A stretch of DNA of 64,000 nt from Hydrogenophaga sp. (GTDB lineage: Bacteria > Pseudomonadota > Gammaproteobacteria > Burkholderiales > Burkholderiaceae_C). Positions within the stretch are counted from its first letter, which is position 1. Every line of letters begins with the position of its first letter. The stretch spans positions 62,001 to 126,000 of the forward strand of contig NZ_JADMKB010000037.1 in the NCBI RefSeq assembly GCF_018780075.1, written 5' to 3'. A program made the position numbers and the translations under genes. Shown in pieces: positions 1-64,000 of this stretch. Below the pieces are notes generated by a model. The model ran no database searches. It was not told where the DNA came from and saw only the letters and a program-made list of their open reading frames with translations.

Positions 1-606
1 GATCTTGAACTGCCCGCCCCGCACAAAGATGGCACCGCCACCGCCCCCATCGGTGAGCTGGCCGATGGAGTTGCCCTGGGTGAAGCCGATGTTCTGCACC
101 GTCAACCGGGGCGTTTCCTGGTTATTGCACTGCGAACTTGTCCAGACCTGCTCGGGATCGCAGGTGTTCTGATAGAGAATCCGCACCCGGCCGCCGCCGC
201 TGAGCGTCACCAGCCCGCCTCCATCCAGTGTCACGTCCGGTCGGTTGTTGAACACCTTGGCTGTTTGCGGCAGGGTGATGGTGACCGGGTCTGGCCCGCA
301 GCTGAACCGGATCTTGCCCCCCTGGGCCACCGCCTGCACCACCGCCTCCCCTGTGCAGCTGGCCACGGTGCCTGTGCCAACGACCTGGTCGGACTGGCTG
401 GTGTCCACCGCCCGGCCCGCCGCCGGTACCGTCACCCGGCCGCCCGGTGCGCCGGCATTGATCGGAGTGCCGGTGGTCGCATCACTGCCGCCTCCATTTC
501 CGCCATCGGCGCTACTGTCCCCGTCACCACCTCCGCCGCATGCGGCCAGAAGAAACGGTAGCGCAACGGCCATGACAACGAGAGGAGAAACAGCAGACAA
601 CCTCAT
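1..606 (-). CDS. Surface lipoprotein with Gly-rich linker, probable beta-helix (partial)
   Basis: The gene runs off the left edge; the first 202 codons are visible. The N-terminus is a lipoprotein signal with a lipobox ending LLAAC at about residues 19-23, so the product is probably anchored to the outer membrane. A Gly/Ser/Asp-rich low-complexity linker follows (about residues 24-50). After that come short hydrophobic/polar alternations and Gly-rich turns (LDGGGLVTLSGGG, GGGGGAIFVRGG), which look like the start of a right-handed parallel beta-helix of the pectate-lyase type. The start is the only ATG that places the signal at the N-terminus. It is transcribed away from ureC. The substrate or function cannot be named from this fragment; beta-helix is inferred from the pattern only. 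Confidence 0.7.
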   Translation of the reverse strand, partial: MRLSAVSPLVVMAVALPFLLAACGGGGDGDSSADGGNGGGSDATTGTPINAGAPGGRVTVPAAGRAVDTSQSDQVVGTGTVASCTGEAVVQAVAQGGKIRFSCGPDPVTITLPQTAKVFNNRPDVTLDGGGLVTLSGGGRVRILYQNTCDPEQVWTSSQCNNQETPRLTVQNIGFTQGNSIGQLTDGGGGGAIFVRGGQFKI

Positions 607-818
607 AGACACTCGGAAAGGAAAAAAGGGTTGGACTGGTCCGGTGGGTTGTGAGCCTTGGCACGATTCATGCACCAACCGATTCCGAAGACTATAGGCA
701 CCAAAGGCCCTCGGAAGCAAGCCGACAAACGAAAGGACTGTGTACGGTCGTTACCGTGGCCGCTCCACTGTCACGCGCCGATCTCATTCCAGCGAACAAC
801 CCAGCCAGAAAAAATACC

Positions 819-2537
<1,719 letters not shown>

Positions 2538-2558
2538 AACTTTATCGCTCATATTTTC

Positions 2559-3134
2559 ATGCTTCAAGTGTCCAAGCTCATTCCCCAAGGCCAGGGGCTC
2601 GCGCCGGTGCTGGTGCGCCGCGCCGCGCACCTGGAACTGGACTGGGATGTGCGCCAGAAAAGCCGCTTCGACGCGACCGCGTCCGATGGCCGCAGCGTGG
2701 GCGTGTTCCTGCCGCGCGGCACGGTGGTGCGCGGCGGCGACGTGCTGATCACGCAAGACGGCTCACTGCTGCGGGTGGTGGCCGCCCCCCAGGTGGTGCT
2801 CAAGGTCACCGCCTGCACCGATCACAGCCACGGCCATGCGCACGACAGCGCGTTTGACCTCATGCGTGCCGCCTACCACCTGGGCAACCGGCACGTGCCC
2901 ATCGAGCTGAAACCCGATCACCTCAAGATCGAGCCCGACCACGTGCTGGCCGACATGCTGCGCGCCATGCACCTGACGGTGGCCGAGGTGCGCGAAGCCT
3001 TCGAGCCCGAGGGCGGTGCCTACGCGGCGCACGGCAGCGCACCGGCGGGTGGACATGCCCACCAGGGTCATGGCCATGGCCACGCGGGCCACGGTCACCA
3101 CCCGCACGACCACCACGGCCATGACCACGGCTGA
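2559..3134 (+). CDS. ureE: Urease accessory protein UreE (nickel metallochaperone)
   Basis: Delivers Ni2+ to the UreG-containing urease activation complex. 191 aa: an N-terminal peptide-binding domain (about 1-75), then the metal-binding domain containing NRHVPIEL and [12 protein letters not shown] (about 105-140). A long C-terminal His-rich tail (last ~28 residues, about half His, with repeated HGH and HDH units) is a nickel-storage sequence typical of some UreE proteins. It lies 21 nt after ureC. The ureF start codon lies inside the His-tail coding sequence, 14 nt before the ureE stop, so ureF translation is probably coupled. Confidence 0.95.
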
Positions 3135-3831
3135 GCCGCCCACGCGGGCGGCCGGCGGCCTGCTGCACCTCCTGTGGCTGGCCTCGCCCACGCTTCCGGT
3201 GGGTGGTTTCTCGTATTCCGAAGGGCTGGAGGCGGCCGTTGATGCCGGGCTCGTGACCGACGAAGCCAGCGCCGCGGGCTGGCTGGTCGACCAGCTGCAC
3301 CTGGGCCTCGCGCGCTGCGACCTGGCCGTGGTGGCGCAGGCCATTCCCGCCTGGCAGGCGGGCGACCAACCCCGCATCCGCCAGCTCAACGCCTGGGTGC
3401 TGAGCACGCGCGAGACGCACGAGTTTCGCCTGCAGACCGAACAGATGGGCCGCTCGATGCTGGAGTGGGCGCGCTCGCTGGGTGAGCTCGGCGAGGGCGT
3501 GTTCGAACAGTTGCTGGCCGCCGGCCTGAACCCGCCCTGCTACCCGGTGGCCATGGCCTGCGCCGCGGCCCGCAGCGGCGCCAGCACCCGCGACAGCCTG
3601 CTCGGTTTCGCCTTCGGCTGGGCCGAGAACATGGTGCAGGCGGCCATCAAGTCGGTGCCGTTGGGCCAGAGCGCCGGGCAACGCATGCTCGCGCGCCTGG
3701 CACGCGAGATCCCCGCCGCGGCGGACCATGCCCTGGCGCTCGAAGACGGTGAGCGCCAGGCCTTCACGCCCGGGCTCGCCATCCTCAGCGCCCGCCACGA
3801 AACCCAGTATTCCCGTCTGTTCCGTTCCTGA
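3121..3831 (+). CDS. ureF: Urease accessory protein UreF
   Basis: Part of the UreD(H)-UreF-UreG complex that controls GTP-dependent loading of nickel into apo-urease. 236 aa, all-helical. Family hallmarks: [21 protein letters not shown] near the N-terminus, [15 protein letters not shown] in the middle, and [17 protein letters not shown] near the C-terminus. The ATG giving MTTAEPP was chosen because upstream residues in this frame are only the shifted reading of the ureE His tail. It overlaps ureE by 14 nt and ends 11 nt before ureG. The UreD partner is not in this window. Confidence 0.94.
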
Positions 3832-3842
3832 AGACCCGCCCC

Positions 3843-4511
3843 ATGAGCGCCCTGCACCACATCCCGAACCGCACCAAAACCCTGCCCCCGCTGCGCGTGG
3901 GCATCGGCGGCCCCGTCGGCTCCGGCAAGACCACCCTGCTCGAAATGCTGTGCAAGACCATGCGCGAGCGGTACGACCTGGTCGCCATCACCAACGACAT
4001 CTACACCAAGGAAGACCAGCGCCTGCTCACCGTCAGCGGCGCGCTGCCGGCCGAACGCATCATGGGCGTGGAGACCGGTGGCTGCCCGCACACCGCGATC
4101 CGCGAAGACTGCTCGATCAACCTCGAAGCCATCGACCGCATGCTGGGCGACTTCCCCAACGCCGACATCGTGTTCGTCGAATCGGGCGGCGACAACCTGG
4201 CCGCCACCTTCAGCCCCGAACTCTCGGACCTGACGATCTACGTGATCGACGTCGCCGCGGGCGAGAAGATCCCGCGCAAGGGCGGCCCCGGCATCACCAA
4301 GAGCGACCTGTTCGTCATCAACAAGACCGACCTGGCCCCGCACGTGGGCGCCGACCTGGAGGTCATGAAAGCAGACACCGCGCGCATGCGACCAGACACC
4401 GCTCGCCGCCCCTGGGTGATGACCAACCTCAAGACCCTGGCCGGTGTCGACGAGGTCGTGCGTTTCATCGAACAGCGCGGCATGCTGCAACCGGGCCCGG
4501 TCACCCCTTGA
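3843..4511 (+). CDS. ureG: Urease accessory GTPase UreG
   Basis: SIMIBI-class GTPase that powers nickel transfer from UreE to urease. 222 aa. P-loop [11 protein letters not shown] (about 22-32), switch/metal region [10 protein letters not shown], conserved [17 protein letters not shown] containing the Cys-Pro-His nickel-binding motif, [15 protein letters not shown], and the guanine-specificity motif NKTDLAP. It begins 11 nt after ureF and is the last gene of the ureCEFG unit; a tRNA-Ser gene follows. Length and motifs are fully typical, with no sign of decay. Confidence 0.97.
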
Positions 4512-4545
4512 CCAGCGCCCTGGCGGCTACAATGCCTGCCACCCC

Positions 4546-4633
4546 GGAGACGTGGGAGAGTGGTTTAATCCAGCGGTCTTGAAAACCGCCGACCCGCAAG
4601 GGTCCGTGAGTTCGAATCTCACCGTCTCCGCCA
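4546..4633 (+). tRNA. tRNA-Ser (anticodon TGA)
   Basis: An 88-nt class II tRNA including the encoded CCA. The acceptor stem GGAGACG pairs with CGTCTCC, followed by discriminator G and CCA. The D arm is GTGGGAGAGTGGTTTAAT, the anticodon loop CTTGAAA reads TGA, there is a long variable arm (GACCCGCAAGGGTC), and the T arm contains GTTCGAATC. The long variable arm and anticodon agree on serine (UCA/UCG codons). Confidence 0.96.
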
Positions 4634-4644
4634 GGACATCCAGA

Positions 4645-4672
4645 AAAACGGGCCCTCGCGGCCCGTTTCTGC
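4645..4672 (+). terminator. Hairpin downstream of tRNA-Ser
   Basis: An ACGGGCC / GGCCCGT stem with a 5-nt loop is followed by a short T/C-rich tract (TTTCTGCTTTC). It lies 12 nt after the tRNA CCA, a plausible intrinsic terminator for the tRNA and ureG read-through. Confidence 0.7.
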
Positions 4673-4675
4673 TTT

Positions 4676-4956
4676 CTGCCCATCACCCAGCCCATCGTCG
4701 GCGGCGGCACGTTGTGGCACCTGGTGAGGCGATGGACTCAACAGGTACAAGGCTCCAACAGCGGCCTTCTTCGCCACGATGGCCGGCCAGCAGATGGCTG
4801 GTCGCTGGCGGTGACCCCGCCCACCTGCATGCCGGCCACCCAAGACAGGCCGACTCGGTCTTGCTTCAAGAACCCATCGTTGCGCATCAAATGTGCGGCC
4901 TGGATCGACCTTGTCGCGACATCTGCGTCACCAAATTCACGGTCCGAAGTGGCTGC
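4676..4956. other. Intergenic gap, no gene recognised
   Basis: Sequence between the tRNA terminator and the stop of the TRAP large permease. No open frame here resembles a protein and no repeat from the dispersed family is present. No clear Rho-independent terminator for the leftward TRAP operon is visible either. Confidence 0.5.
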
Positions 4957-6237
4957 TCAGTTGATGAACCAACGCATCGGCACCAGCACCAGGGACGGGA
5001 ACAGCACCATCAGGAACATCACGATGAACTGCGCGGTCATGAAGGGGATGACGCCACGGGTGACTTCGTCCATGCGCATCTTGCCCACACCAGCCACCAC
5101 GTTGAGCACCGTGCCCACAGGGGGTGTGATCAGGCCGATGGCGTTGTTCATGATGAACAGCACACCGAAGTACACCGGATCGATGCCGGCGGCCTTGACC
5201 ACCGGCATCAGCACGGGGGTCAGGATCAGGATGGTGGGCGTCATGTCCATGGCCGTGCCCACCGCGATCACCAGCACCATGATGGCCATCATCAGCAACG
5301 TCGGGCTGTCCAGCAGCGGCGCCAGCAGTGCAATCAGCTGCTTCGGAATATCGGCCACCGTGATCAGCCAGGCACTGACCATGGCCGCCGCCACGAGGAA
5401 CATGATCACGGCGGTGGTCTTGGCCGCACTGACGAACACCTCGCGCAGCTGGTGCCAATGCAGTTCCCGGTAAACCAGCGTGGCCACCAACGACGCATAC
5501 ACCGCGGCAACCACCGCGGCTTCGGTGGGCGTGAACACGCCCATCTTCAGCCCCACCAGCACGATCACCGGCAGGAACAGCGCCCAGGTCGATTCCTTGA
5601 ACGCTTGCAGGCGCTCGGCCGAGGTGGCCTTGGGCGGCGGGGTGACGTTCTCGGTTTGCGAAACAACGTACCAGGCCAGGGCAATGGCCAGCCCCATCAT
5701 CAGGCCCGGCACGATGCCCGCCAGGAACAGCTTGCTGATCGACACGTTGCCGGCCACGCCAAACACCACGAAACCGATCGAGGGCGGGATCACAGGGGCA
5801 ATGATGCCGGCGGACGCGATCAGGCCACCGGCACGGGCCTTGTCGTGGCCGGCTTTGACCATCATGGGGAGCAGCAATGCGGCCAGAGCGGCGGTGTCGG
5901 CCACGGCCGAGCCCGACAGCGCGGCCAGCAAGCAGGCCGCCAGGATCGCGACAAAGCCCAGGCCGCCGCGCTTGTGGCCCACCAGGGTGAGCGCGAGCTT
6001 GACGATGCGGCTGGACAGCCCACCCACGTTCATGATTTCGCCGGCCAGCATGAAGAACGGAACGGCCAGGAGCGGGAACGAGTCGGCACCGTTGATCACG
6101 TTCTGCGCCAGGATCTGGGCATCAAACAGGTCCAGGTGCCACATCAGGGCAACACCCGACACCAGCAGCGCATAGGCAATGGGCACGCCGATGGCCATGA
6201 CGGCCAGCAGCGAGCCCAGAAAGATGAAAACGGTCAT
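4957..6237 (-). CDS. dctM: TRAP transporter large permease (DctM family)
   Basis: Membrane subunit that drives Na+-coupled uptake with DctQ and the periplasmic receptor DctP. 426 aa with about 11-12 hydrophobic segments. Typical DctM stretches: FPLLAVPFFMLAGEIMN, GSAVADTAALAALLLPMM, GIIAPVIPPSIGFV, TAMDMTPTILILTPVLMP and the C-terminal NNAIGLITPPVGTVLNV. It is the last gene of a five-gene leftward unit (dctP, IlvD/Edd dehydratase, FAH enzyme, dctQ, dctM), 25 nt after dctQ. The presence of both dehydratases in the unit suggests the cargo is a sugar acid; the exact substrate is not visible. Confidence 0.95.
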   Translation of the reverse strand: MTVFIFLGSLLAVMAIGVPIAYALLVSGVALMWHLDLFDAQILAQNVINGADSFPLLAVPFFMLAGEIMNVGGLSSRIVKLALTLVGHKRGGLGFVAILAACLLAALSGSAVADTAALAALLLPMMVKAGHDKARAGGLIASAGIIAPVIPPSIGFVVFGVAGNVSISKLFLAGIVPGLMMGLAIALAWYVVSQTENVTPPPKATSAERLQAFKESTWALFLPVIVLVGLKMGVFTPTEAAVVAAVYASLVATLVYRELHWHQLREVFVSAAKTTAVIMFLVAAAMVSAWLITVADIPKQLIALLAPLLDSPTLLMMAIMVLVIAVGTAMDMTPTILILTPVLMPVVKAAGIDPVYFGVLFIMNNAIGLITPPVGTVLNVVAGVGKMRMDEVTRGVIPFMTAQFIVMFLMVLFPSLVLVPMRWFIN

Positions 6238-6262
6238 GGTGTGTTGTCTCCGTGAAGTCGAG

Positions 6263-6820
6263 TCACTTGTACGTGTCGCTGCGATCGAGATGCAGCCCGT
6301 CGATCTGGGTCAACTCTTCTGACTCCTGGATGTGGACCAGGTCCTCGTCACGCACCTGGCCCGACAGCACCAGCCAGAGCTGACGCAACAGCATCAGCCC
6401 CGAAGAGACGGCGAAAAACACGCCCGAGGCGTAGAAGATGGCCATGGAGAAACCAGAGACTGGCGCTTCCACGTCCGCGTTGATCAGGGTCTGGGTCAAC
6501 GCGCCACTGAACAACAACCAGGTGCAGTACAGCATCAGCAGGTAGCTGATGACCAGGCAGGTGCGCTGCACAAAGGGTGGCAACCTGACGAGCAGGAAAT
6601 CGGTGCCGAGGTGGGCCTTTTCCTTGACGGCCACGACGGCGCCCATGAAGGTGACCCACACAAACAGCCAGCGCGACATTTCCTCGCTGATGGCGATCCC
6701 CGAGTTGAAGACGTAGCGCAGGACAACATTGCCAAAAACGAGCAGCACCATCACAGCCAGGGCCAGCGCGATGAGTGTTTCGACGACCCGGCAATACCGG
6801 TCGATCAGGTGGTTGATCAT
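6263..6820 (-). CDS. dctQ: TRAP transporter small permease (DctQ family)
   Basis: Small membrane subunit of the TRAP transporter, about 185 aa with four predicted membrane helices (TLIALALAVMVLLVFGNVVL, a second around WLFVWVTFMGAVVAV, a third around LVISYLLMLYCTWLLF and a fourth around AIFYASGVFFAVSSGLMLL). The motif MSRWLFVWVTFMGAV is characteristic of DctQ. A hydrophilic tail of about 25 residues follows the last helix. It lies between the FAH-type enzyme (41 nt upstream) and dctM (25 nt downstream) on the same strand. Confidence 0.92.
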   Translation of the reverse strand: MINHLIDRYCRVVETLIALALAVMVLLVFGNVVLRYVFNSGIAISEEMSRWLFVWVTFMGAVVAVKEKAHLGTDFLLVRLPPFVQRTCLVISYLLMLYCTWLLFSGALTQTLINADVEAPVSGFSMAIFYASGVFFAVSSGLMLLRQLWLVLSGQVRDEDLVHIQESEELTQIDGLHLDRSDTYK

Positions 6821-6861
6821 GGGGGTCTCCGTCTCGAGGTCTGCGCCGTCGATGGGTTGAA

Positions 6862-8076
6862 TCAGCGTGTTTTTTCGTTCAGAAGGCCGCGCGCCGCCAG
6901 GTTGGCCATGAAGGCGCGCAGGCCGAAGCGCCAGGGCGGCGCCGTTTCGCTGTGGGTCACGCGGTTGTGAAGCGCCCCCAGCCAGGCGCTGTGGATGGTG
7001 ACCACGTCGCCCAGCTTGTGTGTGAAGCCGCCACCGGGCTGGTCACGGTCCTCGATGGGGGCGAACAGCGTGCCCAGGAACAGCATGAAACCGTCCGGGT
7101 ACTGGTGGGCGGTCAGCGTCTGGGCCACCAGGTCGGCCGGGTCGCGGCTGATGCTGGCCATGGTGTTGATCCCGCGCAGCTCGAAGCCGTCGGCACCGAG
7201 CACGCGCAGGTGCACGGTCTCACCACGCACCTGGTCCAGACCAAAGCCTTCGTCGAACAGCCGGATGAAGGGGCCGATGGCACAGGAAGCGTTGTTATCC
7301 TTGGCTTTGCCCAGCAGCAGTGCGCTGCGGCCTTCGATGTCGCGCAGGTTGACGTCGTTGCCCAGCGTGGCGCCGACGATGTCGCCGCGGCTGTTCACCG
7401 CCAGCACCACCTCGGGCTCGGGGTTGTTCCAGGCCGAATCCGCGCGGATGCCGATGTCGTCACCGCAGCCCACCGATGCCAGCACCGGCGCCTTGGTGAA
7501 GACCTCGGCATCCGGGCCGATGCCCACCTCCAGGTATTGCGACCACAGGCCTTTTTCCTGCAACAGCGCCTTCAACGCCATGGCCTGCGGCGAGCCCGGC
7601 TGGATGTCGGTCAGGCGCGCGCCGATCAGCTCGGTCACCTGCTGGCGCAGACGCTGGGCGCGGCTGGCATCGCCACGGGCCTGCTCTTCGATCACGCGCT
7701 CCACCAGGCTGGCGGCAAAGGTCACGCCGGCGGCTTTCACCACCTGCAGGTCACAGGGCGCCAGCAACCAGGGCAGCGATGCGTCGCGGCGACCGGGCAG
7801 GCTGTTGGACAGCAACTCATCGACGCCGCACAGGCGCTGGCCGGCGATCTGTCGCACAGCGTCGGCGGGTTGCGCGGTGTCGAGCAACGCGCTCATGGTC
7901 GGGAAGTGCGTGCTCAGGTCGAACACGCCATCGGGGCGCAGGACCACCACGGCGGGGCCAGGCTGCGCGCCTCCGAGCCAGACGCGCCCCACCAGGGTGC
8001 CCTCGACGCCGTCATCGGGCAGGATCTGGGAGGGGTGCTGGCCAGGGGTCCAGGCGGCGGCGACAACGGGATTCAT
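6862..8076 (-). CDS. FAH-family 2-keto-3-deoxyaldonate dehydratase (XylX-like)
   Basis: 404-aa fumarylacetoacetate-hydrolase-superfamily protein. The long N-terminal part (GTLVGRVWLGG..., about residues 25-110) and length resemble 2-keto-3-deoxy-D-xylonate / L-arabinonate dehydratases of the Weimberg-type pathways rather than true fumarylacetoacetase. Metal-binding and catalytic features of the FAH fold lie around YLEVGIGPDAEVFTKAP, NNPEPEVVLAVN (acidic metal ligands) and LGNDVNLRDIEGR. Beside it is an IlvD/Edd sugar-acid dehydratase, so the pair would convert an aldonate to its 2-keto-3-deoxy acid and then to an alpha-ketoacid semialdehyde. The final semialdehyde dehydrogenase is not in the window. 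The ATG for MNPVVAAAW was chosen because upstream residues are low-quality sequence. Confidence 0.8.
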   Translation of the reverse strand: MNPVVAAAWTPGQHPSQILPDDGVEGTLVGRVWLGGAQPGPAVVVLRPDGVFDLSTHFPTMSALLDTAQPADAVRQIAGQRLCGVDELLSNSLPGRRDASLPWLLAPCDLQVVKAAGVTFAASLVERVIEEQARGDASRAQRLRQQVTELIGARLTDIQPGSPQAMALKALLQEKGLWSQYLEVGIGPDAEVFTKAPVLASVGCGDDIGIRADSAWNNPEPEVVLAVNSRGDIVGATLGNDVNLRDIEGRSALLLGKAKDNNASCAIGPFIRLFDEGFGLDQVRGETVHLRVLGADGFELRGINTMASISRDPADLVAQTLTAHQYPDGFMLFLGTLFAPIEDRDQPGGGFTHKLGDVVTIHSAWLGALHNRVTHSETAPPWRFGLRAFMANLAARGLLNEKTR

Positions 8077-8158
8077 GAAAGGTCCTTTGATTGATGGGTT
8101 GTTTCGGCCATGCCGCAGCGCCGCCTGGGTGCAGGCGGGCCTGCCGCGTAGGCCAGGT

Positions 8159-9940
8159 TCAGTGGTTGTGGCGCGGGGTCTGTTCGGAAATGCGGCGGAA
8201 ATCCAGCGCGAAATCCAGCGTGGCGCCATCGGCGAGTTGGCCGGTTTTTTCCCGGTACAGCGCCTCCCAGGGCGAATGGCTGGGCGGCACGGGTGGCACG
8301 GGCAGCTCGCGGCGACGGCGTGCGATTTCTTCGGGCGCCACCAGCGCATCGCAGGTTCCCGCGTTGAGATCGACGCGAATGATGTCGCCGCTCAACAGCC
8401 AGCTCAGCCCACCACCCACCGCACTTTCGGGCGACACGTTGAGAATGGACGGACTGTCCGCGGTGCCGGACTGGCGGCCATCCCCCAGCGTGGGCAAGGT
8501 GCTGATGCCACGGCGGATCAGCGCATCGGGGGGCTGCATGTTGACCACCTCGGCCGAGCCCGGCCAGCCGATGGGACCGGCGCCGCGCATCACCAGGATG
8601 CAACCCTCGTCGATGTTCAGCGCCGGGTCGTTGATCCGGTGGTGGTAGTCGTCCCCGCCTTCAAACACCACGGCACGGGCCTCGAAGATGCCGTGCTGCC
8701 CCGGACGGTTCAGGTAGCGCTCGCGGAAGGTCGCCGAGATCACCGAGGTCTTGAGGATGCCGAAATCGAACAGGTTGCCACTCAACACCAGGAAGCCGGC
8801 CTTCTCCATCAACGGCGCATCAAAGGCCTTGATGACCTCGCGGTCGCGGGTTTCGCGGCCTTGCAGGTTCTCGGCCATGCTGCGGCCGGTGACGCTGAGG
8901 CAATCGCCGTGCAGCTTGCCCGCCTGCTGCAGCTCCCACATCAGGGCCGGCACACCACCGGCGCGGAAGAAGCGCTCGCCGAGGAACTGGCCGGCCGGCT
9001 GCATGTTGAGCAGCAGTGGCAGGTCGTAGGCATGCTCAGTCCAGTCGCGGGCCTTCAGCTCGACGCCTGCGTGGCGGGCCATGGCCATGATGTGCACTTG
9101 CGCGTTGCTGGAGCCACCGGCACAGCTCACCACCGACAACGCATTGAGGAAGCTCTCACGCGTCAAGATGCGCGAGGGGCGCAAATCTTCGTAGGCCATG
9201 TCCACGATGCGCCGCCCGGTCTCGTAGGCCATCTGGCCGCGTTCGCGATACGGTGCCGGGATGGCCGCACAACCGGGCAACGACAGGCCCAGCGCCTCGG
9301 CCACGGCGTTCATGGTGGAGGCCGTGCCCATGGTGTTGCAGTGGCCGGCCGACGGGGCACTGCTGCAGGCGCGCTGCAGAAACGCTTCTTCGTCGATCTC
9401 GCCCGCCGCCAGCTGGCGGCGGCTGCGCCAGATCACCGTGCCCGATCCCACCAGCTCGCCGTCGTGCCAACCGTCCAGCATGGGGCCGCCCGACAGCACG
9501 ATGGCCGGAATGTCCACGGTGGACGCGGCCATCACACCCGCGGGGGTGGTCTTGTCGCAGCCCGTGGTCAGCACCACGGCGTCGATGGGGTAGCCGTACA
9601 GAATTTCCACCAAGCCCAGGTAGGCGAGGTTGCGGTCCAGCGCGGCGGTGGGGCGGCGGCAGTTCTCGAAGATCGGGTGGACGGGAAACTCCATCGGGAT
9701 GCCCCCCGCGTCGCGGATGCCGTCGCGCACCCGCTTGGCCAGGTCCAGGTGGATGCGGTTGCACGGCGAGAGATCGCTGCCGGTCTGCGCAATGCCGATG
9801 ATGGGGCGACCCGAACGCAGCTCCTCGGGCGTGAGCCCGTAGTTCATGAAGCGCTCCAGGTAGAGCGCGGTCATGTCCGACCGCTGCGGGTCGGCGAACC
9901 ACTCGCGGGAGCGGAAGGGGCGGCGTGGGGTCTTGATCAT
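8159..9940 (-). CDS. IlvD/Edd-family aldonate dehydratase (xylonate/arabinonate type)
   Basis: 593-aa Fe-S dehydratase of the dihydroxyacid dehydratase/phosphogluconate dehydratase superfamily. Cluster and Mg2+ ligands appear in TTGCDKTTPAG (about residue 128), SAGHCNTMGTASTMN (about 200) and VVSCAGGSSNAQVH. The length and the C-terminal extension match pentonate dehydratases (D-xylonate, L-arabinonate) more than IlvD of branched-chain biosynthesis (about 560-620 aa, different motif wording). It lies 12 nt after dctP and 82 nt before the FAH enzyme, in one operon. Probable role: first dehydration of an imported sugar acid. The stereochemistry of the substrate cannot be decided from sequence alone. 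Confidence 0.86.
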   Translation of the reverse strand: MIKTPRRPFRSREWFADPQRSDMTALYLERFMNYGLTPEELRSGRPIIGIAQTGSDLSPCNRIHLDLAKRVRDGIRDAGGIPMEFPVHPIFENCRRPTAALDRNLAYLGLVEILYGYPIDAVVLTTGCDKTTPAGVMAASTVDIPAIVLSGGPMLDGWHDGELVGSGTVIWRSRRQLAAGEIDEEAFLQRACSSAPSAGHCNTMGTASTMNAVAEALGLSLPGCAAIPAPYRERGQMAYETGRRIVDMAYEDLRPSRILTRESFLNALSVVSCAGGSSNAQVHIMAMARHAGVELKARDWTEHAYDLPLLLNMQPAGQFLGERFFRAGGVPALMWELQQAGKLHGDCLSVTGRSMAENLQGRETRDREVIKAFDAPLMEKAGFLVLSGNLFDFGILKTSVISATFRERYLNRPGQHGIFEARAVVFEGGDDYHHRINDPALNIDEGCILVMRGAGPIGWPGSAEVVNMQPPDALIRRGISTLPTLGDGRQSGTADSPSILNVSPESAVGGGLSWLLSGDIIRVDLNAGTCDALVAPEEIARRRRELPVPPVPPSHSPWEALYREKTGQLADGATLDFALDFRRISEQTPRHNH

Positions 9941-9952
9941 GGCGTCAGGCTG

Positions 9953-10957
9953 TTACTTGGTGCGGGCCTTGGCCAGCTCGGCCATCATTTCCTTGGTGGT
10001 GTCTTCGCCAAACTCCTTGGCGTACTTGGCCAACACCGGCTGCAGTTTGGTGCGCAGCTTGGCTTGCTCGGCGGCGGGCAGCTCGGTGACCTGCATGCCC
10101 ACCTTCTTCAACTCGCCCAGCGCCTTGTCGCCAAAGGCGCGGATGGTCTTGCGTTCGTACAGCGTGGCCTCACGGGCGGCGTCCTGCACGACTTTTTGCT
10201 CCTGCACCGACAGCCCATCCCAGGTCTTCTTGGACATCAGCAGGACCCAGGCGCTGTACATGTGGCGCGACAGCACCAGGTGCTTCTGCACCTCGTAGAA
10301 CTTGCTGGCCAGAATGGTGGCGGGGGGGTTCTCCTGACCGTCCACCGCTCCCTGCTCCATGGCCGTGTACAGCTCGGTGAAGGCCATCGGCGTGGCGTTG
10401 GCACCCAGGGCGCCGAACGTGTCGAGGAACAGCGGGTTCTGGATCACGCGCAGCTTGAGGCCGGCCAGGTCCTCGGCCTTGGAGATAGGGCGGCGCGAGT
10501 TGGTCACATGGCGAAAGCCGTTTTCCCAGAAGCCCAGACCGATCAGACCCTTCTCCGGCAGATTGGCGAGCATCTTCTGGCCCACCGGGCCGTCGAGCAC
10601 CGCATCGGCCTCTTGCTCGTTGTTGAAGGTCAGGGGCAGGTTGATGACACCGAAGGGCTTGGAGAGGGACACCAGCGTGGAACTGTCCGGCACCGTCATC
10701 TCCAGGGTACCGCCGCGCAGCGCCGAGGTCATGCTCACGTCGTTGCCCAGCGTGCCGCTGGCAAACAGCTTGGCGGTCATCTTTCCGCCGCTTTTGGCCG
10801 CGAGTTGCTCGGCAAAATATTTGACAGCCAGGGCCTGGGGATGGTCATCGCTCAGGCCGATGCCCACCTTGAAAGCGTGTTCTTTGATCTGGGCCGCAAC
10901 CGGTGTGGACATGGCAACCAGGATCGTGGCCGCCAGGGCCATGGCTTTGAATTTCAT
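9953..10957 (-). CDS. dctP: TRAP transporter substrate-binding protein (DctP family)
   Basis: 334-aa periplasmic solute receptor. Signal peptide MKFKAMALAATILVAMSTPVAA, cleaved near AAQ. The mature part has DctP features: GLSDDHPQALAVKYFAEQL, FWENGFRHVTNSRRPI with the conserved Arg that binds the substrate carboxylate, LAGLKLRVIQNPLFLDTFGALGA and YTAMEQGAVDGQENPP. The start was chosen at the ATG that begins the signal peptide; a GGAGA ribosome site lies just upstream. It is the first gene of the leftward sugar-acid operon and is divergent from a LysR regulator across a 131-nt region, which suggests control by that regulator. Confidence 0.95.
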   Translation of the reverse strand: MKFKAMALAATILVAMSTPVAAQIKEHAFKVGIGLSDDHPQALAVKYFAEQLAAKSGGKMTAKLFASGTLGNDVSMTSALRGGTLEMTVPDSSTLVSLSKPFGVINLPLTFNNEQEADAVLDGPVGQKMLANLPEKGLIGLGFWENGFRHVTNSRRPISKAEDLAGLKLRVIQNPLFLDTFGALGANATPMAFTELYTAMEQGAVDGQENPPATILASKFYEVQKHLVLSRHMYSAWVLLMSKKTWDGLSVQEQKVVQDAAREATLYERKTIRAFGDKALGELKKVGMQVTELPAAEQAKLRTKLQPVLAKYAKEFGEDTTKEMMAELAKARTK

Positions 10958-10999
10958 GAATGTCTCCAAATAAGAATGATGGGTCGCGCTGGAATGCGC

Positions 11000-11023
11000 C
11001 ATCGGGCCTCTGGGCTCCCGATG
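11000..11023. promoter_or_regulatory. Inverted repeat in dctP/LysR divergent region
   Basis: Perfect 7-bp arms, CATCGGG and CCCGATG, separated by 10 nt, between the divergent starts of dctP and the LysR gene. Position and symmetry suit an operator, possibly for the neighbouring LysR protein, but it does not match the classic T-N11-A box closely. No experimental basis. Confidence 0.4.
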
Positions 11024-11088
11024 CAGGCGTGAGATTAGGTTTGCGGATACCGCGGGTCCACTGACTTTTTTGCTAGCATCCATTCCAA

Positions 11089-12063
11089 ATGCTTATGAGT
11101 CACGATCCCTATTCGGGTAAACCCGTGTCCCTTGCACAAGCCTGCGCGCGCCTGCGTTTCAAGCACCTGCAGTTCCTGGACATCCTGGGTCAGGCCCGAA
11201 ACCTGCGCTTGACGGCTGAGCAGATGCACATCACGCAACCCGCGGCCACCAAGATCCTGATGGACATCGAAGGGATCCTGGAGGCCCGGCTGTTCGAGCG
11301 CCTGCCGCGCGGAATGCGCCCCAACGAGCTGGGCCTTTTCACGCTGCGCTACGCCGCCAGCGCATTGGCAGATCACCGCAAGTTCGTGGATGAATTCAAT
11401 GCACTCAAACAAGGTGGGCACGGTCACCTTTCGATCGGCGCCATCACGGGCTCGGCCGCCCATGCGCTGATCGCCTCTGTCGCGGAAATTCAGCGCTTGC
11501 GCCCGTTGCTGGTGTTGAAGGTGCTGGAACAAAGCAGCGACCAGTTGGTGGTCTGGCTGGCCGAGCGCAAGATCGACCTCATGATCGGGCGGTTCACCGA
11601 TGAGACCCAGCGCACCCAGTTTCAATACGAGCGACTGTCCAGTGAGCCCATGCAGGTGGTGGCGGGTGCCCACCACCCCTTGCGCGGCGCCCCCGATCTG
11701 GACCTGGCAGAGCTGTCGCACTGGCCCTGGATCCTCTACCCCTCCTCCACCGCTGTGCGCAAGGTGTCCGATGACATCTTCGGCCGCAACGGACTGACGC
11801 TCACCTCGGGCACGGTTGAGACGCCCTCATTCCTGTTTGCCCTGGAGATGATGCAGACCACCGACATGCTGTCGCTGCAGCCCAAAGCCCTGGTCGAGCG
11901 CTATTTCAACCGGGGGCTGCTGACGCGAATCCCCATTGAACTGCCCGACCGCATGCCCGACTACGGCATGTTGACCCGCCTGGGCGAAACCCCCACGCCG
12001 GCCGCGCTGGCGTTCATGGACGTGATGCGCCACGTGTCCGGCACAACGAACGAAACGGCCTGA
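11089..12063 (+). CDS. LysR-family transcriptional regulator
   Basis: 324 aa. An N-terminal winged helix-turn-helix (about residues 22-80: FKHLQFLDILGQARNLRLTA, ITQPAATKILMDIEGILEARLFER) is followed by a LysR substrate-binding domain (about 105-310). The wording LRLTAEQMHITQPAATKILMDIE is typical of the GbpR/PcaQ-like LysR branch associated with sugar-acid and aromatic catabolism. It is divergent from dctP of the TRAP/dehydratase operon and probably controls that operon in response to the sugar acid or an intermediate. An ATG three codons downstream is an equally possible start. Confidence 0.92.
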   Translation: MLMSHDPYSGKPVSLAQACARLRFKHLQFLDILGQARNLRLTAEQMHITQPAATKILMDIEGILEARLFERLPRGMRPNELGLFTLRYAASALADHRKFVDEFNALKQGGHGHLSIGAITGSAAHALIASVAEIQRLRPLLVLKVLEQSSDQLVVWLAERKIDLMIGRFTDETQRTQFQYERLSSEPMQVVAGAHHPLRGAPDLDLAELSHWPWILYPSSTAVRKVSDDIFGRNGLTLTSGTVETPSFLFALEMMQTTDMLSLQPKALVERYFNRGLLTRIPIELPDRMPDYGMLTRLGETPTPAALAFMDVMRHVSGTTNETA

Positions 12064-12106
12064 CATTCCAGCGCGAAGCGCTCAAGGTTCGCGCCGTTGG
12101 ACGTGC

Positions 12107-12361
12107 CTGGCACACCTTCGACGCGAGGTCCTGGCGCAGAGCGTTGCCACGGTGCGCGACGAGACACCACCCGGTCACCAGTTGCAGATCGACTTCGGCA
12201 CCGTGCGTGTGCCGGTGGCCGATGAACCGCTGAAGATTCACTTGTTCGTAGCGACGCTGGGCGACTCCCGGCGCACCTTCGTCGCCATGTTCCTGCACGA
12301 GCGCCAATCGGCCTGGCCGCCAGGATTGGAGGGCGCCTTCCGGCACTTCGGCGGCACACAA
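12107..12361 (+). pseudogene. IS21-type transposase (IstA) fragment
   Basis: A reading frame just after the LysR gene encodes REVLAQSVATVRDETPPG and then HQLQIDFGTVRVPVADEP, KIHLFVATLGDSRRTFV and HERQSAWPPGLEGAFRHFGG. This is the catalytic-core wording of IS21-family IstA transposases (…QVDFG… LFVATLGYSRR… ESAFRHFGG…). Only about 80 residues of a roughly 500-residue protein remain, with no start, no IstB gene and no terminal repeats, so it is a decayed remnant. It marks an old insertion between the sugar-acid locus and hemW. Confidence 0.75.
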
Positions 12362-12393
12362 AGTGGGTGGTCTTGCTCTCCGCCAAGAACTGC

Positions 12394-12418
12394 AAACCCG
12401 GTCTCGCGCCGGGTTTTG
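12394..12418. terminator. Bidirectional hairpin downstream of hemW
   Basis: AAACCCGG (12394-12401) pairs with CCGGGTTT (12409-12416) around a 7-nt loop. It lies about 35 nt beyond the hemW stop on the minus strand and is a likely intrinsic terminator. Confidence 0.65.
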
Positions 12419-12451
12419 GCTTCAGAGGACAGACGCTGCGATGGCAGCAGG

Positions 12452-13672
12452 TCAGTTCGACAGAAACAGGCCCTGCAGGTCGCTGAGAAAATCGAAACCG
12501 CGTTCGGTCGGGGTCACCACACCGCCTGCCGATTCGATCAGGCCCTTCTGCACCGCCTGGTCCAGTGCTGGCTGGATGCTGGAGAGCGGCAGACCGGTTC
12601 GGTCCGTGAACTGCTGCAACTCGAAACCGTGGCGCAGGCGCAGCGCGTTGAGCATGTACTCGAACGGCAGTTCCTTGCGCGCCACCTCTTCCACGCTCAC
12701 CACCGCATCGCCCGCGCGCGCCTTGTCCATGTACAGGCGCGGTTCGCGCGCACGCACCTGGCGCACCACCCGGTGGGCGAAGCTGAGCTTGCTGTGTGCG
12801 CCGGCGCCGATGCCGAGGTAGTCGCCAAACTGCCAGTAGTTCAGGTTGTGCCAGCAGCGGTGCCCGTTGCGCGCGTAGGCCGACACCTCGTAGCGCCCCA
12901 GACCCTGCTCGGCCGTCAGCTCGGTGATGCGGTCGAGCATGGCGTAGGCGTCGTCGTCTTCCGGTACCTGCGGCGGGAATTTGGCGAACACCGTGTTGGG
13001 TTCGATGGTCAGGTGGTAGATCGAAATGTGCGGCGGCTTGAACGAAAGCGCGGTGCGGATGTCGTCTTCGCATTGCGCCAGGTTCTGCCCCGGCAGCGCG
13101 TACATGATGTCGAGGTTGAAGGTGTCGAAGGCCTGCGCGGCCTCTTCCACCGCGGCCATGGCCTGCGCCCGGTCGTGCACGCGGCCCAGCGCCTTCAGGT
13201 GCGCGTCGTTGAAGCTTTGCACGCCGATGGACAGGCGCGTGACGCCCGCCGCGCGGAAGGCCTTGAAGCGGTCCTTCTCGAACGTGCCCGGGTTGGCTTC
13301 GAGCGTGATCTCGGCGTCGGCATCCAGCTTCAGCAGCGCACGCACATCGCCCAGCAAGCGGTCGATCGCCTCGGGGGCAAACAGGCTGGGCGTGCCGCCG
13401 CCGATGAAGATGCTGTGCACCTGCCGGCCCCAGATCAGCGGCAGGGCCGCCTCCAGGTCGGCACGCAGCGCGTCGAGGTACGCCTGCTCCGGCATGGGTT
13501 GACCGGGCGCGGACGTGGCGCTCCATTCGTGCGAATTGAAGTCGCAGTAAGGGCACTTCTTCAGGCACCACGGCAGGTGGATGTACAGCGAGAGCGGCGG
13601 CAGGCCCTGCAGCTGCAGCGTGCCCGGGCGCATCCAGTGGCGGATGTCGCTCCAGTGGGGTGTATCGCTCAT
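12452..13672 (-). CDS. hemW: Heme chaperone HemW (radical SAM)
   Basis: 406-aa radical-SAM protein of the HemN-like family. The cluster motif is CLKKCPYCDF near residue 40, followed by GGGTPSLF (SAM-binding glycine motif), GVQSFND and HLTIEPNT. The later WHNLNYWQFGDYLGIGAGAHS is the HemW signature. The CxxxCxxC arrangement lacks the additional Cys of true HemN, and the protein is shorter than HemN, so heme chaperone rather than coproporphyrinogen dehydrogenase. The start MSDTPHW overlaps the rdgB stop by 4 nt (ATGA), so the two are translationally coupled. It is the last gene of the leftward rph-rdgB-hemW set. Confidence 0.93.
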   Translation of the reverse strand: MSDTPHWSDIRHWMRPGTLQLQGLPPLSLYIHLPWCLKKCPYCDFNSHEWSATSAPGQPMPEQAYLDALRADLEAALPLIWGRQVHSIFIGGGTPSLFAPEAIDRLLGDVRALLKLDADAEITLEANPGTFEKDRFKAFRAAGVTRLSIGVQSFNDAHLKALGRVHDRAQAMAAVEEAAQAFDTFNLDIMYALPGQNLAQCEDDIRTALSFKPPHISIYHLTIEPNTVFAKFPPQVPEDDDAYAMLDRITELTAEQGLGRYEVSAYARNGHRCWHNLNYWQFGDYLGIGAGAHSKLSFAHRVVRQVRAREPRLYMDKARAGDAVVSVEEVARKELPFEYMLNALRLRHGFELQQFTDRTGLPLSSIQPALDQAVQKGLIESAGGVVTPTERGFDFLSDLQGLFLSN

Positions 13673-14283
13673 GCTTCGGGTGGTTGAAACCAGCGCGTGC
13701 GCATGAGTTCCAGCATCTGCTGGGCGGCCTTGCCACGGTGGCTGTTGGCGTTCTTTTTTTCGTCGCTCAACTGGGCAAAGGTGCAACCGAATTGCGGCAG
13801 GAACATCACGGGGTCGAACCCAAAGCCGTTCTCGCCGATGGGTTCTCGCGTGATCAGCCCCGGCGCCCGGCCCGAGGCCACCAACGGCTCCGGGTCGTCG
13901 GCGCTGCGCAGGGCGACCAGCGTGCTCACCAGCGCCGCGCGCCGGTCGCTCACACCGTCCATCTGCTCCAGCAGCGCGCGCACATTGTTGTCATCGCCCT
14001 TGGCGTAGCCGAACTGCGTCGCGTAGTAGGCGGTGTCCACACCAGGCAACCCACCGAAGGCCTCCACACACAGCCCGGCGTCGTCGGCCAGCGCAGGCAG
14101 GCCGCTCACCTGCGCCGCATGGCGCGCCTTGGCCAGCGCGTTCTCGATGAAGGTACGGTGTGGCTCGGGGGCTTCGGGAATGCCCAGATCGGCCTGGCGC
14201 ACGAGCTCGACGCCCAGCGGCGCAAACAGCGCCTGCAGTTCAAACAGCTTGCCCTTGTTGTTGGAGGCCAGAACCAGTTTCAT
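13669..14283 (-). CDS. rdgB: XTP/dITP diphosphatase (RdgB/HAM1)
   Basis: House-cleaning nucleotide pyrophosphatase that removes ITP, dITP and XTP. 204 aa, with the family motifs LVLASNNKGKLFEL at the N-terminus, FIENALAKARHAA, ALADDAGLCVEAFGGLPGV (catalytic Asp pair), GENGFGFDPVM and AQLSDEKKNANSHRGKA. The start was set at the ATG giving MKLVLASNN, the invariant beginning of the family. hemW overlaps its stop by 4 nt. One dispersed repeat separates it from rph upstream. Confidence 0.96.
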   Translation of the reverse strand: MKLVLASNNKGKLFELQALFAPLGVELVRQADLGIPEAPEPHRTFIENALAKARHAAQVSGLPALADDAGLCVEAFGGLPGVDTAYYATQFGYAKGDDNNVRALLEQMDGVSDRRAALVSTLVALRSADDPEPLVASGRAPGLITREPIGENGFGFDPVMFLPQFGCTFAQLSDEKKNANSHRGKAAQQMLELMRTRWFQPPEA

Positions 14284-14298
14284 GAACGGTCGCAGCGC

Positions 14299-14366
14299 GG
14301 GGCCGTGCCAAACCAGCCCTCGCCCCCCACGGGGGCAGCGAGCGCACGACGTGACGAGCGTGGGTG
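14299..14366 (-). repeat. Dispersed 3'-end double-hairpin repeat, copy R1
   Basis: Starts a few nt after the rph stop, reading with rph. It has a C/G-run hairpin (CCCCCGTGGGGG in the rph direction) followed by a second GC hairpin. It is most like R10 and lies between rph and rdgB, two genes of one probable operon. Confidence 0.7.
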
Positions 14367-14368
14367 CA

Positions 14369-15097
14369 TCATGATGCGAGTGCCTGCTTCTGCAGCACCA
14401 CCAGTTCGCCGATGCCCTTTTCGGCCAGCGCCAGCAACGCGTCCATCTCCGCACGCGTGAAGGCCACGCCCTCGGCGGTGCCCTGCACTTCCACGAAATG
14501 CCCGGCGCCGGTCATCACGACGTTCATGTCGGTGTCGCAGACCGAGTCTTCCACGTACTCCAGGTCCAGCAACGGCTGGCCGTCCAGAAGGCCCACCGAG
14601 ATGGCGGCCACGGGGCCCTTGATCGGCGAGGCAACAATTTTTCCTTCGGCCAGGAGCTTGTTCACCGCATCCTGCGCCGCCACGAAGGCGCCGGTGATGC
14701 TGGCGGTGCGTGTGCCGCCGTCGGCCTGCAGCACATCGCAGTCGAGCGAAATGGTGCGTTCACCCAGGGCCTTCAGGTCGAACACGGCACGCAGCGAGCG
14801 ACCGATCAGGCGCTGGATCTCCTGCGTGCGCCCGCTCTGCTTGCCTTTGGCGGCCTCGCGGCTGCTGCGGGTGTGGGTGGCGCGCGGCAGCATGCCGTAT
14901 TCGGCCGTCACCCAGCCTTCGCCACTGCCCTTTTTGTGCGGCGGCACTTTTTCTTCCACCGAAGCGGTGCACAGCACTTTGGTGTTGCCGAATTCGATCA
15001 GCACCGAACCTTCGGCGTGGATGGTGTACCCGCGGGTGATGCGCACGGGACGCAGGGCGTCGGCGGCCCGTTGGCCGGGGCGGGAAGAAACGGTCAT
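14369..15097 (-). CDS. rph: Ribonuclease PH
   Basis: Phosphorolytic 3'-5' exoribonuclease that trims tRNA 3' ends. 242 aa, the family norm. Motifs: [44 protein letters not shown] (phosphate-binding Arg region), [35 protein letters not shown] (the Asp/Arg core) and the C-terminal VEVQGTAEG. The start at [18 protein letters not shown] matches the usual RNase PH beginning; the upstream in-frame residues are not conserved in style. First of rph-rdgB-hemW on the minus strand, with repeat R1 after it and R2 upstream. Confidence 0.97.
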
Positions 15098-15170
15098 GAA
15101 AACCTCTATCAAACTGTTGAACAATCAATGAGCGGGGGAGCTTCAGGCGCACAAGGCAGCCAGGTCCAGC

Positions 15171-15244
15171 GTGCGGCGGAACCGTCTCCGCCGGGCCGCT
15201 CGCACCGCCCCTGGGGGTGACGCAGCAGGCGGCGCGGGGGGATC
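15171..15244 (-). repeat. Dispersed 3'-end double-hairpin repeat, copy R2
   Basis: Directly follows the PP2C phosphatase stop (15249) in the direction of that gene. A proximal C-run/G-run hairpin (CACCCCCAGGGGC) is followed by a distal hairpin whose outer stem is GTGCG/CGCAC. It fills the gap between the phosphatase and rph. Confidence 0.8.
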
Positions 15245-15248
15245 CTAC

Positions 15249-16148
15249 CTAAGCGTTCTTTTCAGCGGTGCGCCGGATCGCTTCGTTGATTTCAGCGATC
15301 GAGCGTTCGATCGCCTCGTCGTCCAGGTCTTCGATGGTCGAGTCGAGCACGCCCGACTGGATGGTGGAAGCGAACACACCGTCTTCGATGTCTTCGGTGG
15401 AAATGCGCGTGGTCTGGTACTCGCCGGGCGTTTCCCACTCCATCGCCAGCACCGTGACGTTGTCGCAGCGTGGTCCACCGCGCTTGAGCGCCATTTCCAC
15501 CAGGTCGGGAACGGCATGCTCCAGCGACTGGTTGGCCAGCTCGGAGGCGATCTCAAAATCCTTCACCGTGCCCCACAGGCCATCGGAACACAGCAGCACG
15601 CGATCACCCTGCTGCAGCTGCACCGGACCGGACAGGTCAAACACGGGCTTGGCCGGCGAACCCAGGCAGGTGAACAGGATGTTGCGGTTGATGTGCGACG
15701 TGGCCCGACCCAGGTGGGCCTGCTGCTCCATGTAGGAATGATCGCGGGTGCGGGTGAGCAATTCACCGTTGCGAACCAAGTAGAGGCGGGAGTCACCGCA
15801 ATGGACCCAGTGCATGTTGCCCCGCTCCATCACGGCCGCCACGAGCGTGGTCCGGGGCGTGTCGAGCATGCCTTTTTCGGCGGCGTAACGGATGATCTGG
15901 TGGTGCGCCGCCATCAACGCGCTGGAGAGGAACTCGGGCACCTCGCGCACCGTCGGGTTGGCGGCCTTCTGGAAATAGGCCGAGAACGTCTGCAAAGCCA
16001 GCTGGGCCGCCATCGCTCCCTCGGGATGTCCACCCATGCCATCGGCCAGCACGAACAGTCCGGACTCGCGCGTGTAGGCGTAGCCCATCCGGTCTTCGTT
16101 GCGCTCACGGCCTCCCTGACGGCTGATCTGGTAAACCGAAAACTTCAT
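15249..16148 (-). CDS. PP2C-type Ser/Thr protein phosphatase
   Basis: 299-aa metal-dependent phosphatase (PPM/PP2C). Metal-ligand motifs run in order: RNEDRMG (about residue 18), FVLADGMGGHPEG, HCGDSRLYLVRNG, LLCSDGLWG and CDNVTVL, so all core Asp ligands are present. After the catalytic domain (about residue 240) comes an acidic tail of about 60 residues (DIEDGV, DLDDEAIERSIAEINEAI) not needed for catalysis. The start codon overlaps the stop of the upstream Ser/Thr kinase by 4 nt, so kinase and phosphatase form an opposed signalling pair on common substrates. Cytoplasmic; no membrane segment. Confidence 0.93.
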   Translation of the reverse strand: MKFSVYQISRQGGRERNEDRMGYAYTRESGLFVLADGMGGHPEGAMAAQLALQTFSAYFQKAANPTVREVPEFLSSALMAAHHQIIRYAAEKGMLDTPRTTLVAAVMERGNMHWVHCGDSRLYLVRNGELLTRTRDHSYMEQQAHLGRATSHINRNILFTCLGSPAKPVFDLSGPVQLQQGDRVLLCSDGLWGTVKDFEIASELANQSLEHAVPDLVEMALKRGGPRCDNVTVLAMEWETPGEYQTTRISTEDIEDGVFASTIQSGVLDSTIEDLDDEAIERSIAEINEAIRRTAEKNA

Positions 16149-17152
16149 TTGAACTTCGTGCCGGCCACGGTCGATTTGCGCGGTGATTTCTTGTTGTCGG
16201 AGACGATGTTGTCAAACTGCAGCCGCATCTTCTCGGCCACGGTCAGTTTGGTGTAACTGCGTTCGGTCTCGCGGCTGAGCTCTTTCTGCAGAGCAAACAC
16301 CGACTGCGGGCGCGACAACGGGTCCAGCGACATGCACCATTCCACCACCTCGATCAGGTTGTCGGAATAGACACCGCGCAAGCGGGAGAGTGCGAGCGAC
16401 AGCCGGTCTTTCTCCAGCCGTTGCGGTGCGTCGTTGGGCGGGTAACCCTGCATGCTGGCGTAGATGCAGGCTCCAATGGCGTAGATGTCCGTCCATGGGC
16501 CCATGCTCGAATCGCGCCGGTACATCTCGGGCGCGGCGAAGCCGGGCGTGTACATGGGACGAATGAAGTTGCCTTCCTTGCTCAGCACCTCGCGCGCTGC
16601 GCCGAAGTCGATCAGCACCGCGCGGTTGTCGTCGGTCACGAAGATGTTGGCGGGCTTGATGTCCAGATGCAGCATCTTGTGCTGGTGCACGATGCGCAGC
16701 CCCCGCAAGACCTCGTCGTACAGCGAGCGAATGGTCGATTCACGGAAGACCTTCTGCTTTTTCAGCTCGCGGGCGGTGATGATGAATTCCTGCAGGGAAG
16801 ACCCCTCCAGGTAGTTCATCACCATGTAGACGGTTTCGTTTTCGCGAAAAAAATTGAGCACGCTCACCACCGACTGGTGGGAGATCTGGGCCAGCGCACG
16901 GCCTTCTTCGAAGAAGCTCTTGAGACCCAGGCGATAGAGGGAGAGCTTCTCAGGCTGCACCTGTGGCAACAACTCACCCGGCCCACGACTGGCCAGGGAC
17001 GATGGCAGGTACTCCTTCACCGCCACCTGCTGGCCTTCGGTGTCAACCGCGAGGTAAACCACGCCAAATCCCCCTGCCGCCAGCTTGCGCACAATGCGGT
17101 AGCCGCCGATGACGGTGTCCGGTGGCAAGGAAGCAGGTTTGACCTTTGACAT
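16145..17152 (-). CDS. Hanks-type Ser/Thr protein kinase
   Basis: 335-aa soluble kinase. Gly loop KLAAGGFGVVYLAVD, VAVKEYLP (ATP-binding Lys), catalytic loop LHLDIKPANIFV, Mg2+ motif IDFGAAR, and an activation segment leading to TPGFAAPEMY. The subdomain structure covers about residues 18-290. A Lys/Ser-rich tail of about 45 residues ends the protein. No transmembrane helix or PASTA domain, unlike PknB. It overlaps the PP2C gene by 4 nt and is divergent from yicC, with only 61 nt between the starts. Targets are not predictable. Confidence 0.93.
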   Translation of the reverse strand: MSKVKPASLPPDTVIGGYRIVRKLAAGGFGVVYLAVDTEGQQVAVKEYLPSSLASRGPGELLPQVQPEKLSLYRLGLKSFFEEGRALAQISHQSVVSVLNFFRENETVYMVMNYLEGSSLQEFIITARELKKQKVFRESTIRSLYDEVLRGLRIVHQHKMLHLDIKPANIFVTDDNRAVLIDFGAAREVLSKEGNFIRPMYTPGFAAPEMYRRDSSMGPWTDIYAIGACIYASMQGYPPNDAPQRLEKDRLSLALSRLRGVYSDNLIEVVEWCMSLDPLSRPQSVFALQKELSRETERSYTKLTVAEKMRLQFDNIVSDNKKSPRKSTVAGTKFK

Positions 17153-17213
17153 AATTCGGGTGGTTTCCGGAACGCTCGTTTTGGACCATTCACTCGGATC
17201 GGGCCCCAGTCCA

Positions 17214-18137
17214 ATGGCAGTTTACAGCATGACCGGCTACGCCACAGCCCAGTCGGGCGGCCCTCAGGCCGCCAGCGCCGGAGAGGCCCAGCCGGGTCTC
17301 GGCATGGAAATTCGCTCGGTGAACAGCCGCTTCCTTGACCTCACATTCAAGCTGTCGGACGACTTGCGCGGCACCGAGCCCGCGCTGCGCGAGCTGCTGG
17401 GTGCACGCCTCAAACGCGGCAAGGTGGAAGTCCGCGCTTGGATCGAAGGCCGCTCGGACGGCGCCGTGCGTCCACCTTCCGTGGCCGACCTGCAGCGACT
17501 GGTGGGGCTGCAGGACAGCATCCAGGCCTGGTGCCCGAAGGCCGCACCGCTCTCGGTCGCCGAGGTGCTGCAATTGACGTCGCGCCAGCAAGCCCTGCCC
17601 GGCGGCCTGCACGAGCACCTGCTGGAACTGGCCCAGACCACCCTGGACGGTTTTGTCGCCGCCCGGGAGCGCGAGGGCAAGCGCCTCGCCGACATGCTGC
17701 TGGACCGACTGAAGCAGTTGCGCCAGCTGGCGCGGGACGCGCAACCGCTGATTCCCCAGCTGGTCGCGCAACAGCGCCAGCGGTTCATCGACCGCTGGAA
17801 CGAGGCGCTGAACGCCAGCGCAGCCGCCGGTGGCACCGCCAACACCCTCACCAGCGAAACCGTTCAGGACAGGGCCCTCACCGAAGCCACGGCCTTCGCC
17901 ATCCGGATCGACGTGGCCGAAGAGTTGACCCGCCTGGATTCCCACCTGGAAGAAATCGAGCGCCTGATCAAAAAAGGCAGCGAGGTCGGCAAACGGCTGG
18001 ACTTCCTGATCCAGGAACTGCACCGCGAAGCCAACACAATGGGCGCCAAATCCTCCAGCCTGGAACTGACCCGCATTTCGGTCGACATGAAGGTGTTGAT
18101 CGAACAGATGCGCGAACAGGTCCAGAACATCGAATAA
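17214..18137 (+). CDS. yicC: YicC family endoribonuclease
   Basis: 307 aa. N-terminal [13 protein letters not shown] is the family hallmark (SMTGYG/A), followed by [16 protein letters not shown]. The C-terminal DUF1732 part reads [19 protein letters not shown] and then [17 protein letters not shown]. YicC/YloC proteins are reported endoribonucleases that influence mRNA and small-RNA turnover. It lies 8 nt upstream of gmk, the usual betaproteobacterial order. The ATG chosen gives the conserved start; an extra 35 upstream in-frame codons overlap the divergent kinase gene and are not conserved in style. Confidence 0.94.
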
Positions 18138-18145
18138 GCCATTCC

Positions 18146-18766
18146 ATGGAATACCCCGGAAACCTGTTTGTCGTCGCCGCCCCGAGTGGGGCAGGCAAAT
18201 CCAGCTTGGTGAAGGCCCTGATGGAGCTCGACGCACGCGTCGTGCCATCGGTCTCCCACACCACGCGCCCCCCGCGCGGTCAGGAACTGCACGGGCGCGA
18301 GTACTACTTTGTGAGCCGCGAGACCTTCGACCAGATGGTCTTGCAGGACGGTTTCCTGGAATGGGCACTGGTGCATGGCAACCGCTATGGCACGTCCAAG
18401 CAGGCCATCGAACAGCGCATGGCACAGGGCGCAGACGTGGTGCTGGAGATCGATTTCCAGGGTGCGATCCAGGTCAAACGCATCTTCCCCAACGCTGTGC
18501 TCATCTTCATCCTGCCCCCGAGCTGGGAGGAGCTTCGCTCCCGGCTGGAGCGGCGCGCCGAGGACAGCGCCGAGGTCATCGAAGTCCGGCTGCAGAACGC
18601 CGCTCACGAGATGACGCACGCCAAAGAATTCGACTTCGTTATAATCAACGAGTTGTTCGAGCGGGCCCTGTTTGACCTCAAGGCCATCGTCCATGCCCAG
18701 CGGCTCAAGTTCGCCGCCCAGCGTATCGCCCGCAGCGATACCTTCAAAGCGCTCAACATCCTCTGA
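18146..18766 (+). CDS. gmk: Guanylate kinase
   Basis: GMP + ATP to GDP + ADP. 206 aa. P-loop [13 protein letters not shown] at residues 8-20, GMP-binding [48 protein letters not shown], and the lid region with [17 protein letters not shown]. It follows yicC by 8 nt and is followed by rpoZ after 28 nt. A perfect TATAAT hexamer lies near its 3' end (about 18640) and could serve a promoter for rpoZ, but no good -35 is seen. Confidence 0.97.
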
Positions 18767-18794
18767 ACCCCACCGCATTTACCGAGGCCCGCAC

Positions 18795-18998
18795 ATGGCA
18801 CGCATCACCGTCGAAGACTGTCTGGAAAAGATCCCCAACCGCTTTCAGCTTGTGCTGGCAGCGACTTACCGTGCCCGCATGCTGAGCCAGGGCCACGCGC
18901 CCAAGATCGACAGCAAGAACAAGCCCGGCGTGACCGCCCTGCGCGAAATCGCCGAAGGCAAGATCGGTCTGGAAATGCTGAAAAAAGTGCCGCTCTGA
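18795..18998 (+). CDS. rpoZ: RNA polymerase omega subunit
   Basis: 67 aa. [20 protein letters not shown] and [11 protein letters not shown], then the [14 protein letters not shown] segment are typical of RpoZ. Omega assists assembly of beta' into RNA polymerase and contributes to ppGpp binding. It lies 28 nt after gmk. In many betaproteobacteria spoT follows rpoZ directly; here a strong bidirectional terminator and convergent nadA follow instead. Confidence 0.96.
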
Positions 18999-19010
18999 AC
19001 CTCAGACGCC

Positions 19011-19045
19011 CATGAAAAAGCCCGCTGCCAGCGGGCTTTTTCATG
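19011..19045. terminator. Strong bidirectional terminator between rpoZ and nadA
   Basis: A perfect 15-bp stem (19011-19025 with 19031-19045) with a 5-nt loop TGCCA. The base of the stem is A5/T5, so it gives a T-run in both directions. It serves the convergent rpoZ and nadA genes. Confidence 0.93.
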
Positions 19046-19062
19046 GGCGCTACCGACAGCCT

Positions 19063-20166
19063 TCAGGCGGCGCCGATGTTCGGCACCAATGCGCCGGCGT
19101 TCTGACCGTTGCGCAATGCGGCAGTGAACGCCAGCATGCGGTCGATGGGCTGGCGGGCAAGCGGGATCAGCGCCGGATCCACGTGGATCTGATTCAGGTT
19201 TTTTTCCAGCACCTGCGCCACACCGGCCAGCCCGTTCATGGCCATCCAGGGGCAGTGCGCGCAGCTCTTGCAGGTGGCGCTGTTGCCCGCCGTGGGCGCC
19301 TCGATGAACACCTTGCCCGGGTTCTGCTGGCGCAGCATGTGCATCATGCCGTTGTCGGTGGCGACGATGAATTCGCTGGCATCCAATTCGCGCGCGGCTT
19401 TCAGGATGGCCGAAGTCGACCCCACGGCGTCGGCCAGTCGCACCACGTCGGCCGGGCTTTCCGGGTGCACCAGCACCTTGGCCTTCGGGTGTTCCTTTTT
19501 CAGCGCCTCCAGCTCGAAGGCCTTGAACTCGTCGTGAACGATGCACGCACCGTTCCACATCAGCATGTCGGCGCCGGTTTCGCGCTGGATGTAACCACCC
19601 AGGTGCTTGTCGGGCGCCCACAGGATCTTGTGGCCCTTGTCCTTGAGCGCCTTCACGATGTCGAGTGCGCAGCTGGACGTGACGAGCCAATCGGAGCGCG
19701 CCTTCACCGCGGCGCTGGTGTTGGCGTAGACCACCACGGTGCGGTCGGGGTGGGCATCGCAGAACGCGCTGAACTCGTCGATGGGGCAGCCTAGGTCGAG
19801 CGAGCAGTTGGCGTCCAGATCGGGCATGAGCACGGTTTTTTCCGGGCTCAGGATCTTGGCCGTCTCGCCCATGAAGCGCACGCCCGAGACCACCAGTGTC
19901 TGCGCCGCATGGTCGCGGCCGAAGCGCGCCATCTCCAGCGAATCGCTCACAATGCCGCCGGTTTCGACCGCCAGGTCCTGCAGGTCGGGGTGCACGTAGT
20001 AGTGCGACACCATGACCGCGTTGCGTTCTTTCAGCAGGGCACGGATGCGCTCCTTGAGTTCGGCACGCTGCTTCGGGCCGGGCTCCACCGGCACCCGCGC
20101 CCAGGCGTGTTTCGTCGGGCAGGCCGGCTGCTCGTATTCGACGTCGATGATCGCTTCGTTGCTCAT
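19063..20166 (-). CDS. nadA: Quinolinate synthase
   Basis: Condenses iminoaspartate with dihydroxyacetone phosphate to quinolinate for NAD synthesis; [4Fe-4S] enzyme. 367 aa. [14 protein letters not shown] near the N-terminus; cluster Cys candidates in DANCSLD, TSSCALD and the C-terminal [13 protein letters not shown]; substrate motifs [13 protein letters not shown] and [14 protein letters not shown]. nadC follows with a 4-nt overlap. No nadB is adjacent. The family forms recognised from these motifs are the long, proteobacterial type. Confidence 0.97.
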
Positions 20167-21029
20167 GAGCGTTGCTCCATCCGCATGGAAAAATCGATGG
20201 CCTTGACGTCCTTGGTCAAAGCCCCAATGGAGATGCGGTCCACACCGGTGTCCGCCAGGGCGCGCACGGTCTGAAGGTTCACGCCGCCCGAGATTTCAAG
20301 GATGGCCCGGCCCGCATTGCGGCGCACGGCTTCCTGCAGCGTGGGGATGTCCATGTTGTCCAGCAGCACCATCTGCGCCCCGCAATCCAGTGCTTCATCC
20401 AGCTGCGCCAGGGTCTCGACCTCGATCTCGACGAAACGCGCCTGGGGGGCGGTGTCCTGCACCCGCTTCAACACAGCGCCCACACCACCGGCAGCGGCGA
20501 TGTGATTTTCCTTGATCAGCACCGCGTCGTAGAGGCCGATGCGGTGGTTCACGCCACCACCCGTCTTGACCGCGTATTTCTGCGCGAGCCGCAGCCCGGG
20601 GAGGGTCTTGCGCGTGTCCACGATGGCCGCGCGCGTGCCCTGGACGGCATCGACGAACACCGCCGTCTTCGTGGCCACCGCCGAGAGCAGCTGCAGGAAG
20701 TTGAGCGCGGTGCGCTCGGCGGTCAACAGCGCCTGGGCGTTGCCCTCGATCTCCAGCACCACCTGATCGGTCACACAGCGCTGGCCTTCACCGACGTGCC
20801 AGGTCAGCCGCGCCGAGGGGTCACACGCCAGCACGGCGGCCTCGACCCAGGATACGCCACAGATCACGGCGGGTTCGCGCGCGAGGATGCGCGCAACGGC
20901 AGATCGCGTGCGGTCCACGAGAGCCGCCGTGAGGTCACCGCTGCCCACATCTTCGGCCAGGGCGCGTGCCACGTCGCTGCGGGCGAGTTCGGCCAGGTCG
21001 GCCGCGGTGAAATCTGACAGGTGTTTCAT
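20163..21029 (-). CDS. nadC: Nicotinate-nucleotide pyrophosphorylase (carboxylating)
   Basis: Quinolinate + PRPP to NaMN + CO2 + PPi, the step after NadA. Minus-strand order follows the coordinates: the nadC start at 21029 precedes nadA, whose start overlaps the nadC stop by 4 nt. 288 aa. Motifs: [52 protein letters not shown] and [16 protein letters not shown] (PRPP/quinolinate site), [13 protein letters not shown] and [30 protein letters not shown] second ATG 12 nt upstream (MLLP) is possible. It is divergent from panB, with about 80 nt between starts. Confidence 0.96.
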
Positions 21030-21043
21030 GGGCAGAAGCATAA

Positions 21044-22972
<1,929 letters not shown>

Positions 22973-22975
22973 GTT

Positions 22976-23054
22976 CACCCCCGCGCCGGGCTTCTCCCGT
23001 CACCCCCTCAAGGGGGCGGCACTGGCGGCCCGGCGAAGCCGCTTCCGCGGTGCC
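22976..23054 (+). repeat. Dispersed 3'-end double-hairpin repeat, copy R4
   Basis: Starts 4 nt after the panC stop in panC orientation. Proximal CCCCCTCAAGGGGG hairpin; distal outer stem GGCAC/GTGCC with inner CGGC-GAA-GCCG. It faces copy R5, which belongs to the convergent gpsA gene. Confidence 0.85.
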
Positions 23055-23093
23055 CTGGCGCAAACCCCTCCGGCTTGGCATGCATTCATCCTG

Positions 23094-23172
23094 GGTGCGG
23101 TGGAGCTGGCTACGCCGGTCCACTCGCATCGCCCCCTTGGGAGGTGACGCGCTCTTAAGCGCGGCGCGAGGG
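23094..23172 (-). repeat. Dispersed 3'-end double-hairpin repeat, copy R5
   Basis: gpsA-oriented copy that overlaps the last codons and stop of gpsA (stop at 23155), so the gpsA C-terminus SPSRRA is partly repeat-encoded. Proximal CCCAAGGGGG hairpin and distal stem around GTGG/CCAC. It is inverted relative to R4, 40 nt away. Confidence 0.8.
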
Positions 23173-24192
23173 GGATTGCTCGTCCGTCGGATCGCGCCCC
23201 ATCAGTGCAGTGACGGCTTGTTCGGGTTTCAGTTGACCGTCGAGCAGCGCCACCACCCCTTCGCTGATCGGCATGTCCACGCCCAGTTGGTGGGCTCGGT
23301 GCACCACCGTGCGGGCGCTGTAGACACCTTCGGCCACGTGGCCCAGGGAGTCCACCGCCTGCGTCAGCGTCATGCCTTGGGCCAGCAACTGACCCACCTT
23401 GCGGTTGCGGGACAGGTCGCCGGTGGCGGTGAGCACCAGATCGCCCAGCCCTGAAAGGCCCATGAACGTGTCGGCGCGGGCGCCCAGCGCCATTCCGAGC
23501 CGTGTCATTTCGGCCAGTCCACGCGTGATCAGCGCGGCGCGCGCATTGAGCCCGAGCTGCAGACCGTCGCAGAGGCCGGTGGCGATGGCAAGCACGTTTT
23601 TCACCGCACCCCCCACTTCCACGCCCACGCTGTCTTCATTGGCATAGATCCGCAGGGACGGGCCGTGAAAAGCGGCCACCAGCGCCTCGCGCACGCTGGC
23701 GTCCTCGCTGGCCGCCACCAGCGCGGTGGGCTGGCCACGCGCCACTTCCTGCGCGAAGCTGGGCCCGCTGAGCACGCCCGCCCGAAGGCCGGGCGCGACC
23801 TGCGCACGGATTTCATGGCCCAGCAACCCGGGCGCATCGCTCCCGGCCGCAGAGGCCTCGAAACCCTTGCACAACCAGGCCACCGGCGCCTGCACGCCCA
23901 CGAGCCGCTCCAGCATGGCCCGCAACGCCGCCATGGGCGTCGCGATCACCACCAGGTCGGCGGTCTTGATCAGGTCCGAGGGCCACTGCCCGTCGTCGCC
24001 TGCCAGCATGAGGCCAGCAGGCAAGACAACACCCGGCAGGTAACGGTGGTTCTCCCCGGAGGCGCGCATGGCCACGACCTGGGCCGCGTCGCGCGCCCAG
24101 AGGCTGACCCGGTGCGGTTGACCGGGATGGCGGGCGGCGCTGATGGCCAGGGCCGTGCCCCAGGCACCCGCGCCGAGCACCACGATGTTCAT
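23155..24192 (-). CDS. gpsA: Glycerol-3-phosphate dehydrogenase [NAD(P)+]
   Basis: Makes sn-glycerol-3-phosphate from DHAP for phospholipid synthesis. 345 aa. N-terminal Rossmann motif [93 protein letters not shown] (catalytic Lys), then [10 protein letters not shown] and [23 protein letters not shown]. The ATG five codons into the open frame gives the normal start MNIVVLGAG. Its last codons lie inside repeat R5. Downstream gene of the leftward rhodanese-grxC-secB-gpsA group. Confidence 0.97.
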
Positions 24193-24213
24193 CGACGGGG
24201 CCGCCAAGAAGGC

Positions 24214-24669
24214 TTACTGCGTGACGATGCGCGGTGCGTCTTCGGCCGCCTGGGCCTGCTGCTGCTCGTACATGGCCTGGAAGTTGATTTCAGCCAGGTG
24301 CACGGGCGGGAAGCCGCCGCGCTGGATCAGGTCGGCCACGTTGCCACGCAGGTAGGGATAGACGATCTGCGGACAGGCGATGCCCATGATCGGGCCCATC
24401 TGGTCCTGAGGCAGGTGGCGGATTTCGAAGATGCCGGCCTGCTTGGCTTCGACCAGGAACACGGTCTTGTCCTTGATCTTGGTCTGCACGGTGGCGGTCA
24501 CGCAGATTTCGTACACACCGTCGGCCACGGGATTGGCTTCCACGCCCAGCTGGATGTCCACCGAAGGCTGCTCCTGCTCCAGCAGGATGGCCGGGGAGTT
24601 GGGCTGCTCCAGTGAGGCTTCCTTGAGGTAAACGCGCTGGATCTGGAAGATGGGATCTTGGTCGGCCAT
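24214..24669 (-). CDS. secB: Protein-export chaperone SecB
   Basis: Cytosolic tetrameric chaperone that keeps preproteins unfolded and passes them to SecA. 151 aa. [19 protein letters not shown] near the N-terminus, then [34 protein letters not shown] and the conserved [18 protein letters not shown] and [19 protein letters not shown]. 21 nt from gpsA. Fully typical. Confidence 0.97.
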
Positions 24670-24770
24670 AAAAGCTTTCTGAAAGGGTGAAAAAGGCAGA
24701 AACCCGCCAGGGGACGGAGGTCCCGCAGCGGGCTTTGGCGGCGATTATCTCAGCAACGCCACCGGGGAAA

Positions 24771-25028
24771 TCAGGCCTGCAGAAGGGGCACGAGTCCCCC
24801 ATTGCGGTCCAGGGCGTGCAGGTCGTCGCAGCCGCCCACATGGGTCTCCCCCACAAAGATCTGCGGCACGCTGGTGCGGCCGGTGAGCTTCGTCATCTGG
24901 GCGCGCAGCTCGGGCTTGCCATCGACCACGATTTCTTCATAGTCGGTCACACCACGCTGCTGCAGCAGGGCCTTGGCACGGCTGCAATAAGGACAGTAGT
25001 CACTGGAATAAATTCTGACTTGGGCCAT
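24771..25028 (-). CDS. grxC: Glutaredoxin 3
   Basis: 85-aa dithiol glutaredoxin. IYSSDYCPYCSRAKALL carries the CPYC active site at about residues 12-15. RTSVPQIFVGETHVGGCDDL contains the cis-Pro and the GG-C/DD glutathione-binding region. It acts in glutathione-dependent reduction of disulfides. It lies between the rhodanese gene (upstream, with repeat R6 in the gap) and secB. Confidence 0.95.
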   Translation of the reverse strand: MAQVRIYSSDYCPYCSRAKALLQQRGVTDYEEIVVDGKPELRAQMTKLTGRTSVPQIFVGETHVGGCDDLHALDRNGGLVPLLQA

Positions 25029-25074
25029 CTCAAAACTCCAAAAGAGACATTACCGGAGCGCGTGCGCCACACAG

Positions 25075-25147
25075 AACGCGGTGGAACCGGCTACGCCGGG
25101 CCACCCGCGTTGTCCCCCTGGGGGACGCCGCGCAGCGGCGCAGGGGA
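25075..25147 (-). repeat. Dispersed 3'-end double-hairpin repeat, copy R6
   Basis: Immediately follows the rhodanese gene stop (25150) in its orientation. Proximal hairpin CCCCCAGGGGG; distal outer stem AACGCG/CGCGTT (compensated relative to R2-R5) with GTGG/CCAC inside. It lies between the rhodanese gene and grxC. Confidence 0.85.
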
Positions 25148-25149
25148 GA

Positions 25150-25569
25150 TCACTTCTCCACCGGCAGATTGGCGGCGCGCCAGGCGCCCATGCCACCGTT
25201 CAACGAGCGGGCGTTCTCGTAGCCCAGCTTCTTGGCGATCGCCACGGCACGCTTGGAACGCATGCCCGAGGCACAGACCAGCACCACCGGCGTGGCCTTG
25301 TTTTTCACGGCGCCGGTCAGTTTGGCCTCCAGCTCGCCCAACGGCAGGTGTTTCGCCCCCACCACGTGGCCCGCCGCAAACTCGTCGGCCCCGCCAATGT
25401 CCACCACCACCGCCTTTTCGCGGTTCATCAGCTGCACCACCTCGGCCGGCGTGACACCGGCAGCGCCACCGCCCCCACCCGAGGCCAACGCAGGCCACAT
25501 CAGCATGGCGCCGGAGCTCAACGCCACCAGCAGCAGCATCCAATTGTCGATAAAGAAACTCACAAGCAA
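25150..25569 (-). CDS. Membrane-anchored rhodanese-like protein
   Basis: 139 aa. A single N-terminal hydrophobic anchor ([20 protein letters not shown], about residues 9-28) is followed by a Gly-rich linker and one rhodanese domain (about 38-135). The active-site loop is [13 protein letters not shown], with the catalytic Cys present, plus [18 protein letters not shown]. It probably carries a persulfide sulfur at the membrane; the exact acceptor is unknown. It is divergent from gpmA and leads the leftward grxC-secB-gpsA group, a common arrangement in this order of bacteria. Confidence 0.9.
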
Positions 25570-25667
25570 CCTTTCCAGTTAAGCCTGGGATTTTAGAATG
25601 GGTGGCTGGCGCGCGCTGGCATCCGGCCACCGCGCGCTGTTTTTCGTCCCTAACGCCCGTCCACCCC

Positions 25668-26411
25668 ATGTACAAACTCGTCCTGATTCGCCACGGCGAA
25701 TCCACCTGGAACCTCGAAAACCGCTTCACCGGCTGGACCGACGTGGACCTCACGCCCACCGGCGTCTCGCAGGCCATGTCGGCCGGCAAGCTGCTCAAGG
25801 CCGAGGGCTACGACTTTGACGTGGCCTACACCAGTGTGCTCAAGCGCGCCATCCACACGCTCTGGTTCGCCATGGACGAGATGGACCGCAGCTGGTTGCC
25901 GGTGGTCAAGGACTGGCGCCTCAACGAGCGCCACTACGGCGGCCTGCAGGGCCTGAACAAGTCCGACATGGCCAAGCAGTACGGCGACGAACAGGTGCTG
26001 ATCTGGCGCCGCAGCTACGACACGCCGCCGCCGGCCCTGGAGGCCACCGACCCGCGCAGCGAGCGCAGCGACCGCCGCTACGCCGGTCTCCCGGCCGATG
26101 CCGTGCCGCTGACCGAGTGCCTGAAAGACACCGTGGCCCGCGTCATGCCGTTCTGGAATGAAGTGCTCGCCCCCACCATCACCAGCGGCCAGCGCGTGGT
26201 CATCGCGGCGCACGGCAACAGCATCCGCGCCATGGTCAAGTACCTGGACGGCATCTCCGACGCCGACATCGTGAACCTGAACATCCCCAACGGCATCCCG
26301 CTGGTCTACGAACTCGACGCCAACCTCAAGCCCATCAAGAGCTACTACCTGGGCGACGCCGAAGCCGCCGCGAAGGCCGCCGCAGCGGTCGCCGCTCAAG
26401 GCAAACACTGA
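25668..26411 (+). CDS. gpmA: 2,3-bisphosphoglycerate-dependent phosphoglycerate mutase
   Basis: Interconverts 3-PGA and 2-PGA. 247 aa. [20 protein letters not shown] contains the phosphohistidine; [31 protein letters not shown]-like [14 protein letters not shown] and [16 protein letters not shown] (second catalytic His) follow. The C-terminal tail is Ala-rich ([17 protein letters not shown]). The ATG is taken at [10 protein letters not shown], the usual start. The S41 protease gene follows after 110 nt. Confidence 0.97.
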
Positions 26412-26476
26412 GTTGGCCGATAGCAAGGAACCGAATCAAGGGGCCTTGCTCCAAGGTGTATATTGATTTGCCAGCC

Positions 26477-26490
26477 CGGTGACGTCACCG
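26477..26490. promoter_or_regulatory. 14-bp perfect palindrome upstream of the S41 protease
   Basis: CGGTGACGTCACCG, perfectly symmetrical, 31 nt before the protease start codon. It could be an operator or a short hairpin in the leader. No known regulator box is claimed. Confidence 0.35.
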
Positions 26491-26521
26491 TCCAGCTGGC
26501 GTCCTTTTTTGGGGTATTTCG

Positions 26522-28015
26522 ATGGGCAAACAAGTGGGTCACAAGCTGAAGATCGCGGGCTGGATCGCCGTGGGCGCGGTGGCCGGGGCGCTGACCACGG
26601 TGCAGATGCAGGCTGTGGCCCGCGGTTCGCTGGCCCCTTTGCCACTGGAAGAGCTGCAGCAGCTCGCCGCCGTGTTCGGCATGGTCAAGAGCGACTATGT
26701 GGAGCCTGTGGACGAGAAAAAGCTCATTTCCGAAGCCATTTCGGGCATGGTCGCCAGCCTGGACCCGCATTCCCAGTATTTCGACAAGAAGTCGTTCAAG
26801 GAATTCCGCGAGGGCACCAGCGGCCGCTTCGTCGGCGTGGGCATCGAAATCACCATGGAAGACGGCCTGGTCAAGGTGGTGTCGCCCATCGAAGACTCCC
26901 CCGCTTTCCGTGCCGGTCTCAAGTCGGGCGACCTGATCACCAAGATCGACGACACCGCCGTCAAGGGCCTGAGCATCAACGACGCCGTCAAGCTCATGCG
27001 CGGCGAGCCGCGCACCAAGGTGCTGCTGAGCATCTTCCGCAAGGACGAGAACCGCACTTTCCCCGTCACGATCACCCGTGAAGAGATCAAGACCCAGAGC
27101 GTGAAGACCAAGATGGTCGAGCCCGGTTACGCCTGGGTCCGCGTGTCGCAGTTCCAGGACCGCACCATCGAAGACTTCGCCAAGAAGGTCGAAGACCTGT
27201 ACAAGGCCGACCCGAAGATCAAGGGCCTGGTGCTCGACCTGCGCAACGACCCGGGTGGCCTGCTGGACGCCGCCGTGGCGCTCTCGGCCGCGTTCCTGCC
27301 GGAGAACGTGACCGTGGTCTCGACCAACGGCCAGCTCGCCGACAGCAAGTTTGTCTACACCGCCGCGCCCCAGCACTACCTGCGCCGTGGCGGCAGCGAC
27401 CCGATCAAGCGCCTGACCGAGGCCACCAAGGGCGCATTGAAGAACGTGCCCATGGTCGTGCTGGTCAACGAAGGCTCGGCCTCGGCCAGCGAGATCGTGG
27501 CCGGTGCCCTGCAGGACCACAAGCGCGGCACCATCCTGGGCAGCCAGACCTTCGGCAAGGGCTCGGTGCAGACCGTGCGCCCGCTCGGCCCCGACACCGG
27601 TCTCAAGCTCACCACCGCGCGCTACTACACCCCGGGCGGCAAGTCGATCCAGGCCAAGGGCATCGTGCCCGACGTGATGGTCGACGAGACACTGGAAGGC
27701 AATGTGTTTGCCGCGCTGCGCACCCGCGAAGCCGACCTGACCAAGCACCTGACCAACGGCAAGGAAGCCAAGCCGGGCGAAACACCGATGACCGACGCCC
27801 AGCGCGCCGCCGAGCAGGTGCGCGAGCAGGACCGCGAAACCGCCCGCAAGCGCCTGGAAGACGAGGCCAAGAAGAACCCCGGCCAGCGCCTGATCCCCGA
27901 GTTCGGCAGCGAAAAAGACTTCCAGCTGCAGCAGGCGCTGAACAAGCTCAAAGGCCGCCCGGTGCTGGTCAGCAAGACGCAGACCGAGCGCGAAGAAGAG
28001 AAGAAAGACAACTGA
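26522..28015 (+). CDS. S41 family carboxyl-terminal processing peptidase
   Basis: 497 aa exported protease. N-terminal hydrophobic signal/anchor (IAGWIAVGAVAGALTTV), the N-terminal helical region with LDPHSQYFD, a PDZ domain (about residues 95-180: GRFVGVGIEI, LKSGDLITKIDDTAVKG) and the S41 core with LDLRNDPGGLLDAAV, VLVNEGSASASEIVAGAL (Ser nucleophile) and GSQTFGKGSVQT (Lys general base). The C-terminal part is charged (Glu/Lys-rich, ending REEEKKDN). It cleaves periplasmic proteins at their C-termini. It follows gpmA and precedes moeB by 23 nt. Confidence 0.94.
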   Translation: MGKQVGHKLKIAGWIAVGAVAGALTTVQMQAVARGSLAPLPLEELQQLAAVFGMVKSDYVEPVDEKKLISEAISGMVASLDPHSQYFDKKSFKEFREGTSGRFVGVGIEITMEDGLVKVVSPIEDSPAFRAGLKSGDLITKIDDTAVKGLSINDAVKLMRGEPRTKVLLSIFRKDENRTFPVTITREEIKTQSVKTKMVEPGYAWVRVSQFQDRTIEDFAKKVEDLYKADPKIKGLVLDLRNDPGGLLDAAVALSAAFLPENVTVVSTNGQLADSKFVYTAAPQHYLRRGGSDPIKRLTEATKGALKNVPMVVLVNEGSASASEIVAGALQDHKRGTILGSQTFGKGSVQTVRPLGPDTGLKLTTARYYTPGGKSIQAKGIVPDVMVDETLEGNVFAALRTREADLTKHLTNGKEAKPGETPMTDAQRAAEQVREQDRETARKRLEDEAKKNPGQRLIPEFGSEKDFQLQQALNKLKGRPVLVSKTQTEREEEKKDN

Positions 28016-28038
28016 TCGCAGCGCGACGGACCACGGCC

Positions 28039-28791
28039 TTGGACGACCAGCAACTCCTGCGCTACTCGCGCCACATCCTGCTCAACGAGCTGGGCATTGA
28101 GGGTCAGGAACAGCTGCTGGCGTCCCACGCGCTGGTGATCGGTGCGGGCGGCCTGGGTTCTCCGGTGGCGCTCTACCTCGGCAGTGCCGGTGTGGGCCGC
28201 ATCACCGTGGTGGACCACGACGTGGTCGATGAAACCAACCTGCAGCGCCAGATCGCGCACACCCTGGACCGCCTGGGCATGCCCAAAGCCGAGTCCGTGC
28301 GCGCCGCCATCGCCGCCATCAACCCCGACCCCCAGGTGAACGCGCTGGTGCAGCGCGCCGACGACGCCTTGCTCGACCGGCTGCTGCCGGACGTGAACGT
28401 GGTCATCGACTGCTGCGACAACTTCGCCACCCGCCACATGGTCAACCGCGCCTGTGTGCGCCACGGCGTGCCGCTGGTGTCGGGCGCGGCGATCCGCATG
28501 GACGGACAGCTCAGCGTGTACGACCCGCGCGATGCGGCCTCACCCTGCTACGCCTGCGTGTTTCCCGAAACCAGCGACGTGGAAGAAACGCGCTGCGCCA
28601 CCATGGGCGTGTTCGCGCCGCTGGTCGGCATCGTCGGCACCATGCAGGCGGCCGAAGCCCTCAAGCTGATGTGTGGCATGGGTTCGCGCCTGACCGGGCA
28701 GCTGCTGATGATTGACGGACGCGACCTGTCGTTCACCCAGGTTGCCCTGCCCCGCCAGCCCGGTTGTGCGGTCTGCGGCCAGTCACACTGA
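28039..28791 (+). CDS. moeB: MoeB/ThiF family adenylyltransferase
   Basis: E1-like enzyme that adenylates the C-terminus of MoaD (molybdopterin) or ThiS (thiamine). 250 aa. YSRHILLNELGIEGQE, ATP site IGAGGLGSPVALYL, VDHDVVDETNLQRQI, DCCDNFATRH, PCYACVF and CAVCGQSH at the C-terminus (two CxxC forming the structural zinc site), and EETRCATMGVFAPLVGIVG. No rhodanese domain. The start is a TTG (LDDQQLLRYSRH is the conserved beginning), 23 nt after the protease gene. MoeB and ThiF cannot be separated from sequence alone. Confidence 0.92.
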   Translation: MDDQQLLRYSRHILLNELGIEGQEQLLASHALVIGAGGLGSPVALYLGSAGVGRITVVDHDVVDETNLQRQIAHTLDRLGMPKAESVRAAIAAINPDPQVNALVQRADDALLDRLLPDVNVVIDCCDNFATRHMVNRACVRHGVPLVSGAAIRMDGQLSVYDPRDAASPCYACVFPETSDVEETRCATMGVFAPLVGIVGTMQAAEALKLMCGMGSRLTGQLLMIDGRDLSFTQVALPRQPGCAVCGQSH

Positions 28792-28805
28792 AGCAAGACG
28801 AATAC

Positions 28806-29339
28806 TCAGGGCCAGGGACAAGGCCCGTTGCGACGCCGGAAGTCGCGCGGCACTTCGGGCCGCTCCTGGGCAAACAGGCCCTTGCGTGATTTCCGAGCTT
28901 GGTCTTCCTGCTCGGCATAGGGGCCGTTGCTGTGGCGCCAGTGGTACGACCAAGCTTGGCCTTCGCTCACCAGCCAGCCGGCCACGTCCTCGCCGCCCAA
29001 TTGCAGCTTCACCAGCGGGCGGCCGTAGTCGTCGCGGCGGCGTTCGCGCACCACGACCACCTTCTCCAGCACGCGCGCCGACAGCGCGGCCTTGGACGCT
29101 GGGCCACCGTCCTGGCAGATCTCCGGCGCGTCCAGCCCGTCGATGCGCAGCTTGCGGTATTTGCCGCCGGTCAGCGGCTTGACCCACAGCGTGTCGCCGT
29201 CGGTCACGCGGGTCACGCGCGCTTCGTAGGTGCCGTCGGCACGGAACTGGAAGCCCGGTTGGGCGGCATCCTGCGCGCTCGTCGCGCTGCCCGCGATCGC
29301 CAGCAGCGCCGCACTGAAAACAAATGATGGAAACAACAT
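28806..29339 (-). CDS. Secreted thermonuclease-like protein (SNase fold)
   Basis: 177 aa. Signal peptide MLFPSFVFSAALLAIAGSATSA, then a staphylococcal-nuclease domain (about residues 38-150). VTRVTDGDTLWVKP (Ca2+ ligand Asp), LRIDGLDAPEI (catalytic Arg and Glu) and RERRRDDYGRPLVKL (second catalytic Arg) are present, so it is probably an active exported nuclease. The ATG shown was chosen because it starts the signal peptide. It is convergent with moeB, with a 14-nt gap, and 35 nt from the upstream YitT gene. Confidence 0.9.
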   Translation of the reverse strand: MLFPSFVFSAALLAIAGSATSAQDAAQPGFQFRADGTYEARVTRVTDGDTLWVKPLTGGKYRKLRIDGLDAPEICQDGGPASKAALSARVLEKVVVVRERRRDDYGRPLVKLQLGGEDVAGWLVSEGQAWSYHWRHSNGPYAEQEDQARKSRKGLFAQERPEVPRDFRRRNGPCPWP

Positions 29340-29374
29340 GGCCGCGAGTCTGCCAGCTTTGCCGGCCGACCCAC

Positions 29375-30037
29375 TCACACCGCCATGTAGCGACCGGGCC
29401 GATGGTTGATCGCCAGCGTCATGTTGAGCACCACCGCCCCCAGCACCGACCAGGCGATCTGCGGCGGAGCCCGCACCGAGAAGGCGGCGAGCACGATGGC
29501 GCAGTCCAGCGCCATCTGCAGGTGGCCCGCGCGCCAGCCAAACCGCTCCTGCAGGTAGAGCACCAGCACGTTGAAACCACCCAGGCTGGCCCGGTGCCGG
29601 AACAACATCAGCATGCCCGCGCCCATCAGCAAGCCGCCGGCCACGGCCGCGAAGCCGGGCGACAGTGCGCCGATCTGAATCCAGCCCGGCACCCAGTGCA
29701 CCCACAGCGAGAGCAGCGCCACCGCTGCAAAGGTTTTCACCGTGAAACGCCCGCCCATGCGCTGCCAGGCCAGCGCATAGAACGGCAGGTTGATCAGGAA
29801 AAACACCGCGCTGAAGCTCCAGCCGGTGGCGTAGTGCACGAGGAACGCCAGCCCGGCGGTGCCACCCGTGAGCAGCCCCACGTGGCCGAACAGCACCACG
29901 CCCAGAGCCACAAAGAGGGTGCCGGTCAGCAGCGCCTGCGCGTCTTCGTGCGGCTTGTGGCGCCCGGGCGCGGTCGCATTCGAACGCGGCGGCGCAGCCG
30001 AAGCGGAGGAGCGGAACAGGCGCAGCAATGCCGACAT
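29375..30037 (-). CDS. YitT family membrane protein
   Basis: 220 aa with five or so hydrophobic helices (LLTGTLFVALGVVLFGHVGL, TGGTAGLAFLVHYATGWSF, FFLINLPFYALAWQRMG, GLLMGAGMLMLFRHRASLGGFNVL, IAWSVLGAVVLNMTLAIN). The motif LTGGTAGLAFLVHYATG followed by FFLINLPFYALAW is the signature of YitT/DUF161-type integral membrane proteins. The cytoplasmic N-terminus is short and basic. The transported molecule, if any, is not known for the family. It lies upstream of the thermonuclease gene, same strand. Confidence 0.85.
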   Translation of the reverse strand: MSALLRLFRSSASAAPPRSNATAPGRHKPHEDAQALLTGTLFVALGVVLFGHVGLLTGGTAGLAFLVHYATGWSFSAVFFLINLPFYALAWQRMGGRFTVKTFAAVALLSLWVHWVPGWIQIGALSPGFAAVAGGLLMGAGMLMLFRHRASLGGFNVLVLYLQERFGWRAGHLQMALDCAIVLAAFSVRAPPQIAWSVLGAVVLNMTLAINHRPGRYMAV

Positions 30038-30106
30038 GGACGAACAGGATGTGAGGAAGGAGGCGCAGAGTGTCGGCCCCGCGGGCCGCGCCGCCCTTGA
30101 CCCAGG

Positions 30107-30310
30107 TCAGGACCGGGGCACGCCGCCCGAACCGTCCATCAGTTCGCTCAGCGACAGCGCGTCGATCGGGGACAGCCCGGCGCGCACGGCGGCCAGCCGG
30201 CTCTCCAGAGCGTGGACCGACGCCGCAGCGCGAGGATCATCGGGCCAGACCCGGTCGTCGCGCGTCAGCCGCAGGTGGTGGCGCCGGCGCAGCAGGCCGC
30301 CCGGCGGCAC
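30107..30310 (-). CDS. Small hypothetical ORF between pfp and yitT
   Basis: 67 codons from a GTG, with a longer in-frame opening upstream that lacks a good start. The product is basic at the N-terminus (GGLLRRRHHLRLTRDDRVWP) and ends ALESRLAAVRAGLSPIDALSLSELMDG. It reads like a real small protein in composition, but no family is recognised. It lies in the 371-nt gap between the PPi-dependent phosphofructokinase and the YitT gene, same strand as both. It may be only an open stretch in GC-rich DNA. Confidence 0.3.
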   Translation of the reverse strand: MPPGGLLRRRHHLRLTRDDRVWPDDPRAAASVHALESRLAAVRAGLSPIDALSLSELMDGSGGVPRS

Positions 30311-30408
30311 GATGCGCAGCCGGTAGAAGCGGTCAGTGACCGGCCAGCGCTCGCAAGGCCCTTCGTGCCTCGCCAGCGAGAAGCTGCTGTGTCTCCATCG
30401 GCCCGCGC

Positions 30409-31623
30409 TCAGGGCCGCAGCACCTTGGCCACCGGGTTGTTGCGCAGGCGGTAGGCGTCGGGCATGTCCGAGCCCAGCAGCGGGCGCAGGTAGAGGCGGA
30501 AGGCGTCGGTCACATCCGTGCCGCTGGTCGAGATGAATTCGTCCTCCATGGTGCGCGTCTTGCCGGCCACGGCGTCGAGCGGCAGCAGCTCGTAGTCGGC
30601 CGAGTAGAAGCCGGTGCGCTTGATCGCCACCGAGCCGTCCACGCTGCCCCACATGGCGAACTGCACCGCCTTTTCGCCCACCTCGCGCGCCTCGCGCTGG
30701 TCCACGTCGGACACACAGCCGATGAAGCTGCGCTGCAGGTAGCCGAAGGTGTCGCCGCGCACGCGCTTGATGCCCAGCCTGTTCTTGATCTCCTCGCACA
30801 GCAGGTCGGCCAGCGCGCCAGTGCCCGAAAGCTGCACGTTGCCGTGCGCGTCCTTCTCCACGTCCTTGGCCAGCTGGGTGATGATGGGCTGGCCCGAGGC
30901 GTCGTGGATGCCCTCGCTCACCGCGATCACGCAGCGGCCGTGGCGCTCATACATCGCCTTCACATCGGCCAGGAACTTGGGGATCTCGAACACCCGCTCG
31001 GGCACGTAGATCAGGTGCGGGCCGTCGTCGGGAAACTTCTTGCCCAGCGCGGACGCCGCGGTGAGGAAGCCGGCGTGCCGGCCCATGACCACGCCCACAT
31101 AGACGCCGGGCAACGACGCGTTGTCAAGGTTCGCCCCGGCAAAGGCCTGCGCCACGAAACGCGCCGCCGAGGGGAAGCCCGGCGTGTGGTCGTTGCCCAC
31201 CAGGTCGTTGTCGATCGTTTTCGGGATGTGGATCGAACGCAGCGGGTAGTTGGCCTTGTGCGCCTCTTCGCTCACGATGCGCACCGTGTCCGACGAGTCG
31301 TTGCCGCCGATGTAGAAAAAGTGCTCGATCTCGTGCGCCTTGAGCACCTTGAAGATTTCCTGGCAGTACTTCAGGTCCGGCTTGTCGCGCGTGGAGCCCA
31401 GGGCCGAGGCCGGCGTGCGCGCCACGGCTTCGAGGTTGTGGCTGGTCTCTTGCGTGAGGTCGACGAAGTTCTCGTCCACGATGCCGCGCACGCCGTGGCG
31501 CGCGCCGTAGACCCGCTTCACGTTCTGGAAGCGCCGCGCCTCCAGCGCCACGCCCACGAGCGACTGGTTGATGACAGCGGTGGGGCCGCCGCCCTGGGCG
31601 ACGAGGATTTTTCCAGATGACAT
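30409..31623 (-). CDS. pfp: Pyrophosphate-dependent 6-phosphofructokinase
   Basis: 404 aa. QGGGPTAVINQSLVG at the N-terminus is the PPi/ATP-binding Gly loop, IGGNDSSDTV the middle loop, and IPKTIDNDL is the form with Lys instead of the Gly of ATP enzymes (PGTIDND), which marks PPi-dependent enzymes. GRHAGFLTAASAL and AVSEGIHD are further PFK motifs, and GIKRVRGDTFGYLQRSF is in the substrate-binding part. It allows reversible F6P phosphorylation with PPi, common in bacteria lacking ATP-PFK. The start at MSSGKILVAQGGG was chosen; a longer in-frame opening gives no conserved residues. Confidence 0.93.
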   Translation of the reverse strand: MSSGKILVAQGGGPTAVINQSLVGVALEARRFQNVKRVYGARHGVRGIVDENFVDLTQETSHNLEAVARTPASALGSTRDKPDLKYCQEIFKVLKAHEIEHFFYIGGNDSSDTVRIVSEEAHKANYPLRSIHIPKTIDNDLVGNDHTPGFPSAARFVAQAFAGANLDNASLPGVYVGVVMGRHAGFLTAASALGKKFPDDGPHLIYVPERVFEIPKFLADVKAMYERHGRCVIAVSEGIHDASGQPIITQLAKDVEKDAHGNVQLSGTGALADLLCEEIKNRLGIKRVRGDTFGYLQRSFIGCVSDVDQREAREVGEKAVQFAMWGSVDGSVAIKRTGFYSADYELLPLDAVAGKTRTMEDEFISTSGTDVTDAFRLYLRPLLGSDMPDAYRLRNNPVAKVLRP

Positions 31624-32130
31624 GGTGGGCTCCTTGAAGAGGGGGTGAGGCATCAAATGCGGCACTTCAGCGCGACGGGACAACGTGACCACACGCGGTG
31701 GGGCAGCCTGCCAGGAACGCGGCGAATCCTTTGACGCCGGACGCCAGATAGATCGCCGTCACCTCGGGAGCAGACAAAGGCATCCACCATCGCCGATGCC
31801 CACGTCCCCAGTGGGCCACGATTCCTGTTGCCAATATAGCCCAGCGCTGGTGGGATGAGGCGCGCCCGCCAGCGGCCGGAGGCGCCAGAAGGCGGCGCTG
31901 GTGGGCGCGCGCACCGGCGGACCAAACAGCCAGCCGGGCGATGGCGAAACACAGGGCCACCCATCCGGCGAGGCCGACGAGTTGCTGGCTGCGGGCGCGG
32001 GTCGGAGCAGGCGAACGCGGGATGGGCCGCAACGCATCACAGTGGGCTCTGCCGCGCCCGTCGGTCCGGCACCGCACCACCTGAGTGAAGTGGTCTCGAC
32101 CGCCGGCGAGCGCCGTGACACACTGCGCCG
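31624..32130. other. 507-bp intergenic region, no gene accepted
   Basis: Between the divergent pfp and HDAC-like genes. Several open frames exist on both strands because of high GC, but none shows consistent family motifs. One minus-strand stretch reads LVGLAGWVALCFAIA and a shifted frame reads GWLFGP, vaguely like a broken TspO; this is too short to call. Promoters for the flanking genes must lie here but no convincing hexamer pair was found. Confidence 0.5.
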
Positions 32131-33192
32131 ATGAAAACCTTCCACAACCCCCACCATGCCCTGCACCAGGGGCGCGAAGAGATGTTCCGTGGCCGCATGG
32201 TGCCCTGCCACGAGGTGCCGGCCCGGCTGGACTATGTGCTGGCCGAGCTGCAACGGCGCTCGTTGGGCGGCCTGCACACGCCGGAGGTGAACGACGCCGA
32301 GCTGGACGCCGCCATCGCGCGGGTGCACGACGCGCGCTACACGCAGTTCCTCGCCAGCGCGTGGGACGAGTGGGTGGCGATGGACCCGGCGAACGCGCAG
32401 CGCGACGCCCTGCCCTCGGTCTGGCCGCTGGGCAACCGGCACGCCTTCCGCACCGACGTGCTGCCGCAGAACTTCGCGGCGCGCCTCGGCCTGTTTTCGT
32501 ACGACTCGGGATCGCCGCTGACGGCGGGCACCTGGGCGGCGGCGCGCGGTGGCGCGGCCTGCGCGCTGGCGGCGGCGCGCGAGCTGCTGGCCGGCGAGCG
32601 CGCGGCGTTTGCACTCACGCGACCGCCCGGCCACCACGCGGGGCCGGACTTCTTCGGCGGTTACTGCTTTTTGAACAACTCGGCCATCGCGGCCCAGGCC
32701 TTGCGCGACGGCGGCAAACAGCGCGTGGCGGTGCTGGACGTGGACTACCACCACGGCAACGGCACGCAGACCATCTTCTACGAGCGCGCCGACGTGTTCA
32801 CCGCCTCGGTGCACGGCGACCCGGCGACCGAGTACCCCTTCTTCCTCGGCCATGCCGACGAGCGCGGTGCCGGCGCGGGAGAAGGCTTCAACCTCAACCT
32901 GCCGCTGCCGCGCGGCACCGGTTTCGAGGCCTGGTGCGCCGCGCTGGACACTGCCATCGACGCGATCGACGACTTCAACGCCGATGCGCTGGTGGTGCCC
33001 ATGGGGCTGGACACCTTCGAGGGCGACCCGATCTCGGGCTTCACCCTCAAGAGCGAGGACTACGACACCGTGGGCCGCCTGCTCGCGGCGGCCGGCGTGC
33101 CCACGGTGTTCGTCTTCGAAGGCGGTTACGCGGTGGCCGAGGTCGGCGTCAACGCGGTCAACCTGCTGGAAGGTTTCTGCCGCTCGATCTGA
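32131..33192 (+). CDS. Acetylpolyamine amidohydrolase / class II histone-deacetylase-like
   Basis: 353 aa zinc amidohydrolase of the arginase/deacetylase superfamily. RPPGHHAGPDFFGGYCFLNN (tandem His charge relay), VLDVDYHHGNGTQ (zinc ligands Asp and His), GLDTFEGDP (third zinc Asp) and EGGYAV (catalytic Tyr region). Length and motifs fit the bacterial acetylpolyamine aminohydrolase group, which removes acetyl groups from acetylputrescine, acetylspermidine and similar. Stand-alone, followed by repeat R7 and convergent with the DUF3455 gene. Confidence 0.88.
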   Translation: MKTFHNPHHALHQGREEMFRGRMVPCHEVPARLDYVLAELQRRSLGGLHTPEVNDAELDAAIARVHDARYTQFLASAWDEWVAMDPANAQRDALPSVWPLGNRHAFRTDVLPQNFAARLGLFSYDSGSPLTAGTWAAARGGAACALAAARELLAGERAAFALTRPPGHHAGPDFFGGYCFLNNSAIAAQALRDGGKQRVAVLDVDYHHGNGTQTIFYERADVFTASVHGDPATEYPFFLGHADERGAGAGEGFNLNLPLPRGTGFEAWCAALDTAIDAIDDFNADALVVPMGLDTFEGDPISGFTLKSEDYDTVGRLLAAAGVPTVFVFEGGYAVAEVGVNAVNLLEGFCRSI

Positions 33193-33243
33193 GGTCAGAC
33201 GACCAGGACTTCCTCAGAAGGAACCCCTGCGCAAGCAGCAACG

Positions 33244-33331
33244 CCAATCCAAGGGCACCGACGGGCCGGCTTTGCCGGACGGCCAGTGCCGCCCCCCTGG
33301 AGGGGGGTGACGCGAAGCGGCGCGGGGGGTG
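33244..33331 (-). repeat. Dispersed 3'-end double-hairpin repeat, copy R7
   Basis: Adjoins the DUF3455 gene stop (33332) and reads in its orientation. It is nearly identical to R8 and R12: ACACCCCCCGCGCCGCTTCG start, hairpin CCCCCCTCCAGGGGGG, distal stem GGCAC/GTGCC and inner CCGGC-AAA-GCCGG. Confidence 0.9.
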
Positions 33332-33901
33332 TTACACCGGCCGCCAGAAGATGTAGTCGGCCTGGTAGTTGACGATCTGCTTGCTGCCCATCGAAGCCGC
33401 GTCGCAGGCCATGGCTGGGGCCACACCGCCCTTGGTGGCCACGCGCTGGATGTGGCTCACGCCCTGCATCGCGCCCATGCCCATGGCGGGGTTGGCTTTC
33501 ACCAGTTGCAGCGGGATGCTGCCGGCCATGGCGGGCGCCACGGCGAGCTGGGTGGCGGTGAGCTTGGAGCCGTCCATGCTTTCCCAGGTGGCGGGCGGGC
33601 CGTAGTACTTGCCGACCTGTTGGCCCATGCGGTCCATCAGCTTGGCGTCGGGGCCCACGAAGACCCACTCAAACTGGCCGGCCATGTCTTTCTTGGCGCG
33701 GCACTCGTAGGTGATCTGGCCCACGCCCACGGTTTCCATCGCGACCTTGTGGCCGGCGGGCACCTGCACGGCGGCGGGCAGGCCATCCTGCGAGAAGCTG
33801 GCCATTTTCGGCGCCATGGCCGGGCCGCCGGTGGCGCAGGCGGAGAGGGCGAGCACGGCGCCGGTGGCGAGCGTGGTGAGGGAAGCGGTGCGGAGGGACA
33901 T
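33332..33901 (-). CDS. DUF3455 domain lipoprotein
   Basis: 189 aa. Lipoprotein signal with lipobox LALSAC (Cys at about residue 22), so membrane-anchored. The body matches DUF3455-type proteins: VPAGHKVAMETVGVGQITYECRAK near the N-terminus, FEWVFVGPDAKLMDR in the middle, YGPPATWESMDGSKLTA, then IPLQLVKANPAMGMGAMQGVSHIQRVATKGG and VNYQADYIFWRP. The function of the family is unknown. It is the last gene of the leftward ferritin-like/cytochrome c group, 32 nt after the cytochrome gene. Probable envelope stress or redox role only by context. Confidence 0.85.
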   Translation of the reverse strand: MSLRTASLTTLATGAVLALSACATGGPAMAPKMASFSQDGLPAAVQVPAGHKVAMETVGVGQITYECRAKKDMAGQFEWVFVGPDAKLMDRMGQQVGKYYGPPATWESMDGSKLTATQLAVAPAMAGSIPLQLVKANPAMGMGAMQGVSHIQRVATKGGVAPAMACDAASMGSKQIVNYQADYIFWRPV

Positions 33902-33933
33902 GGTGGTTTCCTGGGTGGTTGAGAAAAAGAGGG

Positions 33934-34326
33934 TCACTGGGCCGGGCGGGCCTGGGCCAGCGACTGGAGAAAAGCGACCACGTCGCGGCGGTCGTCCGCC
34001 TGCGACAGGCTGTAACCCATGGCTTGGCCGGGCACCAGCGCTTCCGGGTCGGTGAGCCAGGCCCGCAGCTGGTCGCCGGTCCACACGTGGGTGGCCTGGG
34101 CCAGGGCGGGCGAGTAGGTGTAGCCCGGCGCCTTGCCGGCGGCGCGGCCGGCCACAGTGCCCAGCGCGGGGCCGACGCGGTGTTGATCGAGGCTGTGGCA
34201 GCCGACGCAGCGCGACTCGAACAGCTGCCGGCCTTTCACGGCGTCACCGCCCTGGGCGTGGGCCCACGGTGCGCCCGCGCTGGCGAGCAGCGCGAGCGAC
34301 CAACCGGCCAGTGCACCGGCGCGCAT
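33934..34326 (-). CDS. Periplasmic class I cytochrome c
   Basis: 130 aa. Signal peptide ending AHA, then the haem-binding motif CVGCH in RQLFESRCVGCHSLD at about residue 40, and a C-terminal axial Met in GQAMGYSL. Single haem, about 105 residues mature, like cytochrome c of the c550/c555 type. Its start lies 2 nt from the stop of the ferritin-like gene (that gene is upstream on this strand). Likely electron partner within this module, unproven. Confidence 0.92.
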   Translation of the reverse strand: MRAGALAGWSLALLASAGAPWAHAQGGDAVKGRQLFESRCVGCHSLDQHRVGPALGTVAGRAAGKAPGYTYSPALAQATHVWTGDQLRAWLTDPEALVPGQAMGYSLSQADDRRDVVAFLQSLAQARPAQ

Positions 34327-34328
34327 CT

Positions 34329-34928
34329 TCAGGCACCGAACGACAGGGCGCCGGCGGGCAGCGGACGGCCCAGGGCGCTGGTCAGCACGGTGAAGTGCAT
34401 GGTCTCGTCGGCGGCCAGGCGCGCGGCCACCTTGGCCAGGTCCTTGTTGCCCAGCGAGGGGATCACGCCCAGGTAGGCGTTGATCGCGCCCAGCTCCAGG
34501 CGGGCGGCGAGGTCGAGCACGTCGCCCTGGCTTTTGAGGGCACCGGCGTTCAGCGCCTTGGCGTAATCGTCGAGTTTCTTCTCGGCGACCGGGTTGCCGC
34601 CGAGCTTCTGGATGGTGGCGATCAGCGCGTCGCGGTGGGCTTTGTGGTGGCCCTGGAACTGCACCGCGATGTCGAGCACCGGCTTCTGCAGCAGGCCGCT
34701 GCCGGCGCCGAGCTGGTAGGCGTTGATGGCTTCGTGCTCCAGGCCGAGCGCGACGTTGAGGATGGACACGTCTTTGGAGACGTCGGCGCTCATGCCCTGC
34801 GCCAGCACGTCTTTGCCAGCAAGCAGGGCCACGGCCACGGCCGAGAGGGCGCCGGAGCTGCGCATGAAGCCACGGCGAGAGGCGGGGGTGGCGATGACCG
34901 AAGAAGGGGTGGTGACGATGCTTGACAT
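34329..34928 (-). CDS. Tat-exported ferritin-like four-helix diiron protein
   Basis: 199 aa. A twin-arginine type signal (SRRGFMRSSGALSAVAVALL) suggests export folded with metal. Body with paired helices: LGLEHEAINAYQLG and FQGHHKAHRDALIA in one repeat, then ARLELGAINAYLG and RLAADETMHFTVL in the second, giving Glu/His ligands (E, ExxH) of a diiron carboxylate site as in ferritin/rubrerythrin-like domains. Probably oxidises Fe2+ or detoxifies peroxide in the periplasm. It is the first gene of the leftward half of the ECF-linked cluster; its promoter region shares a motif with the rightward half. Confidence 0.8.
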   Translation of the reverse strand: MSSIVTTPSSVIATPASRRGFMRSSGALSAVAVALLAGKDVLAQGMSADVSKDVSILNVALGLEHEAINAYQLGAGSGLLQKPVLDIAVQFQGHHKAHRDALIATIQKLGGNPVAEKKLDDYAKALNAGALKSQGDVLDLAARLELGAINAYLGVIPSLGNKDLAKVAARLAADETMHFTVLTSALGRPLPAGALSFGA

Positions 34929-35001
34929 GGCGTGGGGTCCTTTGAGGTGTGTGGAGTGGAGCGAACAGCCGGCCAATGGATTGCGGTACCGACCTTCCGG
35001 A

Positions 35002-35029
35002 TACGCAGCGGCCCGACGCACTGGATTCA
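35002..35029 (-). promoter_or_regulatory. Candidate ECF promoter, leftward (ferritin-like operon)
   Basis: On the minus strand TGAATCC (35029-35023) is followed after 14 nt by CTGCGTA (35008-35002); the gap between TGAATCC and CGTA is 17 nt. It is about 75 nt before the ferritin-like start. The same two elements occur in the opposite direction for the DUF3034 operon. Confidence 0.6.
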
Positions 35030-35064
35030 AGTAACCCTCAAAAACCGGGGGAATTGACCTCCAC

Positions 35065-35091
35065 TGAATCCGCCGGTGACCGGTCTGCGTA
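35065..35091 (+). promoter_or_regulatory. Candidate ECF promoter, rightward (DUF3034-sigma operon)
   Basis: TGAATCC (35065-35071), 13 nt, CTGCGTA (35085-35091); the gap between TGAATCC and CGTA is 16 nt. It matches the leftward candidate and lies about 70 nt before the DUF3034 start. The spacing suits a -35/-10 pair. It would make the operon carrying the sigma gene autoregulated. Confidence 0.6.
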
Positions 35092-35160
35092 GTGAGTCCG
35101 TCGGGTGCGGTGAATGCGCCTGGCCTGCATCCTCCCCCACCGCCCCACCTTCCAACCACC

Positions 35161-36120
35161 ATGAAACAACCCCACGCCTCCCACCGCCCCACCCCCAAGA
35201 CCGGCCTGCTGGCGCTGGCCACCACGGCCACCGTGCTCGGCACCCTGCTGGCCGCGCCCGCCCACGCCGACACCGGCAAGCTGCTGCTCACCGGCGGCGT
35301 GAGCACCATCGAAGGCGCGGCCGGCGGCGGCCTCTCACCCTGGGCCGTGATCGGCAGCCAGGCCACCGGCGGTGAAACCGGTGTCTCGGCCTACGCGAGC
35401 CGCGCCGAAACGCAGGATTACGGCCTGAGCGCCTACGGCGTGGCGGTGGGCATCCACGACCGCGTGGAGCTGTCGGTCGGCCACCAGGACTTCGACACCG
35501 GCATCACCGGTACGCTGCTGGGCCTGCCCGGTCTGCACCTGAAACAGAACATCGTCGGCGCCAAGCTCCGCGTGGCGGGCGACGCGATCCTCGACAGCGA
35601 TTCGCTGATGCCGCAGATCGCCGTGGGCGTGCAGCACAAGCGCCTGGATTCCACCGGGCTGGACAGCACGCTGCAGGCGCTGGGCGCCAAGCGCTCGGGC
35701 ACCGACGTGTACGTGAGCGCGACCAAGCTTTTTCTCGCCCAGGGCGTTCTGGTGAACGGCACGCTGCGCGCCACCAAGGCCAACCAGGGTGGCCTGCTCG
35801 GCCACGGCGCCACGCTGGGCGGCGCCGACAACGGTTATCAGTTCATGCCCGAGCTGTCGGTCGCCTACCTGCTGCGCAAGAACCTGGCGGTGGGCGTCGA
35901 GTACCGCGCCATGCCCAACAAGCTGAAGAAGGCGGGCGCCGCCGCCGGCCTGGGCGACGGCCTGCGCTCCGGTGCCTGGAAAGACGTGTTCATCGCCTGG
36001 GCGCCGAGCAAAAACGTCTCGCTGACCCTGGCCTACGTGGACCTCGGCACCGTCGTACCGGCGACCACCAAGAACAAGAAGCAGACCGGTGCCTACGTCT
36101 CGGCCCAGATCGCGTTCTGA
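35161..36120 (+). CDS. DUF3034 family exported protein
   Basis: 319 aa. N-terminal signal peptide with cleavage after AHA (PTPKTGLLALATTATVLGTL hydrophobic stretch). The mature protein alternates short beta strands and ends in aromatic/Phe (AYVSAQIAF), like an outer-membrane beta barrel. The wording KLLLTGGVSTIEGAAGGGLSPWAVIG and GVAVGIHDRVELSVGHQDFD matches DUF3034 proteins, whose function is unknown. It is the first gene of the rightward operon (DUF3034, globin, cupredoxin, ECF sigma, anti-sigma), below the candidate ECF promoter. Confidence 0.85.
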   Translation: MKQPHASHRPTPKTGLLALATTATVLGTLLAAPAHADTGKLLLTGGVSTIEGAAGGGLSPWAVIGSQATGGETGVSAYASRAETQDYGLSAYGVAVGIHDRVELSVGHQDFDTGITGTLLGLPGLHLKQNIVGAKLRVAGDAILDSDSLMPQIAVGVQHKRLDSTGLDSTLQALGAKRSGTDVYVSATKLFLAQGVLVNGTLRATKANQGGLLGHGATLGGADNGYQFMPELSVAYLLRKNLAVGVEYRAMPNKLKKAGAAAGLGDGLRSGAWKDVFIAWAPSKNVSLTLAYVDLGTVVPATTKNKKQTGAYVSAQIAF

Positions 36121-36166
36121 CCGCAGCGCATCGACCCCACCCATTCACACCGACACGATCACGATC

Positions 36167-36652
36167 ATGAAAAAACTCATCGCCCTCACCGCCTTCTCGC
36201 TGCTGTCCCTCGGCAGCAGTCTCGCCGCCGCACAGGCCATGGACAAACCCATGGTGGCCGTCACGCCCGCATCGGCCTACCCCGTGGCACCCGCCGCCGG
36301 CCTCTACCAGGCCTTCGGCGAGCAGGCCGGCATCCGCGCCCTGATGGACGACTTCGTGGTGCGCCTGAAGGCCGACGCCCGCATCGGCGAGCAGTTCAAG
36401 GAGACCAACCTCGCGAACCTCGCCAAGCAACTGACCGATCAGGTCTGCCAGCTCTCGGGCGGTCCCTGCGTCTACAAGGGCCCGAACATGAAGGAAGCGC
36501 ACGCCAGCATGGACATCACCCGCGGAAACTTCAACGCCCTGGTCGAGGTGCTGCAGCAGAGCATGGACGCACGCGGGATTCCGTTTACCCGGCAGAATCA
36601 GCTGCTGGCCCTGCTGGCCCCGATGCACCGGGACGTGGTCAACGTCCGTTAA
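36167..36652 (+). CDS. Exported group 1 truncated haemoglobin
   Basis: 161 aa. A signal peptide (MKKLIALTAFSLLSLGSSLAAAQA) is unusual for a globin and puts it in the periplasm. The globin core is about residues 45-160: LYQAFGEQAGIRALMDDFVVRL, YKGPNMKEAHASMDITRGNF with the proximal haem His in EAHASMDI, and the C-terminal LLALLAPMHRDVV. A CQLSGGPC pair of Cys might form a disulfide. Likely O2/NO/peroxide chemistry in the periplasm. It follows DUF3034 by 46 nt and precedes a cupredoxin by 18 nt. Confidence 0.85.
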   Translation: MKKLIALTAFSLLSLGSSLAAAQAMDKPMVAVTPASAYPVAPAAGLYQAFGEQAGIRALMDDFVVRLKADARIGEQFKETNLANLAKQLTDQVCQLSGGPCVYKGPNMKEAHASMDITRGNFNALVEVLQQSMDARGIPFTRQNQLLALLAPMHRDVVNVR

Positions 36653-36670
36653 CTGAACACTGGAGAACCC

Positions 36671-37339
36671 ATGCGCAAGCCCTCCCTCGTGGCCCTCTGC
36701 CTGGCGGCAGGCCTTCAAACGGCCCAGGCCGCCTCGGTGCAAGTCACCGTGCTGGCCCGCGACGGCAAGCCCCTGCCCGATGCGGTGGTGGTGCTCGAAC
36801 CGGCGGCGGGCCAACCCATGCCGGCCCTGCAACCCACCAGCCCCACCATCACGCAAGAAAAGATGCAGTTCCATCCGGCGGTGAGCGTGGTGCCGGAGGG
36901 CTCGCGCGTGAAGTTCGCCAACCTCGACCGCTGGGACCACCACGTGCGCGGCGGTGCCGCCGGCCTGGTGGCCAGCGGCACCTACGGCTTTGAGCTCCGC
37001 CTGGCCGGTCGTGTGCAAGGACAGAACCCACCCAGCGCCGAGGTGACCCTGGACAAGGCTGGCCCGGTCCAGCTGGGCTGCCACCTGCACGGCTCCATGC
37101 GCGGGTTTGTCTACGTCTCGCCCTCGCCATGGGCCACAAAAACCTCGGACACCGGCGTGGCCACGTTGGCCGAGGTGCCCGAGGGCGCCATGCGCCTGCG
37201 GGTCTGGCACCCCGACCAGTTGGTCGACCAGGCCGCCATCACCGTGCAGGTGCAGGCCGTCACCGCCTTGAACGTGCCGACCCAGGTGCAGCCACGCAAA
37301 GCACGGCGCGTGCAGTTCGAATCCGGCAGCACCTACTGA
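36671..37339 (+). CDS. Exported cupredoxin-like blue copper protein
   Basis: 222 aa. Signal peptide ending AQAA. Plastocyanin/azurin-type fold over about residues 22-155 with candidate type-1 copper ligands: His in DRWDHHVRG and the Cys-His-Met set in GCHLHGSMRGFVYV. A second small beta domain (about 155-222: GVATLAEVPEGAMRLRVWHP) resembles a carboxypeptidase-regulatory-like module. It may shuttle electrons in the periplasm together with the neighbouring cytochrome c. It lies between the globin and the ECF sigma genes, 27 nt before the latter. Confidence 0.83.
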   Translation: MRKPSLVALCLAAGLQTAQAASVQVTVLARDGKPLPDAVVVLEPAAGQPMPALQPTSPTITQEKMQFHPAVSVVPEGSRVKFANLDRWDHHVRGGAAGLVASGTYGFELRLAGRVQGQNPPSAEVTLDKAGPVQLGCHLHGSMRGFVYVSPSPWATKTSDTGVATLAEVPEGAMRLRVWHPDQLVDQAAITVQVQAVTALNVPTQVQPRKARRVQFESGSTY

Positions 37340-37366
37340 TCACACCGCCCGCGCTCAATCCCCCCC

Positions 37367-37933
37367 ATGGACGCCGACCAGACCCTGATGACCCTGATCG
37401 ATCGCGTCGCCCAGCGCGACGAGCTCGCCCTGAAGGCGCTCTACGACCTGACCTCGGGCAAGCTCTACGGGCTGGCGCTGCGCGTGCTCGGCAAGAACGA
37501 GTGGGCCGAAGACGCGCTGCAAGACAGCTTTCTGCAGATCTGGCGCAACGCGCCCGACTACCGCGCGAGCCTGAGCCCGCCCATGGCCTGGCTGGGGCTG
37601 ATCGTGCGCAGCCGCTCGCTCGACCTGCTGCGCCGCCGCAAGGCCGACCGCGAGCACCTGCGCGACGAGATCGACGATGACATGGCCGACACGCTCGCGG
37701 GCGACTCGCCCAACCCCATGGACACCAGCCTCGCCAGCCAGCAGGCCTGGGCGCTGCACCAGTGCCTGGGGCGGCTGGAGAACAAGCAGCGCGAGGTGGT
37801 GAGCCTGGCCTACCTGCGCGACCTGAGCCACGGCGAGCTGTCCGAGCAGCTCAAGCTGCCGCTGGGCACGGTCAAGACCTGGATCCGGCGCGGGCTGGAC
37901 CAGCTGCGCATCTGTATGGCGAGGTTTGCATGA
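37367..37933 (+). CDS. ECF-subfamily RNA polymerase sigma factor
   Basis: 188 aa with region sigma2 (about 20-90: LYGLALRVLGKNEWAEDALQ, DSFLQIWRNAPDYR, then AWLGLIVRSRSLDLLRRRK) and sigma4 (about 125-185: LENKQREVVSLAYLRDLSHG, GTVKTWIRRGLDQLR). The RskA-type anti-sigma gene downstream on the same strand supports an ECF of the SigK-like group. It probably recognises the TGAATCC-N16/17-CGTA motifs found between the two halves of the cluster, which is an inference. Odd: repeat R8 lies between it and the anti-sigma gene. Confidence 0.93.
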   Translation: MDADQTLMTLIDRVAQRDELALKALYDLTSGKLYGLALRVLGKNEWAEDALQDSFLQIWRNAPDYRASLSPPMAWLGLIVRSRSLDLLRRRKADREHLRDEIDDDMADTLAGDSPNPMDTSLASQQAWALHQCLGRLENKQREVVSLAYLRDLSHGELSEQLKLPLGTVKTWIRRGLDQLRICMARFA

Positions 37934-38022
37934 ACACCCCCCGCGCCGCTTCGCGTCACCCCCCTCTAGGGGGGCGGCACTGGCCGTCCGGCAAAGCCGG
38001 CCCGGCGGTGCCCTTGGGTTGG
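37934..38022 (+). repeat. Dispersed 3'-end double-hairpin repeat, copy R8
   Basis: Starts immediately after the ECF sigma stop. Near-identical to R7 and R12; apex of the central hairpin CCCCCCTCTAGGGGGG. It separates sigma and anti-sigma genes by 178 nt, where coupled translation is usual. Confidence 0.92.
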
Positions 38023-38111
38023 ACCGCTCGCTGGCCGGTTGTGCCCCCGGGCGGCGTCGCTTCTTGCGGTGCGGTTGGTGCTGCGGCGCCATGAAAAACT
38101 GAAGCTTGTCC

Positions 38112-38888
38112 ATGAACATTCACCACCACCCCGAACTGCTCGACCGCCTCGCGGCGGCCTACGCCGTCGGTACGCTGCGCGGCGGCGCGCGCCGCCGGTT
38201 CGAGGCCCTGGCGCGCGAGCGGGCGCCCGTGCGGGCGGCCGCGCTGGTGTGGCAAAGCCGCGTGGCCAGCATGACCGAGTTGCAGACGCAGGCCGAGCCC
38301 TCGCCAGCCGTGTGGACGCGCATCCACAACCTGATCAGGGCCGAGCGCGAGCAGACTGCAATGGCGGCCGCGCGCGAGGCCAAGGCCACAACCGCCGGTG
38401 GATGGTTCCGCAGCCTGGCGCTGTGGCGTGGCGCGGCCGGTGCGGGCGCGCTGGCGACCGTGCTCGCCGTGGTCACCGCCGTGGGCCTGAAAGACAACCT
38501 GGGCGCGCAGATCGGCGAGCTGCAAGCGAAGCTCAGTGCCCAACCGCAGATTGAATACGTGGCCGTGCTCAACGACGAGCAGGCCAGCGCCTCGATGCTG
38601 GTGACCTTCGACCCGAAGAACCGGAAGCTGACGCTGCAGCGCGTGGGCGGCTACCAGGAAGCGTCCGACAAGTCGCTGCAACTCTGGGCCCTGCCGCCAG
38701 GCGCCGCGCCGCGCTCACTGGGCGTGTTGAGCCAGGAGAAGCTGCTGCAGCTCGCGGCCGATCAGCGCGATGTGAATGAAGTGCCGGCGCTCGCGATCAG
38801 CCTCGAGCCCAAGGGCGGTGTGCCGAGCGAAACCGGCCCGACCGGACCGGTGCTGTTCAAGGGCGCGCTGATCCAGAAGATGTTGTGA
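38112..38888 (+). CDS. Anti-sigma factor (RskA-like, membrane)
   Basis: 258 aa. The N-terminal cytoplasmic helical domain (about 1-95: LLDRLAAAYAVGTLRGGARR) probably holds the sigma factor, but it has no HxxxCxxC zinc motif. One membrane segment (about 117-135: AAGAGALATVLAVVTAVGL) precedes an extracytoplasmic RskA domain (about 140-255: EYVAVLNDEQASASMLVTFD, SLQLWALPPGAAPRSLG, AISLEPKGGVP). It follows the sigma gene and is followed by repeat R9. The start is an ATG two codons into the open frame; TTG upstream is less likely. Confidence 0.88.
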   Translation: MNIHHHPELLDRLAAAYAVGTLRGGARRRFEALARERAPVRAAALVWQSRVASMTELQTQAEPSPAVWTRIHNLIRAEREQTAMAAAREAKATTAGGWFRSLALWRGAAGAGALATVLAVVTAVGLKDNLGAQIGELQAKLSAQPQIEYVAVLNDEQASASMLVTFDPKNRKLTLQRVGGYQEASDKSLQLWALPPGAAPRSLGVLSQEKLLQLAADQRDVNEVPALAISLEPKGGVPSETGPTGPVLFKGALIQKML

Positions 38889-38893
38889 AATGG

Positions 38894-38976
38894 CCCACCC
38901 CCGCCGCGCTGCGCGCGACCCCCTCAAAGGGGGCGATGCGAGTGGCCCGGCGGAGCCGGTTCCACCGCATCCTGGG
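38894..38976 (+). repeat. Dispersed 3'-end double-hairpin repeat, copy R9
   Basis: Follows the anti-sigma stop after 5 nt. Proximal CCCCCTCAAAGGGGG hairpin; distal outer stem GATGCG/CGCATC with GTGG/CCAC inside, which is another compensated version of the same fold. Confidence 0.85.
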
Positions 38977-39057
38977 TGAGGGTCACGTCGCGCCGGAGGT
39001 GACGCCCCCGCGCCGCGCGACCTGGCGTTGCACGGAACTACCGCTCGCCAGCAACCC

Positions 39058-39900
39058 CTACTGCCGCGCCATGCGCACGTTCGCCGGCGGCAGCTGCGGG
39101 TGGCTGCTGCGCCAGGGGTTGATGTCGAGGCCGCCGCGGCGCGTGTAGCGCGCGTAGACCATCAGCCTGGCGGGCTTGCAGCGCGCCATGATGTCCATGT
39201 AGATGCGCTCGACGCACTGCTCGTGGAACTCGTTGTGGTTGCGGAAACTCACGATGTACTGCAGCAGCCCGGCCTGGTCGATCTGCGGCCCGCTGTAGCG
39301 GATCTGCACGCTGCCCCAGTCGGGCTGGCCGGTGACGAGGCAGTTGCTCTTGAGCAGGTCGCTCACCAGGGTTTCTTCGACCGGCTTCTCGTCCAGCGCG
39401 GCACTCAGCAGCTCGGGGGCGGGCTGGTAGCGGTCGCACTCCACGTCGAGCCGGTCGATCGACAGTCCTTCGAGCTCCTTGACCGGCTCGCAGTCGAACA
39501 GCTCGGGCAGCAACAGGCGCACCCCGGCCCCGGCCTTCACCGGGCCGCCGCTCCAGATGGCCGCGCTCACGTCGTCGCGGATGCGTTCGCGCACCTCGTC
39601 GGCGCTCTGCAGCCGGGTGTTGTTGAAACTGTTGAGGTAGAGCTTGAACGACTTGCTCTCGACGATGTGCGTGCTCTCGCAGGGGATCGTGATGTGGGCG
39701 ATGGCCACCTGCGGCTTGCCCTTCAGGTTGAGCCAGCTCAGCTCGAACGCGGTCCAGAGGTCGGCGCCCAGAAATGGCACGCTGCCGGTGATGCCGATCT
39801 CGGTGCGTTTGGGTTCGCGCGGCAGCGGGAACAGCAGCGAGGGGTCGTACTGGTCGACGTAGGCCGAGGGTTTGCCCAGAGGGGAATGGTCGGGTGTCAT
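39058..39900 (-). CDS. queF: NADPH-dependent 7-cyano-7-deazaguanine reductase
   Basis: Reduces preQ0 to preQ1 for queuosine in tRNA. 280 aa, the long bimodular form found in Gram-negatives. [18 protein letters not shown] carries the catalytic Cys; [16 protein letters not shown] is the substrate-binding part (Glu), and [16 protein letters not shown] is the N-terminal module. The start ATG (MTPDHSPLG) was preferred over a GTG two codons earlier. Alone on the minus strand, 78 nt after the 2OG oxygenase gene. Confidence 0.95.
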
Positions 39901-39978
39901 GTTCACGGTGGGGGTGTCTCGGCGGTCGGCGGTGGGAGGGGCAACGGGGTCAGGGTGGGCTTGCGACCCGGGGCGCGT

Positions 39979-40857
39979 TCATTCAAAGACCCGTTCGCGC
40001 AGCCACTTGGTGGCCACCCACTTCTCGCCTTCGAGCACGGGCGCACCGCCGTGCAGGCTCATGGTACCGGGGTGCGGCCGGTTGTAGCTGAAGAACACCG
40101 CGCTGCCGCGCACGGGCGCCACCTCCAGCCCCACGTCGGGGAAGGTGGTGCCACCACCGCGCGCCGGCTCGTTGAGGTACATCACGACCGTGCCCACACG
40201 CTGACCGCCGCGCTTGAGGATGGTCGGTGTGCCCGGCTCGGCCGGGTCGAAGTAGTCGTAGTGCGGCTTGTACTCGGCGCCCACCTGGTAGTTGAGCACC
40301 TGGATGCCCTCGCCGTTCTCGATCGGCCAGTGCACCAGGTGCGCGATGCGCGCCTCGAGGCGCCGGATCAGCTCGCTCTCGCCCCGGTTGAAAAACATGC
40401 CGTTGCTGGTGCGGTCCGGGTTCAGCTCTTCGCCACCGGTGGCGGTCTGCACCGTGAGCGAGCGGGCCAGGCGCGGGCGAGCGGCCGCGATGAGCCCGTC
40501 GCACTCCTCGTGGCTCAGCAAGCCGCCGAGCACCACCACGCGCGGCTGGCTCATCGACACCACCACATCGACCATGCGGTCGCCCGCATCGATGCGGCGC
40601 GGCGAACCGGTCAACGCCAGATCAGGCACCTTCACCCCCACCGCACCGCGCACGGCCGTGGCGGGCGCAGGGCTCACCGCCCGGCCCGCGCCCAGTTGCT
40701 GCAGGTGGTCGCGCAGGGTCTGCTCCAGCGCGGCCTCGGCCACCTCGGGCCGCCAGCCGGCCTGCACCATCGAGGCCAGCACGGCCTCGGGCAGGCAGCC
40801 GGCGGACGACTGCTCGATGATCCACTGGCGCAGCTCGGGCGTGACGGTCTGGGTCAT
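39979..40857 (-). CDS. Prolyl 4-hydroxylase-like 2OG-Fe(II) oxygenase
   Basis: 292 aa. The N-terminal ~60 residues are a small helical part (QSSAGCLPEAVLASMVQAGW) of unknown role. The catalytic domain is about residues 100-290: VVVLGGLLSHEECDGLIAAA, GTPTILKRGGQRVGTVVMYL, YKPHYDYFDP with the HxD Fe ligands, and MSLHGGAPVLEGEKWVATKWLRE with the distal His and the Lys/Arg for 2-oxoglutarate. Similar to bacterial prolyl-4-hydroxylases; substrate not known. It begins with a 4-nt overlap of the yaaA stop, so the two genes are coupled. Confidence 0.88.
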   Translation of the reverse strand: MTQTVTPELRQWIIEQSSAGCLPEAVLASMVQAGWRPEVAEAALEQTLRDHLQQLGAGRAVSPAPATAVRGAVGVKVPDLALTGSPRRIDAGDRMVDVVVSMSQPRVVVLGGLLSHEECDGLIAAARPRLARSLTVQTATGGEELNPDRTSNGMFFNRGESELIRRLEARIAHLVHWPIENGEGIQVLNYQVGAEYKPHYDYFDPAEPGTPTILKRGGQRVGTVVMYLNEPARGGGTTFPDVGLEVAPVRGSAVFFSYNRPHPGTMSLHGGAPVLEGEKWVATKWLRERVFE

Positions 40858-41648
40858 GGTGCAAGGGCTCCTGCAGGCTTTTGCTCACGGCGGAACACCA
40901 GCCGGTCGGGGTGGGACACGGCGGGCACATAACGGTAGCCCTCCAGGTCAAAGCCCTGGAGCTGCTCGGGCTTCACGGCGCGCTGCTGCAGTGCGTAACG
41001 CACCATCAGGCCGCGCGCGCGCTTGGCGAAGAAGCTGATGATCTGGTATTTCTCGCCTTTGCGCTCTTCAAACACGCACGTCACCACGCGCGGCTTCAAC
41101 GCCTTGCGGTCCACCACCTTGAAATACTCGTCGCTCGCGAGGTTGATCACCACAGGGCTCTTGTCGGCCCGCGCTCGCTGGTTCAGGTAGTCCGAGACCT
41201 GGCTGCCCCAGAAGCGGTAGAGGTTGGCGCCCTTTTCTGTCTGCAGGCGCGTGCCCATCTCCAGCCGGTAGGGCTGCATGCGGTCCAGCGGGCGCAACAC
41301 GCCGTAGAGCCCGCTCAGGATGCACAGGTGCTGCTGCAGCCAGCCCAGCTGTTCTTCGCTCAGGGTCTTCGCGTCCAGCCCGCCGTACACATCGCCGTCA
41401 AACGCCAGCACCGCCTGCTTCGAGTTCTTGGCGGTGAACTTCGGCTGCCAGGCCTGGTAGCGGGCGACGTTGAGCCCCGCGAGCTGATCGGACAAATCCA
41501 TCAACGCCGACACCTGCAACGGCGACTTCTCGCGCAGCACGGCGATCAGCGCCGCCGCCTGCTCGACGAACAGCGGCTGGGTGTGGGTCTTGGTGTGGGC
41601 CGGCGTCTCGAAGTCGAGGGCCTTGGCGGGGGACAATAGAAACAACAT
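40854..41648 (-). CDS. yaaA: Peroxide stress protein YaaA
   Basis: 264 aa (DUF328/UPF0246). MLFLLSPAKALDFETP is the conserved start, followed by LSDQLAGLNVARYQAW, AVLAFDGDVYGGLDA, GLYGVLRPLDRMQPYRLEMGT and the C-terminal EGYRYVPAVSHPDRLVFRRE. YaaA protects DNA and proteins from peroxide by limiting free iron in E. coli. Its start codon overlaps that of the divergent pseudouridine synthase gene by two bases (CATG). A good AGGA site lies 9 nt upstream. The downstream 2OG oxygenase overlaps by 4 nt. Confidence 0.95.
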   Translation of the reverse strand: MLFLLSPAKALDFETPAHTKTHTQPLFVEQAAALIAVLREKSPLQVSALMDLSDQLAGLNVARYQAWQPKFTAKNSKQAVLAFDGDVYGGLDAKTLSEEQLGWLQQHLCILSGLYGVLRPLDRMQPYRLEMGTRLQTEKGANLYRFWGSQVSDYLNQRARADKSPVVINLASDEYFKVVDRKALKPRVVTCVFEERKGEKYQIISFFAKRARGLMVRYALQQRAVKPEQLQGFDLEGYRYVPAVSHPDRLVFRREQKPAGALAP

Positions 41649-42348
41649 GCTGGAAATCCTGTATCGGGACGATTATCTTGCAGCCGTGCACAAACCCCCG
41701 GGCCTGCTGGTGCACCGCACCGGCCTCGACGCGGGCGAGACCCGCTTTGCCCTGCAGCTGCTGCGCGACCAGATCGGCCAGCCGGTCTGGCCGGTGCACC
41801 GGCTCGACAAAGGCACCAGCGGCGTGCTGCTGTTCGCGCTGGACGCGGGCACCGCGGGCACGCTGGGCAAGGCGTTTGACAGCGGTGAAGGGCTGCGCAA
41901 GACCTACCACGCCATGGTGCGCGGCTGGCCATCGGAGGAAGGCCTGATCGATCATCCGCTCAAGCGAATGCCCGACGACATGCGGTCTCAACGCGAAGAG
42001 CTGCAGGACGCGCAGACCCGCTACCGCACGCTGGAGCGCCACGAGTGGCCGCTGGCCTTCGGCGGCTTCGAGACCTTGCGCTGCGCGCTGGTGGAACTGC
42101 AACCGCTGACTGGCCGGCGCCACCAGTTGCGGCGCCACATGAAACACATCTCGCACCCCATCATCGGGGATTCGACGCACGGCAAAGGTCCGCTGAACCG
42201 GGCGGTGGCGGCGTGGCTGGGGGTGCAGCGGATGTGGCTGCACGCGGTGTCGCTGACGGTGGCCCACCCGCACACCGGCCGGCCCTTGTGCATTGAAGCC
42301 CCCACCGGCCTCGACTGGGTCCGCTGGGGGATGCCTTCCCCCGGCTGA
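41647..42348 (+). CDS. truC: tRNA pseudouridine synthase (TruC-like)
   Basis: 233 aa RluA-family enzyme; TruC modifies U65 in tRNAs. MLEILYRDDYLAAVHKPPGL is nearly the TruC opening, PVHRLDKGTSGVLLFA has the catalytic Asp (RLDKxTSG), and GRRHQLRRHMKHISHPIIGD is the second conserved block. Its start codon overlaps the divergent yaaA start, leaving no intergenic region. A G-rich site is about 12 nt before the start. It is convergent with the DUF3501 gene, 6 nt from its stop. Confidence 0.9.
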   Translation: MLEILYRDDYLAAVHKPPGLLVHRTGLDAGETRFALQLLRDQIGQPVWPVHRLDKGTSGVLLFALDAGTAGTLGKAFDSGEGLRKTYHAMVRGWPSEEGLIDHPLKRMPDDMRSQREELQDAQTRYRTLERHEWPLAFGGFETLRCALVELQPLTGRRHQLRRHMKHISHPIIGDSTHGKGPLNRAVAAWLGVQRMWLHAVSLTVAHPHTGRPLCIEAPTGLDWVRWGMPSPG

Positions 42349-42354
42349 GGGCGC

Positions 42355-42945
42355 CTACTTCAAATCCCCCGCCAGGCTCGCCAGCGTCTCCGGCCCAATC
42401 TGCACGTGCGCGGGGTAGTGGGTGTGGTCACAGCCCAGCTTGACGGCCGCGCCGGCCTGGATGGCGGCGCGCATGGCGGGCGTGAACTCGAAGCGCACGA
42501 AGTGGACCGCGCTGGTCTTCTCATCGTTCTCGCGGTCGAGGTCTTCATCCGCAATCGCATAGACGCGGGCCATGCCTTCGACCTCGACAAACAGGCGGTC
42601 TTCCACGCCGATGAGGCGGGCCAGCTCGCGCTTGCGTTCGTTGACGTCGGTGTATTCGATCATCAACGTGCCTTTCCAGTTGCCGCCGTCGGGCACCAGC
42701 GGCGCGTAGGCGTCGATCTCCTGCTGGATGCCCTCTTCCTCGAAGATCTTCTCGATGCGCAGCATCTCCTGGATCTGGTAGCGGATGGTGGTCTCGCTCT
42801 CGAACTGCAGGTTGAGGTGTTCGCCGAGCTGCACGCTGCGCAGCTTGCGGTGGGCGATGACCTCGGGCTTGTGGGTCTTGCGCCACTTGCTGTAGGCCTC
42901 CAGGCCCATGAGGCTGTCGGGGGTGATGTGTCCGGTGAGTTGCAT
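42355..42945 (-). CDS. DUF3501 family protein
   Basis: 196 aa. DUF3501 family; MGLEAYSKWRKTHKPEVIAH and LGEHLNLQFESETTIRYQIQ, EMLRIEKIFEEEGIQQEIDA and VKLGCDHTHYPAHVQI are its usual blocks. Family function is unknown. It is repeatedly found next to a CCG-type Fe-S protein and rubrerythrin, as here, which suggests a peroxide or redox function. It lies 92 nt after the Fe-S gene, with repeat R10 in between. Confidence 0.86.
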   Translation of the reverse strand: MQLTGHITPDSLMGLEAYSKWRKTHKPEVIAHRKLRSVQLGEHLNLQFESETTIRYQIQEMLRIEKIFEEEGIQQEIDAYAPLVPDGGNWKGTLMIEYTDVNERKRELARLIGVEDRLFVEVEGMARVYAIADEDLDRENDEKTSAVHFVRFEFTPAMRAAIQAGAAVKLGCDHTHYPAHVQIGPETLASLAGDLK

Positions 42946-42959
42946 GGTGGTCTTTCAGG

Positions 42960-43037
42960 GTTTTGCCGCCGGGCCGCCCCAAGGCGAAACGCGCCCCCTT
43001 CGGGGGCAGCGACCCGCGCAGCGGCGGAGCGTGGGGG
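42960..43037 (-). repeat. Dispersed 3'-end double-hairpin repeat, copy R10
   Basis: Follows the Fe-S protein stop (43038) directly, same orientation. GACCCCCACGC start, hairpin GCCCCCGAAGGGGGC, distal arms around GTTTCGCC and GGCGGCAAAAC. More diverged than the others; closest to R1. Confidence 0.75.
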
Positions 43038-44387
43038 TCATTTCAAACCGTAGGCTTTGGCGACCAACGACAAGGGGTGCTGCAGCTCCGGCGCACCCAG
43101 GCCGTTGACCTCGAAGCCCTGGGCGATGTGGTGGCCGCCGAGCGGGCAGTCGGAGCTGATGTAGTCGGGCTTCGCGCCGTCCTTCATGGTGGCCATGGCC
43201 TTGAACACGGGCTTGCCGATCTTCATGGCCTGCTGGTGGTAGGCCTTCTTCACGCCGAAGGTGCCGGCGTGGCCGGAGCAGCGTTCGATGGTGTTGACCG
43301 TGGTGTCGGGGACCATCTTGAGCATCTCTTCGGTCTTTCGGCCGATGTTCTGCACCCGGCCGTGGCAGGGGATCTGGTAGCTCACGTTGCCCAGCTTCTG
43401 CGGGAATTCGGTCTTCAGCAGGCCGTCGCGCTTGCGCGCCATCAGGTACTCGAACGGGTCCCACATGTGTTCCTTGACGAGCTGCGTGTCGGCGTCGTCC
43501 GGGAACATGAGCGGGATTTCCTGCTTGAACATCAGCGCGCAGCTGGGCACGGCGGCGAGGATGGCGAAACCGTCTTTCGCGTACTTCGCGAGCACCGGGA
43601 TGTTGGCGGCTTGGCTGGCCTGCACCGAGTCAAGATCGCCCAGCTCCAGCTTGGGCATGCCGCAGCATTTTTCTTTCTCGACGAGGGTGTACGGGATCTC
43701 GTTGTGGTCGAGGATCTTGAGCAGGTCCAGGCCGATGCCGGGCTCGTTGTAGTTGATGTAGCAGGTGGAGAAGATCGCGACCTTGCCGGGCGTTTTTTCG
43801 CCGTCCACCACCTTCGACGCCTGGGCGGCTGGCGTGCCCGAGCGGAACTTCTTGGTCGCCAGCTCGGGCAGCCAGGCGTCCTTGTCGACGCCGAACACGT
43901 TCTCCATCACGCCGCGCGCGAACTGGGTCTTGTTCACCGCGTTGGCGACCTGGACCACGATGGGGATGCCGGCGAAGCTGCCGTGCAGATCGGTCGAGGC
44001 CAGCAGCCTCTCGCTGAGCTTGACCTCACCCTTCTTGAACTTGATCGCCTTGGCGCGCAACATGGTGTGAGGGAAATCGAGGTTCCACTCGTGCGGCGGC
44101 GTGTAGGGGCACTTGGTCATGTAGCAGAGGTCGCACATGTAGCACTGGTCCACCACCTTCCAGTAGTCCTGCTTGGCCACGCCATCGACCTCCAGCGACT
44201 CGCTGTTGTCCACCAGGTCGAACAGCGTGGGGAACGACCCGCAGAGGCTCACGCAGCGGCGGCAACCGTGGCAGATGTCGAAGATGCGCTCCAGCTCGAC
44301 CAAGCACTTCTCTTCGTCGTAGAAGTCGGGGTTCTTCCAGTCGAGCGCATGGCGCGTGGGCGCCTGCAGGTTGCCTTCGGTGGCCAT
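43038..44387 (-). CDS. Heterodisulfide-reductase-like Fe-S protein (GlpC/CCG type)
   Basis: 449 aa. Two [4Fe-4S] ferredoxin-type motifs near the N-terminus: CHGCRRCVSLCGSFP and CYMCDLCYMTKCPYTPP. After that come two CCG-type domains with KEKCCGMPKLELGD and the later SSDCPLGGHH and ERCSGHAGTFGV cluster regions. Same architecture as the Fe-S subunit of glycolate oxidase/anaerobic G3P dehydrogenase, but no partner oxidase gene is present. In this gene group it is flanked by rubrerythrin and DUF3501, so it probably feeds electrons to peroxide reduction. A 15-bp inverted repeat lies 35 nt before the start. Confidence 0.88.
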   Translation of the reverse strand: MATEGNLQAPTRHALDWKNPDFYDEEKCLVELERIFDICHGCRRCVSLCGSFPTLFDLVDNSESLEVDGVAKQDYWKVVDQCYMCDLCYMTKCPYTPPHEWNLDFPHTMLRAKAIKFKKGEVKLSERLLASTDLHGSFAGIPIVVQVANAVNKTQFARGVMENVFGVDKDAWLPELATKKFRSGTPAAQASKVVDGEKTPGKVAIFSTCYINYNEPGIGLDLLKILDHNEIPYTLVEKEKCCGMPKLELGDLDSVQASQAANIPVLAKYAKDGFAILAAVPSCALMFKQEIPLMFPDDADTQLVKEHMWDPFEYLMARKRDGLLKTEFPQKLGNVSYQIPCHGRVQNIGRKTEEMLKMVPDTTVNTIERCSGHAGTFGVKKAYHQQAMKIGKPVFKAMATMKDGAKPDYISSDCPLGGHHIAQGFEVNGLGAPELQHPLSLVAKAYGLK

Positions 44388-44422
44388 GTCTCGTCTCCTC
44401 GTCTGTGCGGGTTGGATCGTGG

Positions 44423-44464
44423 GTTTTTGAAAGCGCTCAGAAAATAAAAAGCGCTTTCAAAAAC
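44423..44464. promoter_or_regulatory. Perfect 15-bp inverted repeat upstream of the Fe-S gene
   Basis: Arms GTTTTTGAAAGCGCT (44423-44437) and AGCGCTTTCAAAAAC (44450-44464), 12-nt A-rich spacer. It lies between rubrerythrin and the Fe-S gene. It could be a hairpin terminator/attenuator (T-run within the stem) or an operator: the TGAAAGCGCT arms resemble LacI-type half-sites. Confidence 0.6.
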
Positions 44465-44486
44465 GGCGTCCGGAGAGAAGTCTCAG

Positions 44487-44561
44487 AACGCCGCGGAACC
44501 GGCTCCGCCGGGCCGCCAGCGTTGCCCCCTTGAGGGGGTCGCGCGCAGCGCGGCGGGGGTG
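44487..44561 (-). repeat. Dispersed 3'-end double-hairpin repeat, copy R11
   Basis: Just after the rubrerythrin stop (44572) in its orientation. Proximal CCCCCTCAAGGGGG hairpin; distal outer stem AACGC/GCGTT, inner CGGC-GGA-GCCG. It shares the same gap as the 15-bp inverted repeat. Confidence 0.85.
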
Positions 44562-44571
44562 TTCCAGTCAA

Positions 44572-44994
44572 TCAGTCCACCAGCTCGTTGAGCGCTTTTT
44601 GATACCGGTTCGCGTGCGAGCGCTCGGCCTTGGCCAGGGTCTCGAACCAGTCGGCCACCTCGTCAAAACCTTCGTCGCGCGCGGTCTTGGCCATGCCGGG
44701 GTACATGTCGGTGTACTCGTGGGTTTCGCCGGCCACGGCGGAGGCGAGGTTGTTGCGGGTCGAGCCAATGGGCAGGCCGGTCGCCGGGTCGCCGGACTGC
44801 TCCAGGAACTCCAGATGGCCGTGGGCGTGGCCAGTCTCGCCTTCGGCGGTGGAGCGGAACAGAGCCGCCACGTCGTTCTGGCCCTCGATGTCGGCCTTGT
44901 TGGCGAAATACAGGTAACGGCGGTTGGCCTGCGATTCGCCCGCGAAGGCGTCTTTCAGGCACTGCTCGGTTTTCGAGCCTTTCAATGCGGCCAT
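44572..44994 (-). CDS. Rubrerythrin family protein
   Basis: 140 aa, only the diiron four-helix domain; the C-terminal rubredoxin-type iron centre of classical rubrerythrin is absent. Ligands: [35 protein letters not shown] (ExxH), [19 protein letters not shown] and [17 protein letters not shown] (ExxH). It reduces H2O2 with electrons from a partner, here likely the CCG Fe-S protein. Strong ribosome site (AAGGAGA). First gene of the leftward rubrerythrin-Fe-S-DUF3501 group, 285 nt from the divergent VOC gene. Confidence 0.92.
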
Positions 44995-45226
44995 GGGTCT
45001 ATCTCCTTGTCGTGGGTGGAACAACGCCCAGCGAGGCCGCCCAAACACAGGCCGGACCCGCTGAGACGAGGGTCACCTTACGCCCGTTCGCGGAGGGCCG
45101 TCAATTGTTCTGGGCTATGCGCAGCATTGCGCGAGGCTATGGGCAGCACCCAACTGATAACCGTTCGCAGCGCCATCGACAAGCCCTCGGGAAACCCTCA
45201 AACTGGCGCGGACACCGGCCAGCAAA

Positions 45227-45247
45227 GAATTTCGTTTAGATAAATTC
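45227..45247. promoter_or_regulatory. AT-rich inverted repeat upstream of VOC gene
   Basis: GAATTT (45227-45232) and AAATTC (45242-45247), spacer 9 nt, 33 nt before the VOC start codon. It is locally AT-rich and placed where an operator or promoter is expected. Confidence 0.35.
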
Positions 45248-45279
45248 GTTATGCTCCGTTGAATCACAGGAGACACACC

Positions 45280-45888
45280 ATGAACACCGCCCTGCCCCCG
45301 CCCGCCGCCGTTCAGCAGCTGCACCACTACGCCTACCGGGCCAAGGACGCCGAGGAAACGCGCCGCTTCTACGAGGACATCCTGGGTTTGCCGCTGTACC
45401 ACATCATCCAGAGCGACGTGGTGCCCAGCACGGGCGAGTACTGCCCGTACACGCACTTCTTTTTCCGCCTGCAAGATGGTTCGTTCATCGCCTTTTTCGA
45501 CCTGGGCGACGATGAGGCCGCGCTGCCGAGCCCGAACACGCCGAAGTGGGTGAACCACATCAGTTTCCGCGTGAACACGGTGCAGGAGCTGGAAAACACC
45601 AAGGTGCGGCTGCAGGCGCACGGTGTGGAGGTGCTGGGCGTGACGGACCACCACATCTTCAAGAGCATCTATTTCTTTGACCCGAACGGCATCCGGATGG
45701 AGCTGACCGCGCAGCTGGCGGATGAGTTCGAGATGCTGCAGGAGAGCAAGACGGCGCACGCGAGGCTGGCGGAGTGGAACGCACGCAAGGAGCAGTGGCG
45801 GCGCGAGCGGGCCGAGGGCAAGTCGTCTGCGCCGTTGAAGCCGCAGCAGAACGACCGGCCTGAGTTTGTGGGTCGTTCTTTGGCTTGA
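45280..45888 (+). CDS. VOC family protein (glyoxalase/extradiol dioxygenase fold)
   Basis: 202 aa. Two beta-alpha-beta-beta-beta repeats; AVQQLHHYAYRAKDAEETRR (metal His), YEDILGLPLY, THFFFRLQDGSFIAFFDLGD, WVNHISFRVNTVQELE (metal His) and DPNGIRMELTAQLADEF (metal Glu). So an HHE metal site seems intact. The last ~50 residues are charged and probably unstructured. Clear ribosome site CAGGAGA. It lies upstream of a class A flavin hydroxylase and may act on a ring-hydroxylated product, but the two genes are separated by two large palindromes. Confidence 0.85.
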   Translation: MNTALPPPAAVQQLHHYAYRAKDAEETRRFYEDILGLPLYHIIQSDVVPSTGEYCPYTHFFFRLQDGSFIAFFDLGDDEAALPSPNTPKWVNHISFRVNTVQELENTKVRLQAHGVEVLGVTDHHIFKSIYFFDPNGIRMELTAQLADEFEMLQESKTAHARLAEWNARKEQWRRERAEGKSSAPLKPQQNDRPEFVGRSLA

Positions 45889-45930
45889 CCCGATGTGGGT
45901 TGGCATTGACCTTGCCGTTGGCATTACTCC

Positions 45931-46038
45931 GGTCTGCGGCGGCCGGGGTGACCGGCTCCGCTCGTGTCCCCCGCCAACGGCTTCGCCGTTGTCTCCTCCT
46001 TTACCTCGCTGCGCCGGTCACCCCGGCCGCCGCAGACC
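45931..46038. repeat. Large palindrome element A (25-bp perfect stem, 58-nt loop)
   Basis: Arms 45931-45955 and 46014-46038 are perfectly complementary over 25 bp. The loop (45956-46013) starts CTCCGCTCGTGTCCCCC, contains a minihairpin CAACGGC-TTC-GCCGTTG and ends TCCTCCTTTACCTCGCTGCG. The same loop ends, but not the same stem, occur inverted in element B. Confidence 0.92.
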
Positions 46039-46086
46039 TCTTTGGCGCGCACACGTTGGGTACCCGTCCGCTCAACCACATGTGGT

Positions 46087-46190
46087 GGCTCGGTAGGGCA
46101 TGGCGCTCTGCGCAGCGAAGTAAAGGAGGAGGCACGGCGCAGCCAAGCCGGGGGACATGAGCGGAGCAGAGCGCCATGCCCTACCGAGCC
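46087..46190. repeat. Large palindrome element B (25-bp perfect stem, 54-nt loop)
   Basis: Arms 46087-46111 and 46166-46190, perfectly complementary over 25 bp, stem unrelated to A (contains GGTAGGGCATGGCGCTC). The loop reverse complement begins TCCGCTCATGTCCCCCGG and ends CTCCTCCTTTACTTCGCTGC, matching loop A in inverted orientation. A 12-bp palindrome ACCACATGTGGT abuts its left arm. Confidence 0.92.
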
Positions 46191-46245
46191 CGCGAGAAAG
46201 ATGAGCGAAACCTGAACCAGCCAAACAAGACAGAGGACGACAAAG

Positions 46246-47976
46246 ATGCAGCACAACACATACAAAGAAGCAGCCCACACCAACAGCTACGAGTTCACCC
46301 AGGGCAGCGGCTACGTGCTGCCCGAATACCCCTTCGTCCCGCCACCCGAACTCAGCAGCGAACAGACCACCAGACACCCGGTGGTCATCGTCGGCGGCGG
46401 CATCACCGGTCTCACCCTCGCCTGCTCGCTCTCGCGCCTCGGCGTGCAAGCCGTGCTGCTCGACGAAGACAACACCGTCGGCGTCAAAGGCGCCTCGTCG
46501 CGCGGCATCTGCTACACCCAGAAATCGCTCGAAATCTTCGAGCGCCTCGGCATCTTCGAGCGCATCGCGGCCAAAGGCATCCAGTGGAGCGTGGGCCGCA
46601 CCTTCGCCGGCGACGACGAGGTCTACAGCTTCGACCTGCGCCAGCAGGGCAACTTCCACCTCTCCAGCCAGCCCGCCTTCATCAACATCCAGCAGTTCTA
46701 CATCGAGGGCTACCTCGTGGACCGCATCCAGGCGCTGGGCGCGGTCGAGTTGCGCTGGCAAAACCGCCTCACCGCCTTCGAGCAGAACGACCAGTACGCC
46801 ACGCTCACCGTCGACACCCCCGCCGGCAGCTACCGCATCGAAGCCGAGCACGTGATCGACGCCACCGGCTCCAACAGCCCACTGCGCAAGTGGCTGCAGA
46901 TCCCCGCCGACACCAAGCGCGGCGACGACCGCTGGTGCATCGCCGACGTGCGCTTCACGAAACAGCCACCGGTCGAGCGCCACACCTGGGTCGAAGCCCC
47001 GTTCAACGAGAACCGCGCCGTCTGGCAGCACCTGATGGCCGACGACGTCTGGCGCATCGACTACCAGATGGCGCCCAACGCCGACCCCGAACACGTGAGC
47101 CGCGAAGACGTGGTGCGCGAGCGGCTGGCGCGCCAGTTCGGCCCCGACGCGGGTGTCGAGATCGTCTGGGTCGGTCCCTACGCCTACCGCAGCGAGTGCG
47201 TGCACCGCATGCGCGAGGGTCGCGTGTTCTTCATGGGCGACTCGGCCAAGGTCGTCAGCCCCTTTGGCGCGCGCGGCGGCAACACCGGCGTGTCCGACGC
47301 CGACAACCTGGCCTGGAAACTCGCCGCCGTGCTGCAGGGCAAGGCGCACCCCAGCCTGCTGGAGAGCTTCAACGACGAGCGGCTGGAGGCAGCCCGCGAG
47401 AACGTGCGCGTCACGCACCGCACCGCGCGTTTCCTGCGCCCGGCCGACGGAATCGAGCGTGTGTTCCGCCACGCCGTGATCGGCCTGGCCAAACAATTCC
47501 CCTTCGCGCGCCCCATGGTCAACACCGGCCGCATGGCCGTGGCCAACCCCTACAGCGGCTCCGGTGCCTGCACCTACGCCCACACAGACCGTGGCCGCAG
47601 CGCGGCCGGCCAGAGCGTGCAGAACGTGCGCTTCACCTGGGCCGACGGCGGCGAAGGCACGGTCAACCGCCTGCTCGACTGGGCGCATGGCGACCTGCTG
47701 CTGCTGGTGTTCGGCGACCAGCCCGCCGCGGCGCTGCAGCGGGTGCGCCGCCTGTGCGCCGACGCACCGCTGCGCGCGGTGCAGGTGGTGCCAACAGAGG
47801 GTCGCTCGCAGTGTGTGGAACACGTGCTCGACCCCAAGGGCCACCTGCAGGGCGCCTGCCATGTGTTCGGCCACGCCTGGGCGCTGGTGCGGCCCGACGG
47901 CTACCTGGCCGCCACCGGCGAGGCGGTGGACGGCCGGCTGGTCGCCGCCATCGAACGCTCACTCGGCCTGCGCTGA
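46246..47976 (+). CDS. Class A FAD-dependent aromatic hydroxylase
   Basis: 576 aa, PheA/TfdB-type flavoprotein monooxygenase. FAD motif VVIVGGGITGLTLACSLSRL (about residue 45), DG-like VIDATGSNSPLRKWL, GD motif RVFFMGDSAKVVSPFGARGG, then DNLAWKLAAVLQGKAHPSLL. A C-terminal thioredoxin-like domain (about 450-576: DLLLLVFGDQPAAALQRVRR, ALVRPDGYLAATGE) matches phenol hydroxylase-type proteins. Uses NAD(P)H and O2 to hydroxylate an aromatic ring; substrate unresolved. DUF2783 follows 16 nt downstream. Ribosome site GAGGA. Confidence 0.9.
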   Translation: MQHNTYKEAAHTNSYEFTQGSGYVLPEYPFVPPPELSSEQTTRHPVVIVGGGITGLTLACSLSRLGVQAVLLDEDNTVGVKGASSRGICYTQKSLEIFERLGIFERIAAKGIQWSVGRTFAGDDEVYSFDLRQQGNFHLSSQPAFINIQQFYIEGYLVDRIQALGAVELRWQNRLTAFEQNDQYATLTVDTPAGSYRIEAEHVIDATGSNSPLRKWLQIPADTKRGDDRWCIADVRFTKQPPVERHTWVEAPFNENRAVWQHLMADDVWRIDYQMAPNADPEHVSREDVVRERLARQFGPDAGVEIVWVGPYAYRSECVHRMREGRVFFMGDSAKVVSPFGARGGNTGVSDADNLAWKLAAVLQGKAHPSLLESFNDERLEAARENVRVTHRTARFLRPADGIERVFRHAVIGLAKQFPFARPMVNTGRMAVANPYSGSGACTYAHTDRGRSAAGQSVQNVRFTWADGGEGTVNRLLDWAHGDLLLLVFGDQPAAALQRVRRLCADAPLRAVQVVPTEGRSQCVEHVLDPKGHLQGACHVFGHAWALVRPDGYLAATGEAVDGRLVAAIERSLGLR

Positions 47977-47992
47977 ACCCATTGGACACACC

Positions 47993-48181
47993 ATGAAAAC
48001 CACCCCGAACCTCCAGGACGCCGATGGCTTCTACGAGCAGCTGCTCGACGCCCACCAGGGCCTGAGCCGCGAATCGTCCGAGCTGCTCAACGCCCGCCTG
48101 ATCCTGCTGCTGGCCAACCAGGTGGGCGACGCGCGCGTGCTTGCCGAGTGCATCGCCGCCGCCCGCCAGCCCCTCGAATAA
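47993..48181 (+). CDS. DUF2783 family small protein
   Basis: 62 aa. [20 protein letters not shown] then [20 protein letters not shown] and [14 protein letters not shown], an all-helical small protein. DUF2783 proteins usually sit beside FAD-dependent aromatic hydroxylases, as here (16 nt after the hydroxylase). Function unknown; perhaps an accessory to the enzyme. It is followed by a hairpin terminator before valS. Confidence 0.8.
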
Positions 48182-48208
48182 AATCAGGGACTTCCCGAGC
48201 TTTCCCTG

Positions 48209-48240
48209 ACGGCGCCCTGCGGGGCGCCGTTGCACTTTTT
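48209..48240 (+). terminator. Rho-independent terminator before valS
   Basis: ACGGCGCCC and GGGCGCCGT (48209-48217 with 48222-48230) form a 9-bp stem, followed by TGCACTTTTT. It ends the VOC/hydroxylase/DUF2783 transcription unit. Confidence 0.85.
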
Positions 48241-48252
48241 GCGCCCACCCCC

Positions 48253-51159
48253 ATGTCTGACACCCTGCTCCAACCCGGCCTGCAATCGCTCTCCAAATCG
48301 TTCGAGCCCGCCGCGCTCGAAGCCCACTGGGGGCCGGAGTGGGAGCAACGCGGCTACGGCGTGGCCGGTTTCCGGGGCACCTCCGCCCCCAGCGCCGAGG
48401 CCGCCGCGCAGGGCAAGAACTTCGCGATCCAGCTGCCGCCGCCCAACGTGACGGGCACGCTGCACATGGGCCACGCGTTCAACCAGACCATCATGGACTC
48501 GCTGACGCGCTACCACCGCATGAGCGGCTTCAACACCGCGTGGGTGCCCGGCACCGACCACGCCGGCATCGCCACGCAGATCGTGGTGGAGCGCCAGCTG
48601 CAGGAGCAGAAGCTCAGCCGCCACGACCTGGGCCGCAAGAATTTCGTCGCCAAGGTGTGGGAGTGGAAAGAGCAGAGTGGCAACACCATCACCACACAGA
48701 TGCGCCGCATGGGTGACAGCGTGGACTGGAGCCGCGAGTACTTCACCATGGACGACAAGCTGAGCAAGGTCGTCACCGACACCTTCGTGAAGCTGTACCA
48801 GCAGGGCCTGATCTACCGCGGCAAGCGGCTGGTGAACTGGGACCCGGTGCTGATGTCGGCCGTGTCGGACCTCGAAGTGGAGAGCGAGGAGGAAGACGGT
48901 TCGCTCTGGCACATCCGCTACCCCGTGGACGGCTCCACCGAGTCGCTGGTGGTCGCCACCACGCGCCCCGAGACCATGCTCGGTGACACCGCCGTGATGG
49001 TGCACCCGGAAGACGAACGCTACGCCCACCTGATCGGGAAGCAGGTCAAGCTGCCGATCACCGGCCGCCTCGTGCCCGTGATCGCCGACGCGTATGTGGA
49101 CAAGGCCTTCGGCACCGGCGTGGTCAAGGTCACACCGGCCCACGACCCGAACGACTACCAGGTGGGCCAGCGCCACGGCCTGGCCATGTTGACCATCTTC
49201 AGCCTGGAGGCCAAGGTGTCTGCCGCCGAAGCGTCTGACATCCCGACCGCCTACGTGAGCCTGGACCGCTTCGTCGCGCGCAAGCAGATCGTCGCCCAGC
49301 TGGAGGCCGAGGGCCTGCTGGTCGAGGTCAAGAAACACAAGCTCATGGTGCCGCGCTGCGCCCGCACCGGCCAGGTGATCGAGCCCATGCTGACCGACCA
49401 GTGGTTCGTGGCCATGACCTCCAAGGGCAATGAACACAACACCAGTGGTACCTCGATCGCCGACAAGGCCATTGCCGCCGTGCAGTCGGGCGAGGTGACG
49501 TTTGTGCCCGAGAACTGGGTCAACACCTACAACCAGTGGATGAACAACATCCAGGACTGGTGCATCAGCCGCCAGCTCTGGTGGGGCCACCAGATCCCGG
49601 CCTGGTACGACGAGCAGGGCCAGGTCTACGTGGCGCGTTGTCTCGAAGACGCCCAGGCCCAGGCCGGCGCCGGCAAGGTGCTGACACGCGACGAAGACGT
49701 GCTGGACACCTGGTACTCGTCGGCGCTGGTGCCGTTCAGCACCATGGGCTGGCCTGAACAAGGCGAGGCCGCCACCGACGACTACAACCTCTACCTGCCC
49801 AGCAGCGTGCTGGTCACCGGCTACGACATCATCTTCTTCTGGGTCGCCCGGATGATCATGATGACGACGCACTTCACCGGCCGCGTGCCGTTCAAGCACG
49901 TCTACATCCACGGCCTGGTGCGCGACGCGCAGGGTCAGAAGATGAGCAAGAGCGAAGGCAACGTGCTCGACCCGGTGGACCTGATCGACGGCATCTCGCT
50001 CGCGCCCCTGCTGGAGAAACGCACCATCGGCCTGCGCAAACCCGAGACCGCGCCCAAGGTGCGCAAGCAGACCGAAAAGGAGTTTCCTGAAGGCATTCCA
50101 GCCTACGGCGCCGACGCGCTGCGCTTCACCTTCGCCGCGCTGGCCTCGCTGGGCCGCAGCATCAACTTCGACAGCAAGCGCTGCGAGGGCTACCGCAACT
50201 TCTGCAACAAGCTCTGGAACGCCACCCGCTTCACGCTGATGAACTGTGAAGGCCAGGACTGCGGCCTGAAGGAGCACACCAAGGCCGACTGCGAAGTCGG
50301 TGGCCCGGCGCACGGCTACCTGAGTTTCAGCCAGGCCGATCGCTGGATCGTCTCCAAGCTGCAGCGCGTCGAGGCCGAGGTGGCCCAGGGCTTCGCCGAG
50401 TACCGCCTGGACAACGTGGCCAACACGGTCTACGACTTCGTCTGGAATGAGTTCTGCGACTGGTATCTGGAAATCGCCAAGGTGCAGATCAACACCGGCA
50501 ACGAAGCGCAGCAGCGCGCCACGCGCCGCACCCTGATCCGAACGCTGGAAACCATCCTGCGCCTGGCGCACCCGGTCATTCCCTTCATCACCGAAGAGCT
50601 GTGGCAAAAGGTCGCTCCCGTGGCCGGCCGTGCCGGTGCATCGGTCAGCATCGCCGCCTACCCGGTGAGCCAGCCCGAGCGCATCGACACCGAGGCCGAG
50701 GCCCATGTGGCCAAGCTCAAGAGCCTGGTGGACGCCTGCCGCACGCTGCGCGGCGAGATGAACGTGTCGCCGGCCACGCGCCTGCCGTTGTATGTGCTGG
50801 GCGACACGGCCTTCATGCAGGCCGCCGGGCCGGTGCTGCAGGCCCTCGCCAAGCTGAACGAAGTGAAGGTGTTTGACGACGAGGCCGCCTGGGCCGCTGC
50901 CGCGCAAGCCGCGCCCGTGGCGGTGGTGGGCGACGCCCGCCTCTGCCTGTTCATGGAAATCGACGTGGCCGCCGAGAAGGTCCGCCTGTCCAAGGAAGCC
51001 GCGCGCCTCGAAGGCGAGATCGTCAAGGCCAACGGCAAGCTGGGCAACGAGGCCTTCGTGGCCAAGGCGCCGGCGGCGGTGCTGGAGCAGGAAAGGAAAC
51101 GTTTGGCCGATTTCACGGCCACGCTGGCCAAGGTGCGCGAGCAGCTCGCGCGCCTGTGA
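48253..51159 (+). CDS. valS: Valyl-tRNA synthetase
   Basis: 968 aa class I synthetase. HIGH motif as [17 protein letters not shown] near residue 70; editing domain with [24 protein letters not shown] and [31 protein letters not shown]; anticodon domain with [17 protein letters not shown] [16 protein letters not shown]; and a C-terminal coiled coil ([20 protein letters not shown] ... [18 protein letters not shown]). The start is the ATG giving [19 protein letters not shown]; an earlier in-frame opening is the terminator and noncoding. Alone as a transcription unit. Confidence 0.97.
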
Positions 51160-51178
51160 TCAGCCCGCGGGCGATGCC

Positions 51179-52228
51179 TCAGCGCGGGGCATCACCCGGG
51201 GCCATCGCGCTCCATTGAGAGGGCGTCTCGATCTGCGGCCACTCGGGATCGGGCGAGCTGTCCAGGCTGTCCAGCACCGAGAAGTCGCTCAGCGGCAACT
51301 CGCTCCGCACCACGGTGGGCGACAGCGATTCGTGGATGCGGTGCGCCACGTACCAGCTGGCGCGCAGCTTGGCTTCCCGGGTGTGCGAACCCAGGCGGGG
51401 CGTGAGGTGCAGGTTGGGGATGTCGTGCAACGGCGTGCCCGGCGCGGCCAGGCCCGGGTGGGCTCCGTCGAGCAGGCAGGCATCGATGCGCCCATCGGTC
51501 AGCGCGAGCGCCAGCGCCTCGGCATCGAACAGCGAACTGCGGCTCACGCCCACCCAGAGCTGCCCCGGCTTGCAATGGTTGAGCAGTCGCTCGTTGATCC
51601 AGCCGCGAAAACGCGAGGCGTAGACCACCTGCAATGAGATCGCGTCGGAACGGGCCAGCAAATCGGTGACGGAGGTGGGCTCAACGCCCAGCTTCTCCCA
51701 GATGGGCGCCGCGTGGTGCACCGCGGGGTCGTAACCCAGCAGGCGCACCCCCAGGCCTTTGAGCATGGGCGCCAGCGTGTGCGCCACGGGCGCCAGGCCG
51801 AGCAGGCCCACCGTGCTGCCCGCCAGCTCGCGCCCCATGCGCACCTGCGCCAGCTTGCGGCCCAGCAGCGCGCTCACCATGCCACGCCGGTACAGCATCA
51901 GGAGACCATAGAGCAGGTACTCCGCGTTGGAGCGGACGGTGGCGCTGCGCGCCTGCACCACCCGCACCTGCCGCCGGGCACACGCCTCCAAGTCGGTGTT
52001 GTCGCTGGAGATCTGCATGCGCGCGACCACCTTGAGCAGCGGCGCAAAGTCCAGAAACTCTCTGGACACCACCACATGGGGCGGCAGCACCAGCGCGCGT
52101 GTTTTGTAGACCTGCGCGCGCAAGGCCATCGGATCGTCTCCCAGCTCGGGGAGAACGGTCACTTCGTGCCGTTCCTGAAGCCAGCTCAGCGCTTCGGGAA
52201 CCAGCGGATCAATCAGCAGGACTTCCAT
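51179..52228 (-). CDS. D-2-hydroxyacid dehydrogenase-like protein, active site degenerate
   Basis: 349 aa with the fold of D-isomer-specific 2-hydroxyacid dehydrogenases (catalytic domain about 1-100 and 290-330; NAD domain about 100-290). The Rossmann loop VGLLGLAPVAHTLA departs from GxGxxG in its second and third Gly. The usual ARGxxVD is SRSSLFDAEAL (Arg kept), the usual VFEEP-type Glu is not visible in LLDGAHPG, and the catalytic His of TPHxxxxT is Arg in TPRLGSHT. It may bind a ligand but is unlikely to be a normal dehydrogenase. Convergent with valS. Confidence 0.8.
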   Translation of the reverse strand: MEVLLIDPLVPEALSWLQERHEVTVLPELGDDPMALRAQVYKTRALVLPPHVVVSREFLDFAPLLKVVARMQISSDNTDLEACARRQVRVVQARSATVRSNAEYLLYGLLMLYRRGMVSALLGRKLAQVRMGRELAGSTVGLLGLAPVAHTLAPMLKGLGVRLLGYDPAVHHAAPIWEKLGVEPTSVTDLLARSDAISLQVVYASRFRGWINERLLNHCKPGQLWVGVSRSSLFDAEALALALTDGRIDACLLDGAHPGLAAPGTPLHDIPNLHLTPRLGSHTREAKLRASWYVAHRIHESLSPTVVRSELPLSDFSVLDSLDSSPDPEWPQIETPSQWSAMAPGDAPR

Positions 52229-52282
52229 GGGGGTAAAGATCGGTGGCGATTGCGGCTCACCGCAACCCCCTGAACCGACGCT

Positions 52283-52510
52283 TCAGCGGCGTTTGAGCAC
52301 CGTGATGAAGTCGCTGCCCTCGGTGGCCTGCTCCAGCAACTCGTTGCCGGTCTGTTTGGCAAACGCCTGGAAGTCACGGACCGACCCGGCGTCGGTGGCA
52401 ATCACCTTCAGTGTCTGGCCGCTGGTCATGTCGGACAAAGCCTTCTTGGCCTTCAGAATGGGCAGCGGGCAGTTCAGGCCGCGGGCATCGAGTTCTCTGG
52501 TGGCGTTCAT
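52283..52510 (-). CDS. tusA: TusA/YedF-type sulfur carrier
   Basis: 75 aa. LDARGLNCPLPILKAKKALS carries the persulfide-forming Cys of TusA-family proteins (CPxP), followed by GQTLKVIATDAGSVRDFQAF. Small cytoplasmic sulfur-transfer protein used in tRNA thio-modification and molybdopterin or related sulfur relays. It lies 54 nt downstream of nothing in particular, between the hydroxyacid dehydrogenase-like and Nudix genes on the minus strand; no relay partner (tusBCDE) is present. Confidence 0.93.
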   Translation of the reverse strand: MNATRELDARGLNCPLPILKAKKALSDMTSGQTLKVIATDAGSVRDFQAFAKQTGNELLEQATEGSDFITVLKRR

Positions 52511-52597
52511 GGCGGTTTCCTGTAGATGGCAAATTTTAAGCGGGCCAGCCGCTGGTCCGTCAAAAATGTATCAATTGGTATGCGCCGCCATGCCGTG

Positions 52598-53125
52598 TCA
52601 GCTGGGCGGCAGTTCCATGAACTGCGGTTCGATGCCCAAGGAGCGCAACCAGTCGGCCATGGCGAGCCCGGTGCCCGCGGGCCAGCACTTGACCTGTTCG
52701 GGAGGCAGCAGCTTGTATTCGACCAGCTCGGGCGACAGCCGGATCTCGCCCTCGGCCAGTGCGTGGTAGGTGATGAGCACCTGGTTCATGCGCTGAAAAT
52801 CGTGCACGCCCACCAGGCGCAAGGCGGTGACGGTCAGCCCCGTCTCTTCGGCGATCTCACGCCGAATGCCCTCTTCCGGCGTCTCGCCCGCCTCCATGAA
52901 ACCGGTGATCAGGGCAAACATGCGGTTCTGCCAGGCCGCGTTGCGGGCCAGCAGCACCTTGTCGCCCACCTGCACGATGCCGGCCAGCACGGGTGTGGGG
53001 TTGTTCCAGTGCGTGAAGCCGCAGGCCGTGCAACGCAGGCGCTCCTTGTAACCGCCGTCTTCCTCGCTGCCGACGAGGGCCAGCGGTGTGGCGCAGCTGG
53101 GGCAGAAACGAAACTCCGCGCTCAT
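52598..53125 (-). CDS. Nudix hydrolase with zinc ribbon (NudC-like)
   Basis: 175 aa. N-terminal zinc ribbon FCPSCATPL ... LRCTACGFTHWNNPTP (four Cys, CxxC pairs), then a Nudix domain with the complete box GFMEAGETPEEGIRREIAEE (G x5 E x7 REUxEE). Zinc ribbon plus Nudix is the arrangement of NADH pyrophosphatase NudC, though it is shorter than NudC and lacks the SQPWPFP motif. It probably hydrolyses a nucleotide diphosphate derivative. Cytoplasmic, between tusA and cysM. Confidence 0.88.
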   Translation of the reverse strand: MSAEFRFCPSCATPLALVGSEEDGGYKERLRCTACGFTHWNNPTPVLAGIVQVGDKVLLARNAAWQNRMFALITGFMEAGETPEEGIRREIAEETGLTVTALRLVGVHDFQRMNQVLITYHALAEGEIRLSPELVEYKLLPPEQVKCWPAGTGLAMADWLRSLGIEPQFMELPPS

Positions 53126-53194
53126 CAGGCAACCTCCGCTCTTCGAGCTGCGGTGCGAGCTTGCTTGGGGCGGTCCGGCGCGGCGCTCATGCGG

Positions 53195-54097
53195 TCAAGC
53201 GGGGAAAACGCCGGTCGAGAGGTAGCGGTCGCCGCGGTCGCAGACGATGAAGGCGATGGTCGCGTTCTCGACCTGGCTCGCGATCTGCTGCGCCACCCAG
53301 CAGGCGCCCGCGGCCGAGATGCCGGCGAAGATGCCTTCTTCGCGCGCCAGCCGGCGGCACATCTCTTCCGCGTCGCTCTGGCTCACGAGCACCAGCTCGT
53401 CCACGCCGGAGGGATCGTAGATCTTGGGCAGGTACTCCTGCGGCCACTTGCGGATGCCGGGGATGCGCGAGCCCTCGCTGGGCTGCGCACCGACGATGCG
53501 GATCGCCGGGTTCTTCTCTTTCAGAAACCGCGAGACGCCGGTGATGGTGCCGGTGGTGCCCATGGCGCTCACGAAGTGCGTGATGCGCCCGCCGGTCTGC
53601 TCCCAGAGCTCGGGACCGGTGGTTTCATAGTGGATGCGCGGGTTGTCGGCGTTGGCGAACTGGTCGAGCACCCGGCCCTTGCCCTCTTTTTCCATCTTGT
53701 CGGCCAGGTCGCGCGCGTACTCCATGCCACCGCTCTTGGGTGTGAGGATCAGCTCGGCGCCGAACGCCTTCATGGTCTGGGCGCGTTCGATCGACAGGTC
53801 CTCCGGCATGATCAGCACCATGCGGTAGCCCTTGATGGCGGCGGCCATCGCCAGCGCGATGCCGGTGTTGCCCGAGGTGGCTTCGATCAGCGTGTCGCCG
53901 GGCTGGATCTCGCCGCGCTCCTGGGCGCGCTGGATCATCGAGAGCGCCGGGCGGTCCTTCACCGAGCCGGCCGGGTTGTTGCCTTCGAGCTTGCCCAGCA
54001 CCACATTGCCCCGTGCCTGGTGGTCGGCGGCGCCGATGCGCTGCAGCGCCACCAGTGGCGTGTGACCGATGGCATCTTCAATCGTCGGATAGTTCAT
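53195..54097 (-). CDS. cysM: Cysteine synthase B
   Basis: PLP enzyme making cysteine from O-acetylserine and sulfide (or thiosulfate). 300 aa. GHTPLVALQRI, EGNNPAGSVKDRPALSMI (PLP Lys in SVKDR), LIEATSGNTGIALAMAAA (substrate loop SGNTG), and SAMGTTGTITGVSRFL (phosphate-binding). The CysM-type N-terminus with EGNNPAGSVKDRPAL is in favour of CysM over CysK. The ATG for MNYPTIEDAIGHTPL was chosen; a GTG 9 nt upstream is less likely. The tRNA-Leu gene starts about 40 nt away on the other strand. Confidence 0.95.
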   Translation of the reverse strand: MNYPTIEDAIGHTPLVALQRIGAADHQARGNVVLGKLEGNNPAGSVKDRPALSMIQRAQERGEIQPGDTLIEATSGNTGIALAMAAAIKGYRMVLIMPEDLSIERAQTMKAFGAELILTPKSGGMEYARDLADKMEKEGKGRVLDQFANADNPRIHYETTGPELWEQTGGRITHFVSAMGTTGTITGVSRFLKEKNPAIRIVGAQPSEGSRIPGIRKWPQEYLPKIYDPSGVDELVLVSQSDAEEMCRRLAREEGIFAGISAAGACWVAQQIASQVENATIAFIVCDRGDRYLSTGVFPA

Positions 54098-54138
54098 GGG
54101 CGCCACTGTGCCATAATTTCGCGCTCCACACAGTCAAC

Positions 54139-54223
54139 GCCCGGGTGGTGAAATTGGTAGACGCAGGGGACTCAAAATCCCCCGCCGCAAGGCGTGCCGG
54201 TTCGATTCCGGCCCCGGGCACCA
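54139..54223 (+). tRNA. tRNA-Leu (anticodon CAA)
   Basis: 85 nt including CCA. Acceptor GCCCGGG pairs with CCCGGGC, followed by discriminator A and CCA. D arm GGTGAAATTGGTAGACG, anticodon loop CTCAAAA reads CAA (UUG codon), long variable arm, T arm GTTCGATTC. Class II shape fits leucine. Confidence 0.96.
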
Positions 54224-54228
54224 CAGAC

Positions 54229-54263
54229 AAGGCCGCACAGTTTTCGCTGTGCGGCCTTTTTTG
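54229..54263 (+). terminator. Terminator after tRNA-Leu
   Basis: AAGGCCGCACAG (54229-54240) with CTGTGCGGCCTT (54247-54258), 6-nt loop TTTTCG, then a T-run (TTTTTG). A canonical intrinsic terminator that can also serve the convergent AraC gene. Confidence 0.92.
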
Positions 54264-54275
54264 TTTGTCACGCGG

Positions 54276-55265
54276 TCAGTGGGGCAACCCCTCGCGTTGG
54301 CCGCGCTGACCGTGCTGGCGGCGCCAGGTGGCGGGCGGCTGCCCGAACTCGCGCCGGAAGGCACGGCTGAACGCGGTGTCGGTCTGGTAGCCGACCTCTT
54401 CGGCGATGTGCGCCAGGGGCGCGTTGCTGCGGCACAGCAGGTGGCTGGCCAGCAGCATGCGCCACTGCGCCAGGTAGTGCATGGGCGAACTGCCCACCAG
54501 TTGCTGAAACCGTTCGGCCAGCACCGAACGCGAGGTGTTGGCCGAACGCGCGAGGGTTTCCAGCGTCCAGGCCTGCGCGGGGGCGGCGTGGATCGCCTTG
54601 AGCGCGGCACCGACGACGCGGTCGTTCACGCCGGCCAGCCAGCCGGTGTGGCCGTCCGGGCTCGATGCTTCGTTCATGTAGATGCGCAGCACCTCGATGA
54701 ACAGCACTTCGGCCAGCTTGGCCAGCACGCCGGCGCCCCCCGGTCGTGGCGAGCGCGCTTCGGCCAGGGCATAACGCAGCGAGGCTTCGAGCCAGGTGCC
54801 GGCGTTGGAGCCGCGCACGTTGACGCGCAGCAGCGGGGGCAGGCCGCTCAGCAGCATGCGCGCCAGGCGGGCGTCACAGGCCAGGTAACCACAGACCAGC
54901 CGGCAACCCGCACCGCCGCCGCCATAGGCCAGCAGGCGCGGGCGCCGTGACAGCACCTCGTCGAGCCGCGCGCCCGATGCCGGCGCCAGGCCGGGCTCGG
55001 AGGCCATGCGGTGCGCGTGGCCCTGCGGAAACACCACGGCGTCGCCCGCGATCAGATGCACCGGCGGCTGGCCGTCGAGTTCGACCCAGCAGTCGCCCTC
55101 GGTGATCAGGTGGAAGATCACCACCCGCTCGGCGTGGGGCTCCAGCAAGGGCGCCGCAGCGTCGGCGTGGGGCGACTGGTAGCACCAGGGGGCGGTGAAG
55201 CGCCCGTGGATGAAGATCGCGCCGACCAGGCGCACCACCCGCAAGGTCTCGGACAGGGCGTCCAT
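54276..55265 (-). CDS. AraC-family transcriptional regulator with cupin domain
   Basis: 329 aa. N-terminal cupin_6-type sensor (about 10-190: VEL..., HLIAGDAVVFPQGHAHRMA) and a C-terminal AraC double helix-turn-helix (about 225-320: WTLETLARSANTSRSVLAER, then SHLLCRSNAPLAHIAEEVGY and QTDTAFSRAFRREFGQPPAT). It starts 1 nt inside the stop of the OsmC gene (TGATG), so the two are translated together. Likely controls the OsmC gene or the divergent methyltransferases; the effector is unknown. Confidence 0.92.
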   Translation of the reverse strand: MDALSETLRVVRLVGAIFIHGRFTAPWCYQSPHADAAAPLLEPHAERVVIFHLITEGDCWVELDGQPPVHLIAGDAVVFPQGHAHRMASEPGLAPASGARLDEVLSRRPRLLAYGGGGAGCRLVCGYLACDARLARMLLSGLPPLLRVNVRGSNAGTWLEASLRYALAEARSPRPGGAGVLAKLAEVLFIEVLRIYMNEASSPDGHTGWLAGVNDRVVGAALKAIHAAPAQAWTLETLARSANTSRSVLAERFQQLVGSSPMHYLAQWRMLLASHLLCRSNAPLAHIAEEVGYQTDTAFSRAFRREFGQPPATWRRQHGQRGQREGLPH

Positions 55266-55798
55266 CAGTGGGCCGGCACGTCGATCTGCAGGTCGATGGG
55301 CATGGCGGTTTCGATGGCGCCGCCCACCGGAGAGTGGCGGCAGCTGGCCTCGACCAGCGCATGCAGCCGCTCGGCCGCCACCCCCCGGGCGGACAGCCGC
55401 ACCCGCAGCCGCATGTCCAGCGGGCCTGCGGGCACCGGGCGGCCGTCCACCCCGCTCATGCCCAGCAGGCCACGGGCGTCGCTGCGGCTGCCCGCCTCGA
55501 CCTCCAGCAGGTCGAGCACGATGCCCTCGGTGGCCGCCGACATGGCGATGCGCGTGGCGGTGCACGAGGCCAGACCCGCGCGCATCAGCCAGCCGGGGCT
55601 CACCTGGTCGCCGCTGCCGCCGAGCTCCAGCGGCATGTCGGTGCTCACCGCGTGGCCATCGGCGTGATGCGTGACCACCCGCATGCCGCCGGTCCAGCGC
55701 GACAGGGCAGGCGCGTCTTCGTGCAGGCCCGCCTCGGGACGGCGCTGAAAAACCGATTGCACCCGTTGCAGGGCGGCGGCGATGGCGGTGGCGCTCAT
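55265..55798 (-). CDS. OsmC/Ohr family protein
   Basis: 177 aa. The OsmC fold with WLMRAGLASCTATRIAMSA, the conserved reactive Cys in LASCTA, and an acidic/His-rich opening GGMRVVTHHADGHAVSTDMP, then LELGGSGDQVSPGW. The second Cys of Ohr-type thiol peroxidases appears as ALVEASCRHSPV. Such proteins detoxify organic hydroperoxides or related electrophiles. It overlaps the AraC regulator gene downstream by 1 nt and lies divergent, 243 nt from the methyltransferase genes. Confidence 0.85.
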   Translation of the reverse strand: MSATAIAAALQRVQSVFQRRPEAGLHEDAPALSRWTGGMRVVTHHADGHAVSTDMPLELGGSGDQVSPGWLMRAGLASCTATRIAMSAATEGIVLDLLEVEAGSRSDARGLLGMSGVDGRPVPAGPLDMRLRVRLSARGVAAERLHALVEASCRHSPVGGAIETAMPIDLQIDVPAH

Positions 55799-56041
55799 GG
55801 GGAGGCTCCGGTGGATGGGGTCTGACCGCATTGTGGAAGTTGCGGGTCGGGTTGACCAGTGGCGCGCGCCGCGTCCGTGCGCCGGTGGACGAAGGGGCAA
55901 GGCGGCGGGACGCTCGGACAGGGTGCACCCACGCCAGGCCGCCCGGCCGGACGATGGAGCAGCCAAGGCCGACGCCGGGGCAGGACGTGGCGCGCCCGAA
56001 GGGCCACAGTGCCTCCACCCCCAACCCACTGGAGACACCCC

Positions 56042-56854
56042 ATGAACGCCCCCGTTGATTTCTCTGCCCTCAAGACCCGGCAACAAGGCGCATGGGCCAG
56101 CGGCGACTACGCCGTGATCGGCACCACGCTGCAGATCGTCGGCGAGCAACTGGCCGAGGCCTGTGACCTGCGCTGCGACGAGCGGGTGCTCGACGTGGCC
56201 GCCGGCAACGGCAACGCCACCCTGGCCGCGGCGCGCCGGGGGTGCCTCGTCACCTCCACCGACTACGTGAACAGCCTGCTGGAACGCGGCGCCGAGCGGG
56301 CGCGCGCCGAGCGGCTCAACGTGCAGTTCCAGGTCGCCGATGTCGAGGCCCTGCCCTTCGCGGACGGCAGCTTCGACGCGGTGCTGTCAACCTTCGGCGT
56401 CATGTTCGCGCCCGACCAGCGTCGGGCGGCCGCCGAGATGGCCCGCGTCTGCCGCCCCGGCGGGCGCATCGGCCTGGCCAACTGGACGCCCGACAGCCTG
56501 GTGGGCCGCATGTTCAAGGTGCTGGGGCGCCACCTGCCACCGCCCGCCGGCGTGTCGCCGCCGTCCTTGTGGGGGGTGGAGCCGCATGTGGCGGACCTGT
56601 TCGGGGATCGCGCGGCGGGCCTCCAGGTGACGCCGCGCCATTTCAACTTCCGCTACCGCTCCGCCGCCCATTTTGTCGAGGTGTTTCGCGACTGGTACGG
56701 GCCGGTGCACAAGGCCTTCGCCGCGCTGCCGGCCGAGCAGGCACAGACGCTGGAGCGGGAGCTGATCGAGCTGCTGGAAAGCCTGAACCGGGCGGGCGCC
56801 GCCTCGCTGGTCGTGCCCAGCGAGTACCTGGAAATCGTGATCACCGTGCGCTGA
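56042..56854 (+). CDS. SAM-dependent methyltransferase (class I)
   Basis: 270 aa. Motif I ERVLDVAAGNGNATLAAARR (about 47-66), post-I STDYVNSLLERG, then VEALPFADGSFDAVLSTFGV (motif II/III region) and RVCRPGGRIGLANW. Typical Methyltransf_11/25 domain (small-molecule or lipid quinone-like methylation). Start ATG at MNAPVDFSAL, with GGAG-type site upstream (ACTGGAGACACCCC). A second methyltransferase gene starts 3 nt after its stop. Substrate unknown. Confidence 0.85.
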   Translation: MNAPVDFSALKTRQQGAWASGDYAVIGTTLQIVGEQLAEACDLRCDERVLDVAAGNGNATLAAARRGCLVTSTDYVNSLLERGAERARAERLNVQFQVADVEALPFADGSFDAVLSTFGVMFAPDQRRAAAEMARVCRPGGRIGLANWTPDSLVGRMFKVLGRHLPPPAGVSPPSLWGVEPHVADLFGDRAAGLQVTPRHFNFRYRSAAHFVEVFRDWYGPVHKAFAALPAEQAQTLERELIELLESLNRAGAASLVVPSEYLEIVITVR

Positions 56855-56857
56855 ACC

Positions 56858-57685
56858 ATGGAACCGAGGCTGCAACGCCGTGTCCAGCGCTACGGCTGGG
56901 ACCTCGCGGCCCCGGGCTACGAAGGGCTGTGGGGCGCGCAGCTGGCGGGTGTGCAGGCGGCGCTGCTGACCGGCGCGGCCTTGCGGCCGGGTGAGCGGGT
57001 GCTGGACCTGGCCTGCGGCACCGGCCTGGTGACCCTCGCGGCGGCGCGGGCGGTGGCGCCGTCGGGCCACGCGCTGGGCACCGACCTGTCGGGCGAGATG
57101 GTCGCCCTGGCCGCGCAGCAGGCCCAACGGCAGGGCGTGAGCAACGCCGGCTTCACCCGCATGGACGCGGAGCACCTGGCGGTGGCCGACGGCAGCGTGG
57201 ACGCGGTGCTGTGCTCGCTGGGTCTGATGTATGTGCCCGGGCCCGAGCACGTGTTGAGCGAGGCCCGGCGCGTGCTGCGTCCGGGCGGTCGCCTGGTGGC
57301 GTCGGTGTGGGGCGAGCGCGCCCGCTGCGGCTGGGCGGGCGTGTTGGGCATCGTCGACGCCGAGGTGTCCAGCGAGGTCTGCCCGCTGTTTTTCCGCCTC
57401 GGGCAGGCGGGGGCGCTGGCACGGCTGTGCGCCGAGGCCAGCCTGGCGCCCGTCGAGGAGCACCGGCTGCGCAGCACGCTGACCTACGAAGACGGCGGGC
57501 AGGCTTGTGACGCCGCGCTGGTCGGCGGCCCGGTGGCGCTGGCCTGGTCGCGTTTTGACGAGGCCACGCGGGAGCGGGTGCGGGAGCGCTACCTGGCGTC
57601 GCTCGCCCCGTGGCATGTGGGGACCGGGTATGCGGTGCCGGCCGAGTTTGTGGTGCTGGTGGCGCGGGCACCGGCGGCGCCCTGA
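56858..57685 (+). CDS. SAM-dependent methyltransferase (UbiE/COQ5-like)
   Basis: 275 aa. Motif I ERVLDLACGTGLVTLAAARA (about 46-65), GTDLSGEMVALAAQQA, MDAEHLAVADGSVDAVLCSL and ARRVLRPGGRLVASVWGE. The arrangement resembles UbiE/Methyltransf_11 proteins; the C-terminal part (about 170-270) is unlike the first gene, so this is not a simple tandem duplication. 3 nt after the first methyltransferase, presumably co-translated. The divergent OsmC/AraC pair is the only obvious context. Confidence 0.86.
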   Translation: MEPRLQRRVQRYGWDLAAPGYEGLWGAQLAGVQAALLTGAALRPGERVLDLACGTGLVTLAAARAVAPSGHALGTDLSGEMVALAAQQAQRQGVSNAGFTRMDAEHLAVADGSVDAVLCSLGLMYVPGPEHVLSEARRVLRPGGRLVASVWGERARCGWAGVLGIVDAEVSSEVCPLFFRLGQAGALARLCAEASLAPVEEHRLRSTLTYEDGGQACDAALVGGPVALAWSRFDEATRERVRERYLASLAPWHVGTGYAVPAEFVVLVARAPAAP

Positions 57686-57725
57686 AAGCCGAGGCTGGCG
57701 TGAAGGCCTGCGCGGGCGCGCGCCC

Positions 57726-58472
57726 TCAGCTCCGGTCGGTTTTCGCCGTGCGGGCTTTGGGCTGGTCCTTGACCGGACGGTTCTCCGCAGTGCCCGCGCG
57801 CGCGAGTTCGTCCTTCACCAGGCCCTGGTACACCTTGGGCAGTTCGCGGCTCATGCTGTTGTTCTCGATGCCGTAGCCCAGGCTGGTCCAGGTGCCCGAG
57901 AGGCGCCGCAACACGGGCTGGATACGCCCCTGGCGCAACTGGGCCGGCAGGTTGCCCCAGCGCGACTCGGACAGCCAGGCGTGGATCACCTCGTCCTGGT
58001 ACACCGGGGCGAAGCTCAGGCCCACGGCGTCCATCGCATCGTCGGTGCGCTGCGGGTGGTACTTCGCCGCCAGCTCCAGCCAGGTGCTGTAGAGCAGCTG
58101 GTAACGCCCGGCGGCGGTGGAGCAGTTGCCCCGGTTCGGCCCCTGGCCGATCGACTCGCAGCGGTTGGGGTGCCGGTCCAGCGTGCCCACGTAGTCACCG
58201 CCATACATCACGTGGTAGGGCCGCCGCACATTGGATTCGCTGGCCGAGATGGTGCGCATCAGCGCACGCAGGTAGGGGTCGCCGCCTTCCATCACCAGCG
58301 GCTGCGTGCCGGGCAACAGCAGCCAGGGCCGCCACAACCACAGCAGCAACAGCATGACCAGCACCGCCGCCAGCGTGAGTCCGACCCGGGCGCGCCAGGG
58401 AGAGTCCCAGAAGCTGGGCGGACGGACCGTGGGTGGTGGTGGTTCGGTGATCGGTGGCAGGGTGGCTGACAT
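57726..58472 (-). CDS. Membrane-anchored lysozyme-like glycosidase (GH104-like)
   Basis: 248 aa. Short Pro-rich cytoplasmic start, one membrane anchor (about residues 30-52: VGLTLAAVLVMLLLLWLW), then a catalytic domain with LMRTISASESNVRRPYHVMY (Glu in SASES as catalytic acid), DYVGTLDRHPNRC, and NCSTAAGRYQLLYSTW (AGRYQ motif). This matches the GH104/phage-lysozyme-like group (ISASEG... AAGRYQ). Likely cleaves peptidoglycan. A charged Lys-rich tail ends the protein. Convergent with the second methyltransferase gene. Confidence 0.83.
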   Translation of the reverse strand: MSATLPPITEPPPPTVRPPSFWDSPWRARVGLTLAAVLVMLLLLWLWRPWLLLPGTQPLVMEGGDPYLRALMRTISASESNVRRPYHVMYGGDYVGTLDRHPNRCESIGQGPNRGNCSTAAGRYQLLYSTWLELAAKYHPQRTDDAMDAVGLSFAPVYQDEVIHAWLSESRWGNLPAQLRQGRIQPVLRRLSGTWTSLGYGIENNSMSRELPKVYQGLVKDELARAGTAENRPVKDQPKARTAKTDRS

Positions 58473-58545
58473 GCGAAGGGCGTCATCGGCCAGCGCGGTG
58501 CTGACACAATGAGCCCATTGTCCAACAACCCATGAACCCCGCGCC

Positions 58546-59517
58546 ATGCTGCTGTCCATCCCTGCCTTGCTGGCCGGCCTGATCCTGCTGGTGTGGGGCG
58601 CCGAACGGCTGGTGGACGGCGCCTCGGCGTTGGCCCAGCGCGCCGGGTGGTCGCCGTTGCTGGTGGGGCTGGTGGTGGTGGGCTTCGGCTCGTCGGCGTC
58701 CGAACTGGCGGTGGCGGTCACGGCGGCGCTGCAGGACCACCCGGCGCTGGCGCTGGGCAGCGCCTGGGGATCGAACATCGTGAGCATGTCGCTGGTGCTG
58801 GGTGTGACGGTGCTGGTGGCGCCCATCGCAGCCCGCTCGCCGGTGCTGCACCTCGAGTTGCCGCTGCTGCTCGCCGCCATTGTGCTGACCGCGCTGCTGG
58901 TGGCCGACGGCGTGCTCTCCCGGCTCGACGCTGCGCTGCTGCTGGCGGGTTTCGTGGCGCTGCTGGTCTGGTCGTGGCGACAGTCGCGCCGCAGCGAACC
59001 CGACGAGCTGGCGCGCGAGACCGCGCAGGAAATGCCCACCCTCCCGCTGGCTCGGGGTCAGGCCGTGCGCCGGGTCTTGCTCGCGCTGCTGGTGCTGGCG
59101 GGCGGTTCGGCGCTGCTGGTGTGGGGCGCGGTGGACGTGGCGCACGGGCTGGGCGTCAGCGACCTGACGCTGGGCTTCACCGTGGTGGCGCTGGGCACCA
59201 CGCTGCCCGAGCTGGCCACCTGCATCGCCGCAGCTCGCAAGGGCGAAGACGACATTGCGCTGGGCCATGTGCTGGGCGCGGGCCTGTTCAACACACTGGC
59301 CGTGGCCGGGCTGGCGGGCCTGATCGAACCGCTGGACGTGGAGACCACGGTGCTGGTGCGCGACCTGGCGGTGATGGCCGCGCTGGCCCTGGGCCTCTAC
59401 TGGGTGGGACGCGTTCCGCAGCGACCGACCCAGCTCGGCCAGACGGCGGGCCGCGTGCTGGTGGCGGTGTACCTGCTGCACACCGCCGCGTTGATCGTCA
59501 CCTCGGGACCGGGCTGA
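58546..59517 (+). CDS. Ca2+:cation antiporter (YrbG/CaxA-like)
   Basis: 323 aa, about ten membrane helices in two halves, each with an alpha-repeat. First repeat VVGFGSSASELAVAVTAALQ and ALGSAWGSNIVSMSLVLG; second FTVVALGTTLPELATCIAAA and ALGHVLGAGLFNTLAVAG. In the family the repeats usually read GTSxPE and GNxxGSN; here GSSASE in the first and GHVLGAG in the second are departures from the usual ion-site wording, so ion selectivity is uncertain. Inner membrane. It is followed by repeat R12. Confidence 0.83.
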   Translation: MLLSIPALLAGLILLVWGAERLVDGASALAQRAGWSPLLVGLVVVGFGSSASELAVAVTAALQDHPALALGSAWGSNIVSMSLVLGVTVLVAPIAARSPVLHLELPLLLAAIVLTALLVADGVLSRLDAALLLAGFVALLVWSWRQSRRSEPDELARETAQEMPTLPLARGQAVRRVLLALLVLAGGSALLVWGAVDVAHGLGVSDLTLGFTVVALGTTLPELATCIAAARKGEDDIALGHVLGAGLFNTLAVAGLAGLIEPLDVETTVLVRDLAVMAALALGLYWVGRVPQRPTQLGQTAGRVLVAVYLLHTAALIVTSGPG

Positions 59518-59523
59518 AGTGAG

Positions 59524-59627
59524 ACACCCCCCGCGCCGCTTTGCGTCACCCCCCTCTCTCGCCTTCGGCGGGAGGGGGACGGCACTGGCCGTCCGGCAAA
59601 GCCGGCCCGGCGGTGCCCTTGGGTTGC
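59524..59627 (+). repeat. Dispersed 3'-end double-hairpin repeat, copy R12
   Basis: Follows the antiporter stop (59517) by 6 nt. Same arms as R7/R8, but the apex of the central hairpin is extended (CTCTCTCGCCTTCGGCGGGAG) with the added bases paired. Distal stem GGCAC/GTGCC. Confidence 0.92.
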
Positions 59628-59684
59628 ACCGTTTCATGCGTCGGCGCGGCGCTCCGGAGCCATGAAAAACCGTTTGGAGCGCCT

Positions 59685-60605
59685 TCAGGAGCGCAACCCT
59701 TCGTTGACCGTCGGGTAACGCAGGCTCAGTCGCAGTTCGGCCTTCATGCGCTGGTTGTCCAGCCGGCGCGACTCGCTCATGAAACTCAGCAGCATCAGCG
59801 GCAGCTGGTCGCCCGCCGCGTCGCGGGCGATGCGCGGCGGGCGCGGCAGGCCGTACAGGTCGGCCGCCATGTCGAAGTAGTCGCCCATCAGGAACTGGCT
59901 GTCGTCCACGACGTTGACGTTGCGTTGCGGCCGGCCGCGCCACAGGGCGAGCGCGCAGGCGCGGCCCAGGTCGTCGGCGTGGATGTGGTTGGTGTAGACA
60001 TCGTCCTGCGCCCTCAGCACCGGCGTGCCGCGCTGCAAGCGCTCGCGCGGCGTGCCGCCGGCGCGGTCGGGGGCGTAGATGCCGGGAATGCGCAGCACCG
60101 AGGTGCGCACGCCGAGCGCGCGGCCGAGCCAGTGCACCGAGGCCTCGGCATCAACACGGCGCCAGGCCCGAGGCGTCTTGGGCTGCGTGGGCGTGGCTTC
60201 ATCCACCCAGCGGCCCTGGCTGTCGCCGTACACGCCGGTCGTGGAACCATAGACCAGCGACACCGGCACCGAGCGCCGGGCCAGGGCGCGCACCAGGTCC
60301 CGCGTGCGGGGGTCGAGCCGCCAGTCGGTCTGGCCTTCGGAGGGCGGTGGCGCGAGGTGCAACACCCGCGTGGCCAGGCCGGCGAGGCGCTGCAGGCTGC
60401 GCGGATCGTCGAGGTTGCCTTGCAGCGGCGTGATGCCCTGGGCGCGCAGGTCGGCGTTGCGCTCGGGCGACGAGGTGAGCGCCAGCAGGCGCATCCGCCG
60501 GCCCGACCCCAGCGCGCGCGCCGCGCGCTGGCCCACGTCGCCGCAGCCGATGATGAGCACCCGCTCGCGGCGGAAGCGTGCAGGGAGAGCGCCAGAAGGG
60601 TTCAT
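59685..60605 (-). CDS. NAD(P)-dependent epimerase/dehydratase (extended SDR)
   Basis: 306 aa. Rossmann motif RVLIIGCGDVGQRAARALGS (GxGxxG as GCGDVGQ) near the N-terminus, a Tyr-containing active region SLVYGSTTGVYGDSQGRWVD, then RVDAEASVHWLGRALGVRTS and the SDR-type LRIPGIYAPDRAGGTP and DVYTNHIHADDLG. The usual YxxxK dyad is not clear (RRVDAEAS replaces it), as in some YeeZ-like members. Function unknown. Leftward, divergent from the reductase gene. Confidence 0.78.
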   Translation of the reverse strand: MNPSGALPARFRRERVLIIGCGDVGQRAARALGSGRRMRLLALTSSPERNADLRAQGITPLQGNLDDPRSLQRLAGLATRVLHLAPPPSEGQTDWRLDPRTRDLVRALARRSVPVSLVYGSTTGVYGDSQGRWVDEATPTQPKTPRAWRRVDAEASVHWLGRALGVRTSVLRIPGIYAPDRAGGTPRERLQRGTPVLRAQDDVYTNHIHADDLGRACALALWRGRPQRNVNVVDDSQFLMGDYFDMAADLYGLPRPPRIARDAAGDQLPLMLLSFMSESRRLDNQRMKAELRLSLRYPTVNEGLRS

Positions 60606-60699
60606 GCCAAAGCCAGATTTGCGAGAATGGCGGGTTGCTTGGCCGATCGACGCCGAAGCCATGCACCACCGAGACAACCACTTTAGCCCTTTTCAAACC

Positions 60700-61731
60700 A
60701 TGACCTTCACCATCACCGTCGAGCCCAGTGGCCGTGTCTTCAGCGCCGAGTCCGGCGAAGCCATCCTCGCCGCGGGCATCCGCCAGGGCATCGGCCTGCC
60801 CTACGGCTGCAAGGACGGCGCCTGCGGCTCCTGCAAATGCAAGCTGGTGAGCGGCAGCGTGGCCCACGGCCCGCACCAGGCCAAGGCGCTGAGCGCTGAA
60901 GAGGAAGCGGCGGGCTACGTGCTGACCTGCTGCGGCGTGGCGCAATCGGACGTGACGCTGGAATCGCGCCAGGTCACCGAGGCCGGCGCCTTCCCGATCA
61001 AAAAGATGCCGGTGCGCGTGAGCAGCCTGGAGCGCGTGTCGCACGACGTGATCGTGCTCAAGCTGCAGCTGCCGGCGGCCGACGCCTTCCAGTACCACGC
61101 GGGCCAGTACGTCGAGTTCCTGCTGCGCGACGGCGACCGCCGCAGCTATTCCATGGCCAACGCGCCCCACACGCAGGCCAGCGGCAACTGGGTCGAGCTG
61201 CACCTGCGCCACATGCCCGGCGGCAAGTTCACCGACCACGCGTTCGGCACCATGAAGGAAAAAGACATCCTGCGCATCGAGGGACCCTACGGCAGCTTCT
61301 TCCTGCGCGAAGACAGCGACAAGCCCCTGGTGCTGCTGGCCTCGGGCACCGGCTTCGCACCGATCAAGGCGCTGATCGAACACATGCAGCACAAGGGCAT
61401 CACCCGCCCGGCCACGCTGTACTGGGGCGGCCGCCGCCCGTCCGACCTGTACCAGAACGCCTGGGTCGAGGCCCAGCTGGCCACCATGCCGAACCTGCGT
61501 TATGTGCCGGTGATCTCGGACGCCTTGCCCGAAGACGCCTGGACCGGCCGCACCGGCTTCGTGCACAGCGCGGTGCTGCAGGACTTCCCCGATCTCTCGG
61601 GCCACCAGGTCTACGCCTGCGGCGCGCCCATCGTGGTGGATTCGGCCCGTGCGCAGTACACCGCCCAGGCCGGCCTGCCGCCCGAGGAGTTCTACGCCGA
61701 CTCGTTCACCAGCGCCAAGGACAAAGCATGA
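60700..61731 (+). CDS. 2Fe-2S/FAD reductase (CDP-6-deoxy-delta-3,4-glucoseen reductase-like)
   Basis: 343 aa. N-terminal plant-type ferredoxin domain with PYGCKDGACGSCKCKL (three Cys) and VLTCCGVAQ (fourth), FAD domain with RRSYSMANAPHTQ (RxYS) and HLRHMPGGKFTD, and NAD-binding domain with LLASGTGFAPIKALIEH, YWGGRRPSDLY and VYACGAPIVVDSA. Same plan as phenol hydroxylase reductases and RfbI/AscD-type enzymes. Feeds electrons to an unknown oxygenase or dehydratase. The MTFTITVEPSG start was chosen; the next gene (TctC) lies 62 nt after its stop. Confidence 0.9.
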   Translation: MTFTITVEPSGRVFSAESGEAILAAGIRQGIGLPYGCKDGACGSCKCKLVSGSVAHGPHQAKALSAEEEAAGYVLTCCGVAQSDVTLESRQVTEAGAFPIKKMPVRVSSLERVSHDVIVLKLQLPAADAFQYHAGQYVEFLLRDGDRRSYSMANAPHTQASGNWVELHLRHMPGGKFTDHAFGTMKEKDILRIEGPYGSFFLREDSDKPLVLLASGTGFAPIKALIEHMQHKGITRPATLYWGGRRPSDLYQNAWVEAQLATMPNLRYVPVISDALPEDAWTGRTGFVHSAVLQDFPDLSGHQVYACGAPIVVDSARAQYTAQAGLPPEEFYADSFTSAKDKA

Positions 61732-61793
61732 GCGCCCGCCCGGCCGTTCCGAAGGGCGCTCGCCCCGCAGTGCGCAGCACGGAGGGTCTTCCA

Positions 61794-62774
61794 GTGAACA
61801 CCCGCCGCCAGCTGATTGCCCGCACGGCCCTGACCCTGGCGGTCGCCGCCGCCCCGGCCCTTGCGTGGGCCCAGACCGACAAAGTCACGCGCATCGTCGT
61901 GCCCTTCGCAGCCGGCGGGCCGATCGACGTGACGGCGCGCATCCTGGCCGAGACGGTGAAGGGCTCGCTGGGCACGGTGATCGTGGACAACCGGCCCGGC
62001 GCGGGCGGCAACATCGGCGTGGCGGCGGTGGCCAAGGCCGCGCCCGACGGCCTGACGCTGGGCATCGCGACCACCGCGTCGCACGGCATCAACCCCTGGC
62101 TGTTCTCCAAGCTGCCCTACGACCCGGTGAAAGACTTCGCGCCGGTCACGCAGATGCTGCGCGTGCCCAACGTGCTGGTGATGAACGCCGAAGCGGCGCA
62201 GCGCCTGAACATCGCCACGCTGGCCGACCTGATCCGCTACGCCAAGGCCCACCCGGGCAAGCTCAACTACGGCTCGGGCGGCAACGGCAGCGCGGGCCAC
62301 CTGGCGGGCGAGATGTTCAAGCACCAGGCCGGCGTGTTCGCGGTGCACATTCCCTACAACGGCGGCAACCCGGCGCAGCTCGGTCTGCTCTCGGGTCAGG
62401 TCGATTTCAACTTCGACAACCTGGCCACCGCCTCGGCCAACATCCGCGCCGGCAAGCTGAGGGCGCTGGCCGTGACCACCGCGCAACGCAGCGCGGCGAT
62501 GCCCGATGTGCCTGCGGTGGCCGAGACGCTCAAGGGATTCGAGATCGACACCTGGTGGGGCCTGGTCGCGCCCGCCGGCACACCGGCCGACACCGTGCGC
62601 AAGCTCAACGCCGCGTTCACCGAAGCGCTGAAATCACCCGAGGTCAGGAGCCGTTTCGCCGCCTTGATGGCCGAACCCGCACCGAGCTCGCCCGAAGCCT
62701 TTGCCGGCTTTCTGAACAGCGAGCGCGCCAAGTACGAGCGCGCGGTCAAGCTCAGCGGGGCGAAGGTGGATTGA
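61794..62774 (+). CDS. Tripartite tricarboxylate transporter receptor (TctC/Bug)
   Basis: 326 aa periplasmic Bug receptor. The GTG start is preferred because CGGAGGG stands 6-7 nt upstream and the resulting N-terminus (MNTRRQLIARTALTLAVAAA) is a signal peptide. The alternative ATG at 61728 would put 22 extra hydrophilic residues before the signal. Receptor motifs: VTRIVVPFAAGGPIDVTAR, VIVDNRPGAGGNIGVAAV and HIPYNGGNPAQLGLLSGQVD. Many Bug receptors are encoded without transporter subunits, as here. Ligand unknown. Confidence 0.9.
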   Translation: MNTRRQLIARTALTLAVAAAPALAWAQTDKVTRIVVPFAAGGPIDVTARILAETVKGSLGTVIVDNRPGAGGNIGVAAVAKAAPDGLTLGIATTASHGINPWLFSKLPYDPVKDFAPVTQMLRVPNVLVMNAEAAQRLNIATLADLIRYAKAHPGKLNYGSGGNGSAGHLAGEMFKHQAGVFAVHIPYNGGNPAQLGLLSGQVDFNFDNLATASANIRAGKLRALAVTTAQRSAAMPDVPAVAETLKGFEIDTWWGLVAPAGTPADTVRKLNAAFTEALKSPEVRSRFAALMAEPAPSSPEAFAGFLNSERAKYERAVKLSGAKVD

Positions 62775-62789
62775 GGCGCGCGGTGTGGC

Positions 62790-63347
62790 TCAGCGCTTGA
62801 TGGCCGCCAGGTCCTCGACCAGCTCTTCGGTGGTGTCCCCCAGCGTCTCGGCCGCGTCTTCGTAGAAGTTGCCACCGAACATCCCGCCGCGTTTGGTGTC
62901 ACTTTCCTGCTTCGACGCGACCACCTTGCCCGAGCTGGCGTCCGTGGCCTCCAGGGTGATGTCCACCGTGGCTTTGCCCGCGCCCACAATGCCGCCAACC
63001 CAGCGCAAGGCCTGATTGCCCGGGTCGTAGCTGAGTTTGGCCTGGACCACGACCGCGCCTTCGCGCTGTCCCGGGTGTTCGCTCAGCACCTGAAGGCCGT
63101 TTTCTTTCAATGCCGCCTGGATCACGCCGGGCAGCTTCTTTTCAAACACCTGTTTGTCCTCAAGACGCTTGCTGTCTGGCGCAGCGTCCACCAGGGTGAC
63201 TGAGATCGCTGAAACATAGGCCTGCGTGTACTTGCTGGGCGCTTCCGGTACCGACGACGCAGCGGATTTTTCGGGGCTGGAACCACATGCGACCAGCACC
63301 ACGGACACGAGCCCCCATGCGGCGGCTTGAACGAACGAACGAGACAT
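62790..63347 (-). CDS. DUF4410 family lipoprotein
   Basis: 185 aa. Lipoprotein signal with VVLVACGSS (lipobox Cys at about residue 21). DUF4410-like body: VFEKKLPGVIQAALKENGLQ, then LQVLSEHPGQREGAVVVQAK, LRWVGGIVGAGKATVDITLE and KVVASKQESDTKRGGMFGGN. Family function is unknown. Convergent with the TctC gene, 15 nt apart; the Sco gene lies 84 nt upstream on the same strand. The ATG shown follows a good AGGGAG site. Confidence 0.82.
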   Translation of the reverse strand: MSRSFVQAAAWGLVSVVLVACGSSPEKSAASSVPEAPSKYTQAYVSAISVTLVDAAPDSKRLEDKQVFEKKLPGVIQAALKENGLQVLSEHPGQREGAVVVQAKLSYDPGNQALRWVGGIVGAGKATVDITLEATDASSGKVVASKQESDTKRGGMFGGNFYEDAAETLGDTTEELVEDLAAIKR

Positions 63348-63431
63348 CAACAACTCCCTGAAGTTAAAAAGGCACCCCGATGGGTGCCCGCGGGGATTCT
63401 ACCGACGACGTTGTTGCTGAAGCCTCGGCGC

Positions 63432-64000
63432 TCACTCCGCCAGCAGCTTCTTCACGTCGTCGGCCAGTGCCTGTGCGCCGCCGCCGTAGCGGGTGTACAG
63501 GCGCACACGGCCTTGCGTGTCGTACACGTAGCTGCCGGCAGAGTGGTCCATGGTGTAGCTGGTGGGCGTCTTGCCCTCGACCTTCTTGTAGTAGATGCGG
63601 AAGCTCTTGGTGAGTTCGGGCAAGGCGTTGGGGGCCGCGTAGAGCGCCAGGAAACCCGGGTCGAAATTCGCCATGTAGGCCTTCATGATCTCCGGCGTGT
63701 CGCGCTCGGGGTCCACGCTGACGAACAGGCCTTGCAGCTTGTCGCCGTCGGCCCCGAGCAGCTGTTTGGCCTGTGCCAGCTCGGTCATCGAGGTGGGGCA
63801 CACGTCAGGGCATTGCGTGTAGCCGAAGAAGATCACGACCACCTTTCCCTTGAAATCCGCGAGGGTGCGCGCCTGGCCGTTGTGGTCGGTGAGCGAAAAA
63901 CCGGTGGCGTAGTCGGCACCGGTGATGTCCACGGCGCTGAAGCTGGGCGCGTCTTTGCAGCCCGCAAGACCCAGCCCCGCAGCGACCAGACACAGGGCGA
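63432..64000 (-). CDS. Sco1/SenC/PrrC family copper chaperone lipoprotein (partial)
   Basis: The gene's 5' end lies beyond the right edge; 189 codons are visible. A lipobox is seen at VAAGLGLAGC. The thioredoxin-like domain has IFFGYTQCPDVCPTSMTELA with the copper CxxxC, and the third ligand His in YTMDHSAGS. Sco proteins help assemble the CuA centre of cytochrome c oxidase. It may belong to the oxidase gene cluster beyond the window. Confidence 0.92.
   Translation of the reverse strand, partial: ALCLVAAGLGLAGCKDAPSFSAVDITGADYATGFSLTDHNGQARTLADFKGKVVVIFFGYTQCPDVCPTSMTELAQAKQLLGADGDKLQGLFVSVDPERDTPEIMKAYMANFDPGFLALYAAPNALPELTKSFRIYYKKVEGKTPTSYTMDHSAGSYVYDTQGRVRLYTRYGGGAQALADDVKKLLAE

Follow-up and report, generated by a model that had tools for sequence, protein, structure and literature searches.

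Two large inverted hairpins lie between two plus-strand genes of a Hydrogenophaga sp. genome, within the stretch of 64,000 nucleotides analysed here (the window). The upstream neighbour is an open reading frame that starts with the ATG at 45280 and stops at 45888, and the downstream neighbour occupies 46246–47976; an earlier note on this DNA named them, without a domain search, as genes for a VOC protein and a flavin hydroxylase. The source assembly is a draft of 5.39 Mb in 191 contigs. Hairpin I is found at 45931–46038 and hairpin II at 46087–46190, and both the coordinates and single-stranded DNA folding bear out the earlier description of two large palindromes in opposite orientation, 48 nt apart. 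Both stems are perfect, as described; the length given for both, 25 bp, is correct for hairpin II, whereas the stem of hairpin I has 26 bp. The loops measure 56 nt (45957–46012) and 54 nt (46112–46165). Folding gives z = -9.9 (I) and -7.8 (II) for the purine strands and z = -10.5 (I) and -8.8 (II) for the pyrimidine strands, and none of 200 shuffles matches the stability of either hairpin.

The earlier note regarded the loops as conserved, and two motifs do recur in both. The 'loop' is not a plain one, however, but is itself structured: the two conserved motifs form the opposing sides of an internal loop whose pairs covary, and each hairpin has a variable inner stem-loop between them (Table 1). 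The motif CTCCTCCTTTACYTCGCTGC occurs twice in the window versus 0.00 expected. The motif TCCGCTCRTGTCCCCCG, with up to three mismatches, has three matches versus 1.03 expected, which is weak by itself as 9 of 100 shuffles also reach three; its two exact matches are the loops of hairpins I and II. Model R1, which has 104 positions and lets the stem letters vary freely, matches hairpin I at 45933–46036 on the minus strand (101.1 bits, E 2.3e-23) and hairpin II at 46088–46189 on the plus strand (98.3 bits, E 1.2e-22), each hairpin being part of the model's own alignment.

Table 1. Features of the twin hairpins (positions in the window; core sequences are those of the purine strand)
Feature	Position	Strand	Purine strand	Basis or remark
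Hairpin I, outer stem arm 1 (26 bp, perfect)	45931..45956	-		stem pairing, ssDNA fold
Hairpin I, core side	45957..45973	-	CGGGGGACACGAGCGGA	inside model R1 match
Hairpin I, inner stem-loop (variable, paired)	45974..45992	-		inner helix 89.1% paired in 65 aligned copies
Hairpin I, core side	45993..46012	-	GCAGCGAGGTAAAGGAGGAG	loop motif
Hairpin I, outer stem arm 2	46013..46038	-		stem pairing, ssDNA fold, model match
Spacer between hairpins (48 nt)	46039..46086	.		median of 130 twins likewise 48 nt
Hairpin II, outer stem arm 1 (25 bp, perfect)	46087..46111	+		stem pairing, ssDNA fold
Hairpin II, core side	46112..46131	+	GCAGCGAAGTAAAGGAGGAG	loop motif
Hairpin II, inner stem-loop	46132..46148	+		ssDNA fold
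Hairpin II, core side	46149..46165	+	CGGGGGACATGAGCGGA	loop motif
Hairpin II, outer stem arm 2	46166..46190	+		stem pairing, ssDNA fold, model match

The two hairpins represent a dispersed non-coding element of about 260 bp, and the hairpins are also found singly. In each, an outer stem of 24–26 bp is followed by a purine-rich internal loop that is conserved and an inner stem-loop that varies; one genome has stems of up to about 45 bp (L361, by eye). The earlier note proposed a search for further copies, and many are found. In the own genome, the core motif CTCCTCCTTTACYTCGCTGC has 18 matches with up to two mismatches and its reversed control none, and model R1 detects 21 hairpins in the examined stretches, including the two of the window and one partial hairpin. 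With up to one mismatch, 47 of 60 genomes of the genus have the core motif, and so do 13 of 300 genomes of the order; both tallies count the own genome. At the level of the taxonomic family, a covariance model detects the element in 183 of 399 genomes, representing 80 of 141 genera. As genome-wide model searches scored nine or ten candidates per genome under strict filters, the counts for the family and for the class are lower bounds; genome G001, for example, has no motif match and four model matches. At the class level five of 369 genomes are positive: the own genome, a member of the genus, two genomes of one other family, and G379, whose weak match (E 2.3e-4) may be due to chance. The match of this E value at L518 1501–1574, from a remote genome of the class, lies in an AT-rich region with repeated palindromes and is probably a different repeat family. 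Named records from outside the Burkholderiales that carry the element include Stenotrophomonas, Luteimonas, Lysobacter and Pseudoxanthomonas. Hairpins with the look of those of Xanthomonadaceae also occur in two records titled Bacillus subtilis SK7B5 (L039 and L072), whose label or assembly may be wrong. No phage matches the element query, and four of 72,556 plasmid records do so, each over 20–27% of the query.

No Rfam family reaches its gathering score on the element at 16 loci; the only family found there, sX13 (L496 1837–1950), is outside the hairpins. Five further loci show no match, and positions 45000–47000 of the window yield, at E ≤ 1, two eukaryotic families far under the cut-off and none above it. 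One of these two, mir-3138, overlaps the element and scores 28.5 bits against a cut-off of 90 (E 0.061). No description or name of the element was found in a literature search that was thin on subscription journals.

Among 267 elements with enough flanking sequence, 130 are '+-' twins as in the window and 134 are single hairpins, with one '-+' pair and two triples making up the rest. The number of singles is an upper bound, as a twin whose partner has a strongly altered core is scored as single. The element does not include the VOC and hydroxylase genes: five of 17 readable VOC sites lack it, and other copies are found at other genes.

A second check proposed in the earlier note concerned the complementarity of other stems, and the stems are indeed complementary. 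Among 170 non-redundant hairpins, drawn from 308 distinct ones with no filter on pairing, 78% of positions over 26 bp form Watson–Crick pairs, compared with 39% when arms are swapped between hairpins (the highest of 50 swaps is 41%) and 28–32% when arms are slid. An alignment of 65 copies contains 63 of 66 listed hairpins and the two of the window, with three references omitted. Here 89.3% of cells are paired, and there are 791 two-sided changes versus 226 in shuffled versions. The listed hairpins had been preselected for 15 or more of 24 pairs and thinned to less than 60% arm identity; the preselection raises the percentage paired and affects the variety of pair types less. Covariation is 0.845 compared with 0.188 for shuffled and at most 0.162 for slid versions, and 23 of the 24 outer pairs show every one of the four Watson–Crick types. 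Of five whole-structure measures, four are higher than in any of 500 shuffles; the fifth, the number of pairs with a two-sided change (36 vs 32.8), is equalled by one of the 500. All five are higher than in slid versions.

The core also has a definable structure. Its conservation is partly built in, since loci were fetched via the core motif, and the following counts come from 473 distinct hairpins that have 15 or more of 24 pairs, without thinning for relatedness. Tandem G.A/A.G pairs are found in 346 of them, and G:C/A:T stands there instead in 76. The pair p8:q10 is A:T in 331, G:C in 119 and C:G in 18. A non-canonical pair between the GG tracts is A.G in 440 and the swapped G.A in 23, the remainder including five GG, three AA and two CG. 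Two further proposed core pairs are less consistent: p2:q16 is Watson–Crick in 335 of 473, and p5:q13 is Watson–Crick in 429 and GA or GG in 43. To judge from its letters, the G-rich core could adopt a purine-pair helix or a two-layer quadruplex.

Stem mismatches reveal a pronounced difference between the two strands. The 154 hairpins, out of the 170, that have 15 or more of 24 pairs contain 292 wobbles on the purine strand and 40 on the pyrimidine strand; read on the pyrimidine strand these are 292 A.C/C.A and 40 G.T/T.G, the A.C/C.A being G.T or G.U on the purine strand. Individually, 126 hairpins lean to purine-strand wobbles and five in the opposite direction. The wobble fraction is 0.880 versus 0.598 (sd 0.010) for swapped arms, and beyond the stems these letter pairs show the reverse leaning (262 vs 533). 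Purine–purine mismatches, as seen on the purine strand, also exceed pyrimidine–pyrimidine mismatches (96 vs 29). From the wobble bias and the mismatch excess, the purine strand therefore looks like the strand that is required to fold. The conserved feature is thus the fold of the purine strand alone, GCAGCGAAGTAAAGGAGGAG ... CGGGGGACATGAGCGGA. That the family, its fold and its strand bias exist is hardly open to doubt.

The bias is the same whichever way the neighbouring genes run, gene directions being those of a simple custom gene finder without a check against annotation. Between tandem genes, the ratio of purine- to pyrimidine-strand wobbles is 90:14 in 44 sense hairpins and 88:8 in 47 antisense hairpins; it is 143:26 in convergent and 37:6 in divergent settings. 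Single hairpins alone give 32:8 in sense and 33:3 in antisense, and those in tandem spacers have no strand preference (25 sense, 21 antisense). The equal bias in sense and antisense speaks against mRNA of the neighbouring genes as the folded molecule and points to a DNA strand instead. This leaves two options, single-stranded DNA or an RNA made from the element's own promoter. A simple scan of this one locus found no sigma-70-like site in 45800–46320.

Orthologous sites show how the stems change. Two sites were compared, the VOC site in 12 species and a site beside recJ in seven, and changes (given as VOC + recJ) were pooled over all pairs and are non-independent. In 753+148 cases both arms differ such that one Watson–Crick pair replaces another, and in 133+37 both arms differ with at least one non-Watson–Crick state. 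Single steps to a purine-strand wobble number 221+92 = 313, those to a pyrimidine-strand wobble 17+4 = 21, and other one-arm changes 86+33. This fits stems that evolve by stepwise compensation on one strand. The earlier suggestion of selection on structure is borne out by the compensated stem changes, the one-strand wobble intermediates and the covarying core pairs.

With loci matched on the minus strand left out, the readable VOC sites comprise 12 with the element and five without (L377, L379, L381, L394, L396). Two of the 12 are partial: L380 has only hairpin I and L397 only hairpin II. At the recJ site of the own genome (L404, G000:C104, about 2450–2540) only hairpin I is present, and a GC-rich repeat, GGCTTTGCCGGGCC ... 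GGCGGCGCGGGGG, stands where the relative L405 has hairpin II. A similar GC-rich repeat is found without hairpins in L428, and one lies beside a single hairpin in L017. These repeats may be BRE-like.

Copies of the element differ from genome to genome in how alike their stems are. The own-genome copies are diverged, with stems that are perfect yet unlike each other, as the earlier note observed for the two hairpins of the window. This does not extend to all genomes. In Luteimonas terricola, a 288-base query gives 33 matches with 80% coverage or more and 86–100% identity, on many contigs and in part cut by contig ends, and here the stems are alike at different places, i.e. they are carried along with the copy. 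One Oxalobacteraceae genome has 38 single hairpins in which the proximal stem is much alike and the outer part differs. The diverged copies of the own genome and the sites common to several species give the family the appearance of an old one with occasional bursts; as many species have some sites in common, present movement is shown only indirectly. The ends of 16 L. terricola copies were taken and 11 placed, of which three were misplaced by the anchor; the other eight have no sharp ends, and no target-site duplication was found at these eight usable copies. No clean pair of occupied and empty sites was found. By eye, four L. terricola copies (L484, L488, L492, L508) start close behind an apparent intrinsic terminator, and several are bordered by additional repeats, GGGAATGGCGCGCCATT and GAAGCAGACACTCCTCGTCGAAACCG.

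The elements favour convergent spacers and avoid divergent ones: 94 are convergent, 99 tandem and 23 divergent, compared with a background of 115, 283 and 138. Of 242 elements, 16 are unclassifiable and 10 possibly intragenic. The median distance from stem edge to stop codon is 51 nt (287 distances). In the Oxalobacteraceae genome, convergent genes flank 24 of 38 hairpins, or 18 of 27 as classified by the general gene finder. Insertion just beyond terminators was considered as a rule and rejected. At all 261 elements there are 48 inward and 20 outward terminators, and control windows 400–530 bases away have 18 and seven; the ratio is the same, and therefore no general insertion rule applies. 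Terminator orientation is 11 inward versus one outward in a Luteimonas/Caldimonas set and three versus six in the Oxalobacteraceae genome.

A partner gene was sought in several ways. None of 76 stretches with Y1_Tnp genes (about 71 distinct genes) matches model R1 at E ≤ 1, and five of 18 hairpin-bearing genomes, whose completeness is not given, have no Y1_Tnp match, among them L. terricola with its 79 pattern matches. Y1_Tnp is also present in genomes without motif matches, and a Y1 or RAYT protein was rejected as the partner. Within the genus, a Y1_Tnp match is present in 51 of 60 genomes (37 of 38 good ones), in single copy in all but two of the 51; that of the own genome is at G000:C11:30965-31252 and has relatives. 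This gene looks like a domesticated RAYT-like gene. Clustering of 664 predicted proteins from 118 loci gave 23 listed clusters that, judged by eye from sequence starts and without a domain search, resemble ordinary chromosomal genes, and a recurrent neighbour gene was likewise rejected. The element adjoins genes that are acyl-CoA-carboxylase-like by their sequence starts in five records (L053, L065, L067, L078, L095), which suggests an old shared site. In Hydrogenophaga pseudoflava, hairpins I and II stand 1.3 kb apart at L319 1677–3141 (G370:C12) and enclose a gene for an Mrr-type restriction endonuclease (Pfam Mrr_cat 5.4e-39, Mrr_N 1.2e-21). At L320 1559–2699 (G370:C16) of the same species they are 0.9 kb apart, and they enclose a small frame that has no Pfam match, with letters resembling the ends of integron cassettes. 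An integron partner was rejected despite one cassette-like enclosed gene, as none of 20 stretches surrounding integron-integrase-like matches carries the element.

Several known repeat families invite comparison. REPIN/BIME elements with their RAYT genes, as described in passages of PMC2817692, are likewise extragenic pairs of inverted palindromes with many copies and preserved pairing, and the same passages suggest selection for complementary mutations in REPs; the 130 '+-' twins are such inverted extragenic pairs. REPs are also located at 3′ ends (extracts of PMC3733652), as is the present element. In these descriptions, a REP hairpin has 20–40 nt, compared with about 105 nt here, and the stem is the conserved part of REPs, whereas here it is the internal purine loop, and the stems differ within most genomes seen. 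The short fixed REP palindrome tagged GTAG or CGTC was not encountered, the absence of the tag being judged by eye, and no RAYT (Y1_Tnp) gene was found flanked by the present palindromes in the 76 stretches. The element is therefore termed REPIN-like. Inspection of Y1 genes recovered the Stenotrophomonas REPs printed in a table of PMC2817692 at L266, L278, L284, L287 and L288, and thus has a working positive control.

TIRtrons and their TIRYTs, according to portions of PMC3733652, have long, partly self-complementary inverted repeats that often form close dimers, and their motif GGGGWSAS resembles GGGGACA[T/C/G] of the present core. In TIRtrons the repeats flank the TIRYT gene; here none of the 76 Y1 stretches matches model R1. 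Inverted repeats at Y1 genes, where found, are of the GGGGTCAG type, printed REPs or others, and not the present element, and many stretches have none; membership in the TIRtrons was rejected. The BRE, another small and mostly intergenic repeat, is present in Bordetella and Comamonadaceae, and differs in its length of 75–91 bp, its tandem arrays and its occasional location within genes (parts of PMC3110155). The single hairpins are possibly related to the BRE.

The element also resembles MITEs in having short, non-coding, dispersed copies. Many near-identical copies are found in L. terricola only, and the fixed-letter terminal repeats and target duplication of MITEs were not found in the eight usable copies of that species. 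Integron attC sites act as a folded single strand with conserved structure and variable letters. The present element shares the folded single strand and the variable letters with them, and differs in location, as none of the 20 integrase-like stretches carries it.

The mechanism preferred here, single-stranded DNA read by an enzyme in trans, has about an even chance of being correct. The purine strand would act as single-stranded DNA, exposed for example during replication, and a structure-reading enzyme supplied in trans would recognise the core and the helices and not the stem letters. Stem letters would then be free to drift, as nothing beyond pairing and a few positions would count. The twin might be a non-autonomous mobile unit similar to REPIN/BIME, with one readable hairpin on each strand. 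Against this, the searches of Y1, integrase and neighbour genes found no candidate enzyme, a promoter missed by the simple scan would also give a bias independent of neighbours, and a wobble bias of this kind could also come from mutation that favours one strand. The main competitor of the single-stranded DNA mechanism is a structured RNA, in which the purine strand serves as a 3′-end or stability element or as a small RNA, its wobbles being G-U pairs. Covarying stems and non-canonical core pairs are typical of structured RNAs, and the avoidance of divergent spacers and the median of 51 nt from the stop codon agree with it. However, the bias is equal in antisense (88:8; singles 33:3) and persists between divergent genes (37:6), single hairpins have no sense preference (25 vs 21), and the scan of 45800–46320 for a sigma-70-like site at one locus and the Rfam comparison at 16 loci at gathering score were both negative. 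A structured RNA is thus judged unlikely, though worth keeping in mind.

Double-stranded or cruciform DNA, serving as a two-way terminator or as a palindromic binding site for a nucleoid or topology protein, accords with the long, nearly perfect stems, with the 3′-end location and with the convergent setting of 24 of 38 hairpins in the Oxalobacteraceae genome. In a cruciform, though, the two strands are equivalent and no strand bias is expected, and the observed 292:40 makes this explanation quite improbable. There is a similarly slim chance that the bias arises by mutation, on a strand exposed by the element, and not by selection. The biased changes are mostly of the transition type, as such a process would have it, but the 791 two-sided changes and the swap of A.G to G.A would be left unexplained, and so would the 96 purine–purine versus 29 pyrimidine–pyrimidine mismatches on the purine strand. 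The earlier note had also raised the idea that each stem is copied from local sequence, or, in a variant, that the arms are equalised by template switching. The perfect and dissimilar stems of the own-genome copies and the stems of about 45 bp in L361 (by eye) might suggest as much. The idea fails, however, on the alike stems of L. terricola copies at different places and on the stepwise, compensated differences at the two orthologous sites, with their 313 purine-strand versus 21 pyrimidine-strand wobbles (pooled, non-independent), and it predicts neither core covariation nor strand bias; as the origin of the stems it is very improbable. Arm correction is possible as a helper process.

A further and tentative proposal, itself rather doubtful, is that the element represents a new class of mobile single-stranded DNA hairpins, read by shape and by a G-rich internal-loop motif, with an enzyme that is not a Y1 transposase. 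The motif would be GGAGG opposite GGGGG with the swappable A.G, and its guanines would suffice for a two-layer quadruplex. Such a family would spread across the Burkholderiales and into the Xanthomonadales while its stem letters drift freely.

Bacterial interspersed palindromes are known by their fixed letters, and letter searches therefore easily miss a family with variable stems. In the present family the wobble pairs reveal the folding strand without any transcript. This raises the question of which protein, if any, reads the core. A reader that proved to be a new hairpin-specific enzyme would add to the single-strand DNA mobility systems known so far.
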